Source: Bacteroidota bacterium (GTDB lineage: Bacteria; Bacteroidota; Ignavibacteria; Kryptoniales; JAKASW01). From it: DNA of 64,000 nt. The first letter of the stretch is position 1. Each line of letters begins with the position of its first letter. This document shows positions 1 to 64,000 of the stretch, piece by piece. Both the position numbers and the translations under genes were made by a program. The notes beneath the pieces are model-generated. The model was not told the DNA's origin. It did not search any database and worked only from the letters and a program-made list of their open reading frames with translations. The stretch is from NCBI GenBank assembly GCA_021789975.1, contig JAJYIT010000006.1, positions 62,001 to 126,000 on the forward strand, written 5' to 3'.

Positions 1-1
1 C

Positions 2-1585
2 GACAAGATCGACGAGCCGATCAGCGGCAACACAGGAGACCCGATTCCTTACTTCTTCGATAAGTCATCGAATACCGTTTGGTTTGGCGATACTACCATC
101 CTGTTCTCTTCCGACACTACCTTGCGAACGCAGAACGGTGTATTTGCGGGCGGCGAAGATATCGTAATCAGAGTTCATCCCGCTACGCTGCCGATGGTCA
201 TTAATTACACAATGTACGATGACAATTGGGGCGATATGAATGGTTACCCCGGAGGTCTTATCGATGTATCCGGAGTCGACACCCTGGCGGGTCCCGTGGC
301 CAACAAGGTTATCGTCCAGAAGCAGTGGGATGTAAAGAATCTCACGAATAAGACGACTGCGCTGAAGAATCAGACAATCTATGGCGGGCAGGACTTATAT
401 GCTCAGTCGTCATATTTTTCTGCAAACGGAGTCGACGGTCCCGGAGGTTCAACAGGAAGTCAGGTTCCAAATGTTGGTGTTGGCGCGAACGTGGTTTTCG
501 ATGGAATCCAGGTAGCAGTTAACGGCAGCTTCGATGCCCCGACCACGATGGCAACTCTTAAGTTGAATGGCAAGTCAGTTAAGAACTCCGGCAGTGCAGC
601 ACACCCCGACTTCGCCACGGGCGGCTATGATATCGCAGATTTCACTTCCTTCTCGGGATTTAGCGATGGTACTGCCGCATCTTCTTTCCCGTCATACGGC
701 CTTAGCGGTGGCGTGCCATTAACCGATATCACCGACCTGCAGCAGGGCTATGAGCTGAGGTGGACCGGTGTGCTTGCCGACACAACCATAAACGGGAAGA
801 CGGTTGTGATAACAAAGTCGGGCGGCTCGATTGCTACCCTGATAGGCGCAAGCAACTATTCTATCGCAAATCATCCGCTGAATCCAAATCCGGGCAGCAA
901 GACTCCTTTTGTGATTAGGATTCCATTCGAGGTCTGGAACGTAGACAAGGGAGAACAGGTGAACCTTCTTGTTTGGGATCGGAACACCAAAGCTCTCGAT
1001 CCGACGACGGCGAGCACCTTCCCTGTGTGGCGTCAGAACGATAGAATGTACGCCTGGGTGGTAAACACCAAGTACAACCCGGCTGTATTGGACACCAAGG
1101 GTTCAGCAGTAGCTGACAGTTCAACGTGGAGCATAGTGTTCTTCGCATCTCAGTTCACAACCGGAGACATCGTAGATATATCCTATGCCAAGCCACTCCA
1201 GATTGGGAAGGACACATTTACTTTCACGGTACCTGCCCCCACATATTCTGCGACAGCGGCACAGGAGGACGTCAGCAAGGTGAATATATTTCCCAATCCG
1301 TACTATGGCTATCAGCCTCGTGAGACGAATTCACTCAACAAGATTGTCACGATCAGCCATCTCCCGACGAAGGCCACTATCAGGGTCTACAACCTTGCGG
1401 GTTTGCTTGTCAAAACGATCTACAAGGATGACAACTCCCAATTTGCGACTTGGGATTTGAGAAACCAGGACAGTCTCCCCGTCGCAAGCGGCATTTACAT
1501 AATTTACGTCGATATGGGGAACCTCGGCACAAAGATTCTGAAGTTTGCAATGGTCCAGCAGCAGCAGGTGCTGCCAGTATATTGA
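2..1585 (+). CDS. T9SS cargo protein, C-terminal part (5' end outside window)
   Basis: The frame is open from base 2, so the gene starts upstream of the window; the TTG at 122 is internal. It matches the C-terminal half of the complete cargo at 11149-14619 and of the decayed copy at 50533-54339. The last ~100 residues form a type A T9SS sorting domain: a VNIFPNPYYGY motif, then a beta-rich stretch with IRVYNLAGLLVKTIY and VASGIYIIYVD. Such proteins are exported by Sec, cross the outer membrane by T9SS, and are released or surface-anchored. No catalytic domain is visible in this part. The next gene is a PorV-family barrel 71 bp downstream, probably co-transcribed. The role of the mature protein is unknown. 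Confidence 0.85.
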   Translation, partial: DKIDEPISGNTGDPIPYFFDKSSNTVWFGDTTILFSSDTTLRTQNGVFAGGEDIVIRVHPATLPMVINYTMYDDNWGDMNGYPGGLIDVSGVDTLAGPVANKVIVQKQWDVKNLTNKTTALKNQTIYGGQDLYAQSSYFSANGVDGPGGSTGSQVPNVGVGANVVFDGIQVAVNGSFDAPTTMATLKLNGKSVKNSGSAAHPDFATGGYDIADFTSFSGFSDGTAASSFPSYGLSGGVPLTDITDLQQGYELRWTGVLADTTINGKTVVITKSGGSIATLIGASNYSIANHPLNPNPGSKTPFVIRIPFEVWNVDKGEQVNLLVWDRNTKALDPTTASTFPVWRQNDRMYAWVVNTKYNPAVLDTKGSAVADSSTWSIVFFASQFTTGDIVDISYAKPLQIGKDTFTFTVPAPTYSATAAQEDVSKVNIFPNPYYGYQPRETNSLNKIVTISHLPTKATIRVYNLAGLLVKTIYKDDNSQFATWDLRNQDSLPVASGIYIIYVDMGNLGTKILKFAMVQQQQVLPVY

Positions 1586-1600
1586 TGGTTGTCGATGTTT

Positions 1601-1627
1601 CCGCGACCCGACAATGTCGGGTCGCGG
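1601..1627 (+). other. Perfect 12-bp intercistronic hairpin
   Basis: CCGCGACCCGAC (1601-1612) and its exact complement (1616-1627) enclose a 3-nt loop AAT. It lies between the cargo stop and the porV ribosome-binding site. No T-run follows, so it does not look like an intrinsic terminator. An unrelated hairpin sits at the same place in the paralogous module (14633-14662). That suggests an mRNA-stabilising or processing element, or a partial attenuator. Confidence 0.75.
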
Positions 1628-1656
1628 AGGCTGATTAACTAACAAAGGAGTAGAAT

Positions 1657-2703
1657 ATGAAAAGAGGTTTACTTTCGATAGGTTTGGTGATGCTGACATT
1701 CGCAGCCTCAACTGTGTTTGCTCAGAACCGGGCTGGAACCTCCGCGGCGCCTGAACTCTTGATACCGGTTGGTGCGAAGTATCAGGCAACTGCCGGTTCA
1801 GCCAATGCGTTTGTGACTGGAGTGAATGCCATTTACTGGAATCCGGCAGGACTTGATATGCAGAAGTCGGTTGGTGGTGCGCTGTTTTCTTACAGGCAGT
1901 ACATCGCAGGCATCGGCATAAGCTACCTGGTGGTAGGAGGAAGATTCGGCGGCTTCGGATCACTCGCTGTTTCGTTTCGCTCGTTCAATCTCGGTACAAT
2001 AGATGTGACCACCGAGAACCAACCTGATGGTAACGGTCAGCAGATCAGCCCGACATATTTTATCGGCGGGATTACCTATTCCAAGAGGCTGACTGACCGA
2101 ATCAGCGTCGGTGCCACAGTGAATTACATCAATGAAGGGTTCGGCGACGTAAGCGGCACTGCACTGGGCATCGATGTCGGCGTCCAATACGAGAACCTGA
2201 TTGGAATCCAAGGCCTCGGGCTTGGCGTCAGTGTAAAGAATATCGGTTCCGAGATGAAGTATGACGGCTCCGGACTATGGGTCCAGGCTGATGTTCCGTC
2301 CGCTGACATCGGATTGTCCTACTACAAGTTGGAAGCTGCGTCATTCCAATTGCCGTCCGTAATCGAAGTTGGCCTAGGTTACAAGAGGACTCTTGATGAG
2401 AACAACTCTCTTTCGATTATGGGGAATTTCCAGAACAACAATTATGGAATCGATGAATACAGAGCCGGAGCGGAGTACAACTTCATGAATACAGTGGCGA
2501 TCCGCGGTGGTTATCTGTTCAGCCAGACAGTCGGTGCATTCAGCAGCAGCGCGGGCAACGTATCGCTCTTTGAAGGTTGGAGTTTCGGTGCGGGAGTCGA
2601 TCTGAGCAAGATGACCGGGCTTGGCATGTCTTTCGACTACGCATATGTTCCTGCAAGATACTTTGGTGCAAACAATATGTTTGACATTAGCGTTACATTC
2701 TGA
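1657..2703 (+). CDS. PorV/PorQ-family outer-membrane beta-barrel protein
   Basis: 348 residues with a signal peptide ending near VFAQ. The mature start has the family pattern GTSAAPELLIPVGAKY, then a GSANAFVTGVNAIYWNPAGL block typical of PorV/PorQ (FadL-like) barrels, and it ends in a phenylalanine. PorV escorts T9SS substrates from the translocon to the surface-attachment complex; PorQ-type relatives act in the same machinery. The start is set by AAAGGAG upstream of ATG 1657. It follows a T9SS cargo gene and is very similar to the paralogue at 14688-15734, which also follows a cargo gene. It may be a cargo-dedicated shuttle, but this is inference. Confidence 0.85.
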   Translation: MKRGLLSIGLVMLTFAASTVFAQNRAGTSAAPELLIPVGAKYQATAGSANAFVTGVNAIYWNPAGLDMQKSVGGALFSYRQYIAGIGISYLVVGGRFGGFGSLAVSFRSFNLGTIDVTTENQPDGNGQQISPTYFIGGITYSKRLTDRISVGATVNYINEGFGDVSGTALGIDVGVQYENLIGIQGLGLGVSVKNIGSEMKYDGSGLWVQADVPSADIGLSYYKLEAASFQLPSVIEVGLGYKRTLDENNSLSIMGNFQNNNYGIDEYRAGAEYNFMNTVAIRGGYLFSQTVGAFSSSAGNVSLFEGWSFGAGVDLSKMTGLGMSFDYAYVPARYFGANNMFDISVTF

Positions 2704-2725
2704 TTTAGGCGTGGGAATCTGGGTA

Positions 2726-2765
2726 CCGCCGGGCGAGTGTCGTGCTAGCCCGGCGGCTTTTTTTT
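2726..2765 (+). terminator. Intrinsic terminator after porV (module A)
   Basis: A 9-bp GC-rich stem (CCGCCGGGC at 2726-2734 with GCCCGGCGG at 2748-2756) is followed by C and eight T residues. It ends the cargo-porV transcript. A very similar terminator follows the paralogous porV at 15755-15794. Confidence 0.9.
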
Positions 2766-3011
2766 GATTCGAGGAGAATTGACCAATTCACGGAAAAGTC
2801 TCGCGTGATGTATCTCCGGATGAAGTGCCTCCCATGAGGCTGTTCCATCTTATACCTATCCGTCGTAAGAAAGTGGTCATCCTCGATAACAATCGGGGAT
2901 TCTCCAGTTACGATGTTTGACAAGGATTTTCAGCAGAGCGTGAGTCTCGGGTGCTCCAAGTTGAGCCGGGTTAATCTCAATTAAAAAATTGATGAACCTC
3001 GTGAGAATCAA

Positions 3012-3956
3012 ATGGTTAGCGGGATACGAAGTAGGGTCTATCAATTGTGGATGCCTGCTTTTCGGTCAGACTTCCGACGCGCGACGATGCTGGTCTACCT
3101 CGGTACTGCAATGATATTGCAGGCGTGCAACTCTCCCTTTCGACCCGATCAGTCCTACTCGCCCAAGCTCGTCGTTTACGGGATAGCATTCAGGGGGGAT
3201 ACGACTTTGACCGTACGGGTAGAGACTGACAGCAATGTACCGATCTCAGACTCTTCCTCGGAGACTAAGATCAACGGGCTCAGTGGAACATTGTTCAGTT
3301 CGACCGGGGGCAATGTAGAAAATCTCGCCGACCAGTATTTAAACAATCTGAACTTCCTAGTCGGACACGTTACGATGAGCGGCCGTTCACGTCTTATGTT
3401 GGTTGTTTCTGCTAAAGATTACCCCGACTGCACGGCACGCCTGACAGTTCTCGATAGCGGGATTATTTATCCAGCCTACTACACGATCTCCATTTTGCGT
3501 CAACCGGGCGACGCAGACAAGGACCCCTCCTTCATGATCTACCCATCATCCATGGCGTCAGCGATGCGGCTGGATATGAAGCTGATCTACAATGGGACGG
3601 ATCAATTTGGAAGGTCTGTCTCAGGTACGATACCGCTGAACCCGTCTTTTCAACGAGACAGCACTTCCTACTTCCTGAGAATTGATGGTGTTACCACTGA
3701 AGTTGGATTCAGACTTTCGGATTATGCTATCGCATATTCACAGGCACTCAGCAAGTTGGTTTCCGGCAAAGTGGTAGCTGTCGTGAGACTTCTCCAGATT
3801 GACGCGACTCTCTACAACTACTACAGCATCTCAAACGGATTCAACGATCCCATGACCATGCGGACCGAAAAGCCGCTTTTCTCGAATGTGAACGGCGGAC
3901 TTGGATTTTTCGCGAGCGCATCATACGATTCTGTAACGATACCGGTGTACCCGTGA
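3012..3956 (+). CDS. DUF4249-like lipoprotein paired with a TBDR
   Basis: 314 residues from ATG 3012. A hydrophobic stretch ends in the lipobox-like LQAC at residue 39, so it is probably a lipoprotein. The long n-region suggests a later true start, perhaps Met14 (3051). The mature start (CNSPFRPDQ...PKLVVYGIAF) resembles DUF4249 proteins, which in Bacteroidota are often encoded next to carboxypeptidase-regulatory-domain TBDRs, as here. Residues ~250-314 match the paralogue at 16442-17341 closely (ATLYNYYSISNGFNDPMTMR). It probably sits on the outer membrane and works with the downstream receptor. The ligand is unknown and the DUF4249 assignment is from pattern only. Confidence 0.6.
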   Translation: MVSGIRSRVYQLWMPAFRSDFRRATMLVYLGTAMILQACNSPFRPDQSYSPKLVVYGIAFRGDTTLTVRVETDSNVPISDSSSETKINGLSGTLFSSTGGNVENLADQYLNNLNFLVGHVTMSGRSRLMLVVSAKDYPDCTARLTVLDSGIIYPAYYTISILRQPGDADKDPSFMIYPSSMASAMRLDMKLIYNGTDQFGRSVSGTIPLNPSFQRDSTSYFLRIDGVTTEVGFRLSDYAIAYSQALSKLVSGKVVAVVRLLQIDATLYNYYSISNGFNDPMTMRTEKPLFSNVNGGLGFFASASYDSVTIPVYP

Positions 3957-4037
3957 GACCATCATGGACCCCGTTGAGCGACTTAGTTGTGCCAGTCATT
4001 GTATCCAAACCTGAGACAATCGAGTTAACCTATCGCT

Positions 4038-6341
4038 ATGTTTTCAATGAGAGCAAATGCACAAGATCGAACAACCATGGCATTGACTAACTATCGCTTA
4101 GTCATATTGGGATTATTCGCCTGCGTTGCTTTATCAGCGGGCCAGGAGCGGACGTACACAATTAAAGGCTCGGTGGTCGACTCGTTGAGCGGTGAGAGAC
4201 TTCCTTACGCGACTCTGAGAATTGAGGGTAGCTCGATAGGCACGTACACTAATGACCAGGGATATTTCGTGCTCCCGGGTGTGCCCGTCCAATTACGGCG
4301 GATAATTGTCAGCGATATTGGATACAAAGAAAGGATCTACGAACTAAAGCGGAATACTCCGATCGTGGAGGCACTCTTTCAGATCCTTCCCGAGCCGACC
4401 ACATTTTCACCTGTCGAGGTTACTGGCCAGTACAAGGGGCAGATGAAACCTGTAGCTCCAAGCACCACGGTATTCTATCCAAGCGACATCGCGCGTGCAA
4501 ACGGTCTTTTTAATAATGATATAGTTCAAGCGGTGACTCAACTTCCGGGTATTGTCACCGTCGGCGGGATGTCTAACCAGTACTACGTGCGGGGTGGAGC
4601 AGCGGATCAGAATCTCGTGACGATTGATGGTATTAGAGTCTATAACCTTTTTCATGCTTTCGGTCTTTTTAGTTTGATCGACCCCCTAATCGTAAAGGTC
4701 GCCGACTTCAGCAGCGGCGGCTTCCAGGCACAGTACGGTGGACGGTTGTCCTCGGTCTTGGATGTCGAGACGAGGGATGGAGATATGCACAGCTACAACG
4801 CAGCAGGAAGTTTCGACCTTCTTTCTACGGACATCATGCTAAGTGGTCCTGTGCCGCTCGGAATCCTGGGGAACTCATCGAGCTTCGTCGGGTTCTTTCG
4901 CACATCTTTGTACAGGAACGCGCTGGGAAGGTACTTCGGAAAAAATATGCCATTCCAATTCTTTGACGGGTTCGGAAAGCTTACATCTGATTTTACATCC
5001 ACCGGACATATTTCTATTGAATACTTTTCGACGGGTGATCAAATCACCAGCAGCAACCCGGCTGATCCCAATTACTCATGGCGCGACATAGGTTTCGCTC
5101 TGTCGGGCAACTACCTGTTCAGCAACCAGTACAGCCTGCGTTTTTCGGTCTCCACTTCTCAATACCGGGCTGAACAAATCCCGCAATCTTCAAACTATCT
5201 TTACTATGAATCCGATAAGATTATTGACCCCGCGTTTTTCGGCGAGCTGACCTATTATCCAAGTCCCGGATCACAGCTGGACTTCGGATTATTGTTCACC
5301 TTCCCATCCTACAACTTTACTTTCACTAATGCGTTCAATATTCCTTTAATCATCAATGATCAGGAAGTTGAACCGAACATGTGGATGAAATACAAATGGG
5401 AGTTGATAAAGGATCTAGATGCCGAGCTTGGAATGCGGTTCGACCTCTCCCGCGCCTTTGCGCTCCTGTCAGGAGCGGGGAAGGGATATGTGGGGGATCC
5501 GCGTGCAACTTTGACTTACAATTTTTCTCCGGATGCATCTCTGTATTTGACAGCTGGAGAATATCATCAGCGTATCATCAGTCTCAACAACGAAGATGAT
5601 ATTTACACACCCTTCGAGCTGATAGTCCCAATACCCGAAAGTAGTTCGAATCTCAGCGATGAGGAGGCGTACCATTATATACTCGGCGGGAGATTTGCGC
5701 CACTCAACGTTTTCGGTATGAGGGCCGAAGTCTACTACAAGGATTTCGCCAAACTGGTCACCGCCAACCGAAACAAGATCGACAAGAACGATCCTGATTT
5801 TATAATGGGCAGCGGAGTTTCGTATGGACTGGAAGTCACCGGTGAATATGATGTTGGCACCATGTACCTCTCCGGCGGATACTCTTATGCGAAGGTAACG
5901 GAGAACTCTGCCGGCTTTGAATTCTTTCCAAGGTACGATAGAAGACACCAGGTAAATATATCCTCAGGTTGGATGCCGCCTCCCGGTTTCTGGCTTAGGG
6001 CACATTGGGAATTTGGCTCCGGGTTGCCATATACCGCACTCAACGGTTTCTATCCTCAACTTGTAATCGATCCGACTAACCTTTCCGGATATCCGGCAGG
6101 GCTGACGACGAGCCAGTTGGTCTTCGGACAAAAAAACTCCGCAAGAATGCCCGCTTACGAAAGGCTCGATTTGAGCGCCTCGTACCGAATGTCAATACTT
6201 GGAATGGATTGTTCGTCCGAGCTGATGTTGATAAACGTATTCGATAGAAAAAATGTCTTCTATATAGACAACGTCAGCGGAGATGTTGAGTACTCGCTTC
6301 CTTTCATAGTGAATCTATCCCTGAAGTGGAACTTGAAGTAA
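4038..6341 (+). CDS. TonB-dependent receptor with carboxypeptidase-regulatory-like domain (module A)
   Basis: 767 residues from ATG 4038; ATG 4077 (Met14) gives a cleaner signal peptide ending near LSAGQ and may be the true start. Residues ~40-120 form a CarboxypepD_reg-like beta-sandwich (IKGSVVDSLSGERLPYATL, TNDQGYFVLPGVP). A plug domain follows (~135-260, with QAVTQLPGIVTVGG and YYVRGGAADQNLVTIDGI), then a ~500-residue barrel. It imports or senses an unknown ligand with TonB energy. It lies 81 bp after the DUF4249-like lipoprotein and is closely paralogous to 17338-19674. Confidence 0.9.
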   Translation: MFSMRANAQDRTTMALTNYRLVILGLFACVALSAGQERTYTIKGSVVDSLSGERLPYATLRIEGSSIGTYTNDQGYFVLPGVPVQLRRIIVSDIGYKERIYELKRNTPIVEALFQILPEPTTFSPVEVTGQYKGQMKPVAPSTTVFYPSDIARANGLFNNDIVQAVTQLPGIVTVGGMSNQYYVRGGAADQNLVTIDGIRVYNLFHAFGLFSLIDPLIVKVADFSSGGFQAQYGGRLSSVLDVETRDGDMHSYNAAGSFDLLSTDIMLSGPVPLGILGNSSSFVGFFRTSLYRNALGRYFGKNMPFQFFDGFGKLTSDFTSTGHISIEYFSTGDQITSSNPADPNYSWRDIGFALSGNYLFSNQYSLRFSVSTSQYRAEQIPQSSNYLYYESDKIIDPAFFGELTYYPSPGSQLDFGLLFTFPSYNFTFTNAFNIPLIINDQEVEPNMWMKYKWELIKDLDAELGMRFDLSRAFALLSGAGKGYVGDPRATLTYNFSPDASLYLTAGEYHQRIISLNNEDDIYTPFELIVPIPESSSNLSDEEAYHYILGGRFAPLNVFGMRAEVYYKDFAKLVTANRNKIDKNDPDFIMGSGVSYGLEVTGEYDVGTMYLSGGYSYAKVTENSAGFEFFPRYDRRHQVNISSGWMPPPGFWLRAHWEFGSGLPYTALNGFYPQLVIDPTNLSGYPAGLTTSQLVFGQKNSARMPAYERLDLSASYRMSILGMDCSSELMLINVFDRKNVFYIDNVSGDVEYSLPFIVNLSLKWNLK

Positions 6342-7386
6342 GTCTGACGCCCCTTCCTCCATAATCTGGGTACACGACGGGGGAAGGTTAGTCTACCCCT
6401 TCGCAGAACCCCCACTCCCGGTAAAAAGAATTGCCATATCTCTTGGATTGTACTTGACAAAGCAAACATGGCAGATTATATTTCAACGAAATTTATGCTG
6501 GCGCTTGAGCTTGTGAAGAACTTTGAACTGGCTTTTTCGGATTTTTCCGAGCATATATACGGTAATCTCTCCACTTTGTTTTTGACCCAACATCGTGATG
6601 TGAAGGCCTAGCGCCATTTCTCTCTTTATTTAGAGGAGGACCTTTTATTGTTGCTTAGTTACCACGGATTCAATGAGACAATGCGGGAACGGCGTTTCGA
6701 TCAGGTGGACATCGTTCACCTGCAGTAACCTGGAGTACTGAAGTATGAAAGGTGCTGGAGAAGGACATTTGCTAAACGCCGGAGTCGTTGTGTCATCTGC
6801 CGGAATGCTTCCCGACTGCTCTCACGCTCGCAATTGTCCGACCATTCCCAATTGACAGTCCTTTAGCGTAATTCTCATGGAGATGCGGAAGAACGATATT
6901 GCACTTCTGAACCAACAGCCATTGCGCGACAGGTTCATTTGCCTTGAATGTGGCGATGAAGGCCACCAGATTGCCCACCCCGTTAGTGTGAGTCTTCTGC
7001 ATCAGGACTGTCTCAGTAGTTTCACTCCCGCCGCCGTCCATCCTTCTCCATTTCCACTTGCTGATGTTTACCGCGTTAGTGATCTCTCGATGAAAGAATG
7101 TGATTTTCAATTTAACATACGAACAAGTACGGAGGTCGATTGCTAATTGTTTCAGTTTACAACTCAGGCTTGGATTCCATTTCTCAGCTACTTTGAGAGG
7201 TATTTTGAGAATTGATATTGTATTTATCCGCCGATGTCGTCCCGTTCCTGGAAAGTTTTTTCCCAGAGGGGGACGTTCTCTCAATTTCTCGAAGGTTGTT
7301 TCAAGAAGGACATTATGTGGTAGAGCGATCATGCAGTATGCTTACTTTTTTGGCAACCTCGCAAACTTCACACTCAAGGAGGTAAT
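6342..7386. other. 1-kb region without a convincing gene between modules A and B
   Basis: Both strands have short overlapping open frames (a 179-codon minus frame at 6793-7332, plus-strand frames at 6877-7146 and 7100-7390). None has recognisable protein character, a good ribosome-binding site or a link to its neighbours. A 47-codon frame (6468-6611) begins inside the promoter-like element at 6454-6482, so that promoter could not express it intact. The region may be the scar of a lost gene or hold an RNA. Confidence 0.5.
6454..6482 (+). promoter_or_regulatory. Near-consensus promoter: TTGACA, 17-bp spacer, TATATT
   Basis: TTGACA at 6454-6459 and TATATT at 6477-6482, with the ideal 17-bp spacer. 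Transcription would start near 6489, far upstream of the DUF4397-like gene at 7387. It would give either a long leader for module B or a separate RNA. Confidence 0.5.
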
Positions 7387-8112
7387 ATGAAACACACCGT
7401 TGGAGTCGGATTGATCGGATTTATTATGATCGGTCTGACCGTCAGCTTATCCGGGTGTTTAAACGTTGACTCAGCGGACGTACCGCCCACAAACTACTTA
7501 TCGAAAGTCATTTATGTGGACCTTGCAAACACAGGTACATCAATGGCGGTCAGTTACGATGACATTTCCGTAGCGTCGCTGAATTACGGAGGACATTCGA
7601 CTCTTGATACGATACCCTCAGGCTCGCGAAGGATGAAATTCAGCTACGGCGCAGCGACCGACACCCTGCGGCAAGGGTTTGCGTCGATGTACCAGTACAC
7701 TTATTTCAGTATCTTTGACCCGGCAAACGGGGACGCGGGCAGAACCTACCTGCTTGCAGGCGTGGGGTATACGCGCGGCTCGCAAGGAGTCAAAGACACT
7801 GCATTGGTCAGGTTCTTCAATCTCTCATCCGATACCGTATCTGATTTCTCAGGCGGAATGGATTTCACTCTTGGTGCTGCATCACTCGGACTCGGCGCAA
7901 CCGGTGTAGCATATGAGAATTATACCGGATACATGAAAGTCCCCGCGGGAAATTCGAGTTATGAAGTGTTTGCTACCAACGCAGACACCACCGGTGGAAC
8001 GCCTCTGATACCGACTACGAGTTTGAACGGTTTGCAGTCTGACGGTGAATATTCGGTCGTCGTGTATGGCAATCACGCAAGTATCAAGTCGTTAGTTTTA
8101 CAAGAACATTAA
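7387..8112 (+). CDS. DUF4397-like lipoprotein
   Basis: 241 residues behind a strong AAGGAGG ribosome-binding site. The signal sequence ends in LSGC (Cys24), a lipobox. The body has two beta-sandwich-like repeats with the ALVRFFNLSSDT and YMKVPAGNSSYEVFA patterns typical of DUF4397 surface lipoproteins. It sits 12 bp before the large TBDR and probably starts module B. It is likely an outer-membrane-attached accessory protein of unknown ligand. Confidence 0.7.
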   Translation: MKHTVGVGLIGFIMIGLTVSLSGCLNVDSADVPPTNYLSKVIYVDLANTGTSMAVSYDDISVASLNYGGHSTLDTIPSGSRRMKFSYGAATDTLRQGFASMYQYTYFSIFDPANGDAGRTYLLAGVGYTRGSQGVKDTALVRFFNLSSDTVSDFSGGMDFTLGAASLGLGATGVAYENYTGYMKVPAGNSSYEVFATNADTTGGTPLIPTTSLNGLQSDGEYSVVVYGNHASIKSLVLQEH

Positions 8113-8124
8113 AGGAGGACAACG

Positions 8125-11088
8125 ATGTTAAAGAAATTTGCTATTTGTTTGCTCCTCGCGGCAGCGATTCCCGGTTTGACGTACGCCCAGTACGGAAAAA
8201 TCTCCGGGAAGGTCACCGACAGCCAGACTAATGAGCCTCTGGTCGGAGCCACTGTCTTTGTTGAAGGCACGACTTTTGGGGCCTCAACTGACATAAATGG
8301 AAATTACTTCATACTCAATGTTCCAGCCGGAACCTACAATCTTAAGACTACCTACATTGGGTATCATTCCTTGACAATCGCTCAGGTCAGGGTTCTTGCA
8401 GGCCTGACAAGAGATCTGAACATAAAACTTACGAGCACGTCCGTCCAGGCTCCCGCGGTTGAGATCATAGCCAAGCGGCCCTTGATCGAGAAAACAGCTA
8501 CCCATGCCGTGGAAATCACTACTGCATCGGAAATCAGGGAGCTCCCTGTTCGCGGCGTGCAGTCTTACTTTAGTCTCCAGCCCGGTGTTGTTGTGCAAAA
8601 CGGCGCAGTGTATATGAGAGGAAGCAGAGCCAATGAGGTGGGCTACCAATTGGAAGGCGCGACCACTACTAACATTGTCGGCAGTGGCAATTTAGTGAAC
8701 ACCATACCGGAAGCCCTTCAGGAAGTAAGCGTGCAAGAAGGAGGTTACGGCCCTGAGTATGGCGGGTCTAACAGCGGTTTCATACAGCAAACTTTCAAAA
8801 CCGGCGGTTCCAGATGGAACATCACTGCCCAGGCCGAAACCGACAATTTCGGAAATTATCCCGGGAAGAAATTTGCCGACACCTATTCGTATGGGTATTC
8901 TGATTATGTAGTTACTCTAGGAGGTCCGGTATTTTCTGATCATGTGAAGCTCTTCCTGGCAGGCGAGAACAACTACTTTGCCGATAACTGGGCCGGAGGT
9001 CCTCTCTTCTGGTCTGGCGCGAATTTCGGATATCTGAAGGATGGCGGTGCTTTTGGAGGTCAAGCCGGCGATTCCGCGCATGTCGCTTGGCCGTCAGGAA
9101 ACCTTCCCAGAGGAATGAACAACCGCTACACCCTGAACGGTACATTGCTGCTCGATTACATGCCCCTCCAGATAAGGTTGGCGGGAGCATTCAGCTCTAA
9201 TGAGCAATCGAACAACTCGACCTTATTTGATATTTATGATCTCTCGGAAACGGGTCTGTTCCAATCACAGAATGCTCTTTTGAATGCAAAAATCAGCTAC
9301 TTCTTGTCTGCAAACACATTTTTCGAGTTGAACCTCGATTATCTCGATTACAGAGATATGACAACAGATCCTAACTACGGGACAAACGTCCTTGCTTACG
9401 GCGACAGCCTCGCCGCAGCCGCTCATGGCTGGACCTATCGCTCGTTGACAACCGGCCCGGCAGCTTACGACTTCGCCAGTTTCCCGTTTGATCGTCCCGG
9501 AACTAATCTCACCGGATTCGGAAAGGATCACAACGGTTATCTGGGTGGTTCAGTGAACTTGACTTCTCAGATTGGGAACCACGAAATCAGAATCGGTGGA
9601 TCGTATCAGTACTGGACTGTTCGCTCTTACGGAAATGTCGGCGCAGGTACGTTCTACGCCTTCGAAAGCAACCCTGATTCTGCGAGAATAGCCGGTGCAG
9701 CGGCTGACATTCTCAATTCAAATTATGTAAACAACTACGGTTATGACCCCTTCGGAAATGTTTACAACGGCAGTGGTCCATACGGAGCAAAGCATCCCTA
9801 TTTTGCTGCTGGCTACATCCAGGACAGAATCGAGTTCAACGATCTGGTCGTCAATCTCGGTTTGCGACTAGACGACATCTTCATGGACAGTTGGGATTTC
9901 CCAGATTTGTCCAATCCGGGGTTCAGCCCTTATAATTATTCGGTGTATCCATATTCTACGACGGATTCACTTGGCTACACGACCAGCCGTGTTCTTACAT
10001 ACCTCGAGCCCCGACTCGGGTTCTCGTTCCCTGTGACGGACAGGACTGTCTTTCACCTTGAATACGGAAAGTTTGTGCAAGCGCCTCAGTTGAATGATGT
10101 GTATGCGGGTCCTGCAGCGGCAACAGAAGTCTTCCAAGCTTTCTACTACTTCACAGGTGGCGGATTCGGTTACAACCTTGGTCCGATCAGGACAACGCAA
10201 TATGAGGTCGGTTTGTCTCAACAGTTCACCGATTTCGCAGCATTTGACGCCACTGCCTTCTACAAGAACGTTCAAGGTCAGTTGACAGACGTTATCATAC
10301 AGCATTCACCCTCTGCTCTGGCTGGAAATTACGAGATGTTCCAGAACGGTGACTTCACAACCGTTATGGGTCTTGAATTCAGCTTGCATGTTCGTAGAAT
10401 TCAGAGACTCGCGGCAGACATCAACTACACCCTTCAGGATGCCCGCGGTACAAACTCGTTCGCAACCGGTTCACTGGCATTGGAGACTGCAGCCGGGATC
10501 CCGGTTACTATGATCACGCCTCTCGATTATGCCCAGGGCAACAGAGGTTCGGTGATGCTTGACTATCGTTTCGGAAAGAACGACGGTGGGCCGATTCTAC
10601 AGCAGTTGGGTTTGAATCTTCTCTTCACATTCAACTCTGGTCATCCTTATACGTTGGCCGCAGGTGGTGCAGGTCAGACTGCCGCATGGATGGGAGCAAT
10701 CCTGTACAATAGCGACGGTCGTGGCCGATACCCGGTGGAACCGATAAACAGTTCCACAACCCCATGGGTCTACGAGCTGGATGCGAGGCTTGATAAGAAC
10801 TTCGATTTGCCTGGCGGAACAGCTCTTGATATCTATATTTATGCCCAGAATCTGCTTAACACACAAAACGTTATCAACGTTTATTACCGAACAGGGAATG
10901 CATACTCAGATGGTTTCCTTTCGACGCCTTCGCTGAGTAACACCATTGTTGCGGCTAACGGTTCACAGTTCGTTCCGCTTTACGATGTTGTTAACGGCCT
11001 GGATGAACAAAACCAGCGGACTCAGAACGGGTTCGACAACTTCGGAATGCCTCGCCAGATAAGGATAGGCGCGAGATTGGAGTTCTGA
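8125..11088 (+). CDS. TonB-dependent receptor, 987 aa (module B, first)
   Basis: AAAGGAGGA precedes ATG 8125. A signal peptide (to LTYAQ) leads to a CarboxypepD_reg-like domain at ~22-105 (ISGKVTDSQTNEPLVGATV, GNYFILNVPAGTYNL). A plug follows (~125-235; ELPVRGVQSYFSLQPGVV, YMRGSRANEVGYQLEG), then a long barrel ending in IRIGARLEF. It is longer than the module A receptor and belongs to a different TBDR subgroup. That subgroup also includes the decayed receptor at 49224. The T9SS cargo gene follows within the same transcript. Confidence 0.9.
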   Translation: MLKKFAICLLLAAAIPGLTYAQYGKISGKVTDSQTNEPLVGATVFVEGTTFGASTDINGNYFILNVPAGTYNLKTTYIGYHSLTIAQVRVLAGLTRDLNIKLTSTSVQAPAVEIIAKRPLIEKTATHAVEITTASEIRELPVRGVQSYFSLQPGVVVQNGAVYMRGSRANEVGYQLEGATTTNIVGSGNLVNTIPEALQEVSVQEGGYGPEYGGSNSGFIQQTFKTGGSRWNITAQAETDNFGNYPGKKFADTYSYGYSDYVVTLGGPVFSDHVKLFLAGENNYFADNWAGGPLFWSGANFGYLKDGGAFGGQAGDSAHVAWPSGNLPRGMNNRYTLNGTLLLDYMPLQIRLAGAFSSNEQSNNSTLFDIYDLSETGLFQSQNALLNAKISYFLSANTFFELNLDYLDYRDMTTDPNYGTNVLAYGDSLAAAAHGWTYRSLTTGPAAYDFASFPFDRPGTNLTGFGKDHNGYLGGSVNLTSQIGNHEIRIGGSYQYWTVRSYGNVGAGTFYAFESNPDSARIAGAAADILNSNYVNNYGYDPFGNVYNGSGPYGAKHPYFAAGYIQDRIEFNDLVVNLGLRLDDIFMDSWDFPDLSNPGFSPYNYSVYPYSTTDSLGYTTSRVLTYLEPRLGFSFPVTDRTVFHLEYGKFVQAPQLNDVYAGPAAATEVFQAFYYFTGGGFGYNLGPIRTTQYEVGLSQQFTDFAAFDATAFYKNVQGQLTDVIIQHSPSALAGNYEMFQNGDFTTVMGLEFSLHVRRIQRLAADINYTLQDARGTNSFATGSLALETAAGIPVTMITPLDYAQGNRGSVMLDYRFGKNDGGPILQQLGLNLLFTFNSGHPYTLAAGGAGQTAAWMGAILYNSDGRGRYPVEPINSSTTPWVYELDARLDKNFDLPGGTALDIYIYAQNLLNTQNVINVYYRTGNAYSDGFLSTPSLSNTIVAANGSQFVPLYDVVNGLDEQNQRTQNGFDNFGMPRQIRIGARLEF

Positions 11089-11148
11089 TAGATGAACCAA
11101 ATGAATGATCACAAAATTCAGGCCTTTAAAATTCAGGAGATTGCTGAA

Positions 11149-14100
11149 ATGAAATCTCACGGCAAGTATTACAAAAATGTCGGTGTGGTGGTTTTTGTTG
11201 CCTCCTTTCTGGCATTTGCATCGATAGCGTTTGCGAGGCCAAAGCCCGGGTCCAAGAAGGGACAGGGAGTCCACCAGGTACAGGGCACGCCGAGCACGAC
11301 TATCCTTGACGGCAACAACGTAACCAGCTTTTACTCCAGTAACGGGCAGAACCCGCCTAACGTGTCTGGAACATGGTCAGGCGAGTTTCCGCGCGGATCC
11401 GGAGTCGGCGACGAATACCAGGAAGGTATTATTGTGTGCGGTCAGGTGAATGACGGCTCGCTTCCGGTTGTCAGAGCTGAAGGAAACTCCTACTACAGCA
11501 GTATGGCGCCCGGCAAGATAATACAGAATGCTTCCGGGATCACCACTGGGACGACTGATCCAAATTCTCCGGATGTTAGGATTTGGAGAGTCAGGCCCGA
11601 CATTAGCCCGACTACACCCTCGAACGCGATTCCAGATTTGACAATCGATGTCTCGAGTTTTGAGCAAATCCCGACAAGTCAAGTGACTCCGTCGGAAATT
11701 CAGTCCACCGTTGAGCAATATCAAACCGACTGGAAGGAGTGGCCTGCGGATCAGGGTGCTCCATGGTACGTCGATTCTATTGGCGTTCTTCAATACAATA
11801 GTGCAACCCAGACTTTTGATCCGAGCAACCCTCATGATATCCCCGGCGTTCCGGGAGCCAGCCAGACTATTTGGTTCGTTTGTAACGACATAAACGCTGG
11901 CTCAAAGTCTCTACTTGGATCTCCACCGACCGGCATAGAAGAGCAAACCACTCTTTGGGACTACGCGAGTTCAACACCTTTGAACGATATCTTCTTTCAA
12001 CAAGCAAAGTTGATTTACGAAGGAACTGCGACAAGCAACCCGAATTCTGTTATTGACAGTTGCTACATCACTCAGTGGAGAGATCCGGACGTGGGTGACT
12101 ATAGTGTTGAACTTTCCGGATCCGATTCGACTCTCGGTATTGGATTCGGTTGGAGCGCCCCTTATAACTCCAGATATGCGGCTGTTGGGCTCGCACCGGC
12201 CGCGACTGCCATCGACTTCCTGCAGGGTCCTGCCAGGTATACCGGGAACCCCAATGATAGTGCGGTAATAGACTTTCAGTGGCGACATGGATACAGGTAC
12301 TGGTGGCTTGATAGCCCGGAGCCATATGCTCCGAGGCCGTATGTGCCCGGCACCGATCCGCCGAGCGCTTTAACCGCATATGCTTACTTCGCAGCCGGGT
12401 CGGCTCAGCTTAATGACCCTAATTGGGGTGGTAGTGACGGTGCGGGTGAGTATTACAACCTGTGTAAGGATTATCTCCCATACTCTCCTGTATGGCCTTC
12501 AACCGGAACTCCTATATATACCGCATCCGGTTACGCCTCGTCGCATGGCATCGTGACAGACTACGTTCTACCCGGTGATCCGGTGACCAGCACGGGTTGG
12601 ATCGATGGAATCGATCTGCCTCCGAGCGACAGAAGAGACCTTGAGATCTCAGGTCCTTTCACATGGAATTTACACGATACGATTGAGGTTGTGACGGCTG
12701 AAGTAGACGGTCTCGGCGTCAGCAACACATCAAGTGTCGCGGTGATGAAGTACAACGTGCAATATGCCCAGTATGCGTTTCAAAACCTGTTCAAGATTCC
12801 ATCTGCTCCGCCTTCCCCGCTCGTAACTGCTACGGCGCTTAACGACACTGTAGTGCTCGATTGGGGGGATAATTTGCCGCGTGTGAAAGCGGATGAGACT
12901 ACATCCGGTGGAGGTTTTTCGTTTGAAGGTTACAATGTATACCAGCTTCCGTCTGCGGGTGCCGGTATTAAAGATGGTACCAGAATTGCGACCTATGATC
13001 TTAAGGACGGAATTACAACAGTATTAAGTACTGAAATTGATCCTACAACCGGTATACCGATCCAGGTGCCCGTTGAATTTGGGACCGATTCAGGAATAAA
13101 GAGGTATGTTGACATAACCCAGGATGCAATTCGTAGCGCACCATTGGTTGATGGTCAGGCGTATTATTTCGCTGTGACAGCTTATTCAGTTTATCACAAT
13201 GCCCCTGGCCTGAAGGCCCCGCCATTCAGCGCACTGGAAAGTGCCCCTGTAGTCTTGACGGTCATACCACACACGGCTAATCCCGGTCTGAGCTATGGAG
13301 CGTCATTAGGTGATACTTTGAATACTGTTAAGCACACTGCTGGCAACAGTGATGGTGTCGTCGAACCTCTCGTGGTAGACCCGACTGCGCTTACCGGACA
13401 TACTTACAAGGTAACTTTCAATAATTCTCCCAGCGGCACGCTGGTGTGGAACCTGTACGATGTCACGGCCAACCAGGAAATCGTCGCAGGGGATTCGGAC
13501 TACTCAGGTGATAATCTTTATCCAATAGTGGGCGGCGTCATGGTAAAGGTTCAGGGTCCTCCGCCGCAGATCAAGTCGGCTCCGGGAAGTGAAGCTAATG
13601 GCTTCGTCGAGACAGTATATGGTGGGACGCCTTTGACGGCGTCGCAGTACGATGCGGCTGGTGCACCGTTCCACGGAAATAAGGTCTGGCACAGTCTAAA
13701 CTCAAACAAGACTTACTATGTGAGTGCAGGCGGTGGCGATGGCGATTTGGACCGTTTGCTGAGAAACAATGATCCACAGGCCGCAGCCGGTAATAATTTT
13801 AAGATCGAATGGGTAGACCCATCTGGGCCGAACTACGGAATGTGGGCGTTCGACAACGGTCAGATAGCAAAGGTGCCGTTCGCGCTGTGGAAATATGATA
13901 TAACAACAGGCGACAGCATGAGGCTTATACCCGTTCTATATTCCGGTAACGGCACTGATCCCGGTATCTTTGGTTACAAGACCAAAGATCCATACTTTGG
14001 ATATCCTGCCTCAGACTGGATTTATTGGTATTCCGACACAACTCAGGCTGATGCTTACAATGGCCAAACAGGTTACGCCGGATTTGCAGCAGCCTGCGCC

Positions 14101-14619
14101 GCAGGTGATACGACAGCGGCCGATAATTTCGGCATGACAGAATACTTCGGCAGGATGACGTTCTGCGACTACGCAGGAACGGGAAAGTTTCCGCCCACTG
14201 GCACTGTCGACATGATTTACATGACGACGCCATTGAGCACGGCGGACGTATACACATTTACAACGCCTGCTCCAACCCAGAGCACTGCTCAGGCGGAAGC
14301 GGACGTTCAAAAAGTCAACGTCTTCCCGAATCCATATTACGGCTGGCAATACCGCGAGACCAACGCTCTGAATAAACAGGTTACTTTCAACCACCTACCG
14401 CAAGTAGCCACAATTCGGATCTACAATCTCGCAGGAGTATTGGTCAAGACTATTTACAAGAATGACAACACTCAGTTCGCCACATGGAATCTTAGGAACG
14501 AAAGTGATCTACCCGTTGCAAGCGGAATCTATATTGTATACGTAGACATGGGTAAACTTGGATCGAAGATCCTGAAGTTCGCGATGGTACAACAGCAACA
14601 GGTGTTGCCGAATTATTGA
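11149..14619 (+). CDS. Large T9SS cargo protein with type A sorting domain
   Basis: The start is ATG 11149, eight bases after AGGAGA (11135-11140). It gives a clean signal peptide ending in SIAFA and leaves 60 bp after the TBDR stop. The mature protein is about 1,130 residues. A fibronectin-type-III-like segment lies at ~545-705 (FSFEGYNVYQLPS ... YYFAVTAYSVYHNAPG). The last ~95 residues are a T9SS sorting domain (VNVFPNPYYGW, IRIYNLAGVLVKTIYK, VASGIYIVYVD). The N-terminal ~500 residues match no enzyme family that I recognise. It is the intact copy of the family seen partially at 2-1585 and decayed at 50533-54339. Confidence 0.85.
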   Translation: MKSHGKYYKNVGVVVFVASFLAFASIAFARPKPGSKKGQGVHQVQGTPSTTILDGNNVTSFYSSNGQNPPNVSGTWSGEFPRGSGVGDEYQEGIIVCGQVNDGSLPVVRAEGNSYYSSMAPGKIIQNASGITTGTTDPNSPDVRIWRVRPDISPTTPSNAIPDLTIDVSSFEQIPTSQVTPSEIQSTVEQYQTDWKEWPADQGAPWYVDSIGVLQYNSATQTFDPSNPHDIPGVPGASQTIWFVCNDINAGSKSLLGSPPTGIEEQTTLWDYASSTPLNDIFFQQAKLIYEGTATSNPNSVIDSCYITQWRDPDVGDYSVELSGSDSTLGIGFGWSAPYNSRYAAVGLAPAATAIDFLQGPARYTGNPNDSAVIDFQWRHGYRYWWLDSPEPYAPRPYVPGTDPPSALTAYAYFAAGSAQLNDPNWGGSDGAGEYYNLCKDYLPYSPVWPSTGTPIYTASGYASSHGIVTDYVLPGDPVTSTGWIDGIDLPPSDRRDLEISGPFTWNLHDTIEVVTAEVDGLGVSNTSSVAVMKYNVQYAQYAFQNLFKIPSAPPSPLVTATALNDTVVLDWGDNLPRVKADETTSGGGFSFEGYNVYQLPSAGAGIKDGTRIATYDLKDGITTVLSTEIDPTTGIPIQVPVEFGTDSGIKRYVDITQDAIRSAPLVDGQAYYFAVTAYSVYHNAPGLKAPPFSALESAPVVLTVIPHTANPGLSYGASLGDTLNTVKHTAGNSDGVVEPLVVDPTALTGHTYKVTFNNSPSGTLVWNLYDVTANQEIVAGDSDYSGDNLYPIVGGVMVKVQGPPPQIKSAPGSEANGFVETVYGGTPLTASQYDAAGAPFHGNKVWHSLNSNKTYYVSAGGGDGDLDRLLRNNDPQAAAGNNFKIEWVDPSGPNYGMWAFDNGQIAKVPFALWKYDITTGDSMRLIPVLYSGNGTDPGIFGYKTKDPYFGYPASDWIYWYSDTTQADAYNGQTGYAGFAAACAAGDTTAADNFGMTEYFGRMTFCDYAGTGKFPPTGTVDMIYMTTPLSTADVYTFTTPAPTQSTAQAEADVQKVNVFPNPYYGWQYRETNALNKQVTFNHLPQVATIRIYNLAGVLVKTIYKNDNTQFATWNLRNESDLPVASGIYIVYVDMGKLGSKILKFAMVQQQQVLPNY

Positions 14620-14632
14620 CGGTTGTGTTGAT

Positions 14633-14662
14633 GTCCCGACGACGCTAAGCTGTCGTCGGGAC
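14633..14662 (+). other. Perfect 11-bp intercistronic hairpin (module B)
   Basis: GTCCCGACGAC (14633-14643) pairs with GTCGTCGGGAC (14652-14662) around an 8-nt loop. It lies between the cargo stop and the porV ribosome-binding site, exactly as the hairpin at 1601-1627 does. The stem sequences differ but the pairing is kept. No T-run follows. Confidence 0.75.
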
Positions 14663-14687
14663 GGATTAACAAACAAAGGAGTTGAAT

Positions 14688-15734
14688 ATGAAAAGAGGTT
14701 TACTTGTAATAGGCTTGATGCTGGTCGGATTTGGAGCGACATCCGCGTTCGCCCAAAGCCGTGCCGGAACCTCCGCGGCGCCTGAACTATTGATACCGGT
14801 AGGAGCCAAATACGAGGCGACCGCAGGATCAGCCAATGCTTTCGTAACTGGTGTCGACGCCATCTACTGGAATCCGGCAGGCCTGGATATGGAAAAGTCC
14901 GTCGGCGGTGCATTATTCTCGTACCGACAGTACATCGCGGGCATAGGGATAAGCTACCTTGCTGTCGGCGGTCGTTTCGGCGGACTCGGATCTCTGGCGT
15001 TGTCGATCCGTTCGTTTAATATAGGAACCATCGACGTGACGACAGAAGACCAACCCGATGGAACTGGGCAGCAGATCAGCCCGACATTCTTTACTGGTGG
15101 AATCACTTACTCGAAGCGACTGACCGATAGAATCAGTGTAGGAGCTACTGTCAATTTGATCGACGAGGGTTTCGGCAACGTGAATGCCTCCGCTGTAGGA
15201 TTCGACATTGGCGTACAGTATGAAAACCTTATCGGAATAAACGGTTTGGGACTCGGAGTAGCAGTGAAGAACGTCGGAACCGAGATGCAATATGGTGGTT
15301 CCGGTTTATACGTACAGGCGACCATACCGAGTGCCGGAATCGGATTGTCATACTACAAGGTCGAAGCGGCATCGTTCCAGCTCCCTTCTGTGATCGATAT
15401 CGGCCTTGGATATAAGAAGTCGCTCGACCACAACAATTCCCTCGAGGTTATGGGAACGTTCGAGAACAACAACTTTGGAATCGACGAGTACAGAGCAGGT
15501 GCGCAGTATGATTTCATGAAAACTCTCGCGATCCGAGCAGGCTACCTGTTCAGTCAGACCGGGGGAGCTTTCGGCAGCAGCGCTGGTACAGTCTCCCTCT
15601 TCGAAGGCTGGAGCTTTGGTGCCGGATTTGATCTCTCGAAGCTTACTGGACTTGGATTGTCCTTCGACTATGCCTTTGTTCCTGCAAGGTATTTCGGCGC
15701 AAACAATTTGTTTGACATCCACGTCGCTTTCTGA
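14688..15734 (+). CDS. PorV/PorQ-family outer-membrane protein (module B paralogue)
   Basis: 348 residues from ATG 14688, set by AAAGGAG and by identity with the module A paralogue; the in-frame TTG at 14682 is unlikely. The signal peptide ends in AFAQ. GTSAAPELLIPVGAKY and the YWNPAGLDMEKSVGGALFS block are almost unchanged from 1657-2703, and both end in a short strand with terminal Phe. It is expected to be an outer-membrane barrel of the T9SS PorV/PorQ group, encoded after its probable cargo. A terminator follows at once. Confidence 0.85.
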   Translation: MKRGLLVIGLMLVGFGATSAFAQSRAGTSAAPELLIPVGAKYEATAGSANAFVTGVDAIYWNPAGLDMEKSVGGALFSYRQYIAGIGISYLAVGGRFGGLGSLALSIRSFNIGTIDVTTEDQPDGTGQQISPTFFTGGITYSKRLTDRISVGATVNLIDEGFGNVNASAVGFDIGVQYENLIGINGLGLGVAVKNVGTEMQYGGSGLYVQATIPSAGIGLSYYKVEAASFQLPSVIDIGLGYKKSLDHNNSLEVMGTFENNNFGIDEYRAGAQYDFMKTLAIRAGYLFSQTGGAFGSSAGTVSLFEGWSFGAGFDLSKLTGLGLSFDYAFVPARYFGANNLFDIHVAF

Positions 15735-15754
15735 TCTGTTCCTGATTTTCAAAT

Positions 15755-15794
15755 GCCGCCGGGGCGTGCAACCTTGTTCGCCCGGCGGCTTTTT
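15755..15794 (+). terminator. Intrinsic terminator after porV (module B)
   Basis: GCCGCCGGGGCG pairs with CGCCCGGCGGC with one bulged G, followed by TTTTT (15790-15794). It is close in sequence to the module A terminator at 2726-2765. Confidence 0.85.
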
Positions 15795-15825
15795 GCTAAT
15801 TGCTTCATATAGGTAGAGTGGTAGT

Positions 15826-16308
15826 GTGAAACTCTTACTCGTGATACTGGCGGCCGCTGGCATTCTGGCAGGCTGCAAGTCTCCAACAGAGGCCCTTCAG
15901 CCACGCGTCACGGGGCAGTGGGCAGGATGGGGGATCTCTTCGGTTCCAGATACCATTACCGACCAACAGGATTCCATTGTTGCGATAATGAAGGGGGCCG
16001 ACTCTTGTAGTTTGACCCTAAGGGAAGACAATTCGGGGGACATAACCGGTACTGCTATAGTAGAATTTTTTATCATGGACGTGTGGTATGGTCAGGATAC
16101 GACGTATCATAGATTTTCCTATGCCTCCACGACAATAACGGGCACTGATATATACCCGTCGGTCAATATGAAAACGTCCGTGCCTTATGAAAGTATCGTA
16201 ATTCCATTGAACTATGCAGGGAAGTTTTCGAGCGAAGACCTCATCAAGGGCAATTTGTCCGACAATTATGGCAATCTTGTTTCGATGGATCTTGTAAGGA
16301 CAAAATAG
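15826..16308 (+). CDS. Small lipoprotein of unknown function
   Basis: 160 residues from GTG 15826, with a typical lipoprotein signal ending in LAGC (Cys17). The mature part is short and beta-rich with no family I recognise (TGQWAGWGISSVPD near its start, ending DNYGNLVSMDLVRTK). It is inserted between the porV terminator and the second DUF4249-like lipoprotein. Module A has no counterpart. Confidence 0.6.
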   Translation: MKLLLVILAAAGILAGCKSPTEALQPRVTGQWAGWGISSVPDTITDQQDSIVAIMKGADSCSLTLREDNSGDITGTAIVEFFIMDVWYGQDTTYHRFSYASTTITGTDIYPSVNMKTSVPYESIVIPLNYAGKFSSEDLIKGNLSDNYGNLVSMDLVRTK

Positions 16309-16441
16309 GTGCTCAACCAGTTATCATGTGCGATGGCTTCCGGATGTTCATCGCAACATGGATTTCGGGTGTTGTCCCATTTCTCTGAAGATAATGGAAG
16401 GGAGTCAGGACTCCGCATCATGCGGTGCGCGAAGGATTGAT

Positions 16442-17341
16442 TTGAAATACTCATGTCTTCGACTGTCAGCCATCTTATTGTCTGTTGGTTTCCTCGCTGT
16501 GGAGTCGTGCAATTCAAATTTCCAGCCACTGCAAGTCTATTCACCCCAGCTTGTCGTCTACGGGATAGCATTCAGCGGTGACTCGTCTATAGTAATTCGA
16601 GTCGATGCAAACAGCAGATCTCAGACGGGCGGCTCGTCTTCATCCGGATATTTGACCGGACTCAGTGGCACAATTGTCGACAAGTCGAATGGGGAAACTG
16701 TTACACTCTCTCCTGAATATGTCGGCAATGAGAATCTGCTTTCGGGGAGAATCAATTTATTGTCGGGATCGCTGCTTGACCTAAAGCTCAACGCTGCCGG
16801 ATACGACCCATGTTCAGCGAGTCTAACCGTGCTTGATAGTGGAATCATTTATCCGGCTTATTTCACAACCTCCGTCATGCAAAGCCCTGGTGCTCCGGGT
16901 CAACCCTCACCTCAGTTCACGATTTATCCATCCAGCAACACCATGGCCATCCGGCTTTCGATGACCTTGATCTATAATGGTACGGGTCCAGATGGAAATC
17001 CGGTGTCAGGAGAAGTAAGCGTGAAGCCTTCGTATCAACAAGACACTACTTCGTATCTCCTGCGCATAGGCGGAGTGACGACGACCGTCCAGTTCAATCT
17101 CTCCGATTACTTGAGTGCCTATTCTAGTGCGGTAGGCAAAATGACATCCGGTACTGTTGTAGCGGTTGTGAAGCTATTGCAGCTCGACGCGACCCTTTAT
17201 GATTTTTACAGCATTTCCAACGGATTCAACGATCCACTTACGATGCGCACGGAAAAACCGGTATTTACCAACATCACTGGAGGCTTGGGGTTCTTCGGAA
17301 GTGCAGCAGAGGACTCATTGCTGATTCAGGTGTATCCTTGA
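16442..17341 (+). CDS. DUF4249-like lipoprotein (module B paralogue)
   Basis: The open frame begins at ATG 16328. TTG 16442 fits better: AAGGA lies five bases upstream, and the product has a normal ~22-residue signal before Cys (AVESC) instead of a 60-residue leader. The body matches 3012-3956 throughout (SPQLVVYGIAFSGD, TVLDSGIIYPAYFT, ATLYDFYSISNGFNDPLTMR). The stop overlaps the next TBDR start (TTGA at 17338-17341), indicating translational coupling. Function with the receptor is inferred from this pairing. Confidence 0.65.
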   Translation: MKYSCLRLSAILLSVGFLAVESCNSNFQPLQVYSPQLVVYGIAFSGDSSIVIRVDANSRSQTGGSSSSGYLTGLSGTIVDKSNGETVTLSPEYVGNENLLSGRINLLSGSLLDLKLNAAGYDPCSASLTVLDSGIIYPAYFTTSVMQSPGAPGQPSPQFTIYPSSNTMAIRLSMTLIYNGTGPDGNPVSGEVSVKPSYQQDTTSYLLRIGGVTTTVQFNLSDYLSAYSSAVGKMTSGTVVAVVKLLQLDATLYDFYSISNGFNDPLTMRTEKPVFTNITGGLGFFGSAAEDSLLIQVYP

Positions 17342-19674
17342 AATCCAAGTACCCGTCCATCTTGGACTCCACGCTTTCTAGTCATGAGTCGCGAAAGTCA
17401 CGGAGGGGAAACAGATGGGGGTGGATTTATCTTGCCTTCATCGGACTGATGCTCTCGGTTCACGTCTCTTTTGCCCAGCAATCCACCTACACCATCAGCG
17501 GTACAGTTGTCGATTCGGCGACCGGTGAAAGGCTGCCTTATGCGACAGTCGTTGTTCAGAAGACCTCTTTAGGGACTTATACAAATGCGCAGGGGTACTT
17601 TGTCCTCCCGAAAGTTCCCAGCAAAAACAGGACGATAGTAGCGAGCGCAGTCGGGTATCGGCAACGTGTCTACCTTGTCGGATTCGGTCACGCCTTCGTA
17701 AACGTCACTTTAGACCTTGCGGAAGAGCCGACTACTTTGGCTCCGGTTCAAGTAAATGGAGAATTCAGGGGAGAGATGCAGCCTGTAGGACCTAGCACCA
17801 CGGTCCTTTACGGGAGAGAAGTTAAGCAAGCACCTGGCCTTTTTGCGAATGACCTGGTACAGGCCGTGACACAATTGCCGGGCATAGTAACCATCGGAGG
17901 ACTGTCCAGTCAGTACTATGTAAGAGGCGGTTCATCAGACCAGAACCTTGTGACGATTGATGGAATAAGATTTTACAACCTGTTTCATGCTTTCGGACTT
18001 TTTAGCTTCATCGATCCTCTCATTGTTAAAGTCGCCGACATAAGCACGGGAGGCTTCCAGGCCCAGTATGGAGGAAGACTCTCATCCGTTCTAAGTGTAG
18101 AAACGAAAGACGGCGATATGCGAAATTATCAGGCTGCCGGTAGCTTCGACTTGCTCTCTTCCGACGCCATGATTAGCGGCCCCGTCCCTTTGACTATTCT
18201 CGGAAACAGGACGAGCTTCATAGGATTCTTCAGGACTTCTCTCTACAAGAACTCGCTCAGCAGGTACCTGAATCAAAATCTACCGTTCCAGTTCTCCGAT
18301 GGTTTTGCGAAGATTACTTCCGACTTCACCTCAACAGGTCATATATCTTTGGAATATCTAACTACGGGCGATCAGATTTCAAGCGAGAACTCGGTCGATC
18401 CAAACTATAGATGGAGAGATTCGGGATATTCGTTGTCCGGCAACTACCTGTTCAGCAATCAATACAGCTTTCGATTTTCGGTGTCGAGCTCCGTGTACAA
18501 CGCAGAACAGATTCCAAGAACATCGGGTTATCTGTACTATGAGTCGGATCAAATTCTGGATCCCTCATTCTTCGGCGACTTGACATATTACAGCAGCCCG
18601 ACCTCCAGGATCGATTTTGGACTACTATTCAATTTTCCCTCCTACAATTTTGCGTTCACAAATGCCTATGGAAACCCTCTGAACATAAGTGATCAAGAGA
18701 CAGAGCCAAATTTCTGGATGAAATATAAGTGGGAGTTGTTCCAAAATCTTGAAGTAGAACTTGGTCTCAGATTCGATTTGTCAAGGACATTTGAGTATGC
18801 TACAGGTTCCGGGCAGGGCTACCTTGCAGATCCGCGCGCCACTTTCACCTACCGTCTTGACCAGAACGCATCGATCTATTTTGCAACTGGCGAATACCAT
18901 CAGCGGGTGATAAGCCTGAACAACGAAGACGACATCTACACTCCGTTTGAGATGATTGTTCCAATATCGGAAGCCAATTCGAATCTGGGCGATGAAGAAG
19001 CATATCACTTCATCCTCGGTACCCAATTTCGCAACTCCGATGTCTGGAGATCGAAGATCGAGGCATACTACAAAGACTTCGTCAGCCTTGTGACTGTGAA
19101 TCGAAACAAAGTTGATGCGAGTGACCCAGACTTTGTCATGGGGACGGGAAAGTCATATGGTATTGAAATCGATACCAAATATGATATTGGCTATTTTTAC
19201 TTCACGGCCAACTACGCATACGGAAAAGTCACCAATACATCCGGTGGGTTTACGTATGCACCTAGGTATGATAGAAGGCACCAGGCAAATCTTTCCACTG
19301 GTTGGCAGCCATACGGCGGGCTATGGGTCCGGGCTCACTGGGAGTATGGCTCGGGGTTGCCCTACACACCACTTGCCGGTTTCTACCCACAGTTGCTTCT
19401 CGACCCGAATAATATTCACGGTTACACAAATGGACCGACTGCGAGCCAGATTGTATTCGGTCAGAAGAACAGTGCGCGTCTGCCTGCCTATGAAAGGCTG
19501 GATTTTAGCGCCTCCTACGAGACTGTATTGCTGGGATTGAACTGGACTTCCGAGCTAATGTTGATTAACATTTACAATCGCAAGAATGTATTCTATATTA
19601 ACAACGTGAGCGGTGATGTTGAGTATTCGCTTCCGTTTATAGTTAATTTTTCTTTGAGCTGGAGGTTTCCGTGA
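17338..19674 (+). CDS. TonB-dependent receptor, 778 aa (module B, second)
   Basis: TTG 17338 overlaps the lipoprotein stop. The signal peptide ends near HVSFAQ after a long basic n-region, so a slightly later start is possible. A CarboxypepD_reg-like domain (~50-125), a plug (~145-270; QAVTQLPGIVTIGGLSSQYY) and a barrel follow. It is a near-copy of the 4038-6341 receptor across its length, including the C-terminal NVSGDVEYSLPFIVN segment. It probably has a related ligand. It overlaps the GWxTD gene by 1-4 bases. Confidence 0.9.
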   Translation: MKSKYPSILDSTLSSHESRKSRRGNRWGWIYLAFIGLMLSVHVSFAQQSTYTISGTVVDSATGERLPYATVVVQKTSLGTYTNAQGYFVLPKVPSKNRTIVASAVGYRQRVYLVGFGHAFVNVTLDLAEEPTTLAPVQVNGEFRGEMQPVGPSTTVLYGREVKQAPGLFANDLVQAVTQLPGIVTIGGLSSQYYVRGGSSDQNLVTIDGIRFYNLFHAFGLFSFIDPLIVKVADISTGGFQAQYGGRLSSVLSVETKDGDMRNYQAAGSFDLLSSDAMISGPVPLTILGNRTSFIGFFRTSLYKNSLSRYLNQNLPFQFSDGFAKITSDFTSTGHISLEYLTTGDQISSENSVDPNYRWRDSGYSLSGNYLFSNQYSFRFSVSSSVYNAEQIPRTSGYLYYESDQILDPSFFGDLTYYSSPTSRIDFGLLFNFPSYNFAFTNAYGNPLNISDQETEPNFWMKYKWELFQNLEVELGLRFDLSRTFEYATGSGQGYLADPRATFTYRLDQNASIYFATGEYHQRVISLNNEDDIYTPFEMIVPISEANSNLGDEEAYHFILGTQFRNSDVWRSKIEAYYKDFVSLVTVNRNKVDASDPDFVMGTGKSYGIEIDTKYDIGYFYFTANYAYGKVTNTSGGFTYAPRYDRRHQANLSTGWQPYGGLWVRAHWEYGSGLPYTPLAGFYPQLLLDPNNIHGYTNGPTASQIVFGQKNSARLPAYERLDFSASYETVLLGLNWTSELMLINIYNRKNVFYINNVSGDVEYSLPFIVNFSLSWRFP

Positions 19675-21092
19675 TGAAAACAAATTTCATTAAAACCTGC
19701 GCAACAGCATTTGCACTTCTGGTCGGTATGTCCGGGGCCGCGGTCGCACAATCCAAACTACTGCGGGCAATTGACTATGCTCAATTCAAATACGACTCTG
19801 TCTCGACAGAGGTCGAGATATACGCTGCAATTTCCCCCTCCAGTCTATTATTCCAAAAGGTCAACAACAAAAGCGGAGCGGGGGATTCTACTGAACTTGT
19901 CTCCAATGCAAAGTTGGAATTCCGGCTTGAGAATCTTGCTACCGGTTCGGTCTCCCAGGTTTCGAGTGAGATTCCGGTTCGAATGCCGGACACGAGCACG
20001 ATTGCTCAAGACTCTCGGATTGTTTCTATTACCAAGATCCTGGCTGATACGGGCCGCTACCGGTTAACGGCCCTTGCTCTTGAAGGCAAGTCAAGCACAC
20101 CGGTAGATAGCTTCCAGACATTTCTTGAAGTCACGCCATATCCTAGATCCGAACTGAGCGTTTCCAGTATTGAATTGTGCAGCGCCATATCTCAGGCCGC
20201 TTCCAAGGATGATCCGTACTATAAAAATACACTGCATGTCGTTCCGAATCCCGAAGACACTTACGGGACAGGAATACCGTCGGTATCATATTACGCTGAA
20301 ATATACGGACTGGGATCGAGAAACGATTCTACCGAGTATAACATATCATGGAGCATCGTAGATACCTACGGAAGGACAGTGAAGAGACGTTCAACGCTGA
20401 AGTCCGGCATTTCTCAGGAGGTTGTTGAAATCGGATCGACCAACATCTCCAATCTTCCGTCAGGCCGGTACGCGCTCGATCTTTCTGTAGCGGACTCGAC
20501 TACGAAGAAAATGGTTTCGACCACGAAATATTTCTTTATCTACAATCCGTATGTGAAGCAGCCGGAAGTGGCAGCCGGCTCGGACGTGAACGTCCTGTCA
20601 TCCCCGTTCTACCAGATGGGCTTGAAGCAGTTGGATGATGTATTCTATGCTGCCAACTATCTGGAGTCACCTCAGCAGACAACTGAGTACAAGAAAATCA
20701 AGACAATCGAGGGTAAAAGGCGTTTCCTCGCCGACTTTTGGGCGGCGGAAAATAGGAAGGCCGGACCGAACGGATTCAACTCGTGGCGGAGTTTCGACGA
20801 GCGTTTCAAGTACGCTGACATAAAGTTCAAGACCGCTTTCAAGAGAGGCTGGCTGACTGATCGCGGCCGTGTGTACATAGATTATGGAAGACCGGATGAA
20901 ATTGACAGGCACCCAAGCTCGTCCAGCAGCAAACCGTACGAGGTGTGGACTTACAATTCGATCCAGGGTGGCGTAATTTTTGTCTTCGTGGATCTCACTG
21001 GTTTTAATGATTACGAGTTGATACACTCTACTATGCAGGGCGAAGTCAGCGATCCCGACTGGCAGAGGTATGTCCAATTGCAGCAGCAGTAA
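19674..21092 (+). CDS. GWxTD domain-containing protein
   Basis: ATG 19674 lies eight bases after GGAGG and overlaps the TBDR stop by one base; GTG 19671 is an alternative. A Sec signal ends in AVAQ. Near residue ~392 is the diagnostic GWLTDRGRVYIDYGRPDEID segment of GWxTD proteins, an FCB-associated family of unknown biochemistry. The central part is beta-rich. It is translationally coupled to the receptor, so it is probably a periplasmic or outer-membrane partner of module B. Confidence 0.85.
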   Translation: MKTNFIKTCATAFALLVGMSGAAVAQSKLLRAIDYAQFKYDSVSTEVEIYAAISPSSLLFQKVNNKSGAGDSTELVSNAKLEFRLENLATGSVSQVSSEIPVRMPDTSTIAQDSRIVSITKILADTGRYRLTALALEGKSSTPVDSFQTFLEVTPYPRSELSVSSIELCSAISQAASKDDPYYKNTLHVVPNPEDTYGTGIPSVSYYAEIYGLGSRNDSTEYNISWSIVDTYGRTVKRRSTLKSGISQEVVEIGSTNISNLPSGRYALDLSVADSTTKKMVSTTKYFFIYNPYVKQPEVAAGSDVNVLSSPFYQMGLKQLDDVFYAANYLESPQQTTEYKKIKTIEGKRRFLADFWAAENRKAGPNGFNSWRSFDERFKYADIKFKTAFKRGWLTDRGRVYIDYGRPDEIDRHPSSSSSKPYEVWTYNSIQGGVIFVFVDLTGFNDYELIHSTMQGEVSDPDWQRYVQLQQQ

Positions 21093-21212
21093 GCTTACTT
21101 GGCGGTTGATTCTTGAACAAAGGTCATGCACTCGTTTGTCGGAAGGCGGGTCTTGCAGGCAACACGTGTGTGAGGAGTAGCTCCTTTAGTTTATGCTGTG
21201 TTTGTCTCCAGA

Positions 21213-21242
21213 TTGACTTGCCACTTACCTTATCCGTAATTT
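21213..21242 (+). promoter_or_regulatory. Promoter candidate for the Wzi-like gene
   Basis: TTGACT at 21213-21218, an 18-bp spacer, then TAATTT at 21237-21242. This is just upstream of the GGAG ribosome-binding site (21249-21252) of the next gene. Confidence 0.4.
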
Positions 21243-21258
21243 TCCATCGGAGCAATGA

Positions 21259-22944
21259 ATGAAGAAAATCTTTGTCCTGGTTATTGTTGAAGTAATGGCT
21301 TTTGTTGTCCCATCATATGCACAGCAGAATTTTTCTATTCCGGTGGACAACTGGACTTACAGTGTAATCCAGCAGCTCCAGAACCGCGGCTACCTGCTTG
21401 ATCTTAGCCCCGGCTTAAAGCCATATACCAGGATGCAGGTCGCCAGAGCTCTCGAGAATTTTAGATCAAAGGTAGACGTCTCGAAGCTGCCTCCAGCTTC
21501 CATGTGGTTAGTTGAAAAACTGGACCGCGAGTTTTCCTACGAACTCCGTCTTCTCCGGGCAGAGAAGCAGACTCCAGACACATCGATCGTAAATGCGAGA
21601 TTCGCCGAAGAAGCGTTTCTCAACCTTGCAAAAGGCGATTACAAAACCCTTAAGCAGGCGAACAAAACGGAATTCCGGCCAACGCTTCGCACTGAATTCG
21701 GTTTCGATATTGGCAATCACCTCTCATTTTATACCGACGCTACTGTCGATCAGACCCTGAGAGACGATACACTTTACACGGGCTCGACAAAGTTCGGTCT
21801 CGATGTCCTGGCACAACAAGCTTACATAAGGTATTCCAGCAAGTACGTTGATTTGACATTCGGACGCGACTATCTGTCCTGGGGATACGGCTATGACGGG
21901 GAACCTTTCATATCAACCATACCGGGGGGGCTCGATATGCTTTCGCTTTTCGTGAAGACTCATCTGGTGAAGTTTAATTGGTTTGTCGCGCAACTCGATC
22001 CCCTGCCGGAATTCACCCCTGATACAAACAACTATCTTCCTTTCGGACCGGGTCCGACTTCCGGCCAACCTGATCCAACTGCAAACCGATATCTTACTGG
22101 TTCGCGAATCGAATTCAACCTTGATAACAAGGTCTTCCTTGCAGCTTACCAGGCTGCTCTCTTCGGCGGCCCTAATGCTTCGATCAATTTCCTGAATACG
22201 AACCCGGTGCGTGTGAATTATGAGACCACAATCAACAACCACCTCGGGGTCCAAACCACAAACAACTTTCTCGGCGCGGATGTGAGTGTCTTCTGGCCGA
22301 AGGATTTTAATTTGTATGGTGGACTGCTTATAGACGATTGGCAGGTGGACCACAAGGTAAAGGGCGATCTAAAGCCTAATCTCTACGCTATCCAGACCGG
22401 CATTCGCGCTTCAGACCTCCTCCAGTCACTTGGCGTCACCGGTACCGATGCGAGCCTTCAGTACATGATGGCCGGTAATAGAGTCTATAACCAGTATTCC
22501 TGGGTCAGCTTCCAAAAACTACTGCTGAGAAATTATCCCGTTGCAAATCCTTTTGGAGATGATTACTGGAACATAGATCTACGTCTTTCACAATGGCTCT
22601 CCTACGACTGGAAGATCGGTTTTGAGATAATGCACCTGGAACATGGGAGCTCAAACATATACGGACTTTATACGATGCCATGGTTCATCAATCCGGCAAT
22701 CACCGACAGTATGGTGGCAGCAGGATACCGGTACAAAGAGCCTTTTCCTTTCGGGGTTATTCAGGAAACAAACATGTTTGAGGCGAATATTTTGTACCAG
22801 CCGGCTTCAAATTTCTACGGCCAGGCGATGATAAGCTATTCACAGAATCGAAACTACGGCTTTGTATCCGGCGTCAACAAAGGAATCTTCTCTTTTCTTT
22901 TCACGATATACTATAATTTCACGGCGAACCTTCCGTTCAATTGA
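21259..22944 (+). CDS. Outer-membrane protein, capsule-assembly Wzi-like
   Basis: 561 residues with a signal peptide ending in SYAQ. The mature N-terminus (WTYSVIQQLQNRGYLLDLSP, then TRMQVARALENF) resembles the helical start of Wzi-like proteins. The rest is a beta-barrel pattern ending in IYYNFTANLPFN. Wzi-family proteins help bind or assemble surface polysaccharide at the outer membrane. It has its own promoter-like element and a GGAG ribosome-binding site, so it is a separate unit from module B. Family assignment is from general pattern; generic porin remains possible. Confidence 0.55.
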   Translation: MKKIFVLVIVEVMAFVVPSYAQQNFSIPVDNWTYSVIQQLQNRGYLLDLSPGLKPYTRMQVARALENFRSKVDVSKLPPASMWLVEKLDREFSYELRLLRAEKQTPDTSIVNARFAEEAFLNLAKGDYKTLKQANKTEFRPTLRTEFGFDIGNHLSFYTDATVDQTLRDDTLYTGSTKFGLDVLAQQAYIRYSSKYVDLTFGRDYLSWGYGYDGEPFISTIPGGLDMLSLFVKTHLVKFNWFVAQLDPLPEFTPDTNNYLPFGPGPTSGQPDPTANRYLTGSRIEFNLDNKVFLAAYQAALFGGPNASINFLNTNPVRVNYETTINNHLGVQTTNNFLGADVSVFWPKDFNLYGGLLIDDWQVDHKVKGDLKPNLYAIQTGIRASDLLQSLGVTGTDASLQYMMAGNRVYNQYSWVSFQKLLLRNYPVANPFGDDYWNIDLRLSQWLSYDWKIGFEIMHLEHGSSNIYGLYTMPWFINPAITDSMVAAGYRYKEPFPFGVIQETNMFEANILYQPASNFYGQAMISYSQNRNYGFVSGVNKGIFSFLFTIYYNFTANLPFN

Positions 22945-22969
22945 CGGTTCGCGATAGCCGGGAGGGGGA

Positions 22970-24514
22970 ATGGAAAATAAGATCGAAAGCCTGAAGAAGC
23001 TGGCCGAGGAGGCAAAACTCGGCGGTGGACAGAAGCGCACGGATGATCAGCACAGGAAAGGGAAGCTGACGGCCCGTGAGCGGTTAGATATTCTTCTTGA
23101 CGAAGGGAGTCTCGTCGAGTTAGACATGTTTGTGAAGCACCGGTCTCAGGATTTTGGCTTAGATAAGCAGCGCATTCCCGGCGACGGGGTTGTCACGGGA
23201 TATGGAAGAATAGATGGCCGATTGGTCTTCGTCTTCAGTCAGGATTTTACAGTCTTCGGCGGTTCGCTATCCGAAGCACATGCGGAAAAGATATGCAAGG
23301 TTATGGACATGGCACTGAAGATGGGAGCGCCGCTTATCGGGATCAACGATTCTGGCGGTGCCAGGATCCAGGAGGGAGTCGTGTCGCTCGGGGGATACGC
23401 AGATATCTTTCTGCGGAACACCCTTGCCAGCGGGGTAGTGCCGCAGATCTCCGCGGTGATGGGCCCGTCGGCGGGAGGCGCAGTATATTCCCCCGCCATA
23501 ACTGATTTCATATTTATGGTCAAGAACACTGCGTACATGTTTGTCACGGGCCCTAACGTCGTCAAGACAGTGACGCATGAAGAAGTCTCCTCTGAAGAAC
23601 TTGGTGGGGCGCTTACTCACGCTACGAAGAGCGGTGTCGCTCACTTCGCCTCAGAGAACGAAGCGGAATGTCTACTGGGTATACGTCGATTGATATCTTT
23701 CATACCTCAAAACTATCGGGAAGATCCGCCGAAGAGCAAACCCGATGATAGTCCGGACAGACTCGATGTAGAGCTTGACAGCATCATACCGGAAAGTCCA
23801 AATAAGCCTTATGACATGAAGGATGTCATAAAACACATTGTGGATAAAGCAAGCTTCTTCGAGGTCCATGAACTTTTTGCCCAGAATATGATAGTGGGCT
23901 TCGCAAGACTCGACGGGAGATCGGTCGGGATAATTGCAAACCAGCCTGCTGTCCTTGCCGGTGTTCTCGACAACGATGCATCGATTAAGGCAGCCAGGTT
24001 CGTCCGCTTCTGCGATGCGTTCAACATACCACTGCTCGTTCTCGAAGATGTCCCGGGTTTCCTTCCAGGGACCGATCAGGAGTGGCGCGGCATAATTAAG
24101 AACGGTGCAAAGCTCCTGTTTGCCTTTAGCGAGGCGACTGTTCCAAAGATCACCGTGATAACTAGAAAGGCCTATGGGGGTGCATACGACGTAATGAACT
24201 CGAAGCACATACGCGGAGATATGAACTTCGCATGGCCCTCGGCAGAAATTGCTGTGATGGGACCAAAAGGAGCCGTCGAGATCATATTCAAGAAGGAGAT
24301 TGAAAAGGCGTCTAGTCCGGAAGAAGTTGAAGCGAAACTCGTTGCGGACTATACCGAGAAATTCGCCAATCCCTACATCGCTGCAGAACGTGGTTACATC
24401 GACGAGGTCATCGTGCCGAGCTCAACACGCTCCAAACTAATTGGGGCTTTCCAAATGCTTGAAACGAAGGTCGATACAAACCCAAAAAAGAAGCACGGAA
24501 ATATCCCGCTGTAG
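22970..24514 (+). CDS. Acyl-CoA carboxylase carboxyltransferase (propionyl-CoA carboxylase beta-type)
   Basis: 514 residues, the usual length of PccB/MmdA carboxyltransferases. Two crotonase-fold halves are visible: N half with [22 protein letters not shown] and the oxyanion glycines of [15 protein letters not shown] half with FLPGTDQEW and [10 protein letters not shown]. It transfers carboxyl from biotin to an acyl-CoA, probably propionyl-CoA, or runs the reverse in a decarboxylase complex. No biotin-carrier or carboxylase subunit is adjacent. The biotin operon is 20 kb away. GGGAGGGGG gives a strong ribosome-binding site. Confidence 0.9.
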
Positions 24515-24572
24515 GGAACCTGCAAGAAGTTAGAGCCATTAAACAAGAAAACGAGATGGAAAAAATGGTCCT

Positions 24573-25556
24573 CTACTTTATCCATCCGTTTTCCCTGTAC
24601 CACGTTATCGTGTTCTCTATTCCCGCTTCGATTGAAAGCTTCGACTGATAACCGAGATCCTTGACTGCTTTTTCCGCACTGCAGATCCAGTTTTTCTGTA
24701 CCATGTCACGCGCTTTCTCGATGTTGATCAGCGCGGCCTTTCCTTGAATGCGAGCAAGAGCCTCGCTTACTGTAGCAATCGTATAAATCATCGAGTGAGG
24801 GATGCGCACCTTGATAGCCCATTTCTTGAGGGCTCGCTTTGTGATTGCCGCCAGTGCATCCCAGTCATACGCTCTCTCATTTGCAATGAAATAAATCTGG
24901 CCGAGAGCCTTCGGACTCTCCGCGGCGAGTATGATCCCATCGACAAGATCATACACATGGACCATGCTCAGCATCTTCTTCCCGAACCCGGACATGGCAA
25001 GCAGGTGCTTATTTGCTGAATTGAAGAACTCAAAAATATCCTTGTCTCTCGGCCCGTAGACGGCAGGCGGTCGGATGATTGTCAGGGGAATTCGCTCCTT
25101 TGCCGCGAGACATTCTCTTTCCGCAGCGAGCTTGCTCTTGCCGTACGTCGTTATCGGATGGCATGGAGTGCTCTCATCCACCGGGATAGCGTCTTTCCCC
25201 GGACCTGTAGCCGTCTGGCTGCTGATAAGCACAAACCTTCTGAGATTCTGGTTCGCAGCGAGAGCAGCATTCAGAAGGCTGATTGTCGGCTTCACATTGC
25301 CCGAATAGTACCCCCCTTTAGTTTTAGATTTTGTGACACCACCGACATGAAAAATGTAATCTACGCCTGCAACAGCTGCTTCGATAGATTCTTGATTTGA
25401 GTAATCTCCGGTTATGAATTCAACGGGATCATCCTTTCCTGTCTTCAATTTAGTCTCACGCCTGATCAGGCATCGGACTTGATACTTCTGACGGAGTAAG
25501 GCATCGACGAGGTTACTTCCGACAAAGCCAGTTGAACCGGTCACAAGTGCTTTCAT
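24573..25556 (-). CDS. NAD-dependent epimerase/dehydratase-family protein (extended SDR)
   Basis: 327 residues. The N-terminus has the Rossmann motif TGSTGFVGSNL. A catalytic Tyr-Lys pair (TTYGKSKLAAE) follows SSQTA, and RPPAVYGPRD is typical of extended SDRs. Substrate could be a nucleotide sugar or a lipid-linked 3-hydroxy compound; the sequence does not decide. It converges on the carboxylase gene and diverges from asnS. Confidence 0.8.
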   Translation of the reverse strand: MKALVTGSTGFVGSNLVDALLRQKYQVRCLIRRETKLKTGKDDPVEFITGDYSNQESIEAAVAGVDYIFHVGGVTKSKTKGGYYSGNVKPTISLLNAALAANQNLRRFVLISSQTATGPGKDAIPVDESTPCHPITTYGKSKLAAERECLAAKERIPLTIIRPPAVYGPRDKDIFEFFNSANKHLLAMSGFGKKMLSMVHVYDLVDGIILAAESPKALGQIYFIANERAYDWDALAAITKRALKKWAIKVRIPHSMIYTIATVSEALARIQGKAALINIEKARDMVQKNWICSAEKAVKDLGYQSKLSIEAGIENTITWYRENGWIK

Positions 25557-25638
25557 TGCTTCGCAGTCCCTTCCTATGAGTTGGTTCGCGACACGTTTCT
25601 ATTAGAAATTTAACTTTTAGAAGCGGCTTATTCCACAA

Positions 25639-25667
25639 TTGAACCTGCACCCCCATTCAATTATATT
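25639..25667 (+). promoter_or_regulatory. asnS promoter candidate
   Basis: TTGAAC at 25639-25644, a 17-bp spacer, TATATT at 25662-25667, about 40 bp before the asnS ATG. Confidence 0.6.
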
Positions 25668-25705
25668 CTCTCTACAACTTTTCGTAAACGGTTATGGAGA
25701 AGTAG

Positions 25706-27025
25706 ATGTCAGGCCAAGCAGATAGTTCCGTTACCAAAGCAAGAATCGAATCATTATCGAACTTCAACGACCAAATAGTCACCATCCAGGGATGGGTCTA
25801 TAACAAAAGGTCAAGTGGAAAAATCCAATTTATCCTTGTAAGAGACGGGTCCGGAATAGCCCAATGCGTCATTGCGAAAAATGCGGTGGCGCCGGAAGTG
25901 TTTTCTATTTGCGATTCGCTGACACAGGAAAGTTCAGTTACGGTCACGGGAAAAGTCCATAAGGACGATCGTGCACCAGGCGGGTACGAGATCCAGGCGG
26001 AAGATTTATCAGCCGTTCAAGTGGCGAAAGACTATCCTATAACACCGAAAGAACATGGTGTTGAATTCCTAATGGATCACAGACACCTTTGGCTTCGGTC
26101 TTCTCATCAACATGCAATTATTCGGATAAGGCACCAGATAATAAAGGCAGTTCGGGAGTTTTTCGACAACAAGGGATTCATTCTTGTCGATTCCCCAATA
26201 CTTACGCCTGCTTCCGTGGAGGGAACAAGCACCCTTTTCGAAACCGAGTATTTCGACCTTGGAAAAGCATACCTTACACAAAGTGGCCAGCTCTACGCTG
26301 AAGCATCAGCAATGGCATTTGGAAAAGTGTACTGCTTTGGGCCTACGTTCCGCGCGGAGAAGTCAAAAACAAGGAGACATCTGACAGAATTCTGGATGGT
26401 GGAGCCGGAGGTAGCCTGGGCGGATCTGAACGATGATATGGATCTGGCGGAGGAGTTCATCGAGCACATTGTTCAAACAGTTCTAATGAAAAGTGAACCG
26501 GAACTGAAGGTGCTTGAGAGGGATCTGACGAAATTGCAGCCCGTAAAGCGTCCATTTCCCCGATTGCATTATGATGAAGCTGTCGAAATCCTCAAGAAGA
26601 ATGGCGTGGACTTTCAGTATGGCAACGATCTCGGTGGTGCTGACGAGACGATCATTTCCCAACAATACGACCGGCCGGTTATGGTGCACCACTATCCGGC
26701 CGCGTGCAAAGCTTTTTATATGAAACGAGATCCGCTAAGACCTGAATTGACGCTCTCAGTTGATGTCCTTGCATCTGAAGGTTACGGAGAGATAATCGGT
26801 GGGAGCCAGCGTGAGGACGATTATGATACGCTCATAAAGCGGCTTGAAGAAAATAATCTTCCTCGCCAGCCGTTCGAATGGTATCTGGATTTGCGGAGAT
26901 ATGGAAGTGTCCCTCATTCTGGATTCGGATTAGGCATTGAGCGGACGGTAGCGTGGGTTTGCGGGCTGGAACATGTCAGGGAGACTATACCCTTTGCCAG
27001 GATGATTTATAGAAACACCCCCTAA
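25706..27025 (+). CDS. asnS: Asparaginyl-tRNA synthetase
   Basis: 439 residues, normal for bacterial AsnRS. An N-terminal OB-fold anticodon-binding domain ([19 protein letters not shown]) precedes the class II core: motif 2 region [20 protein letters not shown] and motif 3 [25 protein letters not shown] and [13 protein letters not shown] favour Asn over Asp specificity. It charges tRNA-Asn in the cytoplasm. GGAG lies seven bases before the ATG. Confidence 0.92.
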
Positions 27026-27123
27026 GAAAACGGGAGCATAGCGGTAGAAAATATTTCGCTGGACCCTGACCGGCGTTAGCGAAGCCAGGGGGCCTATTCC
27101 TTCTAATACCAGCAGGAGATTGT

Positions 27124-28044
27124 ATGCTTCAAGTAGAGCATTTACGGAAGACCTACTCAGCCACGGTAGCCCTTGATGACGTGACATTTGAGGTAAGGCC
27201 GGGCGAGATCTTCGGCCTAATTGGACCGAACGGTGCGGGGAAGACCACTACAATAAGAATCTCTCTCGACATCATTGAGCCTGACTCAGGGACTGTTCGT
27301 TTCAACAGAGAGAAGCTGACTCCTGAGAAGAAGAATGTCCTGGCATATTTGCCGGAGGAGCGCGGGCTTTATCGCAAGAGCAAAGTCATCGATGTCCTCG
27401 TATATTTCGGGACGCTGAGAGGGGTACAACCGGTAGAGGCCAGAAAACGCGCCGAAGGATGGCTGAAGAAGTTCGAACTGTCGGCGTATGGAAACAGAAA
27501 GGTGGACGAACTTTCAAAAGGCATGCAGCAGAAAGTTCAATTCATATCTTGCCTTCTTCATGACCCGGAACTTCTGATACTCGACGAGCCATTCTCAGGA
27601 CTTGACCCGGTAAATCAGATCCTGATGAAAGATATGATTAGAGAACTGAAGCAGTCTGGTAAGACGATAGTATTCTCCACACACCAGATGGAACAAGCCG
27701 AGAAGCTATGTGACAAGATTTGCTTGATCAACAAAGGTAAGGTTGTCCTTTACGGAAGCCTTTCCGAGATTAAGAAGAGTCATGGCAGCAACGCAATTCA
27801 TCTGGAATTTGAAGGCGAATCTTGGCGGCTTCGCGAGCTTTCCGATGTCGCAACGATGGATTTATATGAGAATTACGCAGAGATAAAGATGAAGGATGGG
27901 ATCGATGGTCAGATCCTTTTGAAAAGAGCGATAGATCTGGTGACGGTGAAAAAATTCTCAATTGAGGAGGCATCTTTGAATTCCATTTTTATCGAGGCAG
28001 TGTCACAGAGGGATCAACCCGGAGGAGAGAAAAATGTCAATTAA
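27124..28044 (+). CDS. ABC transporter ATP-binding protein (NatA/ABC-2 exporter type)
   Basis: 306 residues. Walker A GPNGAGKTT (~34), signature LSKGMQQKVQ (~137), Walker B LLILDEPFSGLDP, and a C-terminal DUF4162-like extension (~215-300). It powers the membrane protein encoded next, whose start overlaps its end by 11 bp. The substrate is unknown; NatAB relatives export sodium or act on drugs and lipids. Confidence 0.88.
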   Translation: MLQVEHLRKTYSATVALDDVTFEVRPGEIFGLIGPNGAGKTTTIRISLDIIEPDSGTVRFNREKLTPEKKNVLAYLPEERGLYRKSKVIDVLVYFGTLRGVQPVEARKRAEGWLKKFELSAYGNRKVDELSKGMQQKVQFISCLLHDPELLILDEPFSGLDPVNQILMKDMIRELKQSGKTIVFSTHQMEQAEKLCDKICLINKGKVVLYGSLSEIKKSHGSNAIHLEFEGESWRLRELSDVATMDLYENYAEIKMKDGIDGQILLKRAIDLVTVKKFSIEEASLNSIFIEAVSQRDQPGGEKNVN

Positions 28045-29272
28045 GAAAGTACTTGCCGTCGCCCGCTGGGAGTTCATAGAGAAGGTTAGAACGAAAGCAT
28101 TTATTATCTCGCTCATCCTTATGCCGGCGTTTATGGCGCTGATGATGGTGGTCCCGTCGTTGATCGCTTCGAAGCCCGATACAACAACGATAAAGATTGG
28201 AATAATTGATAAAACCGGCAGAATCACCTCCGCATTGAGTTCAGATCTTATCGACAAGTTCAAGCTTCCGAATGGGAAGCCAAACTACGAGATCGTTCCC
28301 GTGACTGGTGGACATCGTGAAGATGCCAACAACATGGTGCTCGATGGTCAAATATCGTCATATGTTGTGATCGACACTAATATCCTGACCGCGAGGAAAT
28401 TCGAGTATGTGTCACAGAACGTTTCTAACATAAAGGAGATTGAAAGGCTGCAGTCATCGGTAAAAGATATAGTCGAGACCGAAGAGCTTTCCAGGAGCGG
28501 TGTGAACCCTGAGATAGTGAAAGCAGCTTCGAAACCGGTTGATCTTGAGACGGTCAAGCTTTCGAAGACCGGCAGCGTCGAAAAAGCAGGAGTAGGCTCG
28601 GGGCTTATCCTCGGGTACGTTTTCACCATAGTCCTGGTGATATTTGTTTTGACTTCCGGCCAGTTGCTGGTAAGAAGTGTCCTTGAGGAGAAATCGAACC
28701 GAATCGTGGAAGTGCTCCTTTCGTCTCTGACCGCTGAGGAAATGATGACTGGCAAGATAGTGGGCCTTTCCCTTCTTGGCATGACGCAATTAGCAGTGTG
28801 GGCTGCAGTTGGATTGTCATTCGCAGGTCAGGCTGCCGCGTACCTGACAATTCCAAGTAACGTTTGGTGGGTTGGTGTCTTCTTCTTTCTCGGGTTTCTA
28901 TTCTATGCTTCGGTATTTGTCATGGCTGGTTCACCGGCGACGACAGAACAAGAAGCTCAACAGGCAACCTTTTATGTAATGATGGTTCTCTACCTCCCGA
29001 TCGTGATAGCCTTCGCGGTTGCACAAAATCCGACGGCGGGGTACCTGAAGGTGCTGTCTCTGATCCCTTTTTTCACGCCGTCGATGATGGCGTTCAGAAT
29101 TCCTGTCCAATCACCGGACTTGTGGGAATTGGTCGCAGGTGCCACCATCCTGCTGGTGTCAACCTATTTCTGCATGATCGCTGCCGGAAGAATATTCAGA
29201 ATTGGAATACTAGTCTACGGAAAACGCCCGACCTTCAAAGAGCTTGCGCGGTGGGCTTTGAAGAAGGGTTAA
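28034..29272 (+). CDS. ABC-2 type transporter permease (NatB-like)
   Basis: 412 residues. One N-terminal membrane segment (~20-45) is followed by a ~130-residue extracytoplasmic domain, then about five C-terminal segments from ~190 on (GSGLILGYVFTIVLVIFVL). EEKSNRIVEVLLSSLTAEEMM is typical of NatB-type permeases. It is translationally coupled to the ATPase gene and forms the membrane half of the exporter. Confidence 0.88.
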   Translation: MSIKKVLAVARWEFIEKVRTKAFIISLILMPAFMALMMVVPSLIASKPDTTTIKIGIIDKTGRITSALSSDLIDKFKLPNGKPNYEIVPVTGGHREDANNMVLDGQISSYVVIDTNILTARKFEYVSQNVSNIKEIERLQSSVKDIVETEELSRSGVNPEIVKAASKPVDLETVKLSKTGSVEKAGVGSGLILGYVFTIVLVIFVLTSGQLLVRSVLEEKSNRIVEVLLSSLTAEEMMTGKIVGLSLLGMTQLAVWAAVGLSFAGQAAAYLTIPSNVWWVGVFFFLGFLFYASVFVMAGSPATTEQEAQQATFYVMMVLYLPIVIAFAVAQNPTAGYLKVLSLIPFFTPSMMAFRIPVQSPDLWELVAGATILLVSTYFCMIAAGRIFRIGILVYGKRPTFKELARWALKKG

Positions 29273-29426
29273 GCAAAGCACGGAAATCCGGCCGCTTCCG
29301 CGCCATTTTCCCGAACAACTTGTGTTTTTGCGGGGCGGTTTAGCAATTCAACCGCTGCTCTCTAATTTGCCAGGGTGTCCCCGGAATTGGTGGCGGAAGC
29401 CTTCCAGCACCCGGTCCCTGATCACA

Positions 29427-29455
29427 TTGCTTGTTTCACGCCAACGGGCTAAATT
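29427..29455 (+). promoter_or_regulatory. Promoter candidate for cmk-ispH-rpsA
   Basis: TTGCTT at 29427-29432, a 17-bp spacer, TAAATT at 29450-29455. A 7-bp hairpin (GGCGTTC/GAACGCC, 29478-29494) lies in the leader just before the cmk ribosome-binding site. Confidence 0.4.
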
Positions 29456-29509
29456 TATAGCCCTATGGTTGTAAGTAGGCGTTCACGGAACGCCGGGGAA
29501 AGGAGATAT

Positions 29510-30199
29510 TTGAGGAAAATAATCATCGCAATCGACGGACCTGCAGGATCTGGTAAGAGTACGACTGCCAGGTTGGTAGCCGAGAGTCTGGGTTACACTT
29601 ACCTGGATACGGGTGCGATGTACAGAGCAATCACGCTAGCGATGCTCAACCTGGGGATTGATCCTTCCGACGAAAACGGTGCTGTTCGCGCTGCCCGCGA
29701 ATGCCGACTCTCGCTTGAGAATGCGAACGGAAACTCCAGAGTGATTCTCAATGAAGTTGATGTCACCGATTCCATAAGATCTGAAGAAGTCACGAAGTAT
29801 GTTAGCCTCGTTAGTTCGTACAAAGGCGTTAGGGAAATTATGGTTGAGAAGCAGCGCGAGATCGGTGCCCATAAAGGATGCGTTGTCGATGGCCGGGACA
29901 TCGGTACAGTTGTGTTTCCCGATGCTGATCTGAAAATTTACATGGTTGCAGATATTATGGAGCGGGCGAGGCGACGTCAGGAGGAACTCTCTATCCGCGG
30001 TGAGGATGTATCAACTGCACAGGTTGTCGATGAGCTGAACGAACGGGATACGAAAGATTCGACTCGTGTCGCAAGCCCCCTTAAAAAAGCTCCTGATGCG
30101 ATTGAGATCGACACGACAAATATGTCTATTGAAGAGCAAGTTGCAAAGGTGTTGAGTTTTGCCGACGAGATTATGGTTACAAACGGAATGGTGAATTAG
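29510..30199 (+). CDS. cmk: Cytidylate kinase
   Basis: The frame can begin at ATG 29465, but TTG 29510 is preferred. AAAGGAGA directly precedes it, and the product then starts just before the conserved IIIAIDGPAGSGKST P-loop as in other Cmk proteins, giving 229 residues. TYLDTGAMYRA and VVDGRDIGTVVFPDADLKIY are also typical. It phosphorylates CMP and dCMP for nucleotide supply. It lies 24 bp before ispH in a cmk-ispH-rpsA order known from other bacteria. Confidence 0.92.
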   Translation: MRKIIIAIDGPAGSGKSTTARLVAESLGYTYLDTGAMYRAITLAMLNLGIDPSDENGAVRAARECRLSLENANGNSRVILNEVDVTDSIRSEEVTKYVSLVSSYKGVREIMVEKQREIGAHKGCVVDGRDIGTVVFPDADLKIYMVADIMERARRRQEELSIRGEDVSTAQVVDELNERDTKDSTRVASPLKKAPDAIEIDTTNMSIEEQVAKVLSFADEIMVTNGMVN

Positions 30200-30223
30200 A
30201 AGTGCGGCGGAGGAACGATAAAA

Positions 30224-31297
30224 GTGAAAGTTAATATAGATAAGAGCAGTGGATTCTGTTGGGGTGTGGTCAGAGCCGTGGACATCGCGGAAGTTGAGCT
30301 GCAAAAGTCCGGGAAGCTGTATTCGCTGGGCGATATAATTCACAACCCAATGGAAATGGATCGACTGGCAGACAGGGGTCTGCAGACGATCTCGCATGAA
30401 GACCTCCCGAGAGTAACCGGTGCAAAGGTGCTGATACGCGCACACGGTGAGCCGCCCGCCACTTTTGAGAACGCAAAGAAATACAACCTGGAGATTATAG
30501 ATGCAACGTGTCCTGTTGTCACCAAACTTCAGGAGCGGATAAAGAAGTTTTATGACGATGGCTATCAGGTTGTAATATTTGGAAAAAAGGATCATGCGGA
30601 AGTCATCGGCCTTCGCGGGGTCTGCAACGGTGAGGCAGTAGTCGTAAAGTCGGTGGAAGAAGCTCTGGATGGAGTCGATTTCTCCCGTAAGACAGTCCTC
30701 TTCTCACAGACGACCATGGACAAGCCGACCTTCTACGCGATCAAGGAAGCCCTTTCATCTAAGGTGAAAGACCTTGTCGTAGGTACGATGGAAGAACTTG
30801 CGAAGACGTTTCTCGCGAAAGACACTATCTGCGGGCAGGTGTCCGGTCGAGACAAGAAGCTGAGGGAATTTGCATCGCAAAACGATCTGATGATTTTCGT
30901 AGCTGGAAGGAATAGCTCCAACGGCAAAGTGCTGTTTGAGATCTGCAAAGAGGCCAATAAGAATTCACAATTCATAGAGAACGAAACTGAAATCGACATC
31001 CGCTGGCTTGAGCGTGTTGAGAATGTCGGGATAACAGGTGCGACGTCCACACCGCAGTGGTTGATGGAGAAAGTAAAAGATAAAATAATGGAAATTTGCT
31101 CGTCGGATTCGAAATTTGAATTTCGAAATCCTCCGCCGCGAGTCGACTACCCATCTACGGTCTTAACTGATCCAGGACACGTAGGGACTCATCGAGCGGA
31201 TGTGTCACAAGCGCAGACATCCGAAAAAGAAAAAAGCCGCCCCAGTGCCGCCTTTGCGGCATCCCGCGATCATGGAGCAATCGATGAGCGGGGATAA
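30224..31297 (+). CDS. ispH: 4-hydroxy-3-methylbut-2-enyl diphosphate reductase, with unusual C-terminal tail
   Basis: Starts at GTG 30224. The three cysteines that hold the iron-sulfur cluster are present at 12 (SGFCWG), 96 (DATCPVV) and 203 (TICGQVS), with the HGEP and GATSTPQWL motifs. It performs the last step of the non-mevalonate isoprenoid pathway. The normal domain ends near residue 290 (31094). About 65 further residues are low-complexity and look like translated intergenic sequence, including a TTCGAAAT-type repeat and a hairpin with a minus-strand T-run. The core should be active; the tail is odd. Confidence 0.9.
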   Translation: MKVNIDKSSGFCWGVVRAVDIAEVELQKSGKLYSLGDIIHNPMEMDRLADRGLQTISHEDLPRVTGAKVLIRAHGEPPATFENAKKYNLEIIDATCPVVTKLQERIKKFYDDGYQVVIFGKKDHAEVIGLRGVCNGEAVVVKSVEEALDGVDFSRKTVLFSQTTMDKPTFYAIKEALSSKVKDLVVGTMEELAKTFLAKDTICGQVSGRDKKLREFASQNDLMIFVAGRNSSNGKVLFEICKEANKNSQFIENETEIDIRWLERVENVGITGATSTPQWLMEKVKDKIMEICSSDSKFEFRNPPPRVDYPSTVLTDPGHVGTHRADVSQAQTSEKEKSRPSAAFAASRDHGAIDERG

Positions 31298-31415
31298 CTC
31301 ATGTCCAACAAAAAATTGCCTCTCCCGGGCGTCATTGCGGCTGATGCCGGGTGGAAGGTTAACAAATCAAGTTCGCTGACAGCTGGTTTGTTAGCGATTG
31401 TTTAAGGAGAAATTA

Positions 31416-33380
31416 ATGGCCGAAGAGGAAAAGGTCGCTGAAACTATGGTAATGCCGGAAGCCCCTGCTGTTCAGGGCCAGGGCGAAACGGTGTCTAAGA
31501 AAGCAACGATGACTAAGGTGAAACTCCTGGCGGGTGAAGACTCCCAGTATTCGGAAGCCGAGCTCAAGGAGATGGTCGAATTATATGATAAGAGCCTCAA
31601 ACAGTTCGATGCGGGAGAAATTGTAAAGGGAAGGATCATCGGTTTTACTGAAAACGATGTTATAGTCGACATCGGGTTCAAGTCTTCCGGCCTGGTCCCG
31701 AAAATCGAATTCCCAAATCTCAATGAACTCAAACCGGGAGATGAGGTAGAGGTATTTCTTGACAGCGTGGAAGATCAGGACGGTCAGGTCGTCTTATCAA
31801 GGCGTCGAGCGGATTTCATTCGCATCTGGGATAAGATTGTCAACGCCCATGAGAACCAAAGCGTCCTCCAGGGAACAGTCCTTCGACGCGTGAAGGGAGG
31901 GTTGATGGTTAACTTGATGGGTCTGGAATCGTTTCTGCCCGGCTCACAAGTCGATGTCAAACCCGTGAGGGATTTTGATTCCTTCGTAGGGAAAACCATG
32001 GATTTCAGAGTCGTGAAAATTAACGAGGCTGCCGAAAACGTCGTCGTCAGCCATAAGGCACTTCTTGAGGCAGAGCTCGAAGAACAGCGCAAACGCATAC
32101 TATCGACTCTGGAAAAAGGCCTTATCCTCGAAGGTACAGTCAAAGCGATTACTGAGTTCGGAGTCTTTGTTGACTTGGGAGGAGTCGACGGACTTATCCA
32201 TATCACAGACCTTTCGTGGGGCAGGGTGAATCATCCGTCGGAAATTGTGAAACTTGATCAAAAGATACAGGTCGTCGTTACCGATTTCGACGAGGAAAAG
32301 AAGAGGATTTCCCTATCCATGAAGGCATTACAACCGGAGCCTTGGAAGACGATCGAAGACAAGTACCAGGTCGGTCAGAAAGTCAACGGCAAAGTTGTCT
32401 CTCTTACTGAGTACGGTGCGTTTGTCGAAATCGAGAAAGGCATCGAAGGTCTGATACATATATCTGAAATGAGCTGGACGGAGCATATCAAGCATCCATC
32501 ACAGAAAGTATCAATGGGACAAACCATCGATGCAGTTATTTTGAGTCTCGACAAAGAAAACAAGAAGCTTTCTTTGGGACTAAAGCAGCTTGAGCCAGAT
32601 CCCTGGGAACAGCTTATCGAGAAGTATCCCGTCGATACACACCACAAGGGTATTGTGCGTAACCTGACGAACTTCGGAGTGTTTGTGGAACTCGAGTCAG
32701 GCGTCGATGGATTGATCCATATTTCCGATCTTTCGTGGACCAAGAAGATCCGTCACCCTGGAGAACTTGTAAAGCGAGGCGATGAGATCGATGTAGTGGT
32801 CTTGGCTGTCGACAAGGAACAGAGAAGGATATCCCTCGGCCACAAGCAGGCACTTGAGAATCCTTGGGACAAGTTCGCTGAGCAGTTCAAAGAAGGCTCG
32901 GAGGTACAAGGAAAGATCATCAGGCACATTGAAAAGGGAGCCATCGTAGAGCTCCCCGGCGAGGTCGACGGCTTCGTGCCTCACTCGCATATGGCACCTG
33001 CGGGCCTGAAGAACTACGTTGCCCACTTCCCGGTCGGTGAGACACTTGACCTTAAGGTTATCGAGTTCGATAAGGACGGGAAACGGATTGTCCTTAGCAT
33101 CACCGAATACTTCAAGGAAAAGGATCAGGCGCTTTATCAGGAATTCCTGACAAACCACAAGATTAACCCGGATGAGAAACGTGATCGCAGGCCTCGAACT
33201 ACAGACAAGAAGCCGAGAGAATACACCGATAAAACTCACGGAAAGGAAGCTCCCAAGAAAGCGGAGCCCGATCAAGAAGTGATGCCTCCTGTCGAGACCA
33301 CGTCTGAAAATCAGGAAGCTGCCCAGGTTGAGGAGCCTAAGCCCGGCGATTCAACGGACGCCCCTGAAGCAATAGTGTAA
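31416..33380 (+). CDS. rpsA: 30S ribosomal protein S1
   Basis: ATG 31416 follows AAGGAG (31404-31409); the upstream in-frame TTG is part of the leader. The 654-residue product has six S1 RNA-binding repeats, e.g. GRIIGFTENDVIVDIGFKS, GTVKAITEFGVFVDLGGVDG and GKVVSLTEYGAFVEIEKGIE. A charged, disordered C-terminal tail follows from ~590. S1 brings mRNA to the small subunit. It ends the cmk-ispH-rpsA group and is followed by a terminator. Confidence 0.94.
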   Translation: MAEEEKVAETMVMPEAPAVQGQGETVSKKATMTKVKLLAGEDSQYSEAELKEMVELYDKSLKQFDAGEIVKGRIIGFTENDVIVDIGFKSSGLVPKIEFPNLNELKPGDEVEVFLDSVEDQDGQVVLSRRRADFIRIWDKIVNAHENQSVLQGTVLRRVKGGLMVNLMGLESFLPGSQVDVKPVRDFDSFVGKTMDFRVVKINEAAENVVVSHKALLEAELEEQRKRILSTLEKGLILEGTVKAITEFGVFVDLGGVDGLIHITDLSWGRVNHPSEIVKLDQKIQVVVTDFDEEKKRISLSMKALQPEPWKTIEDKYQVGQKVNGKVVSLTEYGAFVEIEKGIEGLIHISEMSWTEHIKHPSQKVSMGQTIDAVILSLDKENKKLSLGLKQLEPDPWEQLIEKYPVDTHHKGIVRNLTNFGVFVELESGVDGLIHISDLSWTKKIRHPGELVKRGDEIDVVVLAVDKEQRRISLGHKQALENPWDKFAEQFKEGSEVQGKIIRHIEKGAIVELPGEVDGFVPHSHMAPAGLKNYVAHFPVGETLDLKVIEFDKDGKRIVLSITEYFKEKDQALYQEFLTNHKINPDEKRDRRPRTTDKKPREYTDKTHGKEAPKKAEPDQEVMPPVETTSENQEAAQVEEPKPGDSTDAPEAIV

Positions 33381-33407
33381 TACTTTCGTTTGGTACTCAA
33401 AGATTAA

Positions 33408-33448
33408 AGCCCCTGCGAAGGAAAAACTCCGACGCAGGGCTTTTCTTT
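33408..33448 (+). terminator. Intrinsic terminator after rpsA
   Basis: AGCCCCTGCG (from 33408) pairs with CGCAGGGCT (from 33433), with one unpaired C, followed by TTTTCTTTAT. Confidence 0.8.
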
Positions 33449-33563
33449 ATTCTACCGGCAAGAGAAAACGGCACAGCATGATCATCCAGATTTAAAGATG
33501 ACGCTCGATATGCCGGCACCGAGATGATAAGTGTGAGGGCAAGATGATTCAGGGTGAGGTAAT

Positions 33564-34301
33564 ATGAGCAAGACGTTTTTCAATTGGAGCGGCGGGAAAG
33601 ACTCTGCACTCGCTTTACACAGACTGAGGGAAATCGGTAGGCCACAGATATCATGTTTGCTTACCACCGTAAACGAAAAGTTCAATAGAATTTCGATGCA
33701 TGGGGTTAGAAGGGAGTTGCTCGGACAACAGGCCGCTGCCATTGGAATCCCGCTCGTGGAAGTGCTTCTTCCAGAAATGCCGGACATGGACACTTACGAG
33801 AGAATAATGGGTGATAAATTATTTGAGTTAAAGGTCAACGGCTTTGGCACTTCCGTATTCGGAGATATTTTTCTGGAGGACCTCAAAAAGTACAGAGAAG
33901 AAAAACTGTCAAAGTTGGGTTTGAAGTGTTTGTTTCCCCTTTGGAATGCCCGGACAGATAAGCTCGTCGAAGAGTTCATTGAGCTTGGATTCAAAGCGAT
34001 CACCGTTTGTGTGAACGATAAATACCTTGGTAGAGAGTTCGTCGGCAGAATAATCGACAAATCGTTTCTTAGCGATCTTCCTCGAGGTGTAGACCCGTGC
34101 GGTGAGAACGGTGAGTTCCATTCCTTTGTTTACGATGGCCCGATCTTCAGCATGCCCGTCAAAATCGACAAGGGTGAAATCATTTACAGAAAATATGGAA
34201 GAAAAGAGCCGCTAGGGGATAAGCATAAAGTGGAGAAAGACGGTATAGAGGATCCATTTGAGAATGGCTTTTGGTATTGTGACCTCTTGACTGTGGGCTA
34301 A
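33564..34301 (+). CDS. PP-loop ATP-binding protein, diphthine-ammonia ligase-like (DUF71 family)
   Basis: 245 residues. The PP-loop SGGKDSALAL (residues 9-18) binds ATP, and GENGEFHSFVYDGP near ~190 is the second hallmark of the DUF71/Dph6-like family. In eukaryotes and archaea relatives make diphthamide; bacteria lack that modification, so the bacterial role is unsettled, probably an ATP-dependent amidation. It is isolated from its neighbours and converges with the minus-strand operon after only 19 bp. Confidence 0.8.
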   Translation: MSKTFFNWSGGKDSALALHRLREIGRPQISCLLTTVNEKFNRISMHGVRRELLGQQAAAIGIPLVEVLLPEMPDMDTYERIMGDKLFELKVNGFGTSVFGDIFLEDLKKYREEKLSKLGLKCLFPLWNARTDKLVEEFIELGFKAITVCVNDKYLGREFVGRIIDKSFLSDLPRGVDPCGENGEFHSFVYDGPIFSMPVKIDKGEIIYRKYGRKEPLGDKHKVEKDGIEDPFENGFWYCDLLTVG

Positions 34302-34320
34302 GGGTCAAAACACCCGTCGA

Positions 34321-35508
34321 TCAGAAATACGTCTCCAGCTTCAAGTAATATGCTTGTGGATAGTACCAGTATTCAGTAAATGTCTTTCCATATGTGTAGA
34401 GAGTACCGACCGAGAACGAAGTATTGTCGCTGGCTGAATAACTGATTGTCCCGGCGAGGTAGCCGCTGCCGTCGTTGAAATTGGAAATGGACGATGCCAT
34501 CACCGTCGTGAGGGCAGTAAGCTGGTACGTTGCACTTAAGGCAAGATAGTCTTCCGCGAGATTCAGTATTCGTCCTTCATAAAGCCCGGTCAAGTTATAG
34601 TCGAACCGGTTGAGAGTTCCTTCTCCGTTGTGATAATACTCGAACAAGCCGTATAACCTGCTGGTAAATTGGTAGTCCATTCCAAGTATCCAGTTTACAT
34701 AGTAGCCGCCGGATTTCGATGGGTCCTGCGACACAAGTCCTTCACCTCTTATCCCTGCCGTCCATACATTCCCGGCAAAGTCGCCTCCGGTTATGACTCT
34801 TCTGTCCAGCAATCCTGCAAGCACCGCGAGGTCATACCCGATGATGTTGGTTCTGAATCTCGCGGCGTAGTTTGAGGTGAAGAAATGATACTCGGCGTTA
34901 TAAACAAGCTGCAAGTCCGTCAGTTGCCCGAGATAAAATGTCATCGACGCGGCATCAGCACCGTCTTTTTCAATCTTACCGAAATCGGCTGGATTGATTG
35001 GATTAAAGATGTCGGTTGGGTTCCACACGCGACCTGTTCCCCAGCTTATTCGCTGCCTTCCCAACACAAGTTTGCCGCTTGCCCCATTGGGGAACGAGAA
35101 TTCCTGGTCGAGGTACAGTCGGTCGATATAATCGGAAATTGAGCCATGGTCACCTGATAAGGGATGCCAGTGCAAGCTGACGACCTGTCGAAGTGGAGTG
35201 GTGGAAGCAAGACCGATCGTTGCGCTCCCTGAGTAATAGAGTCCGTCGATTTCGTATTCGAGACCGATCTTGGTGTTGTCGCCGAGATGAAGAGTCGGGC
35301 GAAGTCGCAACCTGGTCAGACTCGCGAATTCAGAATTCGACATATCTGCGAGCCGTGCAAACGAAGGCTGGATACTTTCGTAGACCGGCATCTCCATGAC
35401 ATAGCCGGAGAAGTCGAGGGAAGTCTGTGCGTTCCCTTTGGGGGCAAAGAATATTAAACACAGAGACACCGAGACAACGGAGTGAATTGAATGATGAAGG
35501 GAGGTCAC
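34321..35508 (-). CDS. Outer-membrane beta-barrel protein, last gene of the Lol-like operon
   Basis: 395 residues from GTG 35508. The signal peptide core (VVSVSLCLIFF) and the upstream GGAG are encoded inside a short inverted repeat (35456-35526), so the start appears recruited from a repeat. The mature part alternates like a porin-type barrel and ends in YLKLETYF. I do not recognise a precise family; it resembles DUF1302/alginate-export-like barrels. Its operon position suggests it is the outer-membrane end of the transporter or its client. Confidence 0.65.
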   Translation of the reverse strand: MTSLHHSIHSVVSVSLCLIFFAPKGNAQTSLDFSGYVMEMPVYESIQPSFARLADMSNSEFASLTRLRLRPTLHLGDNTKIGLEYEIDGLYYSGSATIGLASTTPLRQVVSLHWHPLSGDHGSISDYIDRLYLDQEFSFPNGASGKLVLGRQRISWGTGRVWNPTDIFNPINPADFGKIEKDGADAASMTFYLGQLTDLQLVYNAEYHFFTSNYAARFRTNIIGYDLAVLAGLLDRRVITGGDFAGNVWTAGIRGEGLVSQDPSKSGGYYVNWILGMDYQFTSRLYGLFEYYHNGEGTLNRFDYNLTGLYEGRILNLAEDYLALSATYQLTALTTVMASSISNFNDGSGYLAGTISYSASDNTSFSVGTLYTYGKTFTEYWYYPQAYYLKLETYF

Positions 35509-35526
35509 TCTGTGTCTCCGTGTTCC
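35456..35526. repeat. Inverted repeat of ACACAGAGACACCGAG type
   Basis: The left arm (35456-35484) has AAACACAGAGACACCGAG and GGAGTG. The right arm (35506-35526) has CACTCTGTGTCTCCGTGTT, which is its near-complement. It lies at the junction of the ATPase and barrel genes. Short CACAGAG/CTCTGTG repeats are a known kind of dispersed intergenic repeat. Confidence 0.65.
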
Positions 35527-35528
35527 AA

Positions 35529-36236
35529 TTATTGATTTGTCTTGTCGGTCACAATATGCCCGTCCTTCAAGATCAGCAGTCTGTGTGCACGCTCGATAAC
35601 TTGCGGGTCATGGGATGAGAACACGAATGTTATTCCTCCTTCATGGTTCAGCTTCTCCATGAGTTTGAGAAGCTTGATGGCGGTCCCGGAATCGAGATTG
35701 GCAGTTGGTTCGTCAGCGAGAACAAGCCTGGGATCATTTGAAATCGCTCTCGCAACAGCAACCCGTTGCTGCTGTCCTCCGCTCATTTCGTTGGGACGCT
35801 TGTGCGCGAGCTCGGCAATCCCAAGCTGTTCCAGCAGGGCCATCCCCCTACGCTTTCGTTCACGGGCATCGATTCCGCGGAGCATCATGGTGAACTCGAC
35901 ATTTTCAAGAGCGGTCAACACCGGATTGAGATTATACGCTTGAAACACGAAGCCGATTTTCTTCAAACGGATCCCGGCAAGTTCGCGGCGAGTTTTCGAT
36001 GCAACATTTTCACCGTCGAGAATAATCTTGCCATCGCTGGGTTTGTCGAGTGTACCGATGATATTAAGTAGGGTCGTTTTGCCTGAACCGGAAGGGCCGG
36101 CAATTACGGAGAAATCGCCCGGCGAAACGGCAAGACTTATTCCTCGAAGTGCGTTAACCGGCACACCGTTGTCATGGTACACTTTTGTTACGTCTTCAAC
36201 GCGGATTATCTCTGTTCTGGCTACTTGTGAATCCAT
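35529..36236 (-). CDS. LolD/MacB-type ABC transporter ATPase
   Basis: 235 residues. Walker A GPSGSGKTT, signature MSGGQQQRVAVARA and Walker B LVLADEPTANLD are complete, and the length and TLDKPSDGKI region fit the LolD/MacB class. It would drive the two FtsX-type permeases encoded upstream, extracting lipoproteins or other substrates from the inner membrane. It lies 34 bp after the second permease. Confidence 0.88.
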   Translation of the reverse strand: MDSQVARTEIIRVEDVTKVYHDNGVPVNALRGISLAVSPGDFSVIAGPSGSGKTTLLNIIGTLDKPSDGKIILDGENVASKTRRELAGIRLKKIGFVFQAYNLNPVLTALENVEFTMMLRGIDARERKRRGMALLEQLGIAELAHKRPNEMSGGQQQRVAVARAISNDPRLVLADEPTANLDSGTAIKLLKLMEKLNHEGGITFVFSSHDPQVIERAHRLLILKDGHIVTDKTNQ

Positions 36237-36270
36237 GTTCCGATGACTCCTAAATTCCTTGCATCCATTA

Positions 36271-37503
36271 TTAGATCGATCTTATCGCATCAACCGGATG
36301 AAGCCGAATGGCTTTCATCGCCGGGTAAACTGATCCAATCACTGTCACAAAGGGTATTATGACAGCGGCCTTGATGACATCAGAACCCAATAGGATAGGG
36401 AAGATCTTCGAGCCCGATCCCCATGATCTGAGACTCGCGGCGAACATAGATAAGTCCCATCCGAATCGTGAAAGATCGAGGCAAGTGAAGTAAGCAATTA
36501 CGAGGCCAACTATGGTCCCCGCTATCCCAAGAAGAAAAGCCTCGACAAGAATCATCCTGAAGATCTTCCCATTTGACATTCCGACAGCCATCGCTACTCC
36601 GAACTCGTGCGTTCGTTCCAAGACTGCCATAAGCATGACATCGATTATTCCGAAGATCAGTGCAATTGCTATAATTCCATATACGACGTAGAACATCTGG
36701 TCGTAAAAACCCAGCTGCATGACGAAAAGGGGAAGCATTTGCTCATAGCTCATGATTTCGTATCGGTTGGAAGGACCGCTGACTGCCTGAAGTTCTTTCC
36801 GGAGGCTGTCTAACACAACCGGCATCATGGTCCGGCGAACCGGATCGATCACAAATTCGGAAACCATGTTGCGGACATTCAGCATTTGCCTTAGTGTTTG
36901 AATCGAAGCGTAAACGTGAGTTTGATCGAACCCTGAATTGGATGTCTCATAGATACCGCATACCCGGCAGCCTTCAGATCCGATATTGCCGTCTGGCTGT
37001 GAAGCCATGATCACCACCTTATCCCCGAGCCCGGCTTTCAGTTTTTCGGCAATAGCGGTGCTGATAATTATCTGGTTCGTCCCGTCGCCTAGATACTCTC
37101 CCTTGACGATGTATTGGGATATTGTTGTGATTTTCTTTTCTTCATTCGGTATAATTCCTACTATCGAAACCCCTGCGGAATTGTAGGCGCTGCAAATTAG
37201 TCCGTATGTCCGAAGACGCTCCGAATACCGAAGCATAGTCGAATCACCTTCAAGCATTTCTTTTATTAGTCCTGGCGATTCTATCGAGTTATCGATGCCG
37301 GGATCGGCCTGGTAGCCTGGCTTATGAATTTGTATGTAGCCTACATCAGTCCCGATCTGGTTCGTAAGCATCTGTTCCATGAACCCGCGGACAAAAGCGC
37401 GGGCCAAGATCAGCGCAAAAACGCCGACCACGATCGAAGCAGTCAATATCAGAGACCGTCGTTTATTCCTGAGTATGTTACGCCAAGCTATCTTGCTAAT
37501 CAT
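36271..37503 (-). CDS. FtsX-type ABC permease, LolC/E-like (second)
   Basis: 410 residues. One N-terminal membrane segment (SLILTASIVVGVFALILA), a ~220-residue periplasmic domain of the MacB type, then three C-terminal segments. ISKIAWRNILRNKRRS and the final YPAMKAIRLHPVDAIRSI are hallmarks of LolC/E-like permeases. It probably pairs with the 37691-38938 product and the LolD-like ATPase. It follows a repeat element of ~160 bp. Confidence 0.85.
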   Translation of the reverse strand: MISKIAWRNILRNKRRSLILTASIVVGVFALILARAFVRGFMEQMLTNQIGTDVGYIQIHKPGYQADPGIDNSIESPGLIKEMLEGDSTMLRYSERLRTYGLICSAYNSAGVSIVGIIPNEEKKITTISQYIVKGEYLGDGTNQIIISTAIAEKLKAGLGDKVVIMASQPDGNIGSEGCRVCGIYETSNSGFDQTHVYASIQTLRQMLNVRNMVSEFVIDPVRRTMMPVVLDSLRKELQAVSGPSNRYEIMSYEQMLPLFVMQLGFYDQMFYVVYGIIAIALIFGIIDVMLMAVLERTHEFGVAMAVGMSNGKIFRMILVEAFLLGIAGTIVGLVIAYFTCLDLSRFGWDLSMFAASLRSWGSGSKIFPILLGSDVIKAAVIIPFVTVIGSVYPAMKAIRLHPVDAIRSI

Positions 37504-37530
37504 TTTAGGGTCCCGGTATTGTCCCCTACA

Positions 37531-37690
37531 TGAAGCTCTAAATACGAAATTCTAAACTCTAAACAAACTCTAAATCCAAAACACAAATGTTCAGAAGTTC
37601 GATGATGAGCAGGGGCATTTTCGATATCTTTTGGAATTTTGAACAATTGAATTTGTTTAGGATTTAGAGTTTAGGGTTTTGAATTTCATT
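37531..37690. repeat. AT-rich inverted repeat of AAATTCTAAACTCTAAA type
   Basis: The left arm (about 37539-37595: AAATTCTAAACTCTAAAC then CTAAATCC) is repeated in inverted form at about 37632-37687 (GGATTTAGAGTTTAGGG then TTTTGAATTT). A G-containing centre separates the arms. It fills the whole gap between the two permease genes. Composition is strikingly unlike the surrounding genes. Confidence 0.75.
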
Positions 37691-38938
37691 TTAAGTGTAC
37701 CTTATTCCTTTGAGTGGTTCGAGCCTGAGCACCCGCCAGAGTGGATAGAACATCGAGACAAATGAAATAATAAGAATTGCCGCCGAAGTCAGTACGGAAG
37801 TGCCGGTGGATACAGCGGACGTAATTACCGGGACATTGAATCCGTACTGCTCGTAGATTTGCGCCAGATTCCCTCCGATGACTATCGGATGCGCAAAGAT
37901 ATAGTAGCTGATTCCCACTCCCAACAGATTGCCGCAGAAAATTCCGATGATGATCATGAAGAATATTTCGAGGGCGGCTGTTGCCGCCAGTGTTTCGTGT
38001 TGCATACCTAGCGACAGAACGATGCCGTATTCCCTGAATCTCTCGGTAACGGACATGAGAACTGCATTGAGAATACCAAATCCGACTACCACCAGGAGAA
38101 TTATCATGAAGACGAAGTCTCCACTCTGTTTAAACTCCAGCGTCTGTTCCATTTGAGGTATGAGGGTCTGCCATGGTACAGCGACGAGACCGGTTGGTTT
38201 TAACACTGCGTTGAGCTGGGCTGTAACTTCGGGCACATCGTCCATATTGCTAACGGATATCGCAACCGCATTAACCCGGTCGTCCATCGAAAGAAAAGGC
38301 TGCAGGTCTGTTATTTCCATGAAGGCGCCCATCCGGTCGAACTCGTCGGAGCCCGTTCTAAACGTGCCGACAATCCGTGCATACATGTTGTTCAACACGC
38401 CGTCAAATCCTTGGCAGAGGACTACGACGGAATCGCCGATCCCTGCCCTCAAGTTCCGAAGGAGTGTGTATTCGAGAACAATTTCGGGGACCTTGCCTCG
38501 ATGGTCGTCCCCCGATGATAGAAAATGGCCGGCCGATATTTTGTTTTGAAAATCAGTTATCGCCCTTTCCTGGTCAGGCGAGATTCCCATTATCATGACG
38601 CCCACCGAATGATCTTTGTAACTGACGAGTCCATCCGCCTGGATTCGCGGTGAGCTGCCGCTGACAAGTGGGTTCTCGTCTATTAGTTTCCTTAGTTTGC
38701 GGGAAAACACGAAGCTCTTCTGCAAAGTTGGATTGTCCACATATCCTGGTTTTTGGATCTGGATGAGACCGGTTGAGAGCCGGGCGGCATCATTTATTGC
38801 CTCCGAGATTGTCCCATTGTCGACATTCATCTTTATCATTGTTAGGGAAGCAGCGAACGTAATTGCCGCGATGACGAGGAAGGATCGTCTCCGGTTCCTC
38901 CAGAGACTTCGCCAGGCTATTTCAATGAGTAGATACAA
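37691..38938 (-). CDS. FtsX-type ABC permease, LolC/E-like (first)
   Basis: 415 residues with the same four-segment plan as its neighbour. IEIAWRSLWRNRRRSFLVIAA begins the first membrane segment, and FYPLWRVLRLEPLKGIRYT ends the protein. The large periplasmic loop lies at ~45-280. It and the next permease probably form a heterodimer, as LolC and LolE do. It follows the LolA-like gene. Confidence 0.85.
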   Translation of the reverse strand: MYLLIEIAWRSLWRNRRRSFLVIAAITFAASLTMIKMNVDNGTISEAINDAARLSTGLIQIQKPGYVDNPTLQKSFVFSRKLRKLIDENPLVSGSSPRIQADGLVSYKDHSVGVMIMGISPDQERAITDFQNKISAGHFLSSGDDHRGKVPEIVLEYTLLRNLRAGIGDSVVVLCQGFDGVLNNMYARIVGTFRTGSDEFDRMGAFMEITDLQPFLSMDDRVNAVAISVSNMDDVPEVTAQLNAVLKPTGLVAVPWQTLIPQMEQTLEFKQSGDFVFMIILLVVVGFGILNAVLMSVTERFREYGIVLSLGMQHETLAATAALEIFFMIIIGIFCGNLLGVGISYYIFAHPIVIGGNLAQIYEQYGFNVPVITSAVSTGTSVLTSAAILIISFVSMFYPLWRVLRLEPLKGIRYT

Positions 38939-38981
38939 GTGCCTTTCCTATCCACATTAGCGACAAATCAGAGTTATTCAT

Positions 38982-39069
38982 AGTCACTTGTTGTCACTGA
39001 TGGTCACTCAGTTTTTACTCGACCAATGACAAATGACCCCGAATGACTACCGAGTGACAATACATGACC
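38982..39069. repeat. Inverted repeat of AATGAC/GTCACT motifs
   Basis: The left arm has GTCACTTGTTGTCACTGATG (from 38983). The right arm, read on the other strand, gives GTCATGTATTGTCACTCGG (from 39068). Extra AATGAC copies lie between. It occupies most of the gap between the LolA-like gene and the first permease. Confidence 0.65.
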
Positions 39070-39074
39070 TCCCA

Positions 39075-39818
39075 TTATTTTTCCAATTCCCTCAATGAGA
39101 AGATGCTGTTCGGAATCCTTGTGTCAAATGATGCTTTCTCCATTACTATCTCGGTAGAATGAGTTTTGTCGGCGTTGTACATCGTCCAGTCTGTCGGAAT
39201 TACGCGCCCGCCCATTTCTCTGAATTCGCTCATTATCATCGTGCGCATCAACTTCCCCTTTTCATCGAAGTATTCTACCTGCGCCGGCAGGTTGTCTATT
39301 GTTCTCACCCAGTAGAGGAGTTTCCCCCATACGACAGGAGCGTTCGGCTTCGGAATTAGCTGCAGCTCCCAGCATTCAATGTTGTCCAATCTATCGGTAC
39401 CGACTATAGTGATGTTATAATCCTTTACGAGTGTTTCTTCGCGTACCATGTCATCATAAGTGAAATCGGACCCGTTCCATGATTGCAGCATCATGGATGG
39501 CGGAATTCGAATAGTCGTCTCGGTGTTCCTCAAATACATCCAGACGTCGTTCCCGAGTTTGAGTGTGCGGTTGCCTGCTTCGCGGGCAGGAGAAAGGATA
39601 TTCACGAGCGCTTTCGAATCGCCGATTGACCAGCTTTCCATTTTCATACTTCGTGTATAATCGGGAGTCGTGATTGTCATTTCCACTATGGAATGGCTGG
39701 ACGATTTACCTTTTATCGCGTCTTCCGCTTTCCGAACAATTTGTTTTGGGTCCTGTGAATATGCACTGCTCGTGATCGCGCCGATAATCAAAACAAGGAT
39801 TGACAAAACGCGTTTCAT
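39075..39818 (-). CDS. Outer-membrane lipoprotein-sorting protein, LolA-like
   Basis: 247 residues with a signal peptide ending in SAYSQ. The beta-rich body has MTITTPDYTRSMKMESWSIG, LKLGNDVWMYLRNTETTIRI and a C-terminal EFREMGGRVIPTDWTM. This matches the LolA-like family found with LolCDE-type exporters and RND lipid exporters. It probably carries a hydrophobic substrate across the periplasm. It follows tetR by 19 bp and so is part of the regulated operon. Confidence 0.8.
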   Translation of the reverse strand: MKRVLSILVLIIGAITSSAYSQDPKQIVRKAEDAIKGKSSSHSIVEMTITTPDYTRSMKMESWSIGDSKALVNILSPAREAGNRTLKLGNDVWMYLRNTETTIRIPPSMMLQSWNGSDFTYDDMVREETLVKDYNITIVGTDRLDNIECWELQLIPKPNAPVVWGKLLYWVRTIDNLPAQVEYFDEKGKLMRTMIMSEFREMGGRVIPTDWTMYNADKTHSTEIVMEKASFDTRIPNSIFSLRELEK

Positions 39819-39837
39819 ATTTCAATTCCTTCGCACA

Positions 39838-40443
39838 TCATTTTTGAGCTTTGATTCCTTCCAGAATCAGTTTGACGCCACCCCGAAGCTGCTTTTCGAA
39901 ATCTATTTCTATTCCGAGTGACCAGAAAAGCGCCGCACCTTCGATAATCTGGTATATCGCAAGAGTAACCTGGTATGGATCGACCCGTTTGAATTCTTTA
40001 TTCTTAACTCCATCCTTGATTATCGATTGCAGAAGCGTTACACCCGAGAAAAAATCGCGCTTCACCATCTTCTTGATTTTTTGATCTCTGAAAGCAATGG
40101 CGTACAGTTCCTGAATTACCGGTCTGAAACGCTGGATCTTCTTCATAGCCTCCTCTATGTAATCGACAAACCTGTCAATTCGTTCTCGTGCGGTGCCGCT
40201 CGAGAGCAATTGCTCTATCCTTTTAATCTCGTTTGGGTCGAAAAATTCATTGAGCAACTCCGCGATTATCTCGTCCTTGCTCTTATAGTACCAGTAAATG
40301 GCACCCTTGCTCATGCCGGACTCATGGACGATGTCGTTCATGCTCGTTCCCTTCAGTCCGGTTCGGGCAAATGCAGTAATCGCGGCTTTCATGATTTGCT
40401 CTTTGCGTCTGGCAATATTTTCTACGCTTACTTTCCTGGGCAT
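39838..40443 (-). CDS. TetR-family repressor of the Lol-like operon
   Basis: 201 residues from ATG at 40443. A longer frame (to 40518) would run through the promoter and operator, so it is rejected. Residues ~15-60 are the TetR helix-turn-helix (MKAAITAFARTGLKGTSMND, SGMSKGAIYWYYKSKDE). The C-terminal ligand domain is divergent, as usual. It lies directly behind a perfect palindrome and heads the operon, so it probably represses itself and the exporter until an inducer binds. Confidence 0.9.
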   Translation of the reverse strand: MPRKVSVENIARRKEQIMKAAITAFARTGLKGTSMNDIVHESGMSKGAIYWYYKSKDEIIAELLNEFFDPNEIKRIEQLLSSGTARERIDRFVDYIEEAMKKIQRFRPVIQELYAIAFRDQKIKKMVKRDFFSGVTLLQSIIKDGVKNKEFKRVDPYQVTLAIYQIIEGAALFWSLGIEIDFEKQLRGGVKLILEGIKAQK

Positions 40444-40444
40444 A

Positions 40445-40472
40445 TTTATAAACCGACCGGTCGGTTTATAAA
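40445..40472. promoter_or_regulatory. Perfect 28-bp palindromic operator for the TetR regulator
   Basis: TTTATAAACCGACC (40445-40458) is followed directly by its exact complement. It lies just downstream of the -10 hexamer and ends two bases before the tetR ATG, covering the expected transcription start and leader. ACCGACCGGTCGGT-type centres are typical of TetR operators. Confidence 0.9.
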
Positions 40473-40473
40473 T

Positions 40474-40502
40474 AAGATAGGCGTTTCCTTTGGATGAGTC
40501 AA
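40474..40502 (-). promoter_or_regulatory. tetR/Lol-like operon promoter
   Basis: On the minus strand TTGACT (40502-40497), a 17-bp spacer, and TATCTT (40479-40474). The start point would fall about seven bases inside the palindrome. No Shine-Dalgarno fits between it and the ATG. Confidence 0.75.
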
Positions 40503-40602
40503 GCGCACAGAAACTCACTTCAAAAGATCTCTCCGACTATCTGCAGGGGAAATGGTGAATTGTTGGCTGTGAGCTGAATATCGGTAAGTCTTTGCGGGAG
40601 TA

Positions 40603-41847
40603 TTAATTATCGAAGTTGGCGATTACAATACTCGCGGCGTTTCCGCCGAAGCCCGCTGCATTAATCATCACTTTCCTGATCGACCGCCTCTTGTTCGATA
40701 TGCTGACCGGATAAGGAAACTCCATGTAGTCGTCATTTGCAATAATCATGAGACCATATTCGAGACTCAAGGCAGCAGAAGCACCGAAGGTGTGTCCGAT
40801 CAACCACTTGTTCGACAGCAAAATGGGGAGGTGCTCACCGAATGCGGACCGCACAGCGTTCAACTCACTTCGGTCACCCTTTATTGTACCAGGCGCGTGC
40901 ATGATAACAGCGTCTACACTGCTTCCGGCTGGCAGACCCTCCAGTGCCATCGCCATCGACTTCTTTAGCGCTGTTCCATCTTCGGTCATATCCGTTGCGT
41001 TCGACGCCTGGTCGATCCCATAGCCAAAAGATTCCACGATACCGAGGATCCGCTGCGACTCGTTTCCGGCAGGCGCTTCCGGAACTGGTTCAAGCGTAAA
41101 GAGCGCGGCGCCTTCTCCGAGGACGAAAGTGTTGTGCTGGGGTGATTTGGATGAGAGGGGACGACAGGGATAATCGGATCCTGAATCTCTTGAATAAATT
41201 CTGAGTGCTTTCATCTGTGCCACTGTGAATCCGGTGAGCGGTGCTTCTGCTGCGCCGACGATAAACCTGTCGGAAAGTCCTCCCCGAATCCAGGCGATTC
41301 CATTCATGATGGCGTGCAGCGCAGTGCTGCAAGTGACGGAATGACTTATCTCGGGACCTTCTGTTCCTATATCGTGTGCTACGAAGCTTGAAATATTTCC
41401 GAGGGTAGTTGTCGGTGAAGTAAGAGGTGAAATCCTTCGAGAGGGATCCTGCAAGTACGATGCGTGCTGTCTTTCAAGGACCCCCGTTGCGCCGCGTGAT
41501 GACCCGATGTTGACTCCGGTTCGTTCGGCATTGTCAGACAATTTCCATCCGGCCTGGGCAACGGCCTGGCGAGCACAGTGCGCAGCCATCAGAACTGTCC
41601 TGTCAAGGTGACCGCCGATCGGTTCTTCAAGGGAGATAGCTTTCAGGATGTCTTCCGAATCTTCGGCCAGACTCGCAACCGGTACGGTTGTACCATCAAA
41701 CTCCCTGGGTTTGATGAGCGACTCCATTTGCCGGTAAGACTGCCACACCTGTTTGCCGGTGTGGCCTAGCGGCGAAATCGACCCGACCCCCGTGATCGCT
41801 ATGAACAATTTCGGATTGCGCAATCCGGATTGTGCATCTTGAGTCAC
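40603..41847 (-). CDS. Beta-ketoacyl-ACP synthase-like protein in the biotin operon
   Basis: 414 residues, thiolase fold of the FabF/KAS II type. The catalytic triad is present: Cys173 (VTCSTALHA), His317 (MHAPGTIKGD) and His352 with Lys347 (NKWLIGHTFGAS). The first His motif is APGT rather than the usual HGT pattern. The start overlaps bioA by 4 bp. It probably helps build the pimeloyl precursor, replacing or feeding a BioC/BioH-like route that is not encoded here. This role is inferred from context. Confidence 0.8.
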   Translation of the reverse strand: MTQDAQSGLRNPKLFIAITGVGSISPLGHTGKQVWQSYRQMESLIKPREFDGTTVPVASLAEDSEDILKAISLEEPIGGHLDRTVLMAAHCARQAVAQAGWKLSDNAERTGVNIGSSRGATGVLERQHASYLQDPSRRISPLTSPTTTLGNISSFVAHDIGTEGPEISHSVTCSTALHAIMNGIAWIRGGLSDRFIVGAAEAPLTGFTVAQMKALRIYSRDSGSDYPCRPLSSKSPQHNTFVLGEGAALFTLEPVPEAPAGNESQRILGIVESFGYGIDQASNATDMTEDGTALKKSMAMALEGLPAGSSVDAVIMHAPGTIKGDRSELNAVRSAFGEHLPILLSNKWLIGHTFGASAALSLEYGLMIIANDDYMEFPYPVSISNKRRSIRKVMINAAGFGGNAASIVIANFDN

Positions 41848-43115
41848 AAACTATCCAGCATTGAAATGAGAGTTGTGTACACTTTGTCTAATTCGTGATC
41901 GGTAATACAGTACGGCGGGATTAGATACATGACGTTTCCAAGCGGTCTGACAATTATTCGATGGTTGATACAGAAGTCGTTCATTCGGTCTCTCAAAGAA
42001 TTGAGATAGCCGGTGTCTTCATCTCCTATCGCATCAAACGCAACAATAGTCCCAATTTGTCGGACATTCTCTGCCCGAGGATGTTTAATCAGTCTTGAGG
42101 CAAATTGCTTATGTCTAAGAATAATTCTCGCGATGTTTTTCCATGTATCATCCTCTTCCATCAAATCGAGGCTCGCCAGAGCGGCCGCACACGCCACCGG
42201 GTTGCCCGTGTAGGAATGACCGTGAAAAAAACTTTTCCGTTTGTCGTCCGACAGGAAGCCATTGTAGATATACTCTGTGCATGAGGTTGCGCCTAATGCC
42301 ATGGTTCCTCCTGTCAAGCCCTTCGACATGCAGATGATGTCCGGTTTGTTCTCTAAGAAATCGGAGGCGAAGAATCTTCCGGTTCGTCCGAAACCCGTAA
42401 ATACTTCGTCGGCAATCGTCGGGATTTCCTGTTTGCTGCATGTGGCCAACATCTTGTCGAGCGGCTCCGCATCGTACACTATCATCCCACCTGCGCCTTG
42501 AAGAAGAGGTTCGAAAATGAAGGCTGCAACGTCCTGTGTGCTAAGGGCGCGGCTCAACCCGGAAATAGAAGCCTCTTCGTTCCCTTTGGTGGGCGTGGGG
42601 ATTCGGATGACTTCAAAAAGTAAATCCCGGAATGGTTCGGTGAATAAATCTCTGACGCTTACTGACATTGCCCCGAAAGTATCGCCATGGTACGAATTGC
42701 TGAGAGCGATGATCTTTCGCTTCTTTATTCCACGATTATACCAATACTGCAGAGCCATCTTGATTCCAACTTCGACTGCGGTAGAACCGTTATCTGAATA
42801 AAAGACCTTCGATTGATTTGATGGGAGGACTTTCACGAGTCTTTCTGCAAGCTCAACAGCAGGCTCATGTGTGAAGCCGGCAAAAATCACGTGCTCTAAC
42901 TTGTGAAGTTGGTCGGCAACCTTTTGTGCAATGTACGGATGCGCATGACCATGGATATTCACCCACCATGATGAAATTGCATCGATGTACTCGTTTCCAC
43001 TCTCGTCGTATAATCTTGCGCCTTCGCCGCGAACTATGGGGATCGGAGAGCGTGCTGTCTTCATCTGGGTATATGGATGCCAGATAACCCGCCTGTCCCG
43101 GTCGATAAGCTTCAT
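41844..43115 (-). CDS. bioA: Adenosylmethionine-8-amino-7-oxononanoate aminotransferase
   Basis: 423 residues, class III aminotransferase. HPYTQMKTA near the N-terminus and the SWWVNIHGHAHPYI segment mark BioA; the PLP lysine is in CMSKGLTGG. It makes 7,8-diaminopelargonate using S-adenosylmethionine as amino donor. Its start overlaps the bioD stop by 4 bp. Confidence 0.93.
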   Translation of the reverse strand: MKLIDRDRRVIWHPYTQMKTARSPIPIVRGEGARLYDESGNEYIDAISSWWVNIHGHAHPYIAQKVADQLHKLEHVIFAGFTHEPAVELAERLVKVLPSNQSKVFYSDNGSTAVEVGIKMALQYWYNRGIKKRKIIALSNSYHGDTFGAMSVSVRDLFTEPFRDLLFEVIRIPTPTKGNEEASISGLSRALSTQDVAAFIFEPLLQGAGGMIVYDAEPLDKMLATCSKQEIPTIADEVFTGFGRTGRFFASDFLENKPDIICMSKGLTGGTMALGATSCTEYIYNGFLSDDKRKSFFHGHSYTGNPVACAAALASLDLMEEDDTWKNIARIILRHKQFASRLIKHPRAENVRQIGTIVAFDAIGDEDTGYLNSLRDRMNDFCINHRIIVRPLGNVMYLIPPYCITDHELDKVYTTLISMLDSL

Positions 43116-43741
43116 CTTCGGAATTCCCTTCTGAGCGCCTGTGCGTATCGAGCAACCATCTGACGGTCGATAATCCTTTCCTCATAAATGAAGCCGATGG
43201 GTCTTATCCCTGAGAATCGTGTTATGAAATCTGTTGAAGATTGAACGGGCCCTCCGTTGAAGATAATTCCATTGATTGGCAACCCGCGCCTTTTCAGAGC
43301 CTCCACGGTTAGCAGTGTATGATTGATAGATCCCAGATAATTTCGTGATACGATGATGGCTTCGGCGCCAAGGGCGGCTATCATGTCTATCATCAACGCG
43401 GAGTCATTGACCGGCGACATAATTCCGCCAGCGCCCTCGATAATAAGGTCGCGTCCCAGCGTAAATGGGATTGATTTACTTATTGCGTCAAGTTCAATCG
43501 TGATTCCATCGACAGCCGCAGCCGCATGAGGAGACATCGGTTGCGTAAGCCTGTAAAGTTCCGGGTGAAGGAACGATTTGGAGTTCGAAACCAACCGCCT
43601 CACATTCTCAGTGTCCGAGTTGTCGAGATCTCCTGCCTGGATGGGTTTCCAGTAATCTGCGTCGAGTGCTTCCGCAAGGATTGCTGATACGACGGTTTTG
43701 CCGACACCCGTCCCTATCCCCGTGACGAAAATCCTTCTCAT
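43112..43741 (-). CDS. bioD: Dethiobiotin synthase
   Basis: 209 residues. The P-loop GIGTGVGKTVVSA is at residues 7-19 and IIEGAGGIMSPV is the second nucleotide-binding element. It closes the ureido ring of dethiobiotin with CO2 and ATP. It overlaps bioF and bioA by 4 bp each. Confidence 0.92.
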   Translation of the reverse strand: MRRIFVTGIGTGVGKTVVSAILAEALDADYWKPIQAGDLDNSDTENVRRLVSNSKSFLHPELYRLTQPMSPHAAAAVDGITIELDAISKSIPFTLGRDLIIEGAGGIMSPVNDSALMIDMIAALGAEAIIVSRNYLGSINHTLLTVEALKRRGLPINGIIFNGGPVQSSTDFITRFSGIRPIGFIYEERIIDRQMVARYAQALRREFRR

Positions 43742-44874
43742 GTTAGCGCAGTATTAAGAGTGTGGATCAGGTTTCCGATCTCCTCTTCAGTGTTGAACGC
43801 GTGGATGCAAATCCTGATCCTCTCCGATCCCGCCGGTACTGTCGGGTGCATGATGGGACGGACATCAAATCCTCCACTGCGTATATCGTTTGCCACTTTC
43901 TTGACGTTTCTATTCCCGGGTTTAAGAAGAGATCGAATGGCGCTATCACTCCCGATGAAATTACTCTTCAAAGGTTCGTCCAGTTGGCTATTGAAAATCG
44001 ATATCAGATGTCGGAGTCGGCGGCAGGGCGTGTAATCGGAAATCAAGAGTTTGTATGCGTAATGAATCGCTGCGAGGCTGTGAAAAGGGAGAGCGGTTGT
44101 ATAAATGAATGGTCGCGCAAAATTCACGAGATATGAACGAAGAGTCTCTGATCCCAGAATAACCGCTCCATGTGCGCCGAGCGCTTTGCCGAAAGTGTGG
44201 ACACGTGCGAATACGGCATCCTGAACGTCAAGCTCGACAACTCTCCCTTCGCCGTTCTCTCCGAAGACTCCAGTAGCATGGGCCTCGTCGACCACAAGGT
44301 TTGCTCCATGACTGCTGCAAAGCTGCGCTATTTCCCTTAGAGGCGCGGAGTCGCCGTCCATCGAATACACTGATTCAACGGCAACATAAACATTTCCAGT
44401 TGCCTGATTCAATCTTCGTTCAAGATCGTCGAGGTCATTGTGTCTGAATGTGAAAGAGCGGGCATATGAAAGGCGAATGCCGTCTCTGATAGAGGCGTGT
44501 ACAAGTTGATCGTACAGAACTGTGTCCGTTCTTTGAGGGATTGATGAGAAGATTCCCAGATTAGCATCGTACCCTGAATTGAAGATGAGGCCGGCCTCCG
44601 CATGGTGAAACTCCGCAACTTTATTTTCCAGCTCTTCGCAGTATTTCGAATTACCTGAAATCAGCCGTGAACCGGTCGATCCTATCTGCATATCCGGAAG
44701 CCGGTCGATCTCGGCTCTTATATTCTCCTTGAGCTCGTGGGATCGGGAAAATCCGAGGTAATCGTTAGAACAGAAATCAATTAGTCCTGAAGGGGTCGTC
44801 AGAGCGCGGATCGAGCCATCCGATTTTCTTTCATCGAGCGCGCGAACAAGTTGGTTGATTGCTTCAGACGGCAT
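43738..44874 (-). CDS. bioF: 8-amino-7-oxononanoate synthase
   Basis: 378 residues, alpha-oxoamine synthase. [36 protein letters not shown] and the PLP lysine in [12 protein letters not shown] are all present. It joins pimeloyl thioester and alanine. It overlaps the end of bioB by 11 bp. Confidence 0.93.
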
Positions 44875-45859
44875 TTTCTTCTTTGAATGGCTTGCGCGGC
44901 CTAAGTCCTAGTGCTGAAAAGAGCTCTTTGTCTTTGTCGATAGTCTGGTTTGGTGTGGTTAGCAACTTGTCTCCTGCGAAAATTGAATTTGCGCCGGCAA
45001 GGAAGCAAAGTGCCTGCGCTTCCAGACTCAGTTGCATCCTTCCCGCGGAGAGTCTAACCATCGACTCCGGCATGAGTATCCTGGCGGTCGCTATCATCCT
45101 GACAAAGTCCCATGGACTTACCGGAGAACGGTTTTGAAGAGGCGTCCCTTCAACCGCAACAAGCCCGTTTATTGGAACGGATTCCGGGTGAGGATCGAGG
45201 TTCGCAAGAGTCATCAGCATTTCCATCCTGTCCTCTTCCGATTCTCCCATCCCGATAATTCCACCACTGCAGACAGTAATCTCCGCACGGCGAGTGTTCT
45301 TTATCGTATCGATGCGATCCCGGTAGGTCCTCGTTGTGATGATACTTTTGTAGTAGCCCGACGATGTATCGAGATTGTGGTTGTAAGCATACAAACCGGC
45401 ATTCTTGAGTTTCCTCGCCTGATCTTCTGTAACCATTCCGAGAGTCGCGCACACTTCCAGACCGAGATCGTTCACTTCCCGGATCATTTCGAGAACTCTG
45501 TCGAAGTCCTTGTTGTCTCTCACTTCTCGCCAGGCCGCTCCCATGCAGAACCTAGTCGCACCGGATGCCTTGGCATCACTTGCTCTTTTGACGACTTCGT
45601 CCACCTGGAGCAGCGGTCGCGCCTCCACTCCGGTATCGTATTCGACGGATTGCGGACAGTACGCGCAATCCTCGGGACAGCCGCCGGTCTTTATCGAAAG
45701 AAGGGAGCAAACTTGAACTTCGCCAGGGTCGAAGTATGTCCTGTGAATGGTCGAAGCTTGGTACACCAGATCAAGAAGAGGCAGTCGGTAGATGGTAAAG
45801 ACTTCCTCTTTTTTCCAGTCGCACCTAATCTCGCATCTGATGGTTTGATTTGAATCCAC
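44864..45859 (-). CDS. bioB: Biotin synthase
   Basis: 331 residues from GTG 45859, with GGAG nine bases upstream. The radical SAM cluster motif is [13 protein letters not shown], and [12 protein letters not shown] and [13 protein letters not shown] are typical of BioB. It inserts sulfur into dethiobiotin. First gene of the bioBFDA-ketosynthase operon. Confidence 0.94.
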
Positions 45860-46425
45860 CTAAGATCTCTCCGAATTGGTGATAGGCAAGCAGGAATCTC
45901 ATTGAAAATATAACGACAAGCGTGGGATAGTGAAAGGGAACGGAGTACAATTGTAACTGAGCGGTTACCTCTCGAATGGCGGAGAACTTGACTGTAGGGC
46001 ACATCGAGTTAGATTTCTTCTGCTATCAGCCGAATGTCAGGGACGGCAACGACAGATATAGTGCCCCATAAAGTCCTCAATCATGACTTAGGACCGAGAT
46101 TCGAATGAGCTCACCATATGCAAGCGATGCTGGTCTAATACCGATGAAAGTATCGATTCGCTGAGGTAATTCAGACTTGTTTGTTTCTGCAGTGACCCCC
46201 GGTAAGAGAATGTTTGGGATGACAAATGTCTCCGTAGGAAGGGGGGCACGAGAGATTTGAACCTGCTTTCGATCGAGTTCAGGAGTCTGATGCGTGCATT
46301 CAAGAAGATTCCCATTGAGAATTGAAATTGCATATACACTCAATCAGTAATACGGATAATCTTGCAGAAGGCACTGGCGCAGTGCTGAAGACACTTGCCC
46401 TGGGGACAAACGGGTGGAAAGGACG
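45860..46425. other. Intergenic region between bioB and the kinase locus
   Basis: No convincing gene. It holds a short inverted repeat 90 bp before bioB, a tRNA-3'-end-like string on the minus strand (46241-46265) and a 6-bp hairpin GCACTG/CAGTGC near 46368. Confidence 0.5.
45953..45968. promoter_or_regulatory. Candidate operator upstream of bioB
   Basis: GTAAC-N6-GTTAC inverted repeat about 95 bp before the bioB start. Its half-sites recall part of BirA boxes, but the spacing is much shorter than the usual 14-16 bp, so BirA binding is doubtful. Confidence 0.25.
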
Positions 46426-46575
46426 ATGGAGAGATCGGTCCACCATTACAGCATCCTGGACAAGCTCGGCAATCCTCGCATATTGGCAGTATGGTGCGGA
46501 CCCGACCTTGCCGATGCTCGGTCGAGTGCACATGTACGCCGAATGTCAATTCCATTAGCACGGAACTCTCAATGA
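46426..46575 (+). CDS. Small 49-codon frame coupled to the kinase start; possible kinase remnant
   Basis: ATG 46426 (AAAGGA just upstream) to TGA 46573-46575, which overlaps the kinase ATG as ATGA. Its start (MERSVHHYSILDKLG) resembles the kinase start (ILHYRIIEKLG), and the DNA is similar over ~28 bases. After that it diverges. It is either a leader peptide that couples translation or the scrap of a duplicated kinase 5' end. Confidence 0.4.
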   Translation: MERSVHHYSILDKLGNPRILAVWCGPDLADARSSAHVRRMSIPLARNSQ

Positions 46576-49190
46576 TCGGGGACACCATATTACATTACAG
46601 AATCATCGAGAAGCTCGGCGAAGGCGGTATGGGGGTTGTTTACAAAGCCGAGGATATCTCCCTCAAGCGGATAGTTGCGCTGAAGTTTCTTCCGCGCGGA
46701 CTCAGCAGCGATATCGAGTCCAGAAGTCGCTTTGTCCAGGAGGCGCAGGCCGCCTCTGCTCTTCAGGACAACAACATCTGCACGATCCATGATATCAGTA
46801 AGACTGACGATGAAGAGATGTTCATCGTGATGGACTGCTACGGGGGCGAATCCCTGAAGGAGAGAATATCTCGCGGACCGTTGAAGAACGACGATGCATT
46901 AGAGGTTGCCGTCCAGGTTGCCAAAGGACTATCTAAAGCCCACGAGAAAGGCATAATTCACCGGGATATCAAGCCGGGAAATATTTTCATAACAAACGAT
47001 GGTGTGGTCAAGATACTCGACTTTGGCCTGGCAAAGGCATCAGGAAGGACACAGCTGACACAGGTCGGCTCGACTGTCGGTACATGCAACTACATGTCTC
47101 CCGAACAGGCAAGAGGGGACGAGGTCGATGGAAGAACAGATATCTGGTCGTTGGGAATCGTACTGTACGAGATGCTAACCGGTGTACCCCCATTCAAATC
47201 CGATTACGATCAGGATGTCACCTACTCGATAGAGAACCGGGAGCCGGACTTGGCAAGAATTCCTGCGGAGCTGCTTCCGATTTTGCAGAAGGCCCTTGCA
47301 AAGTCGCCCGCTGATCGATATCAAAAGATCGAAGAGATGTTGTCGGACATCGACCGCGCACGAAACAGAGTTGTCGGCGGAAAAGGTTTTTACCCCAGCG
47401 GGCACAGGGTTCGCCGGATGAAATTGCGCACGAAGCTTTCCTTCACTGCCAGCCTTGTCGCTCTACTGGCGTTCGCCGCCGTCTATTATTTCAGAGTTGT
47501 CGTCAAACTGGATACTCCGAACGCTGCCGCGACCAATAGTATGAAAATGATCGTGGTCCTTCCGTTTGAAAACCTCGGTTCTCCTGACGACGATTATTTC
47601 GCCGAAGGGATGAGAGATGAAATTTCAAACAGGCTTTCCGCACTGGGTTCAATGGGAGTAATCTCGAGGGGCAGCGCGGAGAAATGTGCGCACACGAAGA
47701 AGACCGCGAGGGAAATCGGGAGGGAGCTGGGCGTCGATTATATACTCGAAGGAACCATTCAGTGGGCAAGAGGAAAAAGCAAAGAGAGTCGCGTAAGAAT
47801 CTTTCCACAACCGGTACGGGTGTCGGATGACATAAATATCTGGTCGGACTCATACGACCGGGTGATAAACGACGTATTCCAGGTGCAGGGCGAGATAGCT
47901 CAGAACGTTGTCAGCAAACTTGGGATCAAATTAGTGCCGGGTGAACAGGTTGCCGGACCACCGCCCACTAACAACCTGGACGCGTATGACTATTATCTTA
48001 AGGCTCTGAAATTTCATTACGGCCCGTCCACAGGATCTAACATAAAGACCGCTGTGAAGCTGTACCAGCAAGCGATTGCCCTGGATTCGAACTTCGCCGC
48101 CGCGCACGCTCAGCTTTCAATTGCGTACAACGGATTGTTTTTCTGGTGGTGGGACAGGGACAGCTTGAATCTCAAGAAAGCTGCCCGGCATTTAAGCAAG
48201 GCAGAGCGGATTGATCCGAACATTGCGGAAGTACACCTGGCGAAGTTCTATTACTACGCCAGGTTCACGAGCGACACGGAAAAAATATTTCAGGAATTGA
48301 AAAACACACTTGAGATCCAACCCAACAACGCCGAGGCGAACATAGAGATCGCCTATTACTACCGAGACAGGGGACAGGTTGAACTTGCACGGAAGAGTGA
48401 ATCCAAAGCCGTTCAGTTAGATCCGTTGAATGCCCGTTATCCATCGATGCTCGGTGGACAATGCAATTCCAGAAGAGAATACAAGGACGCGGAACAATAC
48501 TTCAAACGAGCGATTGAGCTGAGTCCCGCCACTAGTGGTTACTATGTGGCTCTCGCTCAGAACTATGTGGACCTAAATGGCTCCACAAGACTCGCGTGGG
48601 AAGCCGTTAAGAACATAAAAGATGACGAGTACGAGGAGGACAATAGCAATATCTTTGTCTATTTGAGTGTGTTGGACCGGGACTTTGATAAAGCCATGTC
48701 GATATTGAAGTCATCTCGGAGAGAATACAGGAACGTGGCGCAAGCTTATATGTCCAGTTTGCAGATGATCGCGCTCATATACAGATACCAGGGGAATTAC
48801 GGACTTGCGAGGAAATATTTCGATTCTTCAAAGGTGAAGATAGAAAAACTGATCGCCACTTCTCCAAAGGATTTTCGTCTCCCATTGTCACTGAGTATCA
48901 GTTATGCCGGCATTGGTGAGAAAGAGAGGGCTCTCGGTCAACTTGAAAAAGGGATAAAGCTGCTCGACTGGTATGAAGACAAAGCGTGGATCGACCATAA
49001 TCGGAAAATATATCTGGCTCAAATATCTATCCTGGTCGGTGATCATGAAACCGCTTTGAAACAGATTGAGGCCTTGGTTTCAACGAAAGTGGCATTTTTC
49101 TCCGTCAACAGGATGAAGCTTGATCCATTGTATGACCCGCTCCGGAATCTGCCGGAGTACAAGAAGATAATAAAGGAGAATTCGGGTTAG
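46572..49190 (+). CDS. Membrane Ser/Thr protein kinase with TolB-like and TPR domains
   Basis: The start at ATG 46572 is chosen because kinases of this family begin just before HYRIIEKLGEGGMG; the longer upstream frame is rejected. Domains: PknB-type kinase (~8-270) with LGEGGMG, catalytic Lys38 (VALKFL), HRDIKPGN and LDFGLAKA; a membrane segment at ~290-310; a TolB/FlgO-like domain at ~330-460 (IVVLPFENLGSPDDDYFAEG); then many TPR repeats to the end. It probably senses an envelope signal and phosphorylates unknown targets. Confidence 0.9.
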   Translation: MIGDTILHYRIIEKLGEGGMGVVYKAEDISLKRIVALKFLPRGLSSDIESRSRFVQEAQAASALQDNNICTIHDISKTDDEEMFIVMDCYGGESLKERISRGPLKNDDALEVAVQVAKGLSKAHEKGIIHRDIKPGNIFITNDGVVKILDFGLAKASGRTQLTQVGSTVGTCNYMSPEQARGDEVDGRTDIWSLGIVLYEMLTGVPPFKSDYDQDVTYSIENREPDLARIPAELLPILQKALAKSPADRYQKIEEMLSDIDRARNRVVGGKGFYPSGHRVRRMKLRTKLSFTASLVALLAFAAVYYFRVVVKLDTPNAAATNSMKMIVVLPFENLGSPDDDYFAEGMRDEISNRLSALGSMGVISRGSAEKCAHTKKTAREIGRELGVDYILEGTIQWARGKSKESRVRIFPQPVRVSDDINIWSDSYDRVINDVFQVQGEIAQNVVSKLGIKLVPGEQVAGPPPTNNLDAYDYYLKALKFHYGPSTGSNIKTAVKLYQQAIALDSNFAAAHAQLSIAYNGLFFWWWDRDSLNLKKAARHLSKAERIDPNIAEVHLAKFYYYARFTSDTEKIFQELKNTLEIQPNNAEANIEIAYYYRDRGQVELARKSESKAVQLDPLNARYPSMLGGQCNSRREYKDAEQYFKRAIELSPATSGYYVALAQNYVDLNGSTRLAWEAVKNIKDDEYEEDNSNIFVYLSVLDRDFDKAMSILKSSRREYRNVAQAYMSSLQMIALIYRYQGNYGLARKYFDSSKVKIEKLIATSPKDFRLPLSLSISYAGIGEKERALGQLEKGIKLLDWYEDKAWIDHNRKIYLAQISILVGDHETALKQIEALVSTKVAFFSVNRMKLDPLYDPLRNLPEYKKIIKENSG

Positions 49191-49223
49191 GAAATAGCTC
49201 AAAATCATAAAAAGGTAGCTGTC

Positions 49224-50532
49224 ATGGGAAAAGGGAGCATGGTACTTCTTGTTTGCATTATTGCCGGGCTGCAAGATACGCTTGCGCAATCGACCACAGC
49301 CAACCTGGAAGGCTGGATACTCGACGCGAAGAATCAGCCGGTCATTGAAGCAATTGTGCAGGTAAGTTCACCGGACCTTCAGGGAGTGCGTGGGACAATA
49401 ACCGACGAACATGGTTACTTCCGAATCCCGGCATTGCCAGTAGGAATCTACTCCGCCGGTATAAGTCACGTATCATATCAGCAAGTTACCATCAAGGGCA
49501 TCCGCCTGCGGCTCGGACAAACGATCACGGTCGGAGGAATCCATATGATGGAACAGGCAATAACGACAAACGAGGTGGTGGTATCGGGAAGCAAGCCTGC
49601 TATGGACGTACGGTCCTCCGCTGATGATCAGGTGTTAACCGCCAGCGAGTTCCGCCAGCTTCCTATTGAGCGTAATTATTTTCACATCGCGGAATTGCTG
49701 CCCAATGCAAACGCCAGCTACAAGAGCGATGGTGGTACAAACTTCGCTGGAGCAACAGGGGAGGAAAACAGGTACTTCATTGACAGATCCGAAGTGACAG
49801 GAGTTGAGATGGGGGTCCTGAGATATGATTTGCCATATAATTTTGTTAGAGAGGTTGAAATTCGAACCGGCGGGTACCAGGCTGAATATCAGAGTGCTTT
49901 AGGTGGAGTCGTAAACACGATCACCTATTCCGGAAGCAACGAATTTCACTCCTCGATATTTGGTTTTTTAACCAACAACGATTTCAGCAAGGCACCAAGA
50001 CTATCTGCCGGTCAACCGCCAAAGGGGGATTACGGTAACTACGATATCGGCTTCGGACTGGGAGGCCCGATACTGAAAGACCGGCTTTGGTACTATGTCG
50101 CCTACGATCCGAGTGTTGTATTCGAAGATGTCTATGTGAATGGACCGGGGATGCAAAGCAGCTGATTGACATATCACAAGTTTGCCGGCAAACTCACCTG
50201 GGATGTCGATGAAAGGAACCTGTTGGCGTTGTCAGTGTTCGGTAATCCATATTCAGGCCGCCAGGTTGCACTTGGGAATATCGACCCTCAATTTAATGTG
50301 ATGAATCCGGAAGCTGTCAACAGAAACGTGGCTTATTTAATTTCTGATGCCGCCGTCAGGGGAATCCATAACATCAGCGGCAACTTCATACTTGAGTCAT
50401 CTCTTTCCATGAGCATTATGAAAGTCAAGATAACCCCGACCTCGGCACAAGGAGCTGAGCCGACCTTCTTGGATTACACAAACGGAACCGCTTCAGGAGG
50501 ACTGGGATTTACGGAATTGAATCCGTATCGCG
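49224..50532 (+). pseudogene. Decayed TonB-dependent receptor, N-terminal part
   Basis: Signal peptide (to DTLAQ), CarboxypepD_reg-like domain (~28-115), plug (~130-240; ELLPNANASYKSDGG, YFIDRSEVTG) and the first barrel strands. TGA at 50163-50165 interrupts the frame after GPGMQSS; the same frame then continues (TYHKFAGKLTWDVDERN) to about 50530. There it is fused to the mature start of a T9SS cargo in another frame. Several hundred barrel residues are missing. It is the third TBDR of the 8125 subgroup. Confidence 0.85.
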
Positions 50533-53500
50533 ACCGGCCAGACCAGCAAGAACCGCAAATCGAAGGTCCACGAAGTTCTTACGAATGGTGCTTATGCAGC
50601 TATGGATATCAACAACATTTTCAATTACTACTCCAATGACGGCGATGGATCCTTCAATCCTTACAAAAGAAACACCGAGGGGTTTGAGTTTCCGATCGGG
50701 TCAAAGTACGGAACCTGTATGCTTGAAGACGGCCTTGTTTGGACGGCTTTCAAGAACAATTCGCTCTGCAGCGGCGGTTCCACCTACACTCATGGCTTGC
50801 AGGCCGGGAAGATTCTTGTGAATGGTACATCATCGCATCCGCCAGTGGCAGATGACCCGGGTAACACCGCGAATAGGATCTATCGCGTTCGCCCGGACAT
50901 GAGGCCAACATCCGATTCCGGTAAGGTTGCTTCAGAAACGAAGGTCCTGAACCGTGCCGAAATGCCTTACTTTAACAGAAGCGGAATAAGCTCCAGAATG
51001 ACCGTCAGCGAACTCTTGAACCAGTATTGGAGTGACTGGAACGAGTGGCCGGCGAATGAAGGCGCACCATTTACCGACGCGAGCGGAGTGGTCCATCCTA
51101 ACGGAGGGAGTGGCTACAATCCTAGTACCTGTACTCCGGGGTTTCCGGGTACGGATCAAACCCAATGGTGTGTCATGAATGACATGGACACGTCGAGAAC
51201 TCTGGGCCTCTACGCCTCTGACCCGATAGGGATCGAGGTTCAGCGCACGATCTGGGCGTACAACTGTGGGGGTGGATTGGGAAACACGATTTTCATCAGC
51301 TACCGCTTTATCAATAAGAGTGGCGCGGAGTTGGACTCCATGTATGTCTCGCAATGGGCGGACCCCGATGTCGGCTATCCGGGAGATGACGCTGTCGGAT
51401 GCGATACAACCTTGAACCTTGGGTACGCTTACAACGCTGTACCATATGACCAGTCCTACACGGGTGAATTAGATTCACCGCCGCCCGCAGTCGGCTTTGA
51501 ACTCCTGCAGGGTCCTATCGTACCTGGAACGGCGAGCGATACTGCAACTTGGAATATGGGGAAGATCGCAGGAAAGAAAAATCTGCCGATGACATCGTAT
51601 TTCTTTTCTTGCGGGGGGAGCTCCATATTCGCAGATCCGTATTTGTACACCCCCGATGGCACACTGCAATGGTACAATGTTATGAGAGGGTTGACGACAA
51701 TCGATGGGTTACCACTAACTGCATCGGTTACCGGTGGAAGCAAATACTGCTACGCGGGTGATCCGGTCACAAACACAGGTCAGACATTCATAGGATCGGG
51801 GACAGTCGCTGTTCCGGGAGACATTTGCGTGTACATAAACTCCGGCCCTTTTACCATGATGCCAGGAGATACGCAGCAAGTCGTGCTCGCTGCAATTGCA
51901 GGTATTGGAAAAGACTACCTACAATCGATTTATGTTTTGAAGAAAAACAGTTACGATGCCGAAGTAGCTTTTCGTAATGCGCTCAATATGACAACTGTTC
52001 CTTCTCCGACCACCCCTGTCTCTTCAGCAAACAATGCCGGTGGCGCCATCTTAGTACAGTGGGGAAATGAGGCTGAGAGTTTTACTCAATCTAGATATTT
52101 GTTCGAAGGTTATAATGTGTACCAACTATCTTCGCCGATAGCTTCAAAGGAAGGCTCCAGACTAATCGCTACCTTTGACAAGATCGACGGGGTAACATCT
52201 TTAGACGGTTATGAGCTTGATCCTGCGACCGGCAAGGTGGTACTGGAGTAGCAGCAATACGGCACCGACTCTGGACTGCAGTATCAGCTTGCGATAAGGA
52301 AGGACTACATTGAGAATGCCCCCTTAGTCAAAGGCAGGAAATATTACTATGCGGTCACAGCTTATGCTGCAAGTGCTGATCCCAACGCAGGCATTAACAA
52401 CACCGAAAGTCGTATCGTACCGGACACCGTGTCGTTCGGTTACGAGCTGCCCGGACCAAATTATGGAGATCGAATCTCTGCAACCCACATTGCGGGGACA
52501 TCGGGCGGCAGCGTGAACGTCACAGTCATGGATCCTTCAAAGTTGACTGGCGATCAATATCGGTTGGTGTTTCATAGCGAAACTTACTCGCTTGGTTCAG
52601 ATGGTGTATGGAATGATATTACAGCTACCGGCAAGAACAAGAGGCTCCTCAAGGTGCAAGATTTGACGGGCTCGTCTTTATCTTCCACTGCAACCTGGAG
52701 TGAGGAGATCAAAGGTTACATTGACGTCCACACCGCTGTACATCTGGACTCACCCAACTACGATTACTGTGATGGGGTAAAGTTGACTTTTCCATCCGGC
52801 GTCATCATAGACAAAGCTTACGAGCCGATTAGTAACAAAAACGGATCGACCATCCCTTACTATATCGATAATGCAACCAATTCTATTTTCTTTGGCAATA
52901 CCTCAGCCCTTTCCCCTGATACCACCGAGAGGACAGGCAACGGTGTCTTTGCAGGTGGTGAAGAAATTGTGGTGACTGTCCACCCCGCAACTTTGCCGAT
53001 GCTAATCAATTACACCATGTATGATGACAATTTTGGAGCGACGTATGTCGACCCCGGTCATGGATTTCCAACCGGAAAACTAGTCGATATATCCGGAGTT
53101 GTTACATTGTCGGGGGCCATCGCAAATAGGGTCGTGGTTCAGAAACAGTGGGATGTTGAAGATGTGACAAAAGGAAGTGTTGCTCTTAGTGATCAGACCG
53201 TAGTAGCTGGCCAGGATATCTATGCGCCAAATTATTATTTTGAGACTAACGGAATGCGCGGACCCGGCGGATCTTCCGGTAGCATGTTTGCAGACGTTGG
53301 CCCGACCGGAGATCAGGTATTCGACGGGATTAAAGTGGACGTCGACGGTACTTACAAAACTCCGACTACGATAGGCAAGATAGTCTACTTGAAGGAAGGG
53401 AGCGGGTCCGGTTACAAAATCACAGACTTCACCGTGTTCGGATTTGCGGATGGCACTGCGGCCTCTTCTATGCCGTTATACGGGCTTAGCGGTGGTGTAC

Positions 53501-54339
53501 CTCCGACTGTCATAGCAGATCTGCAACAGGGTTATTAGCTAAAGTGGACCGGTGTACTTGCTGACACTACCATAAACGGGAAGACGGTTGTTATCACAAA
53601 GTCTGGCGGTTCGATTGCTACACTTTTTGGTGCAAGCAACTACTCTATCGCAGACCATCCGTTGAATCCCAATCCCGGGAGTAAGACTCCTTTCGCGATA
53701 AGAATACCTTTCGAGATCTGGAACATTGACAAAGGAGAGCAGGTAAACCTGCTTATCTACGATCAAAACACCGCTGCCATTAATCCGATGACGGCAAGCA
53801 TCTTTCCAGTGTGGCGTACCAGCGACAGGATGTATGCCTGGGTGGTAAATACGAAATACACGCCAACTGTTTTGGACACCAAATGTACGGCCGTAGTTGA
53901 CAGGTTAACCTGGAGCATAGTGTTCATGAAATCAATCTTTACGACCGGGGATGAAATAGAAATACTTTATAACAAGCCGATACAACTGGGGGTTGATGTG
54001 TATACCTTCACTGTTCCACAGGGAGTCAACGGCATATCGAACCAGAACAAGAAAGTGGTGAAGGAATTTTCTTTATCACAGAACTTCCCCAATCCATTTA
54101 ACCCGAGGACGACGATCAATTTCCAGTTACCGAAGAGCGGCCACGTTACGTTGCGGATTTATGACATTCTCGGCAGGGAAGTTGTAACTCTCATCGATGG
54201 AGAAAGACCTGCGCGTACGTATCAGGCAATCTTCGATGGTTCTCGCTTTGCGAGCGGAGTCTACTTCTATTGAGTTGATGCTGTTGGTGATAACGGGCAG
54301 AGATTCAGTTCCGTAAAGAAGCTGGTACTCGTGAAATAA
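50533..54339 (+). pseudogene. Decayed T9SS cargo protein
   Basis: A single reading frame from about 50533 to TAA 54337-54339 is broken by TAG 52249-52251, TAG 53536-53538 (where the intact copies have Glu in QQGYELRW) and TGA 54271-54273 (within the final GVYFY-DAVGD strand). No signal peptide remains. The body parallels 11149-14619 and 2-1585. The C-terminus differs: it has the classical QNFPNPFNPRTTINFQLP sorting domain instead of the FPNPYYG type. Confidence 0.88.
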
Positions 54340-54379
54340 CCCCGCGCTTGAGAATGGAGATCGTAGCCTATTGTGCAAC

Positions 54380-54438
54380 CCTGCGAAGGTTCTGGTTGAA
54401 GGTTTCTTGCCTTCGCTGCAACCTTCGCAGGTTTCTTT
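54380..54438 (+). terminator. Terminator-like hairpin between the cargo pseudogene and RND gene
   Basis: CCTGCGAAGGTT (54380-54391) pairs perfectly with AACCTTCGCAGG (54420-54431), followed by TTTCTTTT. It would stop plus-strand transcription. The 28-nt loop contains further CTTCG/GAAGG copies. Confidence 0.7.
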
Positions 54439-54442
54439 TCCA

Positions 54443-57400
54443 TTATTTCCCCTCTGCAGCTTCGGGTTCCAGTCCCCCGAGACTCTTCGGAGATTTCTCC
54501 TTGCCAAAGGCCCGCTTCAATTTCAGCTGCACATTTTCAAGGAGGACATACATAACTGGGACAAGAACCAGCGTAAGAAACATCGAGCTTAACAACCCAC
54601 CGATGATTGCCCACGCCAAACCCGATTTAAATTCCGAGGCTGCATCATGGGACAAAGCGAGAGGTAACATGCCGAGTACCATTGCCGAAGTAGTCATAAC
54701 TATCGGCCTGATCCTGCTTTCACCTGCTTCGATGAGCGCATCGAAAGTCGACAGGCCATCCTCCCGTTTCTTCTGATTTGTCCTGTCAACCAGCAGTATC
54801 GCGTTCTTTCCGACAAGGCCGATGAGCATTATTACACCAAGAATCGTGAAAATGTTCAACGAATTCATCGTCAGGGCAAGCGTTAGAAATGCACCGACCA
54901 TTGCTACAGGGATTGAAAAAAGGATTACGAATGGATCGATATATGAATCGTAAAGTGCAACCAGAACGAGATAAACGAATATTATAGCTGCAATGATTGC
55001 AATTCCGAGACTGCTGAAAGCGTCTGACTGCTGCTTAAGATCCCCCCAATATGTTATGTCTACACCAGGTGGCAGATGTTTCTTGGCCATTGCATCTCTT
55101 ATCTCCTGTCCGACGGTTCCCACCGGGCGTCCGATTACTTGGGAATACACCGTTACCGAACTGATGCGGTCGAAGCGTTGTAACACCGAAGGCCCTGAAG
55201 ATTGGTACACGCTAGCAAACTGTTGCAGCTGGATCTTCTGTCCTTTGTTGTTGATAAACGTCATCCGCTTGAGGTCGGAAATCTTCGACCGATCGAACTT
55301 ATCAAGAGATACGAGAATATCGTAGTCATCCTCACCCTGGGTAAATTTCGCATCGTCATTTCCCTGCATGGCCACCTGGAGGGTTGCACCGACGTCCGCA
55401 ATCGAAAGTCCGAAGGCGGCAAGCTTCTGACGATCTATCGTTACACGCATTTCCGGATTTGCAAGACTGGTTGAAAGCCGAACGTCTGACGTTCCCGGAA
55501 TAGATTTTACTACATCTTCAAGAACCTGAGCAGAGTTGAGAACATCGGCACGGCTTGGTCCGCTGACGATCAGTTGTATCGGGCTTGAGTTCGCCGTCCC
55601 AAACAACCCGATTGGATTCACCCGCACTCGAACGCCTGGAATCTGCTCTGCAAACTCCTTTATCCTCTCGCCAACTCTCTCGGTGGAAAGCTTTCTTTGT
55701 CCTTCGGGCACGAGGTCCACGTCTAGTTCTGAATTGTGGTTTGATGAGAGTCCGATAAAACCTTCGTTCGAGACTCCCACTTCGACAAAATCCTTTTTGA
55801 CCTCCGGAAGGGAGTTCACATAGTTTTCAACTTTCCTGGTCACAAGATTGGTTTGTTGGACGGTGTAATCCGGCGGCATATCCAGGATGACTGCAAATTT
55901 GCCCATGTCTGTCTGGGGAATGAATTCTGCGCCGATGAATCCGAGAGGTGCGAGTGCCAGTGAAGCGAAGAACAGGACCGCGGAAAGCGCGACCACTTTC
56001 CATCTATTGTGGAGGCTCCATTTTAGCAAGCTTATGTAATGGCTTATCAGAGAGCGAAAATAGTTCTCAAAGCCTGAAGTGAACCGGCCAATCAGCGTAC
56101 CTTCAGTCATTTTCTCAAGTCTGCTGATTCTAGAAGCGAGAAGGGGGGTGACGGTGAATGAGACAAATAGACTCATCAGCGTGGAAATGACCACCACCAA
56201 GGCGAATTCGCGCACGATATTGCCGACCAGACCGCCGGTGAGCGCAAGCGGCACGTATATTACCACGTCAACCATGGTTATCGACAGTGCGGCAAACCCG
56301 ATTTCGTTTCTGCCTTTCACTGCTGCCGTATTCGGCCCCTCTCCTCTTTCAAGATGATGATGTATGTTCTCAATTACCACTATTGAGTCATCGACGAGTA
56401 TACCCACGACTAACGACAAGCCCAGCAGGGTCATCAAGTTTAGGCTGAAACCTAATGCATACATCACGATGAAAGTTGAAAAAATTGAAGCGGGAATTGC
56501 GAGCATTACGATGAATGAATTCCGGATACTGTGAAGAAATAACAGCATGACGATTGCCACCAGGACCACGGCAAGCAGAAGATCGAACTTAACACCGTTC
56601 GCTGCTTCCATTGTAAACCTGGAACCATCATCCGCAATGTTGAACTTGATATTCTCGGTCTTGTACTCGTTCTGAATCTTCGTGAGCTCTTGCCGGACCA
56701 GCTTACTTACGTTCACCTCGTTTGCATCGGTTTGTTTCTGCACCAGTATGCCTATTGAAGTGACGCCGTTGATTCGGGTGATGGTCTTGTACTCCTTGTG
56801 TCCATCCTCCACTTCGGCGACATCCGACAGGCGTACTTCGCCGCCGTCAGGGGATCGCTTAAGGATCAAGTTTCGAATCGTGTTTATCGAGGTGAATTTG
56901 CCAGCGACTCGTACGACAAGCTGGCTGCGATTGCTCTGTATCTTGCCCGTGGGAAAATCAACATTGGATGTTTTGATTGCGTTCAAAACTTGAAGGACAG
57001 ATATTCCGTAGGCGTTCAGCTTCGCCTCCTGAAGGTTCACTCTGATTTCCCGCTGAATGCCTCCGACTAATGTTACTAACCCGACGCCGGGCACTTCAGA
57101 CAGTTGCGGCCGAATTCGATCCACCACAAACTGGTACAACTCTCTGGAGGGAAGGTTACTTGTAACCCCGAGCCTCAGAACCGGAATCGCCTGGAGATCG
57201 ATTTTCGATACTGACGGCGTCTTGACGCCAACCGGGAAAGTTCCGAGAATTTGGTTAATCTCTTGTTGCGCCTGCTGGATTTCCGTACTTATGTCCGCGT
57301 CTTGATCAAATTGCACGATAACGAATGAGACACCTTCGCTGGAAGTGGAGGATATGCTGTTGATCTTGTCGAGTGACGACAGGGCATCCTCCATAGGCTT

Positions 57401-57592
57401 CGTGACTGAAGTCTCCACTTCATCGGGCGATGCACCGGGATAAACTGTGGTCACCGTGAGCACAGGGGGAGTAATTTTTGGTATGAGCTCGTAGTTCATG
57501 TTGAGCAGGCTGTAGACTCCGAGTAGTGCCAGAGCTCCGAAGACAACCACTACGAGTGTTGGCCGTTTTATCGCTAATTCTGTGATAGTCAT
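54443..57592 (-). CDS. RND efflux transporter (HAE1/AcrB-type)
   Basis: 1,049 residues, normal for AcrB-type pumps. ITELAIKRPTLVVVVFGAL begins the first membrane helix. Two large periplasmic halves and twelve helices follow. The proton-relay helix carries the LVVGILVDDSIVVIENI motif with paired Asp, and GLVGKNAILLVD marks the second half. It pumps drugs or lipids out with the adaptor encoded upstream. No outer-membrane channel gene is nearby. Confidence 0.93.
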   Translation of the reverse strand: MTITELAIKRPTLVVVVFGALALLGVYSLLNMNYELIPKITPPVLTVTTVYPGASPDEVETSVTKPMEDALSSLDKINSISSTSSEGVSFVIVQFDQDADISTEIQQAQQEINQILGTFPVGVKTPSVSKIDLQAIPVLRLGVTSNLPSRELYQFVVDRIRPQLSEVPGVGLVTLVGGIQREIRVNLQEAKLNAYGISVLQVLNAIKTSNVDFPTGKIQSNRSQLVVRVAGKFTSINTIRNLILKRSPDGGEVRLSDVAEVEDGHKEYKTITRINGVTSIGILVQKQTDANEVNVSKLVRQELTKIQNEYKTENIKFNIADDGSRFTMEAANGVKFDLLLAVVLVAIVMLLFLHSIRNSFIVMLAIPASIFSTFIVMYALGFSLNLMTLLGLSLVVGILVDDSIVVIENIHHHLERGEGPNTAAVKGRNEIGFAALSITMVDVVIYVPLALTGGLVGNIVREFALVVVISTLMSLFVSFTVTPLLASRISRLEKMTEGTLIGRFTSGFENYFRSLISHYISLLKWSLHNRWKVVALSAVLFFASLALAPLGFIGAEFIPQTDMGKFAVILDMPPDYTVQQTNLVTRKVENYVNSLPEVKKDFVEVGVSNEGFIGLSSNHNSELDVDLVPEGQRKLSTERVGERIKEFAEQIPGVRVRVNPIGLFGTANSSPIQLIVSGPSRADVLNSAQVLEDVVKSIPGTSDVRLSTSLANPEMRVTIDRQKLAAFGLSIADVGATLQVAMQGNDDAKFTQGEDDYDILVSLDKFDRSKISDLKRMTFINNKGQKIQLQQFASVYQSSGPSVLQRFDRISSVTVYSQVIGRPVGTVGQEIRDAMAKKHLPPGVDITYWGDLKQQSDAFSSLGIAIIAAIIFVYLVLVALYDSYIDPFVILFSIPVAMVGAFLTLALTMNSLNIFTILGVIMLIGLVGKNAILLVDRTNQKKREDGLSTFDALIEAGESRIRPIVMTTSAMVLGMLPLALSHDAASEFKSGLAWAIIGGLLSSMFLTLVLVPVMYVLLENVQLKLKRAFGKEKSPKSLGGLEPEAAEGK

Positions 57593-57642
57593 TGTAATTG
57601 GTCCTTGTCAGCTTTCCTTTCCGCTCACATCGCGGGCGTAGA

Positions 57643-58692
57643 TCAGTTTATGACGTTTACCTTGTAACCGTCTTCGAGGTTATCCTGTCCGCTTGTCACG
57701 ATTGTCTCCCCGACCTGAAGACCACCCAGAACTTCGAGATAATGATTATAAGTGGCTCCGACCACGATTTTTTTCAGCCTGGCGATCCCGTGCTCCACAA
57801 CGTAAACCTGCGGAGTTTCTATACTTCCGACAAGCGCCTCTCTGGGTATCGCCATGGATTCGGTGGTAAGATGCTCCGTAAAATGAACATCGGCGAACAT
57901 TCCCGATCTCAAAGGGTGCGACGTACTGTTGAGAAAATCAATTTCCACCGGGTACGTGTGGTCCGCATCGCCCTTTGAGCTTATCCACTTGATGAATCCG
58001 TAGAAGTCCATCCCCGGATAAACGTCGGTTGTGATATGGACTCTCTCACCGGGCTTGAGGGCGATAACGCGCCGCTCCCCGACGTTTACTGTGACCTTGA
58101 GGTGGGCTATGTCGACTACTTCTGCCACTACCATGCCTGGCGCCACGTACGTCCCCATGTTTACTGTGCGCGAGGTAACGATTCCTGAAATGGGGCTCGT
58201 GATACTCGTGTTGTCAAATTGTCGCTTTGCATCGACAAACTGATTGTTTGCAGATTGGGAGGCGAGCTCTGCGGCCTCAAGCTGTGAACTCGTTGCGGAG
58301 TTTTCTTTGTATAGCTGCTTGAAACGGTCGTAATCCTTTGTAGCTTTATCTAGGTTTACCTTCGCCAGTTGGAATGCAGCTGCCTGGAGTTTGTCGTCAA
58401 GCTGTATGAGAACTGCGCCAGCCGTTTCGTAGTCGCCAACGCTGGTAAGTACTTTTGTGACTTTCCCTGATGACTCAGAAACCACCTTGACGTCATTACT
58501 GCCGTTGATAGTTCCCACCAGATCGAGATCATCTTTAATACTCTGTGTCCCGACAACCGCGGTATTTACCGCGTACGATGTCGGATTAAGATTCTTCGTC
58601 TCAGCTTTTATCTGAGATCTATTGTGGAGAAGCACCGCCACTATCAGAGCGAAAACTAGTATAACTACTGAATAGACCTTTAGTCTTTTCAT
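57643..58692 (-). CDS. RND periplasmic adaptor (membrane fusion protein)
   Basis: 349 residues. N-terminal membrane anchor (VVILVFALIVAVLLH), lipoyl halves (VKVVSESSGKVTKVL, TSITSPISGIVTSR), a short alpha-hairpin at ~100-150, and beta-barrel and membrane-proximal domains. It bridges the inner-membrane pump to an outer-membrane channel. It lies 50 bp before the RND gene and 212 bp after tetR; that gap shows no gene. Confidence 0.9.
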   Translation of the reverse strand: MKRLKVYSVVILVFALIVAVLLHNRSQIKAETKNLNPTSYAVNTAVVGTQSIKDDLDLVGTINGSNDVKVVSESSGKVTKVLTSVGDYETAGAVLIQLDDKLQAAAFQLAKVNLDKATKDYDRFKQLYKENSATSSQLEAAELASQSANNQFVDAKRQFDNTSITSPISGIVTSRTVNMGTYVAPGMVVAEVVDIAHLKVTVNVGERRVIALKPGERVHITTDVYPGMDFYGFIKWISSKGDADHTYPVEIDFLNSTSHPLRSGMFADVHFTEHLTTESMAIPREALVGSIETPQVYVVEHGIARLKKIVVGATYNHYLEVLGGLQVGETIVTSGQDNLEDGYKVNVIN

Positions 58693-58904
58693 TTTTCACC
58701 TTGGTATTTCATTTCTTAATTGAATTGTTTCCTGTTCCTGTAACAACCGAGCAGCACAGGGAAAGAATCGAATAGAGAAATTGCTCGTAATCATTTTGCG
58801 AATTACCTGCCTTGTGGTCTTGTTGGCCGGGAGGACATTCTCGGGAGGAATAGCTGTCTATGGTAATTGGTCTCTTGCGGTTAGCTTCGCCCCGGCGCTT
58901 AGAC

Positions 58905-59573
58905 TCAGATCTTTGGGGAGAGCGTTTCATTATGTCCATTTACCACTGGTGCGTTGGATGGTTCTTCTGAAATGGAAAGGTATCTCTTTCTTCCTTCTTC
59001 GGTAAGTATCCCTTCGAATATTATTTTCGATATTGCTTCAAATGCCTGACCACCTGTACAAGGGAGCTCGGACAACGTTTCCTGGTTGACTATCGATTCG
59101 GCCGCATGCATGTAAACAAGGAGCAGTATATCCTTGTCGACATCGCTCCTGAAAACGCCTGTTTCGAAACCCGCCTCAATTATTGCTCTAACCTTCTCAA
59201 ATATTTTCCCTTTCTTGAAGTCGTGCAACTCTCTCCACAACTCTGGTTCCACTCTCTGTATATCGGGAAGCTTGTTGATTTCAGAAGCTCGTTCGCTCGC
59301 GAAGTCGAGTATACTTCTGACCTTGCCGAGAAAACTCAAATCGTTGCGACCCCAGATCCCGTCTATGTGCTCCATAAACTGGACTTGTCTATCGGTCATC
59401 AGCTCGCGCATGAGCTCTCTTTTGTTGGGGAAGAAGTGATAGAGCGTTTTCTTGCTTACGCCGAGGTCGGCGGCAATCTCCTCCATAGTCACCTTTGAAT
59501 AACCATGTTGCTGGAACAGCTCCTCCGCTTTCGTGAGGATCCTTTCTTTCCTTTCCTTGTCTTCAATCGACAT
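58905..59573 (-). CDS. TetR-family repressor of the RND locus
   Basis: 222 residues. The helix-turn-helix lies at ~12-55 (ILTKAEELFQQHGYSKVTME, LGVSKKTLYHFFPNKRELM). It is followed by a ligand domain of AcrR type. It precedes the adaptor and pump genes in the same direction. Two GGAAACG-type operators and a leader hairpin lie upstream, pointing to autoregulation. Confidence 0.9.
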   Translation of the reverse strand: MSIEDKERKERILTKAEELFQQHGYSKVTMEEIAADLGVSKKTLYHFFPNKRELMRELMTDRQVQFMEHIDGIWGRNDLSFLGKVRSILDFASERASEINKLPDIQRVEPELWRELHDFKKGKIFEKVRAIIEAGFETGVFRSDVDKDILLLVYMHAAESIVNQETLSELPCTGGQAFEAISKIIFEGILTEEGRKRYLSISEEPSNAPVVNGHNETLSPKI

Positions 59574-59596
59574 TCTGAATTCCTTCTCTACGAGCG

Positions 59597-59622
59597 AAAC
59601 GATTTTTGTTTATATCGTTTCC
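59597..59622. promoter_or_regulatory. TetR operator A (GAAACGAT-N10-ATCGTTTC)
   Basis: GAAACGAT (59597-59604) and ATCGTTTC (59615-59622) form a perfect inverted repeat 24 bp before the tetR start. On the minus strand it overlaps TATAAA, a possible second -10, though its -35 is weak. Confidence 0.75.
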
Positions 59623-59634
59623 GAAATGGGCTTA

Positions 59635-59657
59635 AAAAAGGCAGCCTTTTGCTGCTT
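59635..59657 (-). terminator. Intrinsic terminator/attenuator in the tetR-RND leader
   Basis: On the minus strand AAGCAGC, a 5-nt loop and GCTGCTT form a perfect 7-bp stem followed by four more T residues. It lies between the upstream promoter and the gene, so most transcripts from that promoter could stop here. Confidence 0.6.
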
Positions 59658-59667
59658 GCGCTACAGT

Positions 59668-59695
59668 GGAAACGATAGTCGTTTACAACGTTTCC
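59668..59695. promoter_or_regulatory. TetR operator B (GGAAACG-N14-CGTTTCC)
   Basis: GGAAACG (59668-59674) and CGTTTCC (59689-59695) form an inverted repeat. Inside it, AAACGA-TAG-TCGTTT is a second, tighter repeat. It begins directly after the -10 hexamer at 59696-59701, so a bound repressor would block initiation. Confidence 0.75.
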
Positions 59696-59724
59696 AAGTT
59701 AGCAATGATTCAGGCTTTTGTCAA
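59696..59724 (-). promoter_or_regulatory. tetR-RND promoter: TTGACA, 17 bp, TAACTT
   Basis: On the minus strand TTGACA (59724-59719), a 17-bp spacer and TAACTT (59701-59696), immediately followed by operator B. Confidence 0.75.
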
Positions 59725-59774
59725 GAGACAGACTAGTCTCATATCATCCCCAAGCCCTTAATATGCAAGAACTG

Positions 59775-59966
59775 TCAAGACCTAATTGCTCTGATGAGCT
59801 TTCTCGTGCGTTTATCCTCATAGTGATCGTGTACGACAAGCATGGCGTGAATCACGGCAGGAACCCAAAGCAGGAAACACAAGAAGAAATTGATGAGTGC
59901 CTGTATCGGTTTGCCGCTAAAGAGCACGGCAACAGGGGGAAGAAAAAAGGCAAGTAAATATAGCAT
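59775..59966 (-). CDS. YqaE/Pmp3-family small membrane protein
   Basis: 63 residues from ATG 59966, eight bases after GGAG; a longer upstream frame lacks family character. Two membrane helices: LYLLAFFLPPVAVLFSG and ALINFFLCFLLWVPAVIHAM, joined by a short loop, as in Pmp3/YqaE proteins. These are linked to membrane potential and salt or stress response. It stands alone between the RND locus and pdxB. Confidence 0.85.
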   Translation of the reverse strand: MLYLLAFFLPPVAVLFSGKPIQALINFFLCFLLWVPAVIHAMLVVHDHYEDKRTRKLIRAIRS

Positions 59967-60102
59967 GTGCTGGTCTCCGCCTTGAACTGACTGAACGAAA
60001 CTAAATCTGAAACTCAATACGGTGCAACGCCGAAAGAAGTTACGTGAGGCGGCTCAAGCTAATTACGCGCAATGCAGATGAGAGTGGAATCCCCAGTTAG
60101 GG

Positions 60103-61263
60103 TCAGGGGTTCGTTTCGGTTCGCACATTGAAGCGAAACGAACGTAGGACCTCTTCCAAATATCGATCCGGCTTCGGGATTTCCACTGTCATGTTCGAAA
60201 ATTCATATCTGAATTTGTATTTTCCACGGAGCTCCTTGAAGTACCGCCCGCGATCCTCCGGCTGAATGTCGGCAATCTGTCGCAACCTCGCATCGTCCTT
60301 AGTTATGTCGTAACATCTTCTTACAACTTCAGAGATCGCACTTTCGGAGTCACTGAAACTTGATTTCATTCTGATGACAGGTTCGTCGGGTGGCGCTATT
60401 ACGGAAGTCGAGTTCCAGGAACGATCGAATCCGAAGTACCCACAAAAAGCGTTATAGATCATGCTGGTTGCATTCATCTTGCCGTCGATGGAATATCCGG
60501 CAATATGCTGCGTCCCGATCTCACATTTTGGCAGGAGCTCAATATCGATATTCGGCTCTTTCTCCCATACGTCGAGGACTGCCATCCCCGGAGTACCGTT
60601 TCCGAGTGCCGCTTTGAGCGCCTGGTTGTCGATCACGGCACCTCTTGACGAGTTTATAATGATCGATCCCTTTTTCATCCTTGCGAGTCTTTCTGCACCA
60701 AAGAGATGGTGTGTCGGATCTGTGCCGGCCCGCGTATAAGGGACATGAATGGTAATTATGTCTGAATCCATGAGGCCGTCGAGATTAACGAAACGATTAT
60801 CACCTGTCTTGCGGAAGCGCGGTGGATCGTTCTGAGCCACCTCAATCCCCATTTTCTCGGCGACACTTACGATCTTGCTACCTATGTTGCCGACACCCAC
60901 GACGCCGAGTTTCTTGTCCTTCAGCTTGAATCCGTGCTTGCCTGCAAGAGTGAAGATTGCCGAAAAAATATATTGCACAACTGCCCACGAGTTGCATCCC
61001 GGCGCACTCGCAAAAGTAATTCCGTGTCTCTTCAGGAATTCATGCTCGACGTGGTCCGTACCAATGGTGGCGGTACCGACAAACCGGACTTTGCTGCCGC
61101 CTATGAGTTTTTCGTCCACCTTTGTTTCTGAACGTACGAGGAGTGCGTCGGCATCTTTCACGATGGTGCTGTCGATTGCTCGACTATCGCACTTCACAAT
61201 CTGACCGAAGTGCCCGAACGCCTCATCGACAAATGGGATTCTCTGATCGCAAACTATCTTCAT
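60103..61263 (-). CDS. pdxB: 4-phosphoerythronate dehydrogenase
   Basis: The start is ATG at 61263, which overlaps the upstream SDR stop (ATGA); a longer frame to 61344 would run back into that gene. The 386-residue product has the NAD-binding GVVGVGNIGSKI and catalytic Arg (NSSRGAVID), Glu (WEKEPNID) and His (TQHIAGYSIDGK). The C-terminal dimerisation domain of PdxB is present. It acts in the DXP-dependent pyridoxal phosphate pathway. Other 2-hydroxyacid dehydrogenases are the main alternative. Confidence 0.85.
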   Translation of the reverse strand: MKIVCDQRIPFVDEAFGHFGQIVKCDSRAIDSTIVKDADALLVRSETKVDEKLIGGSKVRFVGTATIGTDHVEHEFLKRHGITFASAPGCNSWAVVQYIFSAIFTLAGKHGFKLKDKKLGVVGVGNIGSKIVSVAEKMGIEVAQNDPPRFRKTGDNRFVNLDGLMDSDIITIHVPYTRAGTDPTHHLFGAERLARMKKGSIIINSSRGAVIDNQALKAALGNGTPGMAVLDVWEKEPNIDIELLPKCEIGTQHIAGYSIDGKMNATSMIYNAFCGYFGFDRSWNSTSVIAPPDEPVIRMKSSFSDSESAISEVVRRCYDITKDDARLRQIADIQPEDRGRYFKELRGKYKFRYEFSNMTVEIPKPDRYLEEVLRSFRFNVRTETNP

Positions 61264-62048
61264 ATAGTCATTCCCGTAAATCCACCGTCGACCGGTATTA
61301 TGGTTCCGGTTACGAACGACGATGCGTTGTTGGATGCCAGCCATATAATCGGACCGCTTAGCTCTTCGGCCTCACCGTATCTTCCCATCGGAGTATGCTT
61401 GAATATTGAAGTCCTGCGTTCTTCAGTAAGTATCTTGCGATTCTGTTCTGCGGGGAAAAATCCCGGCATAACTGCGTTGACACGGATCCCGTGTTCTGCC
61501 CATTCGCGCGCCAGAAATCGAGTCATGTTATTAACACCTGCTTTGGATATCCCGTATGTAAACACTTTAGAAAGCGGAATTTCTGAGGATACGGACGAGA
61601 AGTTTATAATACTCCCCTTTATCTGGTTTTGTATCATGTATCGACCGAAGACCTGGCAAGCAAAGAACATCCCCTTCAGGTTTATGTCCAGGATCCTTTT
61701 CCATTCCTCTTCCTCTATATCGAGAATGGGAGTAGTTGAGTTGACTCCCGGCGCATTCACCAGGATATCGACTCTTCCCCATTTCGACAGAATTTTATCC
61801 CGGGCTTCCTCCAAATCTTTCTTGATCCCCGCATCAGCGTGGACCGCGATAGCTTCGCCGCCCGCTGCACTTATTTCTTCGACCCGCTTGTCTGCCGCTT
61901 CCTTGCCGTGATTATATATGACAGCGACTCTTGATCCTGCTTTGGCGAGCGCCCGGGCAACACTCCCTCCGAGAACGCCGCTCCCGCCCACGATTCCTGA
62001 TATTTTCTCGTTTAATCCGAATTTATCGACGATGTAAGAATTTGCCAT
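61260..62048 (-). CDS. SDR-family oxidoreductase, mannonate/fructuronate-type
   Basis: 262 residues from ATG 62048, six bases after GGAG. The cofactor motif GGSGVLGGSVA, NSTTPI, catalytic Ser (NFSSVSSE) and YGISK are present. MPGFFPAEQNRKILTEER near the C-terminus recalls the D-mannonate oxidoreductase subgroup of SDRs. Its stop overlaps the pdxB start, so the two are translated together; the metabolic link is not evident. Confidence 0.8.
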   Translation of the reverse strand: MANSYIVDKFGLNEKISGIVGGSGVLGGSVARALAKAGSRVAVIYNHGKEAADKRVEEISAAGGEAIAVHADAGIKKDLEEARDKILSKWGRVDILVNAPGVNSTTPILDIEEEEWKRILDINLKGMFFACQVFGRYMIQNQIKGSIINFSSVSSEIPLSKVFTYGISKAGVNNMTRFLAREWAEHGIRVNAVMPGFFPAEQNRKILTEERRTSIFKHTPMGRYGEAEELSGPIIWLASNNASSFVTGTIIPVDGGFTGMTI

Positions 62049-62286
62049 AGTTCGCTCCATTTCTATTTGTGGGTAGTAGGCCTAATTGAGAAAGGGGTTG
62101 CACCCAGGTCGGAGCGCAGGGGACAAAAAATCCCGCTCTGACAGCGTATGAGATCACTATGGCGTGGTCTATCGGTGAGCAATTGTCTCCTTTCAATGAG
62201 TTCAGTGTGCCCGGATTCGACCCGACAAGGATGCCTGCGTCAAAAGTAGCCCAATGCTAAATTGTGGTCAAAATTGAGTCACCGCA

Positions 62287-63780
62287 TTATTTGATTGTCA
62301 GTACAGTTTCTTCGAAGACCTTTCTGAAATGGAAACCGTAAATTGCAAACGTTATTGCCAATGGAAAGAGCCTTGGGCGGGTGAAGAGTGACCAGAAGAA
62401 AAGCCGCCAGTAGTAAACCCTCTCCTTCGCGATAACTCCGAGGAAAATCGCCGATTTGATGAGCGCCTTCACATCCGAAATTTTAATCTTGGAAAACCGC
62501 GCCTGGACCGGTTTGAAATCCTTCATGAATGTTTTTACCCTGGCATAGTAAATCTTCGGGGAATAGATACGCTCCACTACACTTTTATAGCCGTTGATGA
62601 GAGTCTCCCGGTTCATCTTCGGAATAAAGTTGATGGTGAGGTCCGTGTTGCTCCCAGAAAACGCGTGGAGAAGTCTCCCTTCCTTCTTCAACCTCTGGTA
62701 CAACTTTGTGTTTCGCGGGGCATTTAGAAGGCCGACCATTGCCGTTACGATTCCGGTATCCTGGATGAAAGTTGTAAGCCCGTCAAAGATCGACGCTGGA
62801 TCTACATCGAACCCCAGGATGAAACCGCCCTGAACTTGCATGCCGTAATTATGAATTTTCCTAACGCTCGCCTTCAGGTCACGCTTCTTGTTCGGAAGTT
62901 TTCTACATTCCTCAAGGCTTTCCTCGTTAGGAGATTCAATGCCGACGAAGACTGCGTTGAACCCGGCCTTCACCATCTGGTTCATCAACTCGTCATCGTC
63001 GGAAGCGTTCAACGAGATCTCCGTATTGAAATAGAACGGATGTCGTTTCTTTTCCATCCATGATGAGATCGCCGGTAGAATTTCCTTCTTCAGCTTATTT
63101 TTGTTCCCGACAAAATTATCGTCAACGAAGAACACGCTTCCTCGCCAGCCCTGGTTGTATAACTCATCGAGCTCAGAGACAACCTGGCTGGCGCTCTTGG
63201 TGCGCGGTATCCGACCGTAGAGTACTGTGATGTCACAAAACTCGCAATCGTACGGACACCCGCGTGAATACTGCAGGTTCATCGACGCATACTTCCGGAA
63301 ATTTATAAGGTCCCACCTCGGCACCGGGGTCCCTGAAACATCGGCCCAATCAGAAGTGCTGTAGATGTGCCTGGCATTTCCATTTGATAAGTCGGTGAGA
63401 AACGGACGCAGAGTGATTTCGGCTTCACCCAGAACCAGGTGGTCAACATCCGGGTACTCATCATAGTATGCCGTAAAGAGCGGACCGCCGGCGACTATTT
63501 TTCGATTAAGCCTCTTGCAGCGAGCTATGATCGACTTGGTGGAATCCCTTTGGACGGACATCGCGCTTATGAAGACGTAGTCACTCCATTCGATGTCTGC
63601 ATCGTCCAGGCTGCTGACGTTGAGATCAACAACCTTCTTTTCCCATTCACCGGGAAGCATGGCTGCTACGGTTAAAAGCCCAAGTGGCGGGAATGCCGCC
63701 TTCTTCGAAATGAAGCTCAGCGCGTGTCTGAAACTCCAAAACGTGTCGGGATAGCGCGGATATACTAGAAGTACTTTCAT
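62287..63780 (-). CDS. B12-binding radical SAM protein, HpnP-like (DUF4070-type)
   Basis: 497 residues from ATG 63780. The in-frame TTG 54 bp upstream overlaps the -35 element and is rejected. An N-terminal B12-binding domain (~1-150) precedes the radical SAM core with RGCPYDCEFCDITVLYGR and GSVFFVDDNFVGNK. A DUF4070-like domain fills the C-terminal third. The pattern resembles HpnP hopanoid C-2 methylases, but no hopanoid genes are nearby, so the substrate is open. Confidence 0.8.
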   Translation of the reverse strand: MKVLLVYPRYPDTFWSFRHALSFISKKAAFPPLGLLTVAAMLPGEWEKKVVDLNVSSLDDADIEWSDYVFISAMSVQRDSTKSIIARCKRLNRKIVAGGPLFTAYYDEYPDVDHLVLGEAEITLRPFLTDLSNGNARHIYSTSDWADVSGTPVPRWDLINFRKYASMNLQYSRGCPYDCEFCDITVLYGRIPRTKSASQVVSELDELYNQGWRGSVFFVDDNFVGNKNKLKKEILPAISSWMEKKRHPFYFNTEISLNASDDDELMNQMVKAGFNAVFVGIESPNEESLEECRKLPNKKRDLKASVRKIHNYGMQVQGGFILGFDVDPASIFDGLTTFIQDTGIVTAMVGLLNAPRNTKLYQRLKKEGRLLHAFSGSNTDLTINFIPKMNRETLINGYKSVVERIYSPKIYYARVKTFMKDFKPVQARFSKIKISDVKALIKSAIFLGVIAKERVYYWRLFFWSLFTRPRLFPLAITFAIYGFHFRKVFEETVLTIK

Positions 63781-63805
63781 TTCACTGCCCTTGAATAATC
63801 GCTTC

Positions 63806-63834
63806 AAGCTAACAATTGACCGCGCGTCGTTCAA
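63806..63834 (-). promoter_or_regulatory. Promoter of the radical SAM gene
   Basis: On the minus strand TTGAAC (63834-63829), a 17-bp spacer, TAGCTT (63811-63806), about 25 bp before the ATG at 63780. The rest of the window end (63835-64000) shows no gene on either strand. Confidence 0.6.
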
Positions 63835-64000
63835 TAGTACATCTTAGTATAAACTCGCTCCGAGAACTGTTGCAGAAAGAGTAACTTTACTTGCATCTGT
63901 GAAGCTCGTGAATGCCCGCAGGAGCGAGTTGGGCTCAAGCGAAGACTTCGCGTGCTACCCGTAGTCCCTTCGGTTTCGACACTACTCTAGGAAGTCATCA

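Follow-up and report, generated by a model that had tools for sequence, protein, structure and literature searches.

In Yersinia, the RU-2/YPAL palindrome covers residues 1-30 of the predicted signal peptide of YPO1552, and the homologues of this protein have unrelated signal peptides, as stated in the passages of Delihas (2007; PMC2759123) on this gene. Because of this case, the principle of repeat-derived signal peptides is already known. The Rickettsia palindromic elements (RPEs) are described as having inserted into a varied set of 19 protein genes (Ogata et al. 2000, 2002, according to the part of PMC2229807 on these elements). In a literature search by concept, the only close precedents were two papers by Delihas, and no paper was found for the arm words of the repeat described below. 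New in the present case are the repeat family, the conserved barrel gene with loci for comparison, a start site that lies inside the hairpin, and an argument from arm composition.

In the window, that is, the whole stretch of 64 kb (64,000 nt) that was analysed, the ORF list gives an FtsX-type permease, an ABC ATPase, and a barrel gene in this order on the minus strand. The features of this region are as follows.

36271..37503, minus strand: FtsX permease, LolC/E- and MacB-like
35529..36236, minus strand: ABC ATPase, LolD/MacB-like
34321..35508, minus strand: predicted outer-membrane beta-barrel gene (395 aa), whose GTG start lies within the hairpin
35456..35527, no strand assigned: hairpin repeat element, with arms AAACACAGAGACACCGAG... 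(from 35456) and CTCTGTGTCTCCGTGTT (35508-35524) and the loop between them
35516..35519, minus strand: GGAG, Shine-Dalgarno (SD)-like, 7 nt before the GTG, in the right arm and paired in the predicted stem
35506..35508, minus strand: GTG start codon, paired in the predicted stem
35455..35478, minus strand: codons 11-18 (VVSVSLCL), which the left arm encodes and which form the first half of the hydrophobic core
35425..35454, minus strand: native remainder of the signal peptide, IFFA and PKGNAQ, with AQ at its position in the orthologues

The ATPase and the permease are named from profile matches to Lol and MacB models, and their Lol-model scores are under the curated cut-offs of those models. 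The ATPase-barrel gene order is common to most of the orthologous loci inspected. The barrel protein has no sequence match in Pfam, NCBIfam, or PDB. Its AF2 model contains many strands (mean pLDDT of 79.3) and is aligned by Foldseek to porins, with E-values of about 1e-9 and TM-scores of about 0.43-0.59; the predicted fold is therefore that of an outer-membrane beta-barrel. Elsewhere in the window, the direct repeats 656-955 / 53440-53739 and 1621-1920 / 14652-14951 (300 nt; 78-80% identity) are probably paralogous genes.

An imperfect inverted repeat of about 70 nt immediately follows the stop codon of the LolD-like ATPase. The initial annotation had proposed an inverted repeat at the start of the barrel gene, and the repeat is real: both arms were located, and the hairpin fold (-26.3 kcal/mol; z of -3.83) was equalled in stability by none of 200 shuffles. 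The stem persists when the hairpin is folded within a 281-nt context. A search of the hairpin region against Rfam gave no match. The right arm ends on its inner side with the G of the GTG, and the TG belongs to the inner stem, which confirms that the start codon is inside the repeat; the GGAG, as also proposed, comes from the right arm.

This GTG is the first ATG, GTG, or TTG downstream of the in-frame stop, the preceding 33 open codons having none. The only other start that retains any hydrophobic stretch is the GTG at codon 14, likewise within the hairpin, and the following ATGs, at codons 38 and 40, are beyond the signal peptide. Outside the hairpin, no ATG, GTG, or TTG of the barrel ORF retains a signal peptide. 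Use of SD sequences is plausible in the source genome (G000), since SD-like words, counted before any of the first three starts, were found for 25 of 46 window ORFs, compared with 60 of 262 internal controls.

On balance, the sequence points to replacement of the 5' end of the barrel gene by a member of the hairpin family described below, which would supply a start codon and a chimeric Sec signal peptide by way of restart after the ATPase. The hairpin would have come to lie right behind the ATPase stop in place of the former 5' end; the difference from the relatives is observed. The ATPase stop ends 20 nt ahead of the GTG, and ribosomes finishing the ATPase would most likely restart at this codon, aided by the GGAG and by melting of the stem. 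This coupling to the ATPase is inferred because the GGAG and the GTG are both paired in the stem. In the exported protein thus predicted, the n-region and half of the core would be from the hairpin, and the rest of the signal peptide, with its cleavage site, would be native. The repeat thus seems to have been "domesticated", in the wording of the initial annotation, as the 5' end of a predicted secreted-protein gene.

That annotation had also assigned the hydrophobic core to the left arm and the signal peptide to the repeat, and both assignments hold in part. Codons 11-18 do come from the left arm, but IFFA lies outside the repeat. Similarly, the start, the n-region, and about half of the h-region are contributed by the repeat, but the remainder, including the PKGNAQ cleavage region, is not. 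Cleavage is probably at KGNA/Q, judged from the position of AQ in the orthologues. The small residues G-N-A precede Q at this site, in agreement with the -3/-1 pattern of a Sec signal peptide. The KD value of the hydrophobic core, 2.84 over 10 residues, is within the range of the genus orthologues (1.78-3.20). The n-region from the GTG, MTSLHHSIHS, contains no Lys or Arg, compared with two to eight in the genus orthologues (9/9); that is, the basic n-region of a Sec signal peptide is lacking with the GTG start, whereas three Lys/Arg are present with an ATT start. Therefore, the protein may be exported weakly, or translation may start elsewhere.

The latter would be the case if the true start were a non-canonical ATT (35527-35529), which includes the final base of the ATPase stop codon, so that the whole hairpin is translated. 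The reading frame is open from this codon, and the n-region would read MGTRRHRVTSLHHSIHS (MGTRRHR), whose three Arg would bring back the basic n-region of the genus orthologues. We consider this start unlikely, though it deserves to be weighed: ATT starts are rare, there is no SD-like word ahead of the ATT, and the competing GTG has the GGAG at a fair spacing. Because of its codon and the GGAG, the GTG is kept as the likelier start, and the ATT is its chief competitor.

A match to the barrel was found in 33 of the 60 other genomes searched, and N-termini were compared at the best 20 of these 33 loci. Comparison of the start region with relatives lacking the repeat, which the initial annotation had suggested as a check, gave unrelated N-termini in all 20 inspected orthologues, most of which start at ATG and have a conventional signal peptide. 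An alternative start outside the repeat and backed by orthologues, which that annotation had named as evidence to the contrary, was not found among them. At the 20 orthologous barrel genes, covariance model R2 (see below) detected no hairpin at the gene, with one weak match elsewhere in L013 (E of 0.19). The hairpin is at the barrel gene in one of 21 loci, the focal one. Homology with most close relatives begins at about residue 27 of the barrel protein. In the orthologues of G002 and G011 (L003, L004), the signal-peptide region is built of a CCGTGTTCCG-type repeat, a repeat of another kind; this type of word also occurs elsewhere in G002 and G011 (5 and 9 matches in all).

In the mature part of the focal barrel, pN is 0.097-0.139 and pS, which is near saturation, is 0.69-0.81; judged from these values, the gene is under strong purifying selection. 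Private changes over 363 positions number 23 in G000, 13 in G007, 13 in G002, and 31 in G011. Since there is no excess in G000, its branch is not relaxed. These data bear on the idea that the hairpin damaged the 5' end and that the barrel gene is now poorly expressed or dying, to which we give somewhat less weight than to the ATT start. An n-region without Lys or Arg and a ribosome site within a stem would fit such damage. The ORF, however, runs intact to a C-terminal Phe, and the strong constraint without acceleration on the G000 branch also speaks against decay, although an event of recent date would not yet be visible in these data.

Replacement of the 5' end by a family member, which we favour, presupposes a family. 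In G000, a search for the arm pattern that allowed one mismatch gave a single place; at this stringency the pattern is present in 10 of the 13 genus genomes, and its exact form in 19 of 197 class genomes, the own genome included in both counts. A reversed-pattern control for the arm words was left unused because the arms are periodic and the control is not independent. The focal arm word as a many-copy repeat was ruled out: the exact word is at one place in G000, and only the looser family is multi-copy. With model R1, which had the focal copy among its input, 17 distinct places were hit in G000 (25 matches), and 12 of the 13 genus genomes are represented among the matches listed. To avoid circularity, model R2 was made from 12 copies, all from other genomes. 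On both strands of the 64-kb window, R2 matched the focal spot only (best E of 9.7e-8), and it ranks this spot second within G000. The focal hairpin is a genuine member of the genus hairpin family R1/R2, matched by a model made without it. An origin of the inverted repeat at this very site, with no more than a chance likeness to the family, is very improbable in view of this match and of the 16-nt arm words shared exactly with relatives, even if no TIR is seen at the focal locus, nor any alignable target duplication or empty site.

The members of the family are hairpins of 8-9-nt units, AACCACNAAGNCACNAAG...CTTNGTGNCTTNGTGGTT and relatives, at 94 places at least, with 150 candidates scored per genome. 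The family is mostly intergenic: among the matches listed, 79 of the 94 places have no ORF of at least 150 aa over them and 15 do, N-terminal overlap counts being readily inflated by upstream extension of ORFs. By inspection, coding overlap is unavoidable in five of these cases (L156; L181; L203 and L204, which are one locus in two species; and L239, mid-protein). In nine others, a start further downstream could be used or the ORF is doubtful (L213, L214, L227, L235, L238, L240, L242, L277, L281), and in the remaining one, L275, the family copy interrupts a gene. In G004, several near-identical copies of a unit around the family hairpin are present (L238, L239, L295-L299, L302), one of them in frame within an FGE-sulfatase domain protein. 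In G008:C18 (L303, L304), the hairpin forms tandem arrays with a period of about 73 nt.

The interruption at L275 is in G012 (G012:C79:5150-8200), where element 1492-1577 lies in a gene that we take, from resemblance, to be glycosidase-like. The gene is uninterrupted in G009, G011, G000, and G005, and this is the one clean filled/empty pair for the family. The L275 hairpin sits within a larger unit that has CTAG flanks and inverted ends around GGCCGAAAA. MITE-type TIRs (CTAG + GCGGCCGAAAA), with ends mostly CTAG, were found on 13 of the 94 copies among the matches listed and at none of 1508 control places. Judged from the interruption and these ends, some members of the family behave as MITEs. 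The focal copy has no TIR within 60 nt on its flanks and thus does not show the mark of the MITE subfamily; the 5' regions of its relatives are too different to align.

The family is also found at other signal peptides. In LolA of the sister species G002 (L204, G002:C26) and G007 (L203, G007:C70), the hairpin lies between the ATG and the hydrophobic core, in the n-region; the right MITE end of this copy seems, by eye, to code for RRRFSAT. In 11 of the 13 genus genomes, LolA has no hairpin at the start. The LolA regions of G002 and G007 are 92.7% identical over 2752 nt, though the barrel genes of these genomes differ at pS of 0.61. Therefore, the two copies are not two independent events, and this difference suggests recent transfer. 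A second repeat word, GATTCAAGATTCAAAATT, at the LolA start of G000 occurs at only two places in that genome, which is too weak to support a claim. In G000, a weaker family member lies between the start and the lipobox of a lipoprotein (C74:45164-46165) that is DUF4249-like at 27.2 bits, under the cut-off of 28.5. Its homologues in G003, G012, and G010 are without a hairpin there. There are thus three independent signal-peptide cases by sequence comparison (barrel, LolA, and DUF4249-like), compared with a single copy in mid-protein (L239) and a single interrupted gene (L275); these numbers are too small for a rate.

The composition of the arms might explain such cases. It was analysed, together with the reading frames, in 84 copies, 10 of the 94 listed being left out for a length outside 55-90 nt. 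The purine share is 66% in the first 26 nt and 34% in the last 26 nt. Because the element is palindromic, this purine-first, pyrimidine-last order holds on both strands. The mean KD values of the translated halves are -1.67 and 0.94, compared with -0.29 and -0.32 in dinucleotide shuffles. Open frames with a basic first and a hydrophobic second part make up 14.5% of 504 frames, compared with 1.0% of 5040 shuffled ones, an enrichment caused by the purine-rich 5' arm and the pyrimidine-rich 3' arm on both strands. At least one signal-peptide-like frame is present in 48 of the 84 copies, and in the focal element the barrel frame is the sole qualifying one of six. With many family frames reading basic-then-hydrophobic, a hairpin of this kind could work as a signal peptide.

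More speculatively, hairpins with a purine-rich 5' arm may be latent signal peptides in either orientation, and their spread may repeatedly rewrite secretion signals of the genus, as at the barrel, LolA, and DUF4249-like genes. If this is true, repeats would be a standing source of export signals, and arm composition would be a simple, testable reason why they can turn into such signals in either orientation. Annotation of gene starts near family repeats deserves care. Signal peptides change quickly, and one seldom sees what they were made from. In the present case, the source can be identified as one copy of a hairpin family, and the relatives of the gene all have other signal peptides.

Compared with the bacterial MITEs, as they are described in the relevant part of PMC2229807, the likeness lies in the unit with TIRs and mostly CTAG ends seen in the subfamily, whereas the focal copy consists of the hairpin only. 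The Rickettsia RPEs resemble the focal family, according to the same part, in that palindromes are present both between genes and in frame inside genes; in the focal case, a palindrome would be translated in frame within a conserved protein, the product of the predicted barrel ORF. In contrast to the RPEs, by description, most family copies here lie between genes, and the small number that unavoidably overlap coding sequence do so mainly in signal-peptide regions. RU-2/YPAL resembles the focal case in that a palindrome lies in a signal peptide and the homologues have unrelated ones. The two are set apart by the description in the passages cited: RU-2/YPAL is a 168-nt element of Enterobacteria in a 144-aa putative exported protein, whereas the repeat described here is a 70-nt hairpin in a conserved barrel gene of an ABC operon, with the start codon and the GGAG inside the hairpin.

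Follow-up and report, generated by a model that had tools for sequence, protein, structure and literature searches.

Organization of the tetR-led export locus

On the minus strand of the 64,000-nucleotide stretch of DNA analysed here (the window), a gene for a TetR/AcrR-family repressor is preceded by a sigma-70-like promoter and a long perfect palindrome, and is followed by five genes for a putative envelope export module. The features of the locus are as follows.

40502-40497, minus strand: -35 box, TTGACT (the 12 other promoters in the comparison all have TTGACA)
40474..40479, minus strand: -10 box, TATCTT, preceded by a 17-bp spacer
40443..40474, minus strand: perfect 32-bp palindrome TATTTATAAACCGACCGGTCGGTTTATAAATA, predicted TetR operator, spanning the predicted +1
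40452..40465, minus strand: 14-bp operator core ACCGACCGGTCGGT
40444..40467, minus strand: predicted mRNA leader, 24 nt, wholly operator sequence; start taken as the seventh base downstream of the -10 box
39838..40443, minus strand: tetR, TetR/AcrR-family repressor of 201 aa (PF00440, E 5.8e-15)
39075..39818, minus strand: LolA_like periplasmic carrier (PF17131, E 3.3e-56)
37691..38938, minus strand: permease 1, type VII ABC (MacB_PCD + FtsX), LolC/E-like (103.6 bits; LolCE cut-off 362.45)
36271..37503, minus strand: permease 2, type VII ABC, LolC/E-like (110.7 bits; LolCE cut-off 362.45)
35529..36236, minus strand: ABC ATPase, LolD/MacB-like (217.1 bits; LolD cut-off 307.75)
34321..35508, minus strand: outer-membrane beta-barrel with a predicted porin/AlgE-like fold (AlphaFold2 pLDDT 89.8)

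The helix-turn-helix domain of the regulator (TetR_N, PF00440) scored 55.2 bits against a cut-off of 24, and the solved structure closest to the protein by sequence is YfiR (1rkt). The start of tetR is backed by the N-terminus M-P/T-R-K, which is conserved in relatives; a 226-aa version beginning at an upstream GTG was rejected, its extension being the operator read through and differing between relatives. The gene content given in the first-pass annotation, i.e. a LolA-like carrier, two permeases, an ATPase and a barrel, was recovered as stated, with the barrel confirmed by its predicted structure. The carrier matched PF17131 at 190.3 bits (cut-off 30) and has solved relatives in 9tp6, 3buu, 4z48 and 3bk5. 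The window barrel had no Pfam match, DUF1302 (PF06980) included, which was matched by one of 32 relatives at E 0.0014; a Foldseek search with its model returned AlgE, MOMP and porins (E about 1e-8, TM about 0.55). Shine-Dalgarno sequences are present at lolA_like, permease 1, the ATPase and the barrel. At tetR, as the first-pass annotation had noted, none precedes the ATG, though most genes of the operon and the window have one.

A biotin-type cluster (40603-45859; bioB, bioF, bioD and bioA by sequence) reads towards tetR, with a FabF-like ketoacyl synthase (KAS) gene last. According to the ORF list, the product of 46395-49190 joins an N-terminus resembling Ser/Thr protein kinases to a C-terminal part rich in repeats; the gene after it, at 49224, is TonB-receptor-like, and its N-terminus is carboxypeptidase-regulatory-like.

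A perfect palindrome over the predicted transcription start

Read along the minus strand, the control region has the order TTGACT-N17-TATCTT-ATTTATAAACCGACCGGTCGGTTTATAAAT-ATG, and the palindrome takes in the final T of the -10 box at one end and the A of the tetR ATG at the other. The promoter is the sole sigma-70-like match in 40380-40720, where 0.3 would be expected by chance, in agreement with the earlier reading; the palindrome is likewise perfect, over 32 bp and into the ATG instead of the 28 bp first described. The next longest in the window measures 16 bp, and about 1.5e-5 perfect palindromes of 32 bp would be expected in 64 kb. The inverted repeat lies directly 3' of the -10 box and overlaps the inferred +1, which is the placement of QacR-IR1-type operators, and its 32-bp symmetry would permit two dimers to bind, as in that type. 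Judged from the sequence, the palindrome is most probably a DNA operator placed over the predicted +1 of the tetR promoter in the manner of QacR IR1. Its extent past an 18-20-bp core is common to the close relative G006, where it is kept through two mirrored pair changes; this additional symmetry may reflect either selection or quasi-palindrome correction during replication.

Phylogenetic footprint of the tetR promoters

The nearest named relatives are Candidatus Kryptoniota/Bacteroidetes MAGs, and a strong lolA_like match was found in 10 of the 13 genomes of the genus. The footprint was drawn from 13 homologous tetR promoters in the genus, 12 of them distinct (the rows for G010 and G012b are identical). 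TTGACA-N17-TATCTT and the dyad are kept across these promoters while the spacer letters are random: conservation reached 1.93 bits per column in the -35 box, 1.74 in the -10 box and 1.75 in the 18-bp dyad core, but only 0.38 within the 17-bp spacer and 0.42 in the upstream sequence. The distance from the end of the -10 box to the dyad centre is 15 bp in 12 of the 13; the exception, G008, combines an N16 spacer with 16 bp to the centre, leaving the distance from the -35 box to the centre unchanged. From the dyad centre to the ATG, the distance is 15, 18, 19 or 26 bp, and AAGGAG or GGAG lies between dyad and ATG in four of the five sequences with 26 bp. Fixed spacing to the promoter together with variable spacing to the ATG indicates that the element is held relative to RNA polymerase and not to the ribosome start. 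In the window species and in G006 the ATG abuts the dyad with no space for a Shine-Dalgarno sequence; the abutment seen in the window is a local extreme of the operator-over-+1 placement.

Changes within the dyad are mirrored across it, with the central pair going from CG to TA in G006 and G008 and pair 5 changing in one genome. The dyad of G008 is altered (TGACTGACTAGTCAGTCA / TTGACTGACTAGTCAGTCAA), and the regulator of the same genome carries an altered recognition helix, SKGLLYW in place of SKGAIYW. The dyad before tetR is conserved and keeps its place relative to the promoter, where a TetR/AcrR-family regulator would bind a palindromic operator near its own promoter. The earlier proposal of a tetR-led operon, probably autoregulated, with its predicted operator over the predicted start is supported.

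Counting against the operator model, one close relative of the window tetR (L068:556-1179) keeps the recognition-helix residues SKGAIYW although its promoter lacks the ACCGAC palindrome. This gene leads a double module, which has an additional ABC set and one more LolA_like gene.

A second complete promoter-operator unit (TTGACA-N17-TATCTT, AAACCGACCAGTCGGTTT) was observed at L051 (reverse complement, about 4036), at L043/L046 and in relative G007. It sits 332 bp ahead of the tetR unit, has no tetR behind it and is followed about 100 nt downstream by a strong inverted repeat; its spacer is identical at about 14 of 17 positions to that of the G002 tetR promoter. It may be a remnant of a replaced tetR or belong to a short TetR-controlled RNA.

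Copies of the operator core in the genome and phylum

The first-pass annotation had suggested searching the genome for other copies of the palindrome. In the 4.7 Mb genome (85 contigs) the 14-bp core occurs exactly once, and sites with one or two mismatches are at the level of a reversed control pattern (13 vs 10). ORF lists around the three loci with one mismatch contained no tetR-type ORF. A regulon was rejected on these grounds; the single exact core and the control-level near-matches point to a regulator that, as far as sequence can tell, looks like a local autorepressor without one.

Across the phylum, the core was found in 10 of 395 genomes. Among its eight loci outside the genus, only one (L065) adjoins a tetR start and most others fall within or at the edge of an ORF; the core was accordingly rejected as a general operator of the phylum.

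Proposed mechanism and alternative readings

The regulatory design, as read from the conserved promoter sequences, is in all likelihood ordinary TetR autorepression from an operator over +1. One TetR dimer, or two, would bind the dyad over the start of the sigma-70-type promoter and block RNA polymerase, and TetR would in this way limit its own synthesis as well as that of the export genes behind it. The repressor would be freed by a ligand that is probably hydrophobic and linked to the cargo, whereupon the operon would be transcribed from a start inside the operator. What the analysis establishes is the operator sequence with its conservation and spacing, its single genomic copy and the conservation of the operon; we infer that TetR binds and represses, where transcription starts, that there is an inducer, and that lipids or lipoproteins are exported. 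The description of the operon as a "complete" and "inducible" export route is plausible.

With the predicted start, the leader would be very short and made of operator, as first proposed, because the operator lies over +1 and the ATG follows at once in this species; at about 24 nt it is too long for the accompanying description as nearly leaderless. Its predicted fold is a hairpin of 7 bp closed by a CCGG loop. The first-pass annotation also envisaged control at both the DNA and RNA levels, in which the transcribed operator, as a 5'-terminal hairpin, would tune translation or stability of the tetR mRNA besides repression at the DNA; one palindrome would then set both repressor synthesis and repression. 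A leader hairpin of 7 bp with a 4-nt loop is indeed part of the minimum-energy structure, given the predicted start, in 10 of the 13 promoters, and the window leader is devoid of a Shine-Dalgarno sequence. Such an RNA hairpin is, however, a by-product of a DNA dyad; in four relatives the Shine-Dalgarno sequence lies downstream of the predicted hairpin and is not fully sequestered, the distance from dyad to ATG is unconserved, and the symmetric change of the central pair sits in what would be the unpaired loop of the RNA. Once the outer left arm is removed, moreover, the leader is about as stable as shuffled sequence (z -1.4 or weaker). A central pair mirrored within the loop, a Shine-Dalgarno sequence outside the hairpin and ordinary stability together favour the DNA dyad over the RNA. 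The DNA part of the dual-control proposal was retained, the dyad being locked to the -35 and -10 boxes and not to the ATG; a special RNA role was not, and appears unlikely.

The operon might also be read mainly by read-through from the upstream biotin-type cluster, with the palindrome acting as a roadblock or having little effect. The KAS and bio genes lie on the same strand with a gap of about 160 bp to tetR, and a search for a terminator between them and tetR found no terminator-like site, so that read-through could bypass the operator. Against this stand the strong conservation of the -35/-10 pair and the finding that the KAS neighbour was not seen beside the module in relatives, which make read-through as the main source of transcription very unlikely. 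A long perfect inverted repeat could in addition belong to a mobile element or a terminator and be unrelated to TetR. The exact core is nevertheless single-copy in the genome, no T-run follows the palindrome, its distance to the promoters of orthologous tetR genes is fixed, its changes are symmetric and its core matches a tested TetR-type operator; this explanation is almost certainly wrong.

Conservation of the module and exchange of its regulator

The export module was found in Kryptoniota, Ignavibacteria, Melioribacteraceae, Kapabacteria and Calditrichota. The order lolA_like-permease-permease-ATPase-barrel is kept in almost every locus of sufficient length; variants include four permeases in several Kryptoniota and a barrel ahead of lolA_like in a few loci. 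In the genome studied, a second LolA_like gene with a LolC/E-like permease forms a paralogous set elsewhere (G000 C74:38670-40549). A co-directional TetR leads the module in Kryptoniota and in single loci labelled Calditrichota, Bacteroidetes, Kapaibacterium and unclassified bacterium, a divergent TetR is present at the module in many Melioribacteraceae and Ignavibacteria, and a GbsR-like protein leads it at 10 loci. The motif TGACTGAACGTTTAGTCA or a close variant, read as another TetR-type operator, occurs in 18 loci, nearly all of them with a divergent TetR; its centre is 9-10 bp downstream of the -10 box in a module promoter of the TTGACA-N16/17-TANNTT type. In 894 kb there are 19 copies, every one of them upstream of the module. 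The position of this motif over +1 at divergent-TetR loci suggests that operator-over-+1 placement is common to different TetR types.

In the library searched for TetR operators that are leaderless or overlap the start, and for LolA-like ABC operons, no description of the module was found. The switch is familiar in type, and the conserved, uncharacterised export module is the part worth following. For an uncultured lineage, the locus offers an operator-promoter footprint with good support, and natural variants are at hand in the changed dyad and helix of G008, the divergent TetRs and the GbsR-like replacement; the defined 32-bp operator is a direct handle for the inducer and, through the inducer, for the cargo.

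Comparison with known systems

The module resembles LolCDE-LolA and other type VII ABC systems (MacAB, YbbAP-TesA, Aat) in its two FtsX-type permeases, LolD-like ATPase and LolA-fold carrier. It differs from LolCDE-LolA in that the permeases and the ATPase fall far short of the curated cut-offs for LolC/E and LolD, the carrier belongs to PF17131 and not to PF03548, and a dedicated barrel and a TetR are attached. The genome keeps, separately, a LolCE-type pair (C37:256664-259128), its best, which at 288 and 261 bits is likewise below the cut-off of 362.45, and a single PF03548 match (C33:133005-133481); this pair and LolA are the likely housekeeping route. The operon is separate from these candidates, and the earlier view of a route distinct from housekeeping Lol is upheld. 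By its sequence the module may well be a further route for exporting hydrophobic cargo to the envelope, with family resemblance alone suggesting cargo and direction. The predicted Borrelia export cluster BBJ23-29 differs in having an Omp85-family barrel and TPR chaperones, whereas the barrel here is porin/AlgE-like (PMC13078400). In the monoterpene efflux system AmeABCD of Castellaniella, an outer-membrane protein (DUF1302) and a LolA-superfamily periplasmic protein, comparable to those encoded here, serve an inner-membrane exporter of hydrophobic compounds (PMC6394551); that pump is of the RND type, whereas an ABC transporter is encoded here, and a weak DUF1302 match is confined to one barrel relative.

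On the regulatory side, the 14-bp core is identical to the functional operator of the TetR-type regulator PaaR (PMC2770484, PMC9493321), whose inverted repeat was shown by mutation to be needed for negative control of paaA in Burkholderia cenocepacia (PMC2770484). The PaaR sites lie between the -35 and -10 boxes of phenylacetate catabolic genes, whereas the core here lies over the predicted +1 of an export operon. The QacR IR1 operator of Staphylococcus aureus is directly downstream of the promoter and overlaps the start (PMC3617543), and is bound by two QacR dimers (PMC3617543, PMC3022030). The likeness lies in a TetR-family repressor of an exporter and a large inverted repeat over the start (PMC3617543, PMC3022030); IR1 controls qacA, whereas the predicted operator described here precedes the repressor's own gene, the first of the operon.
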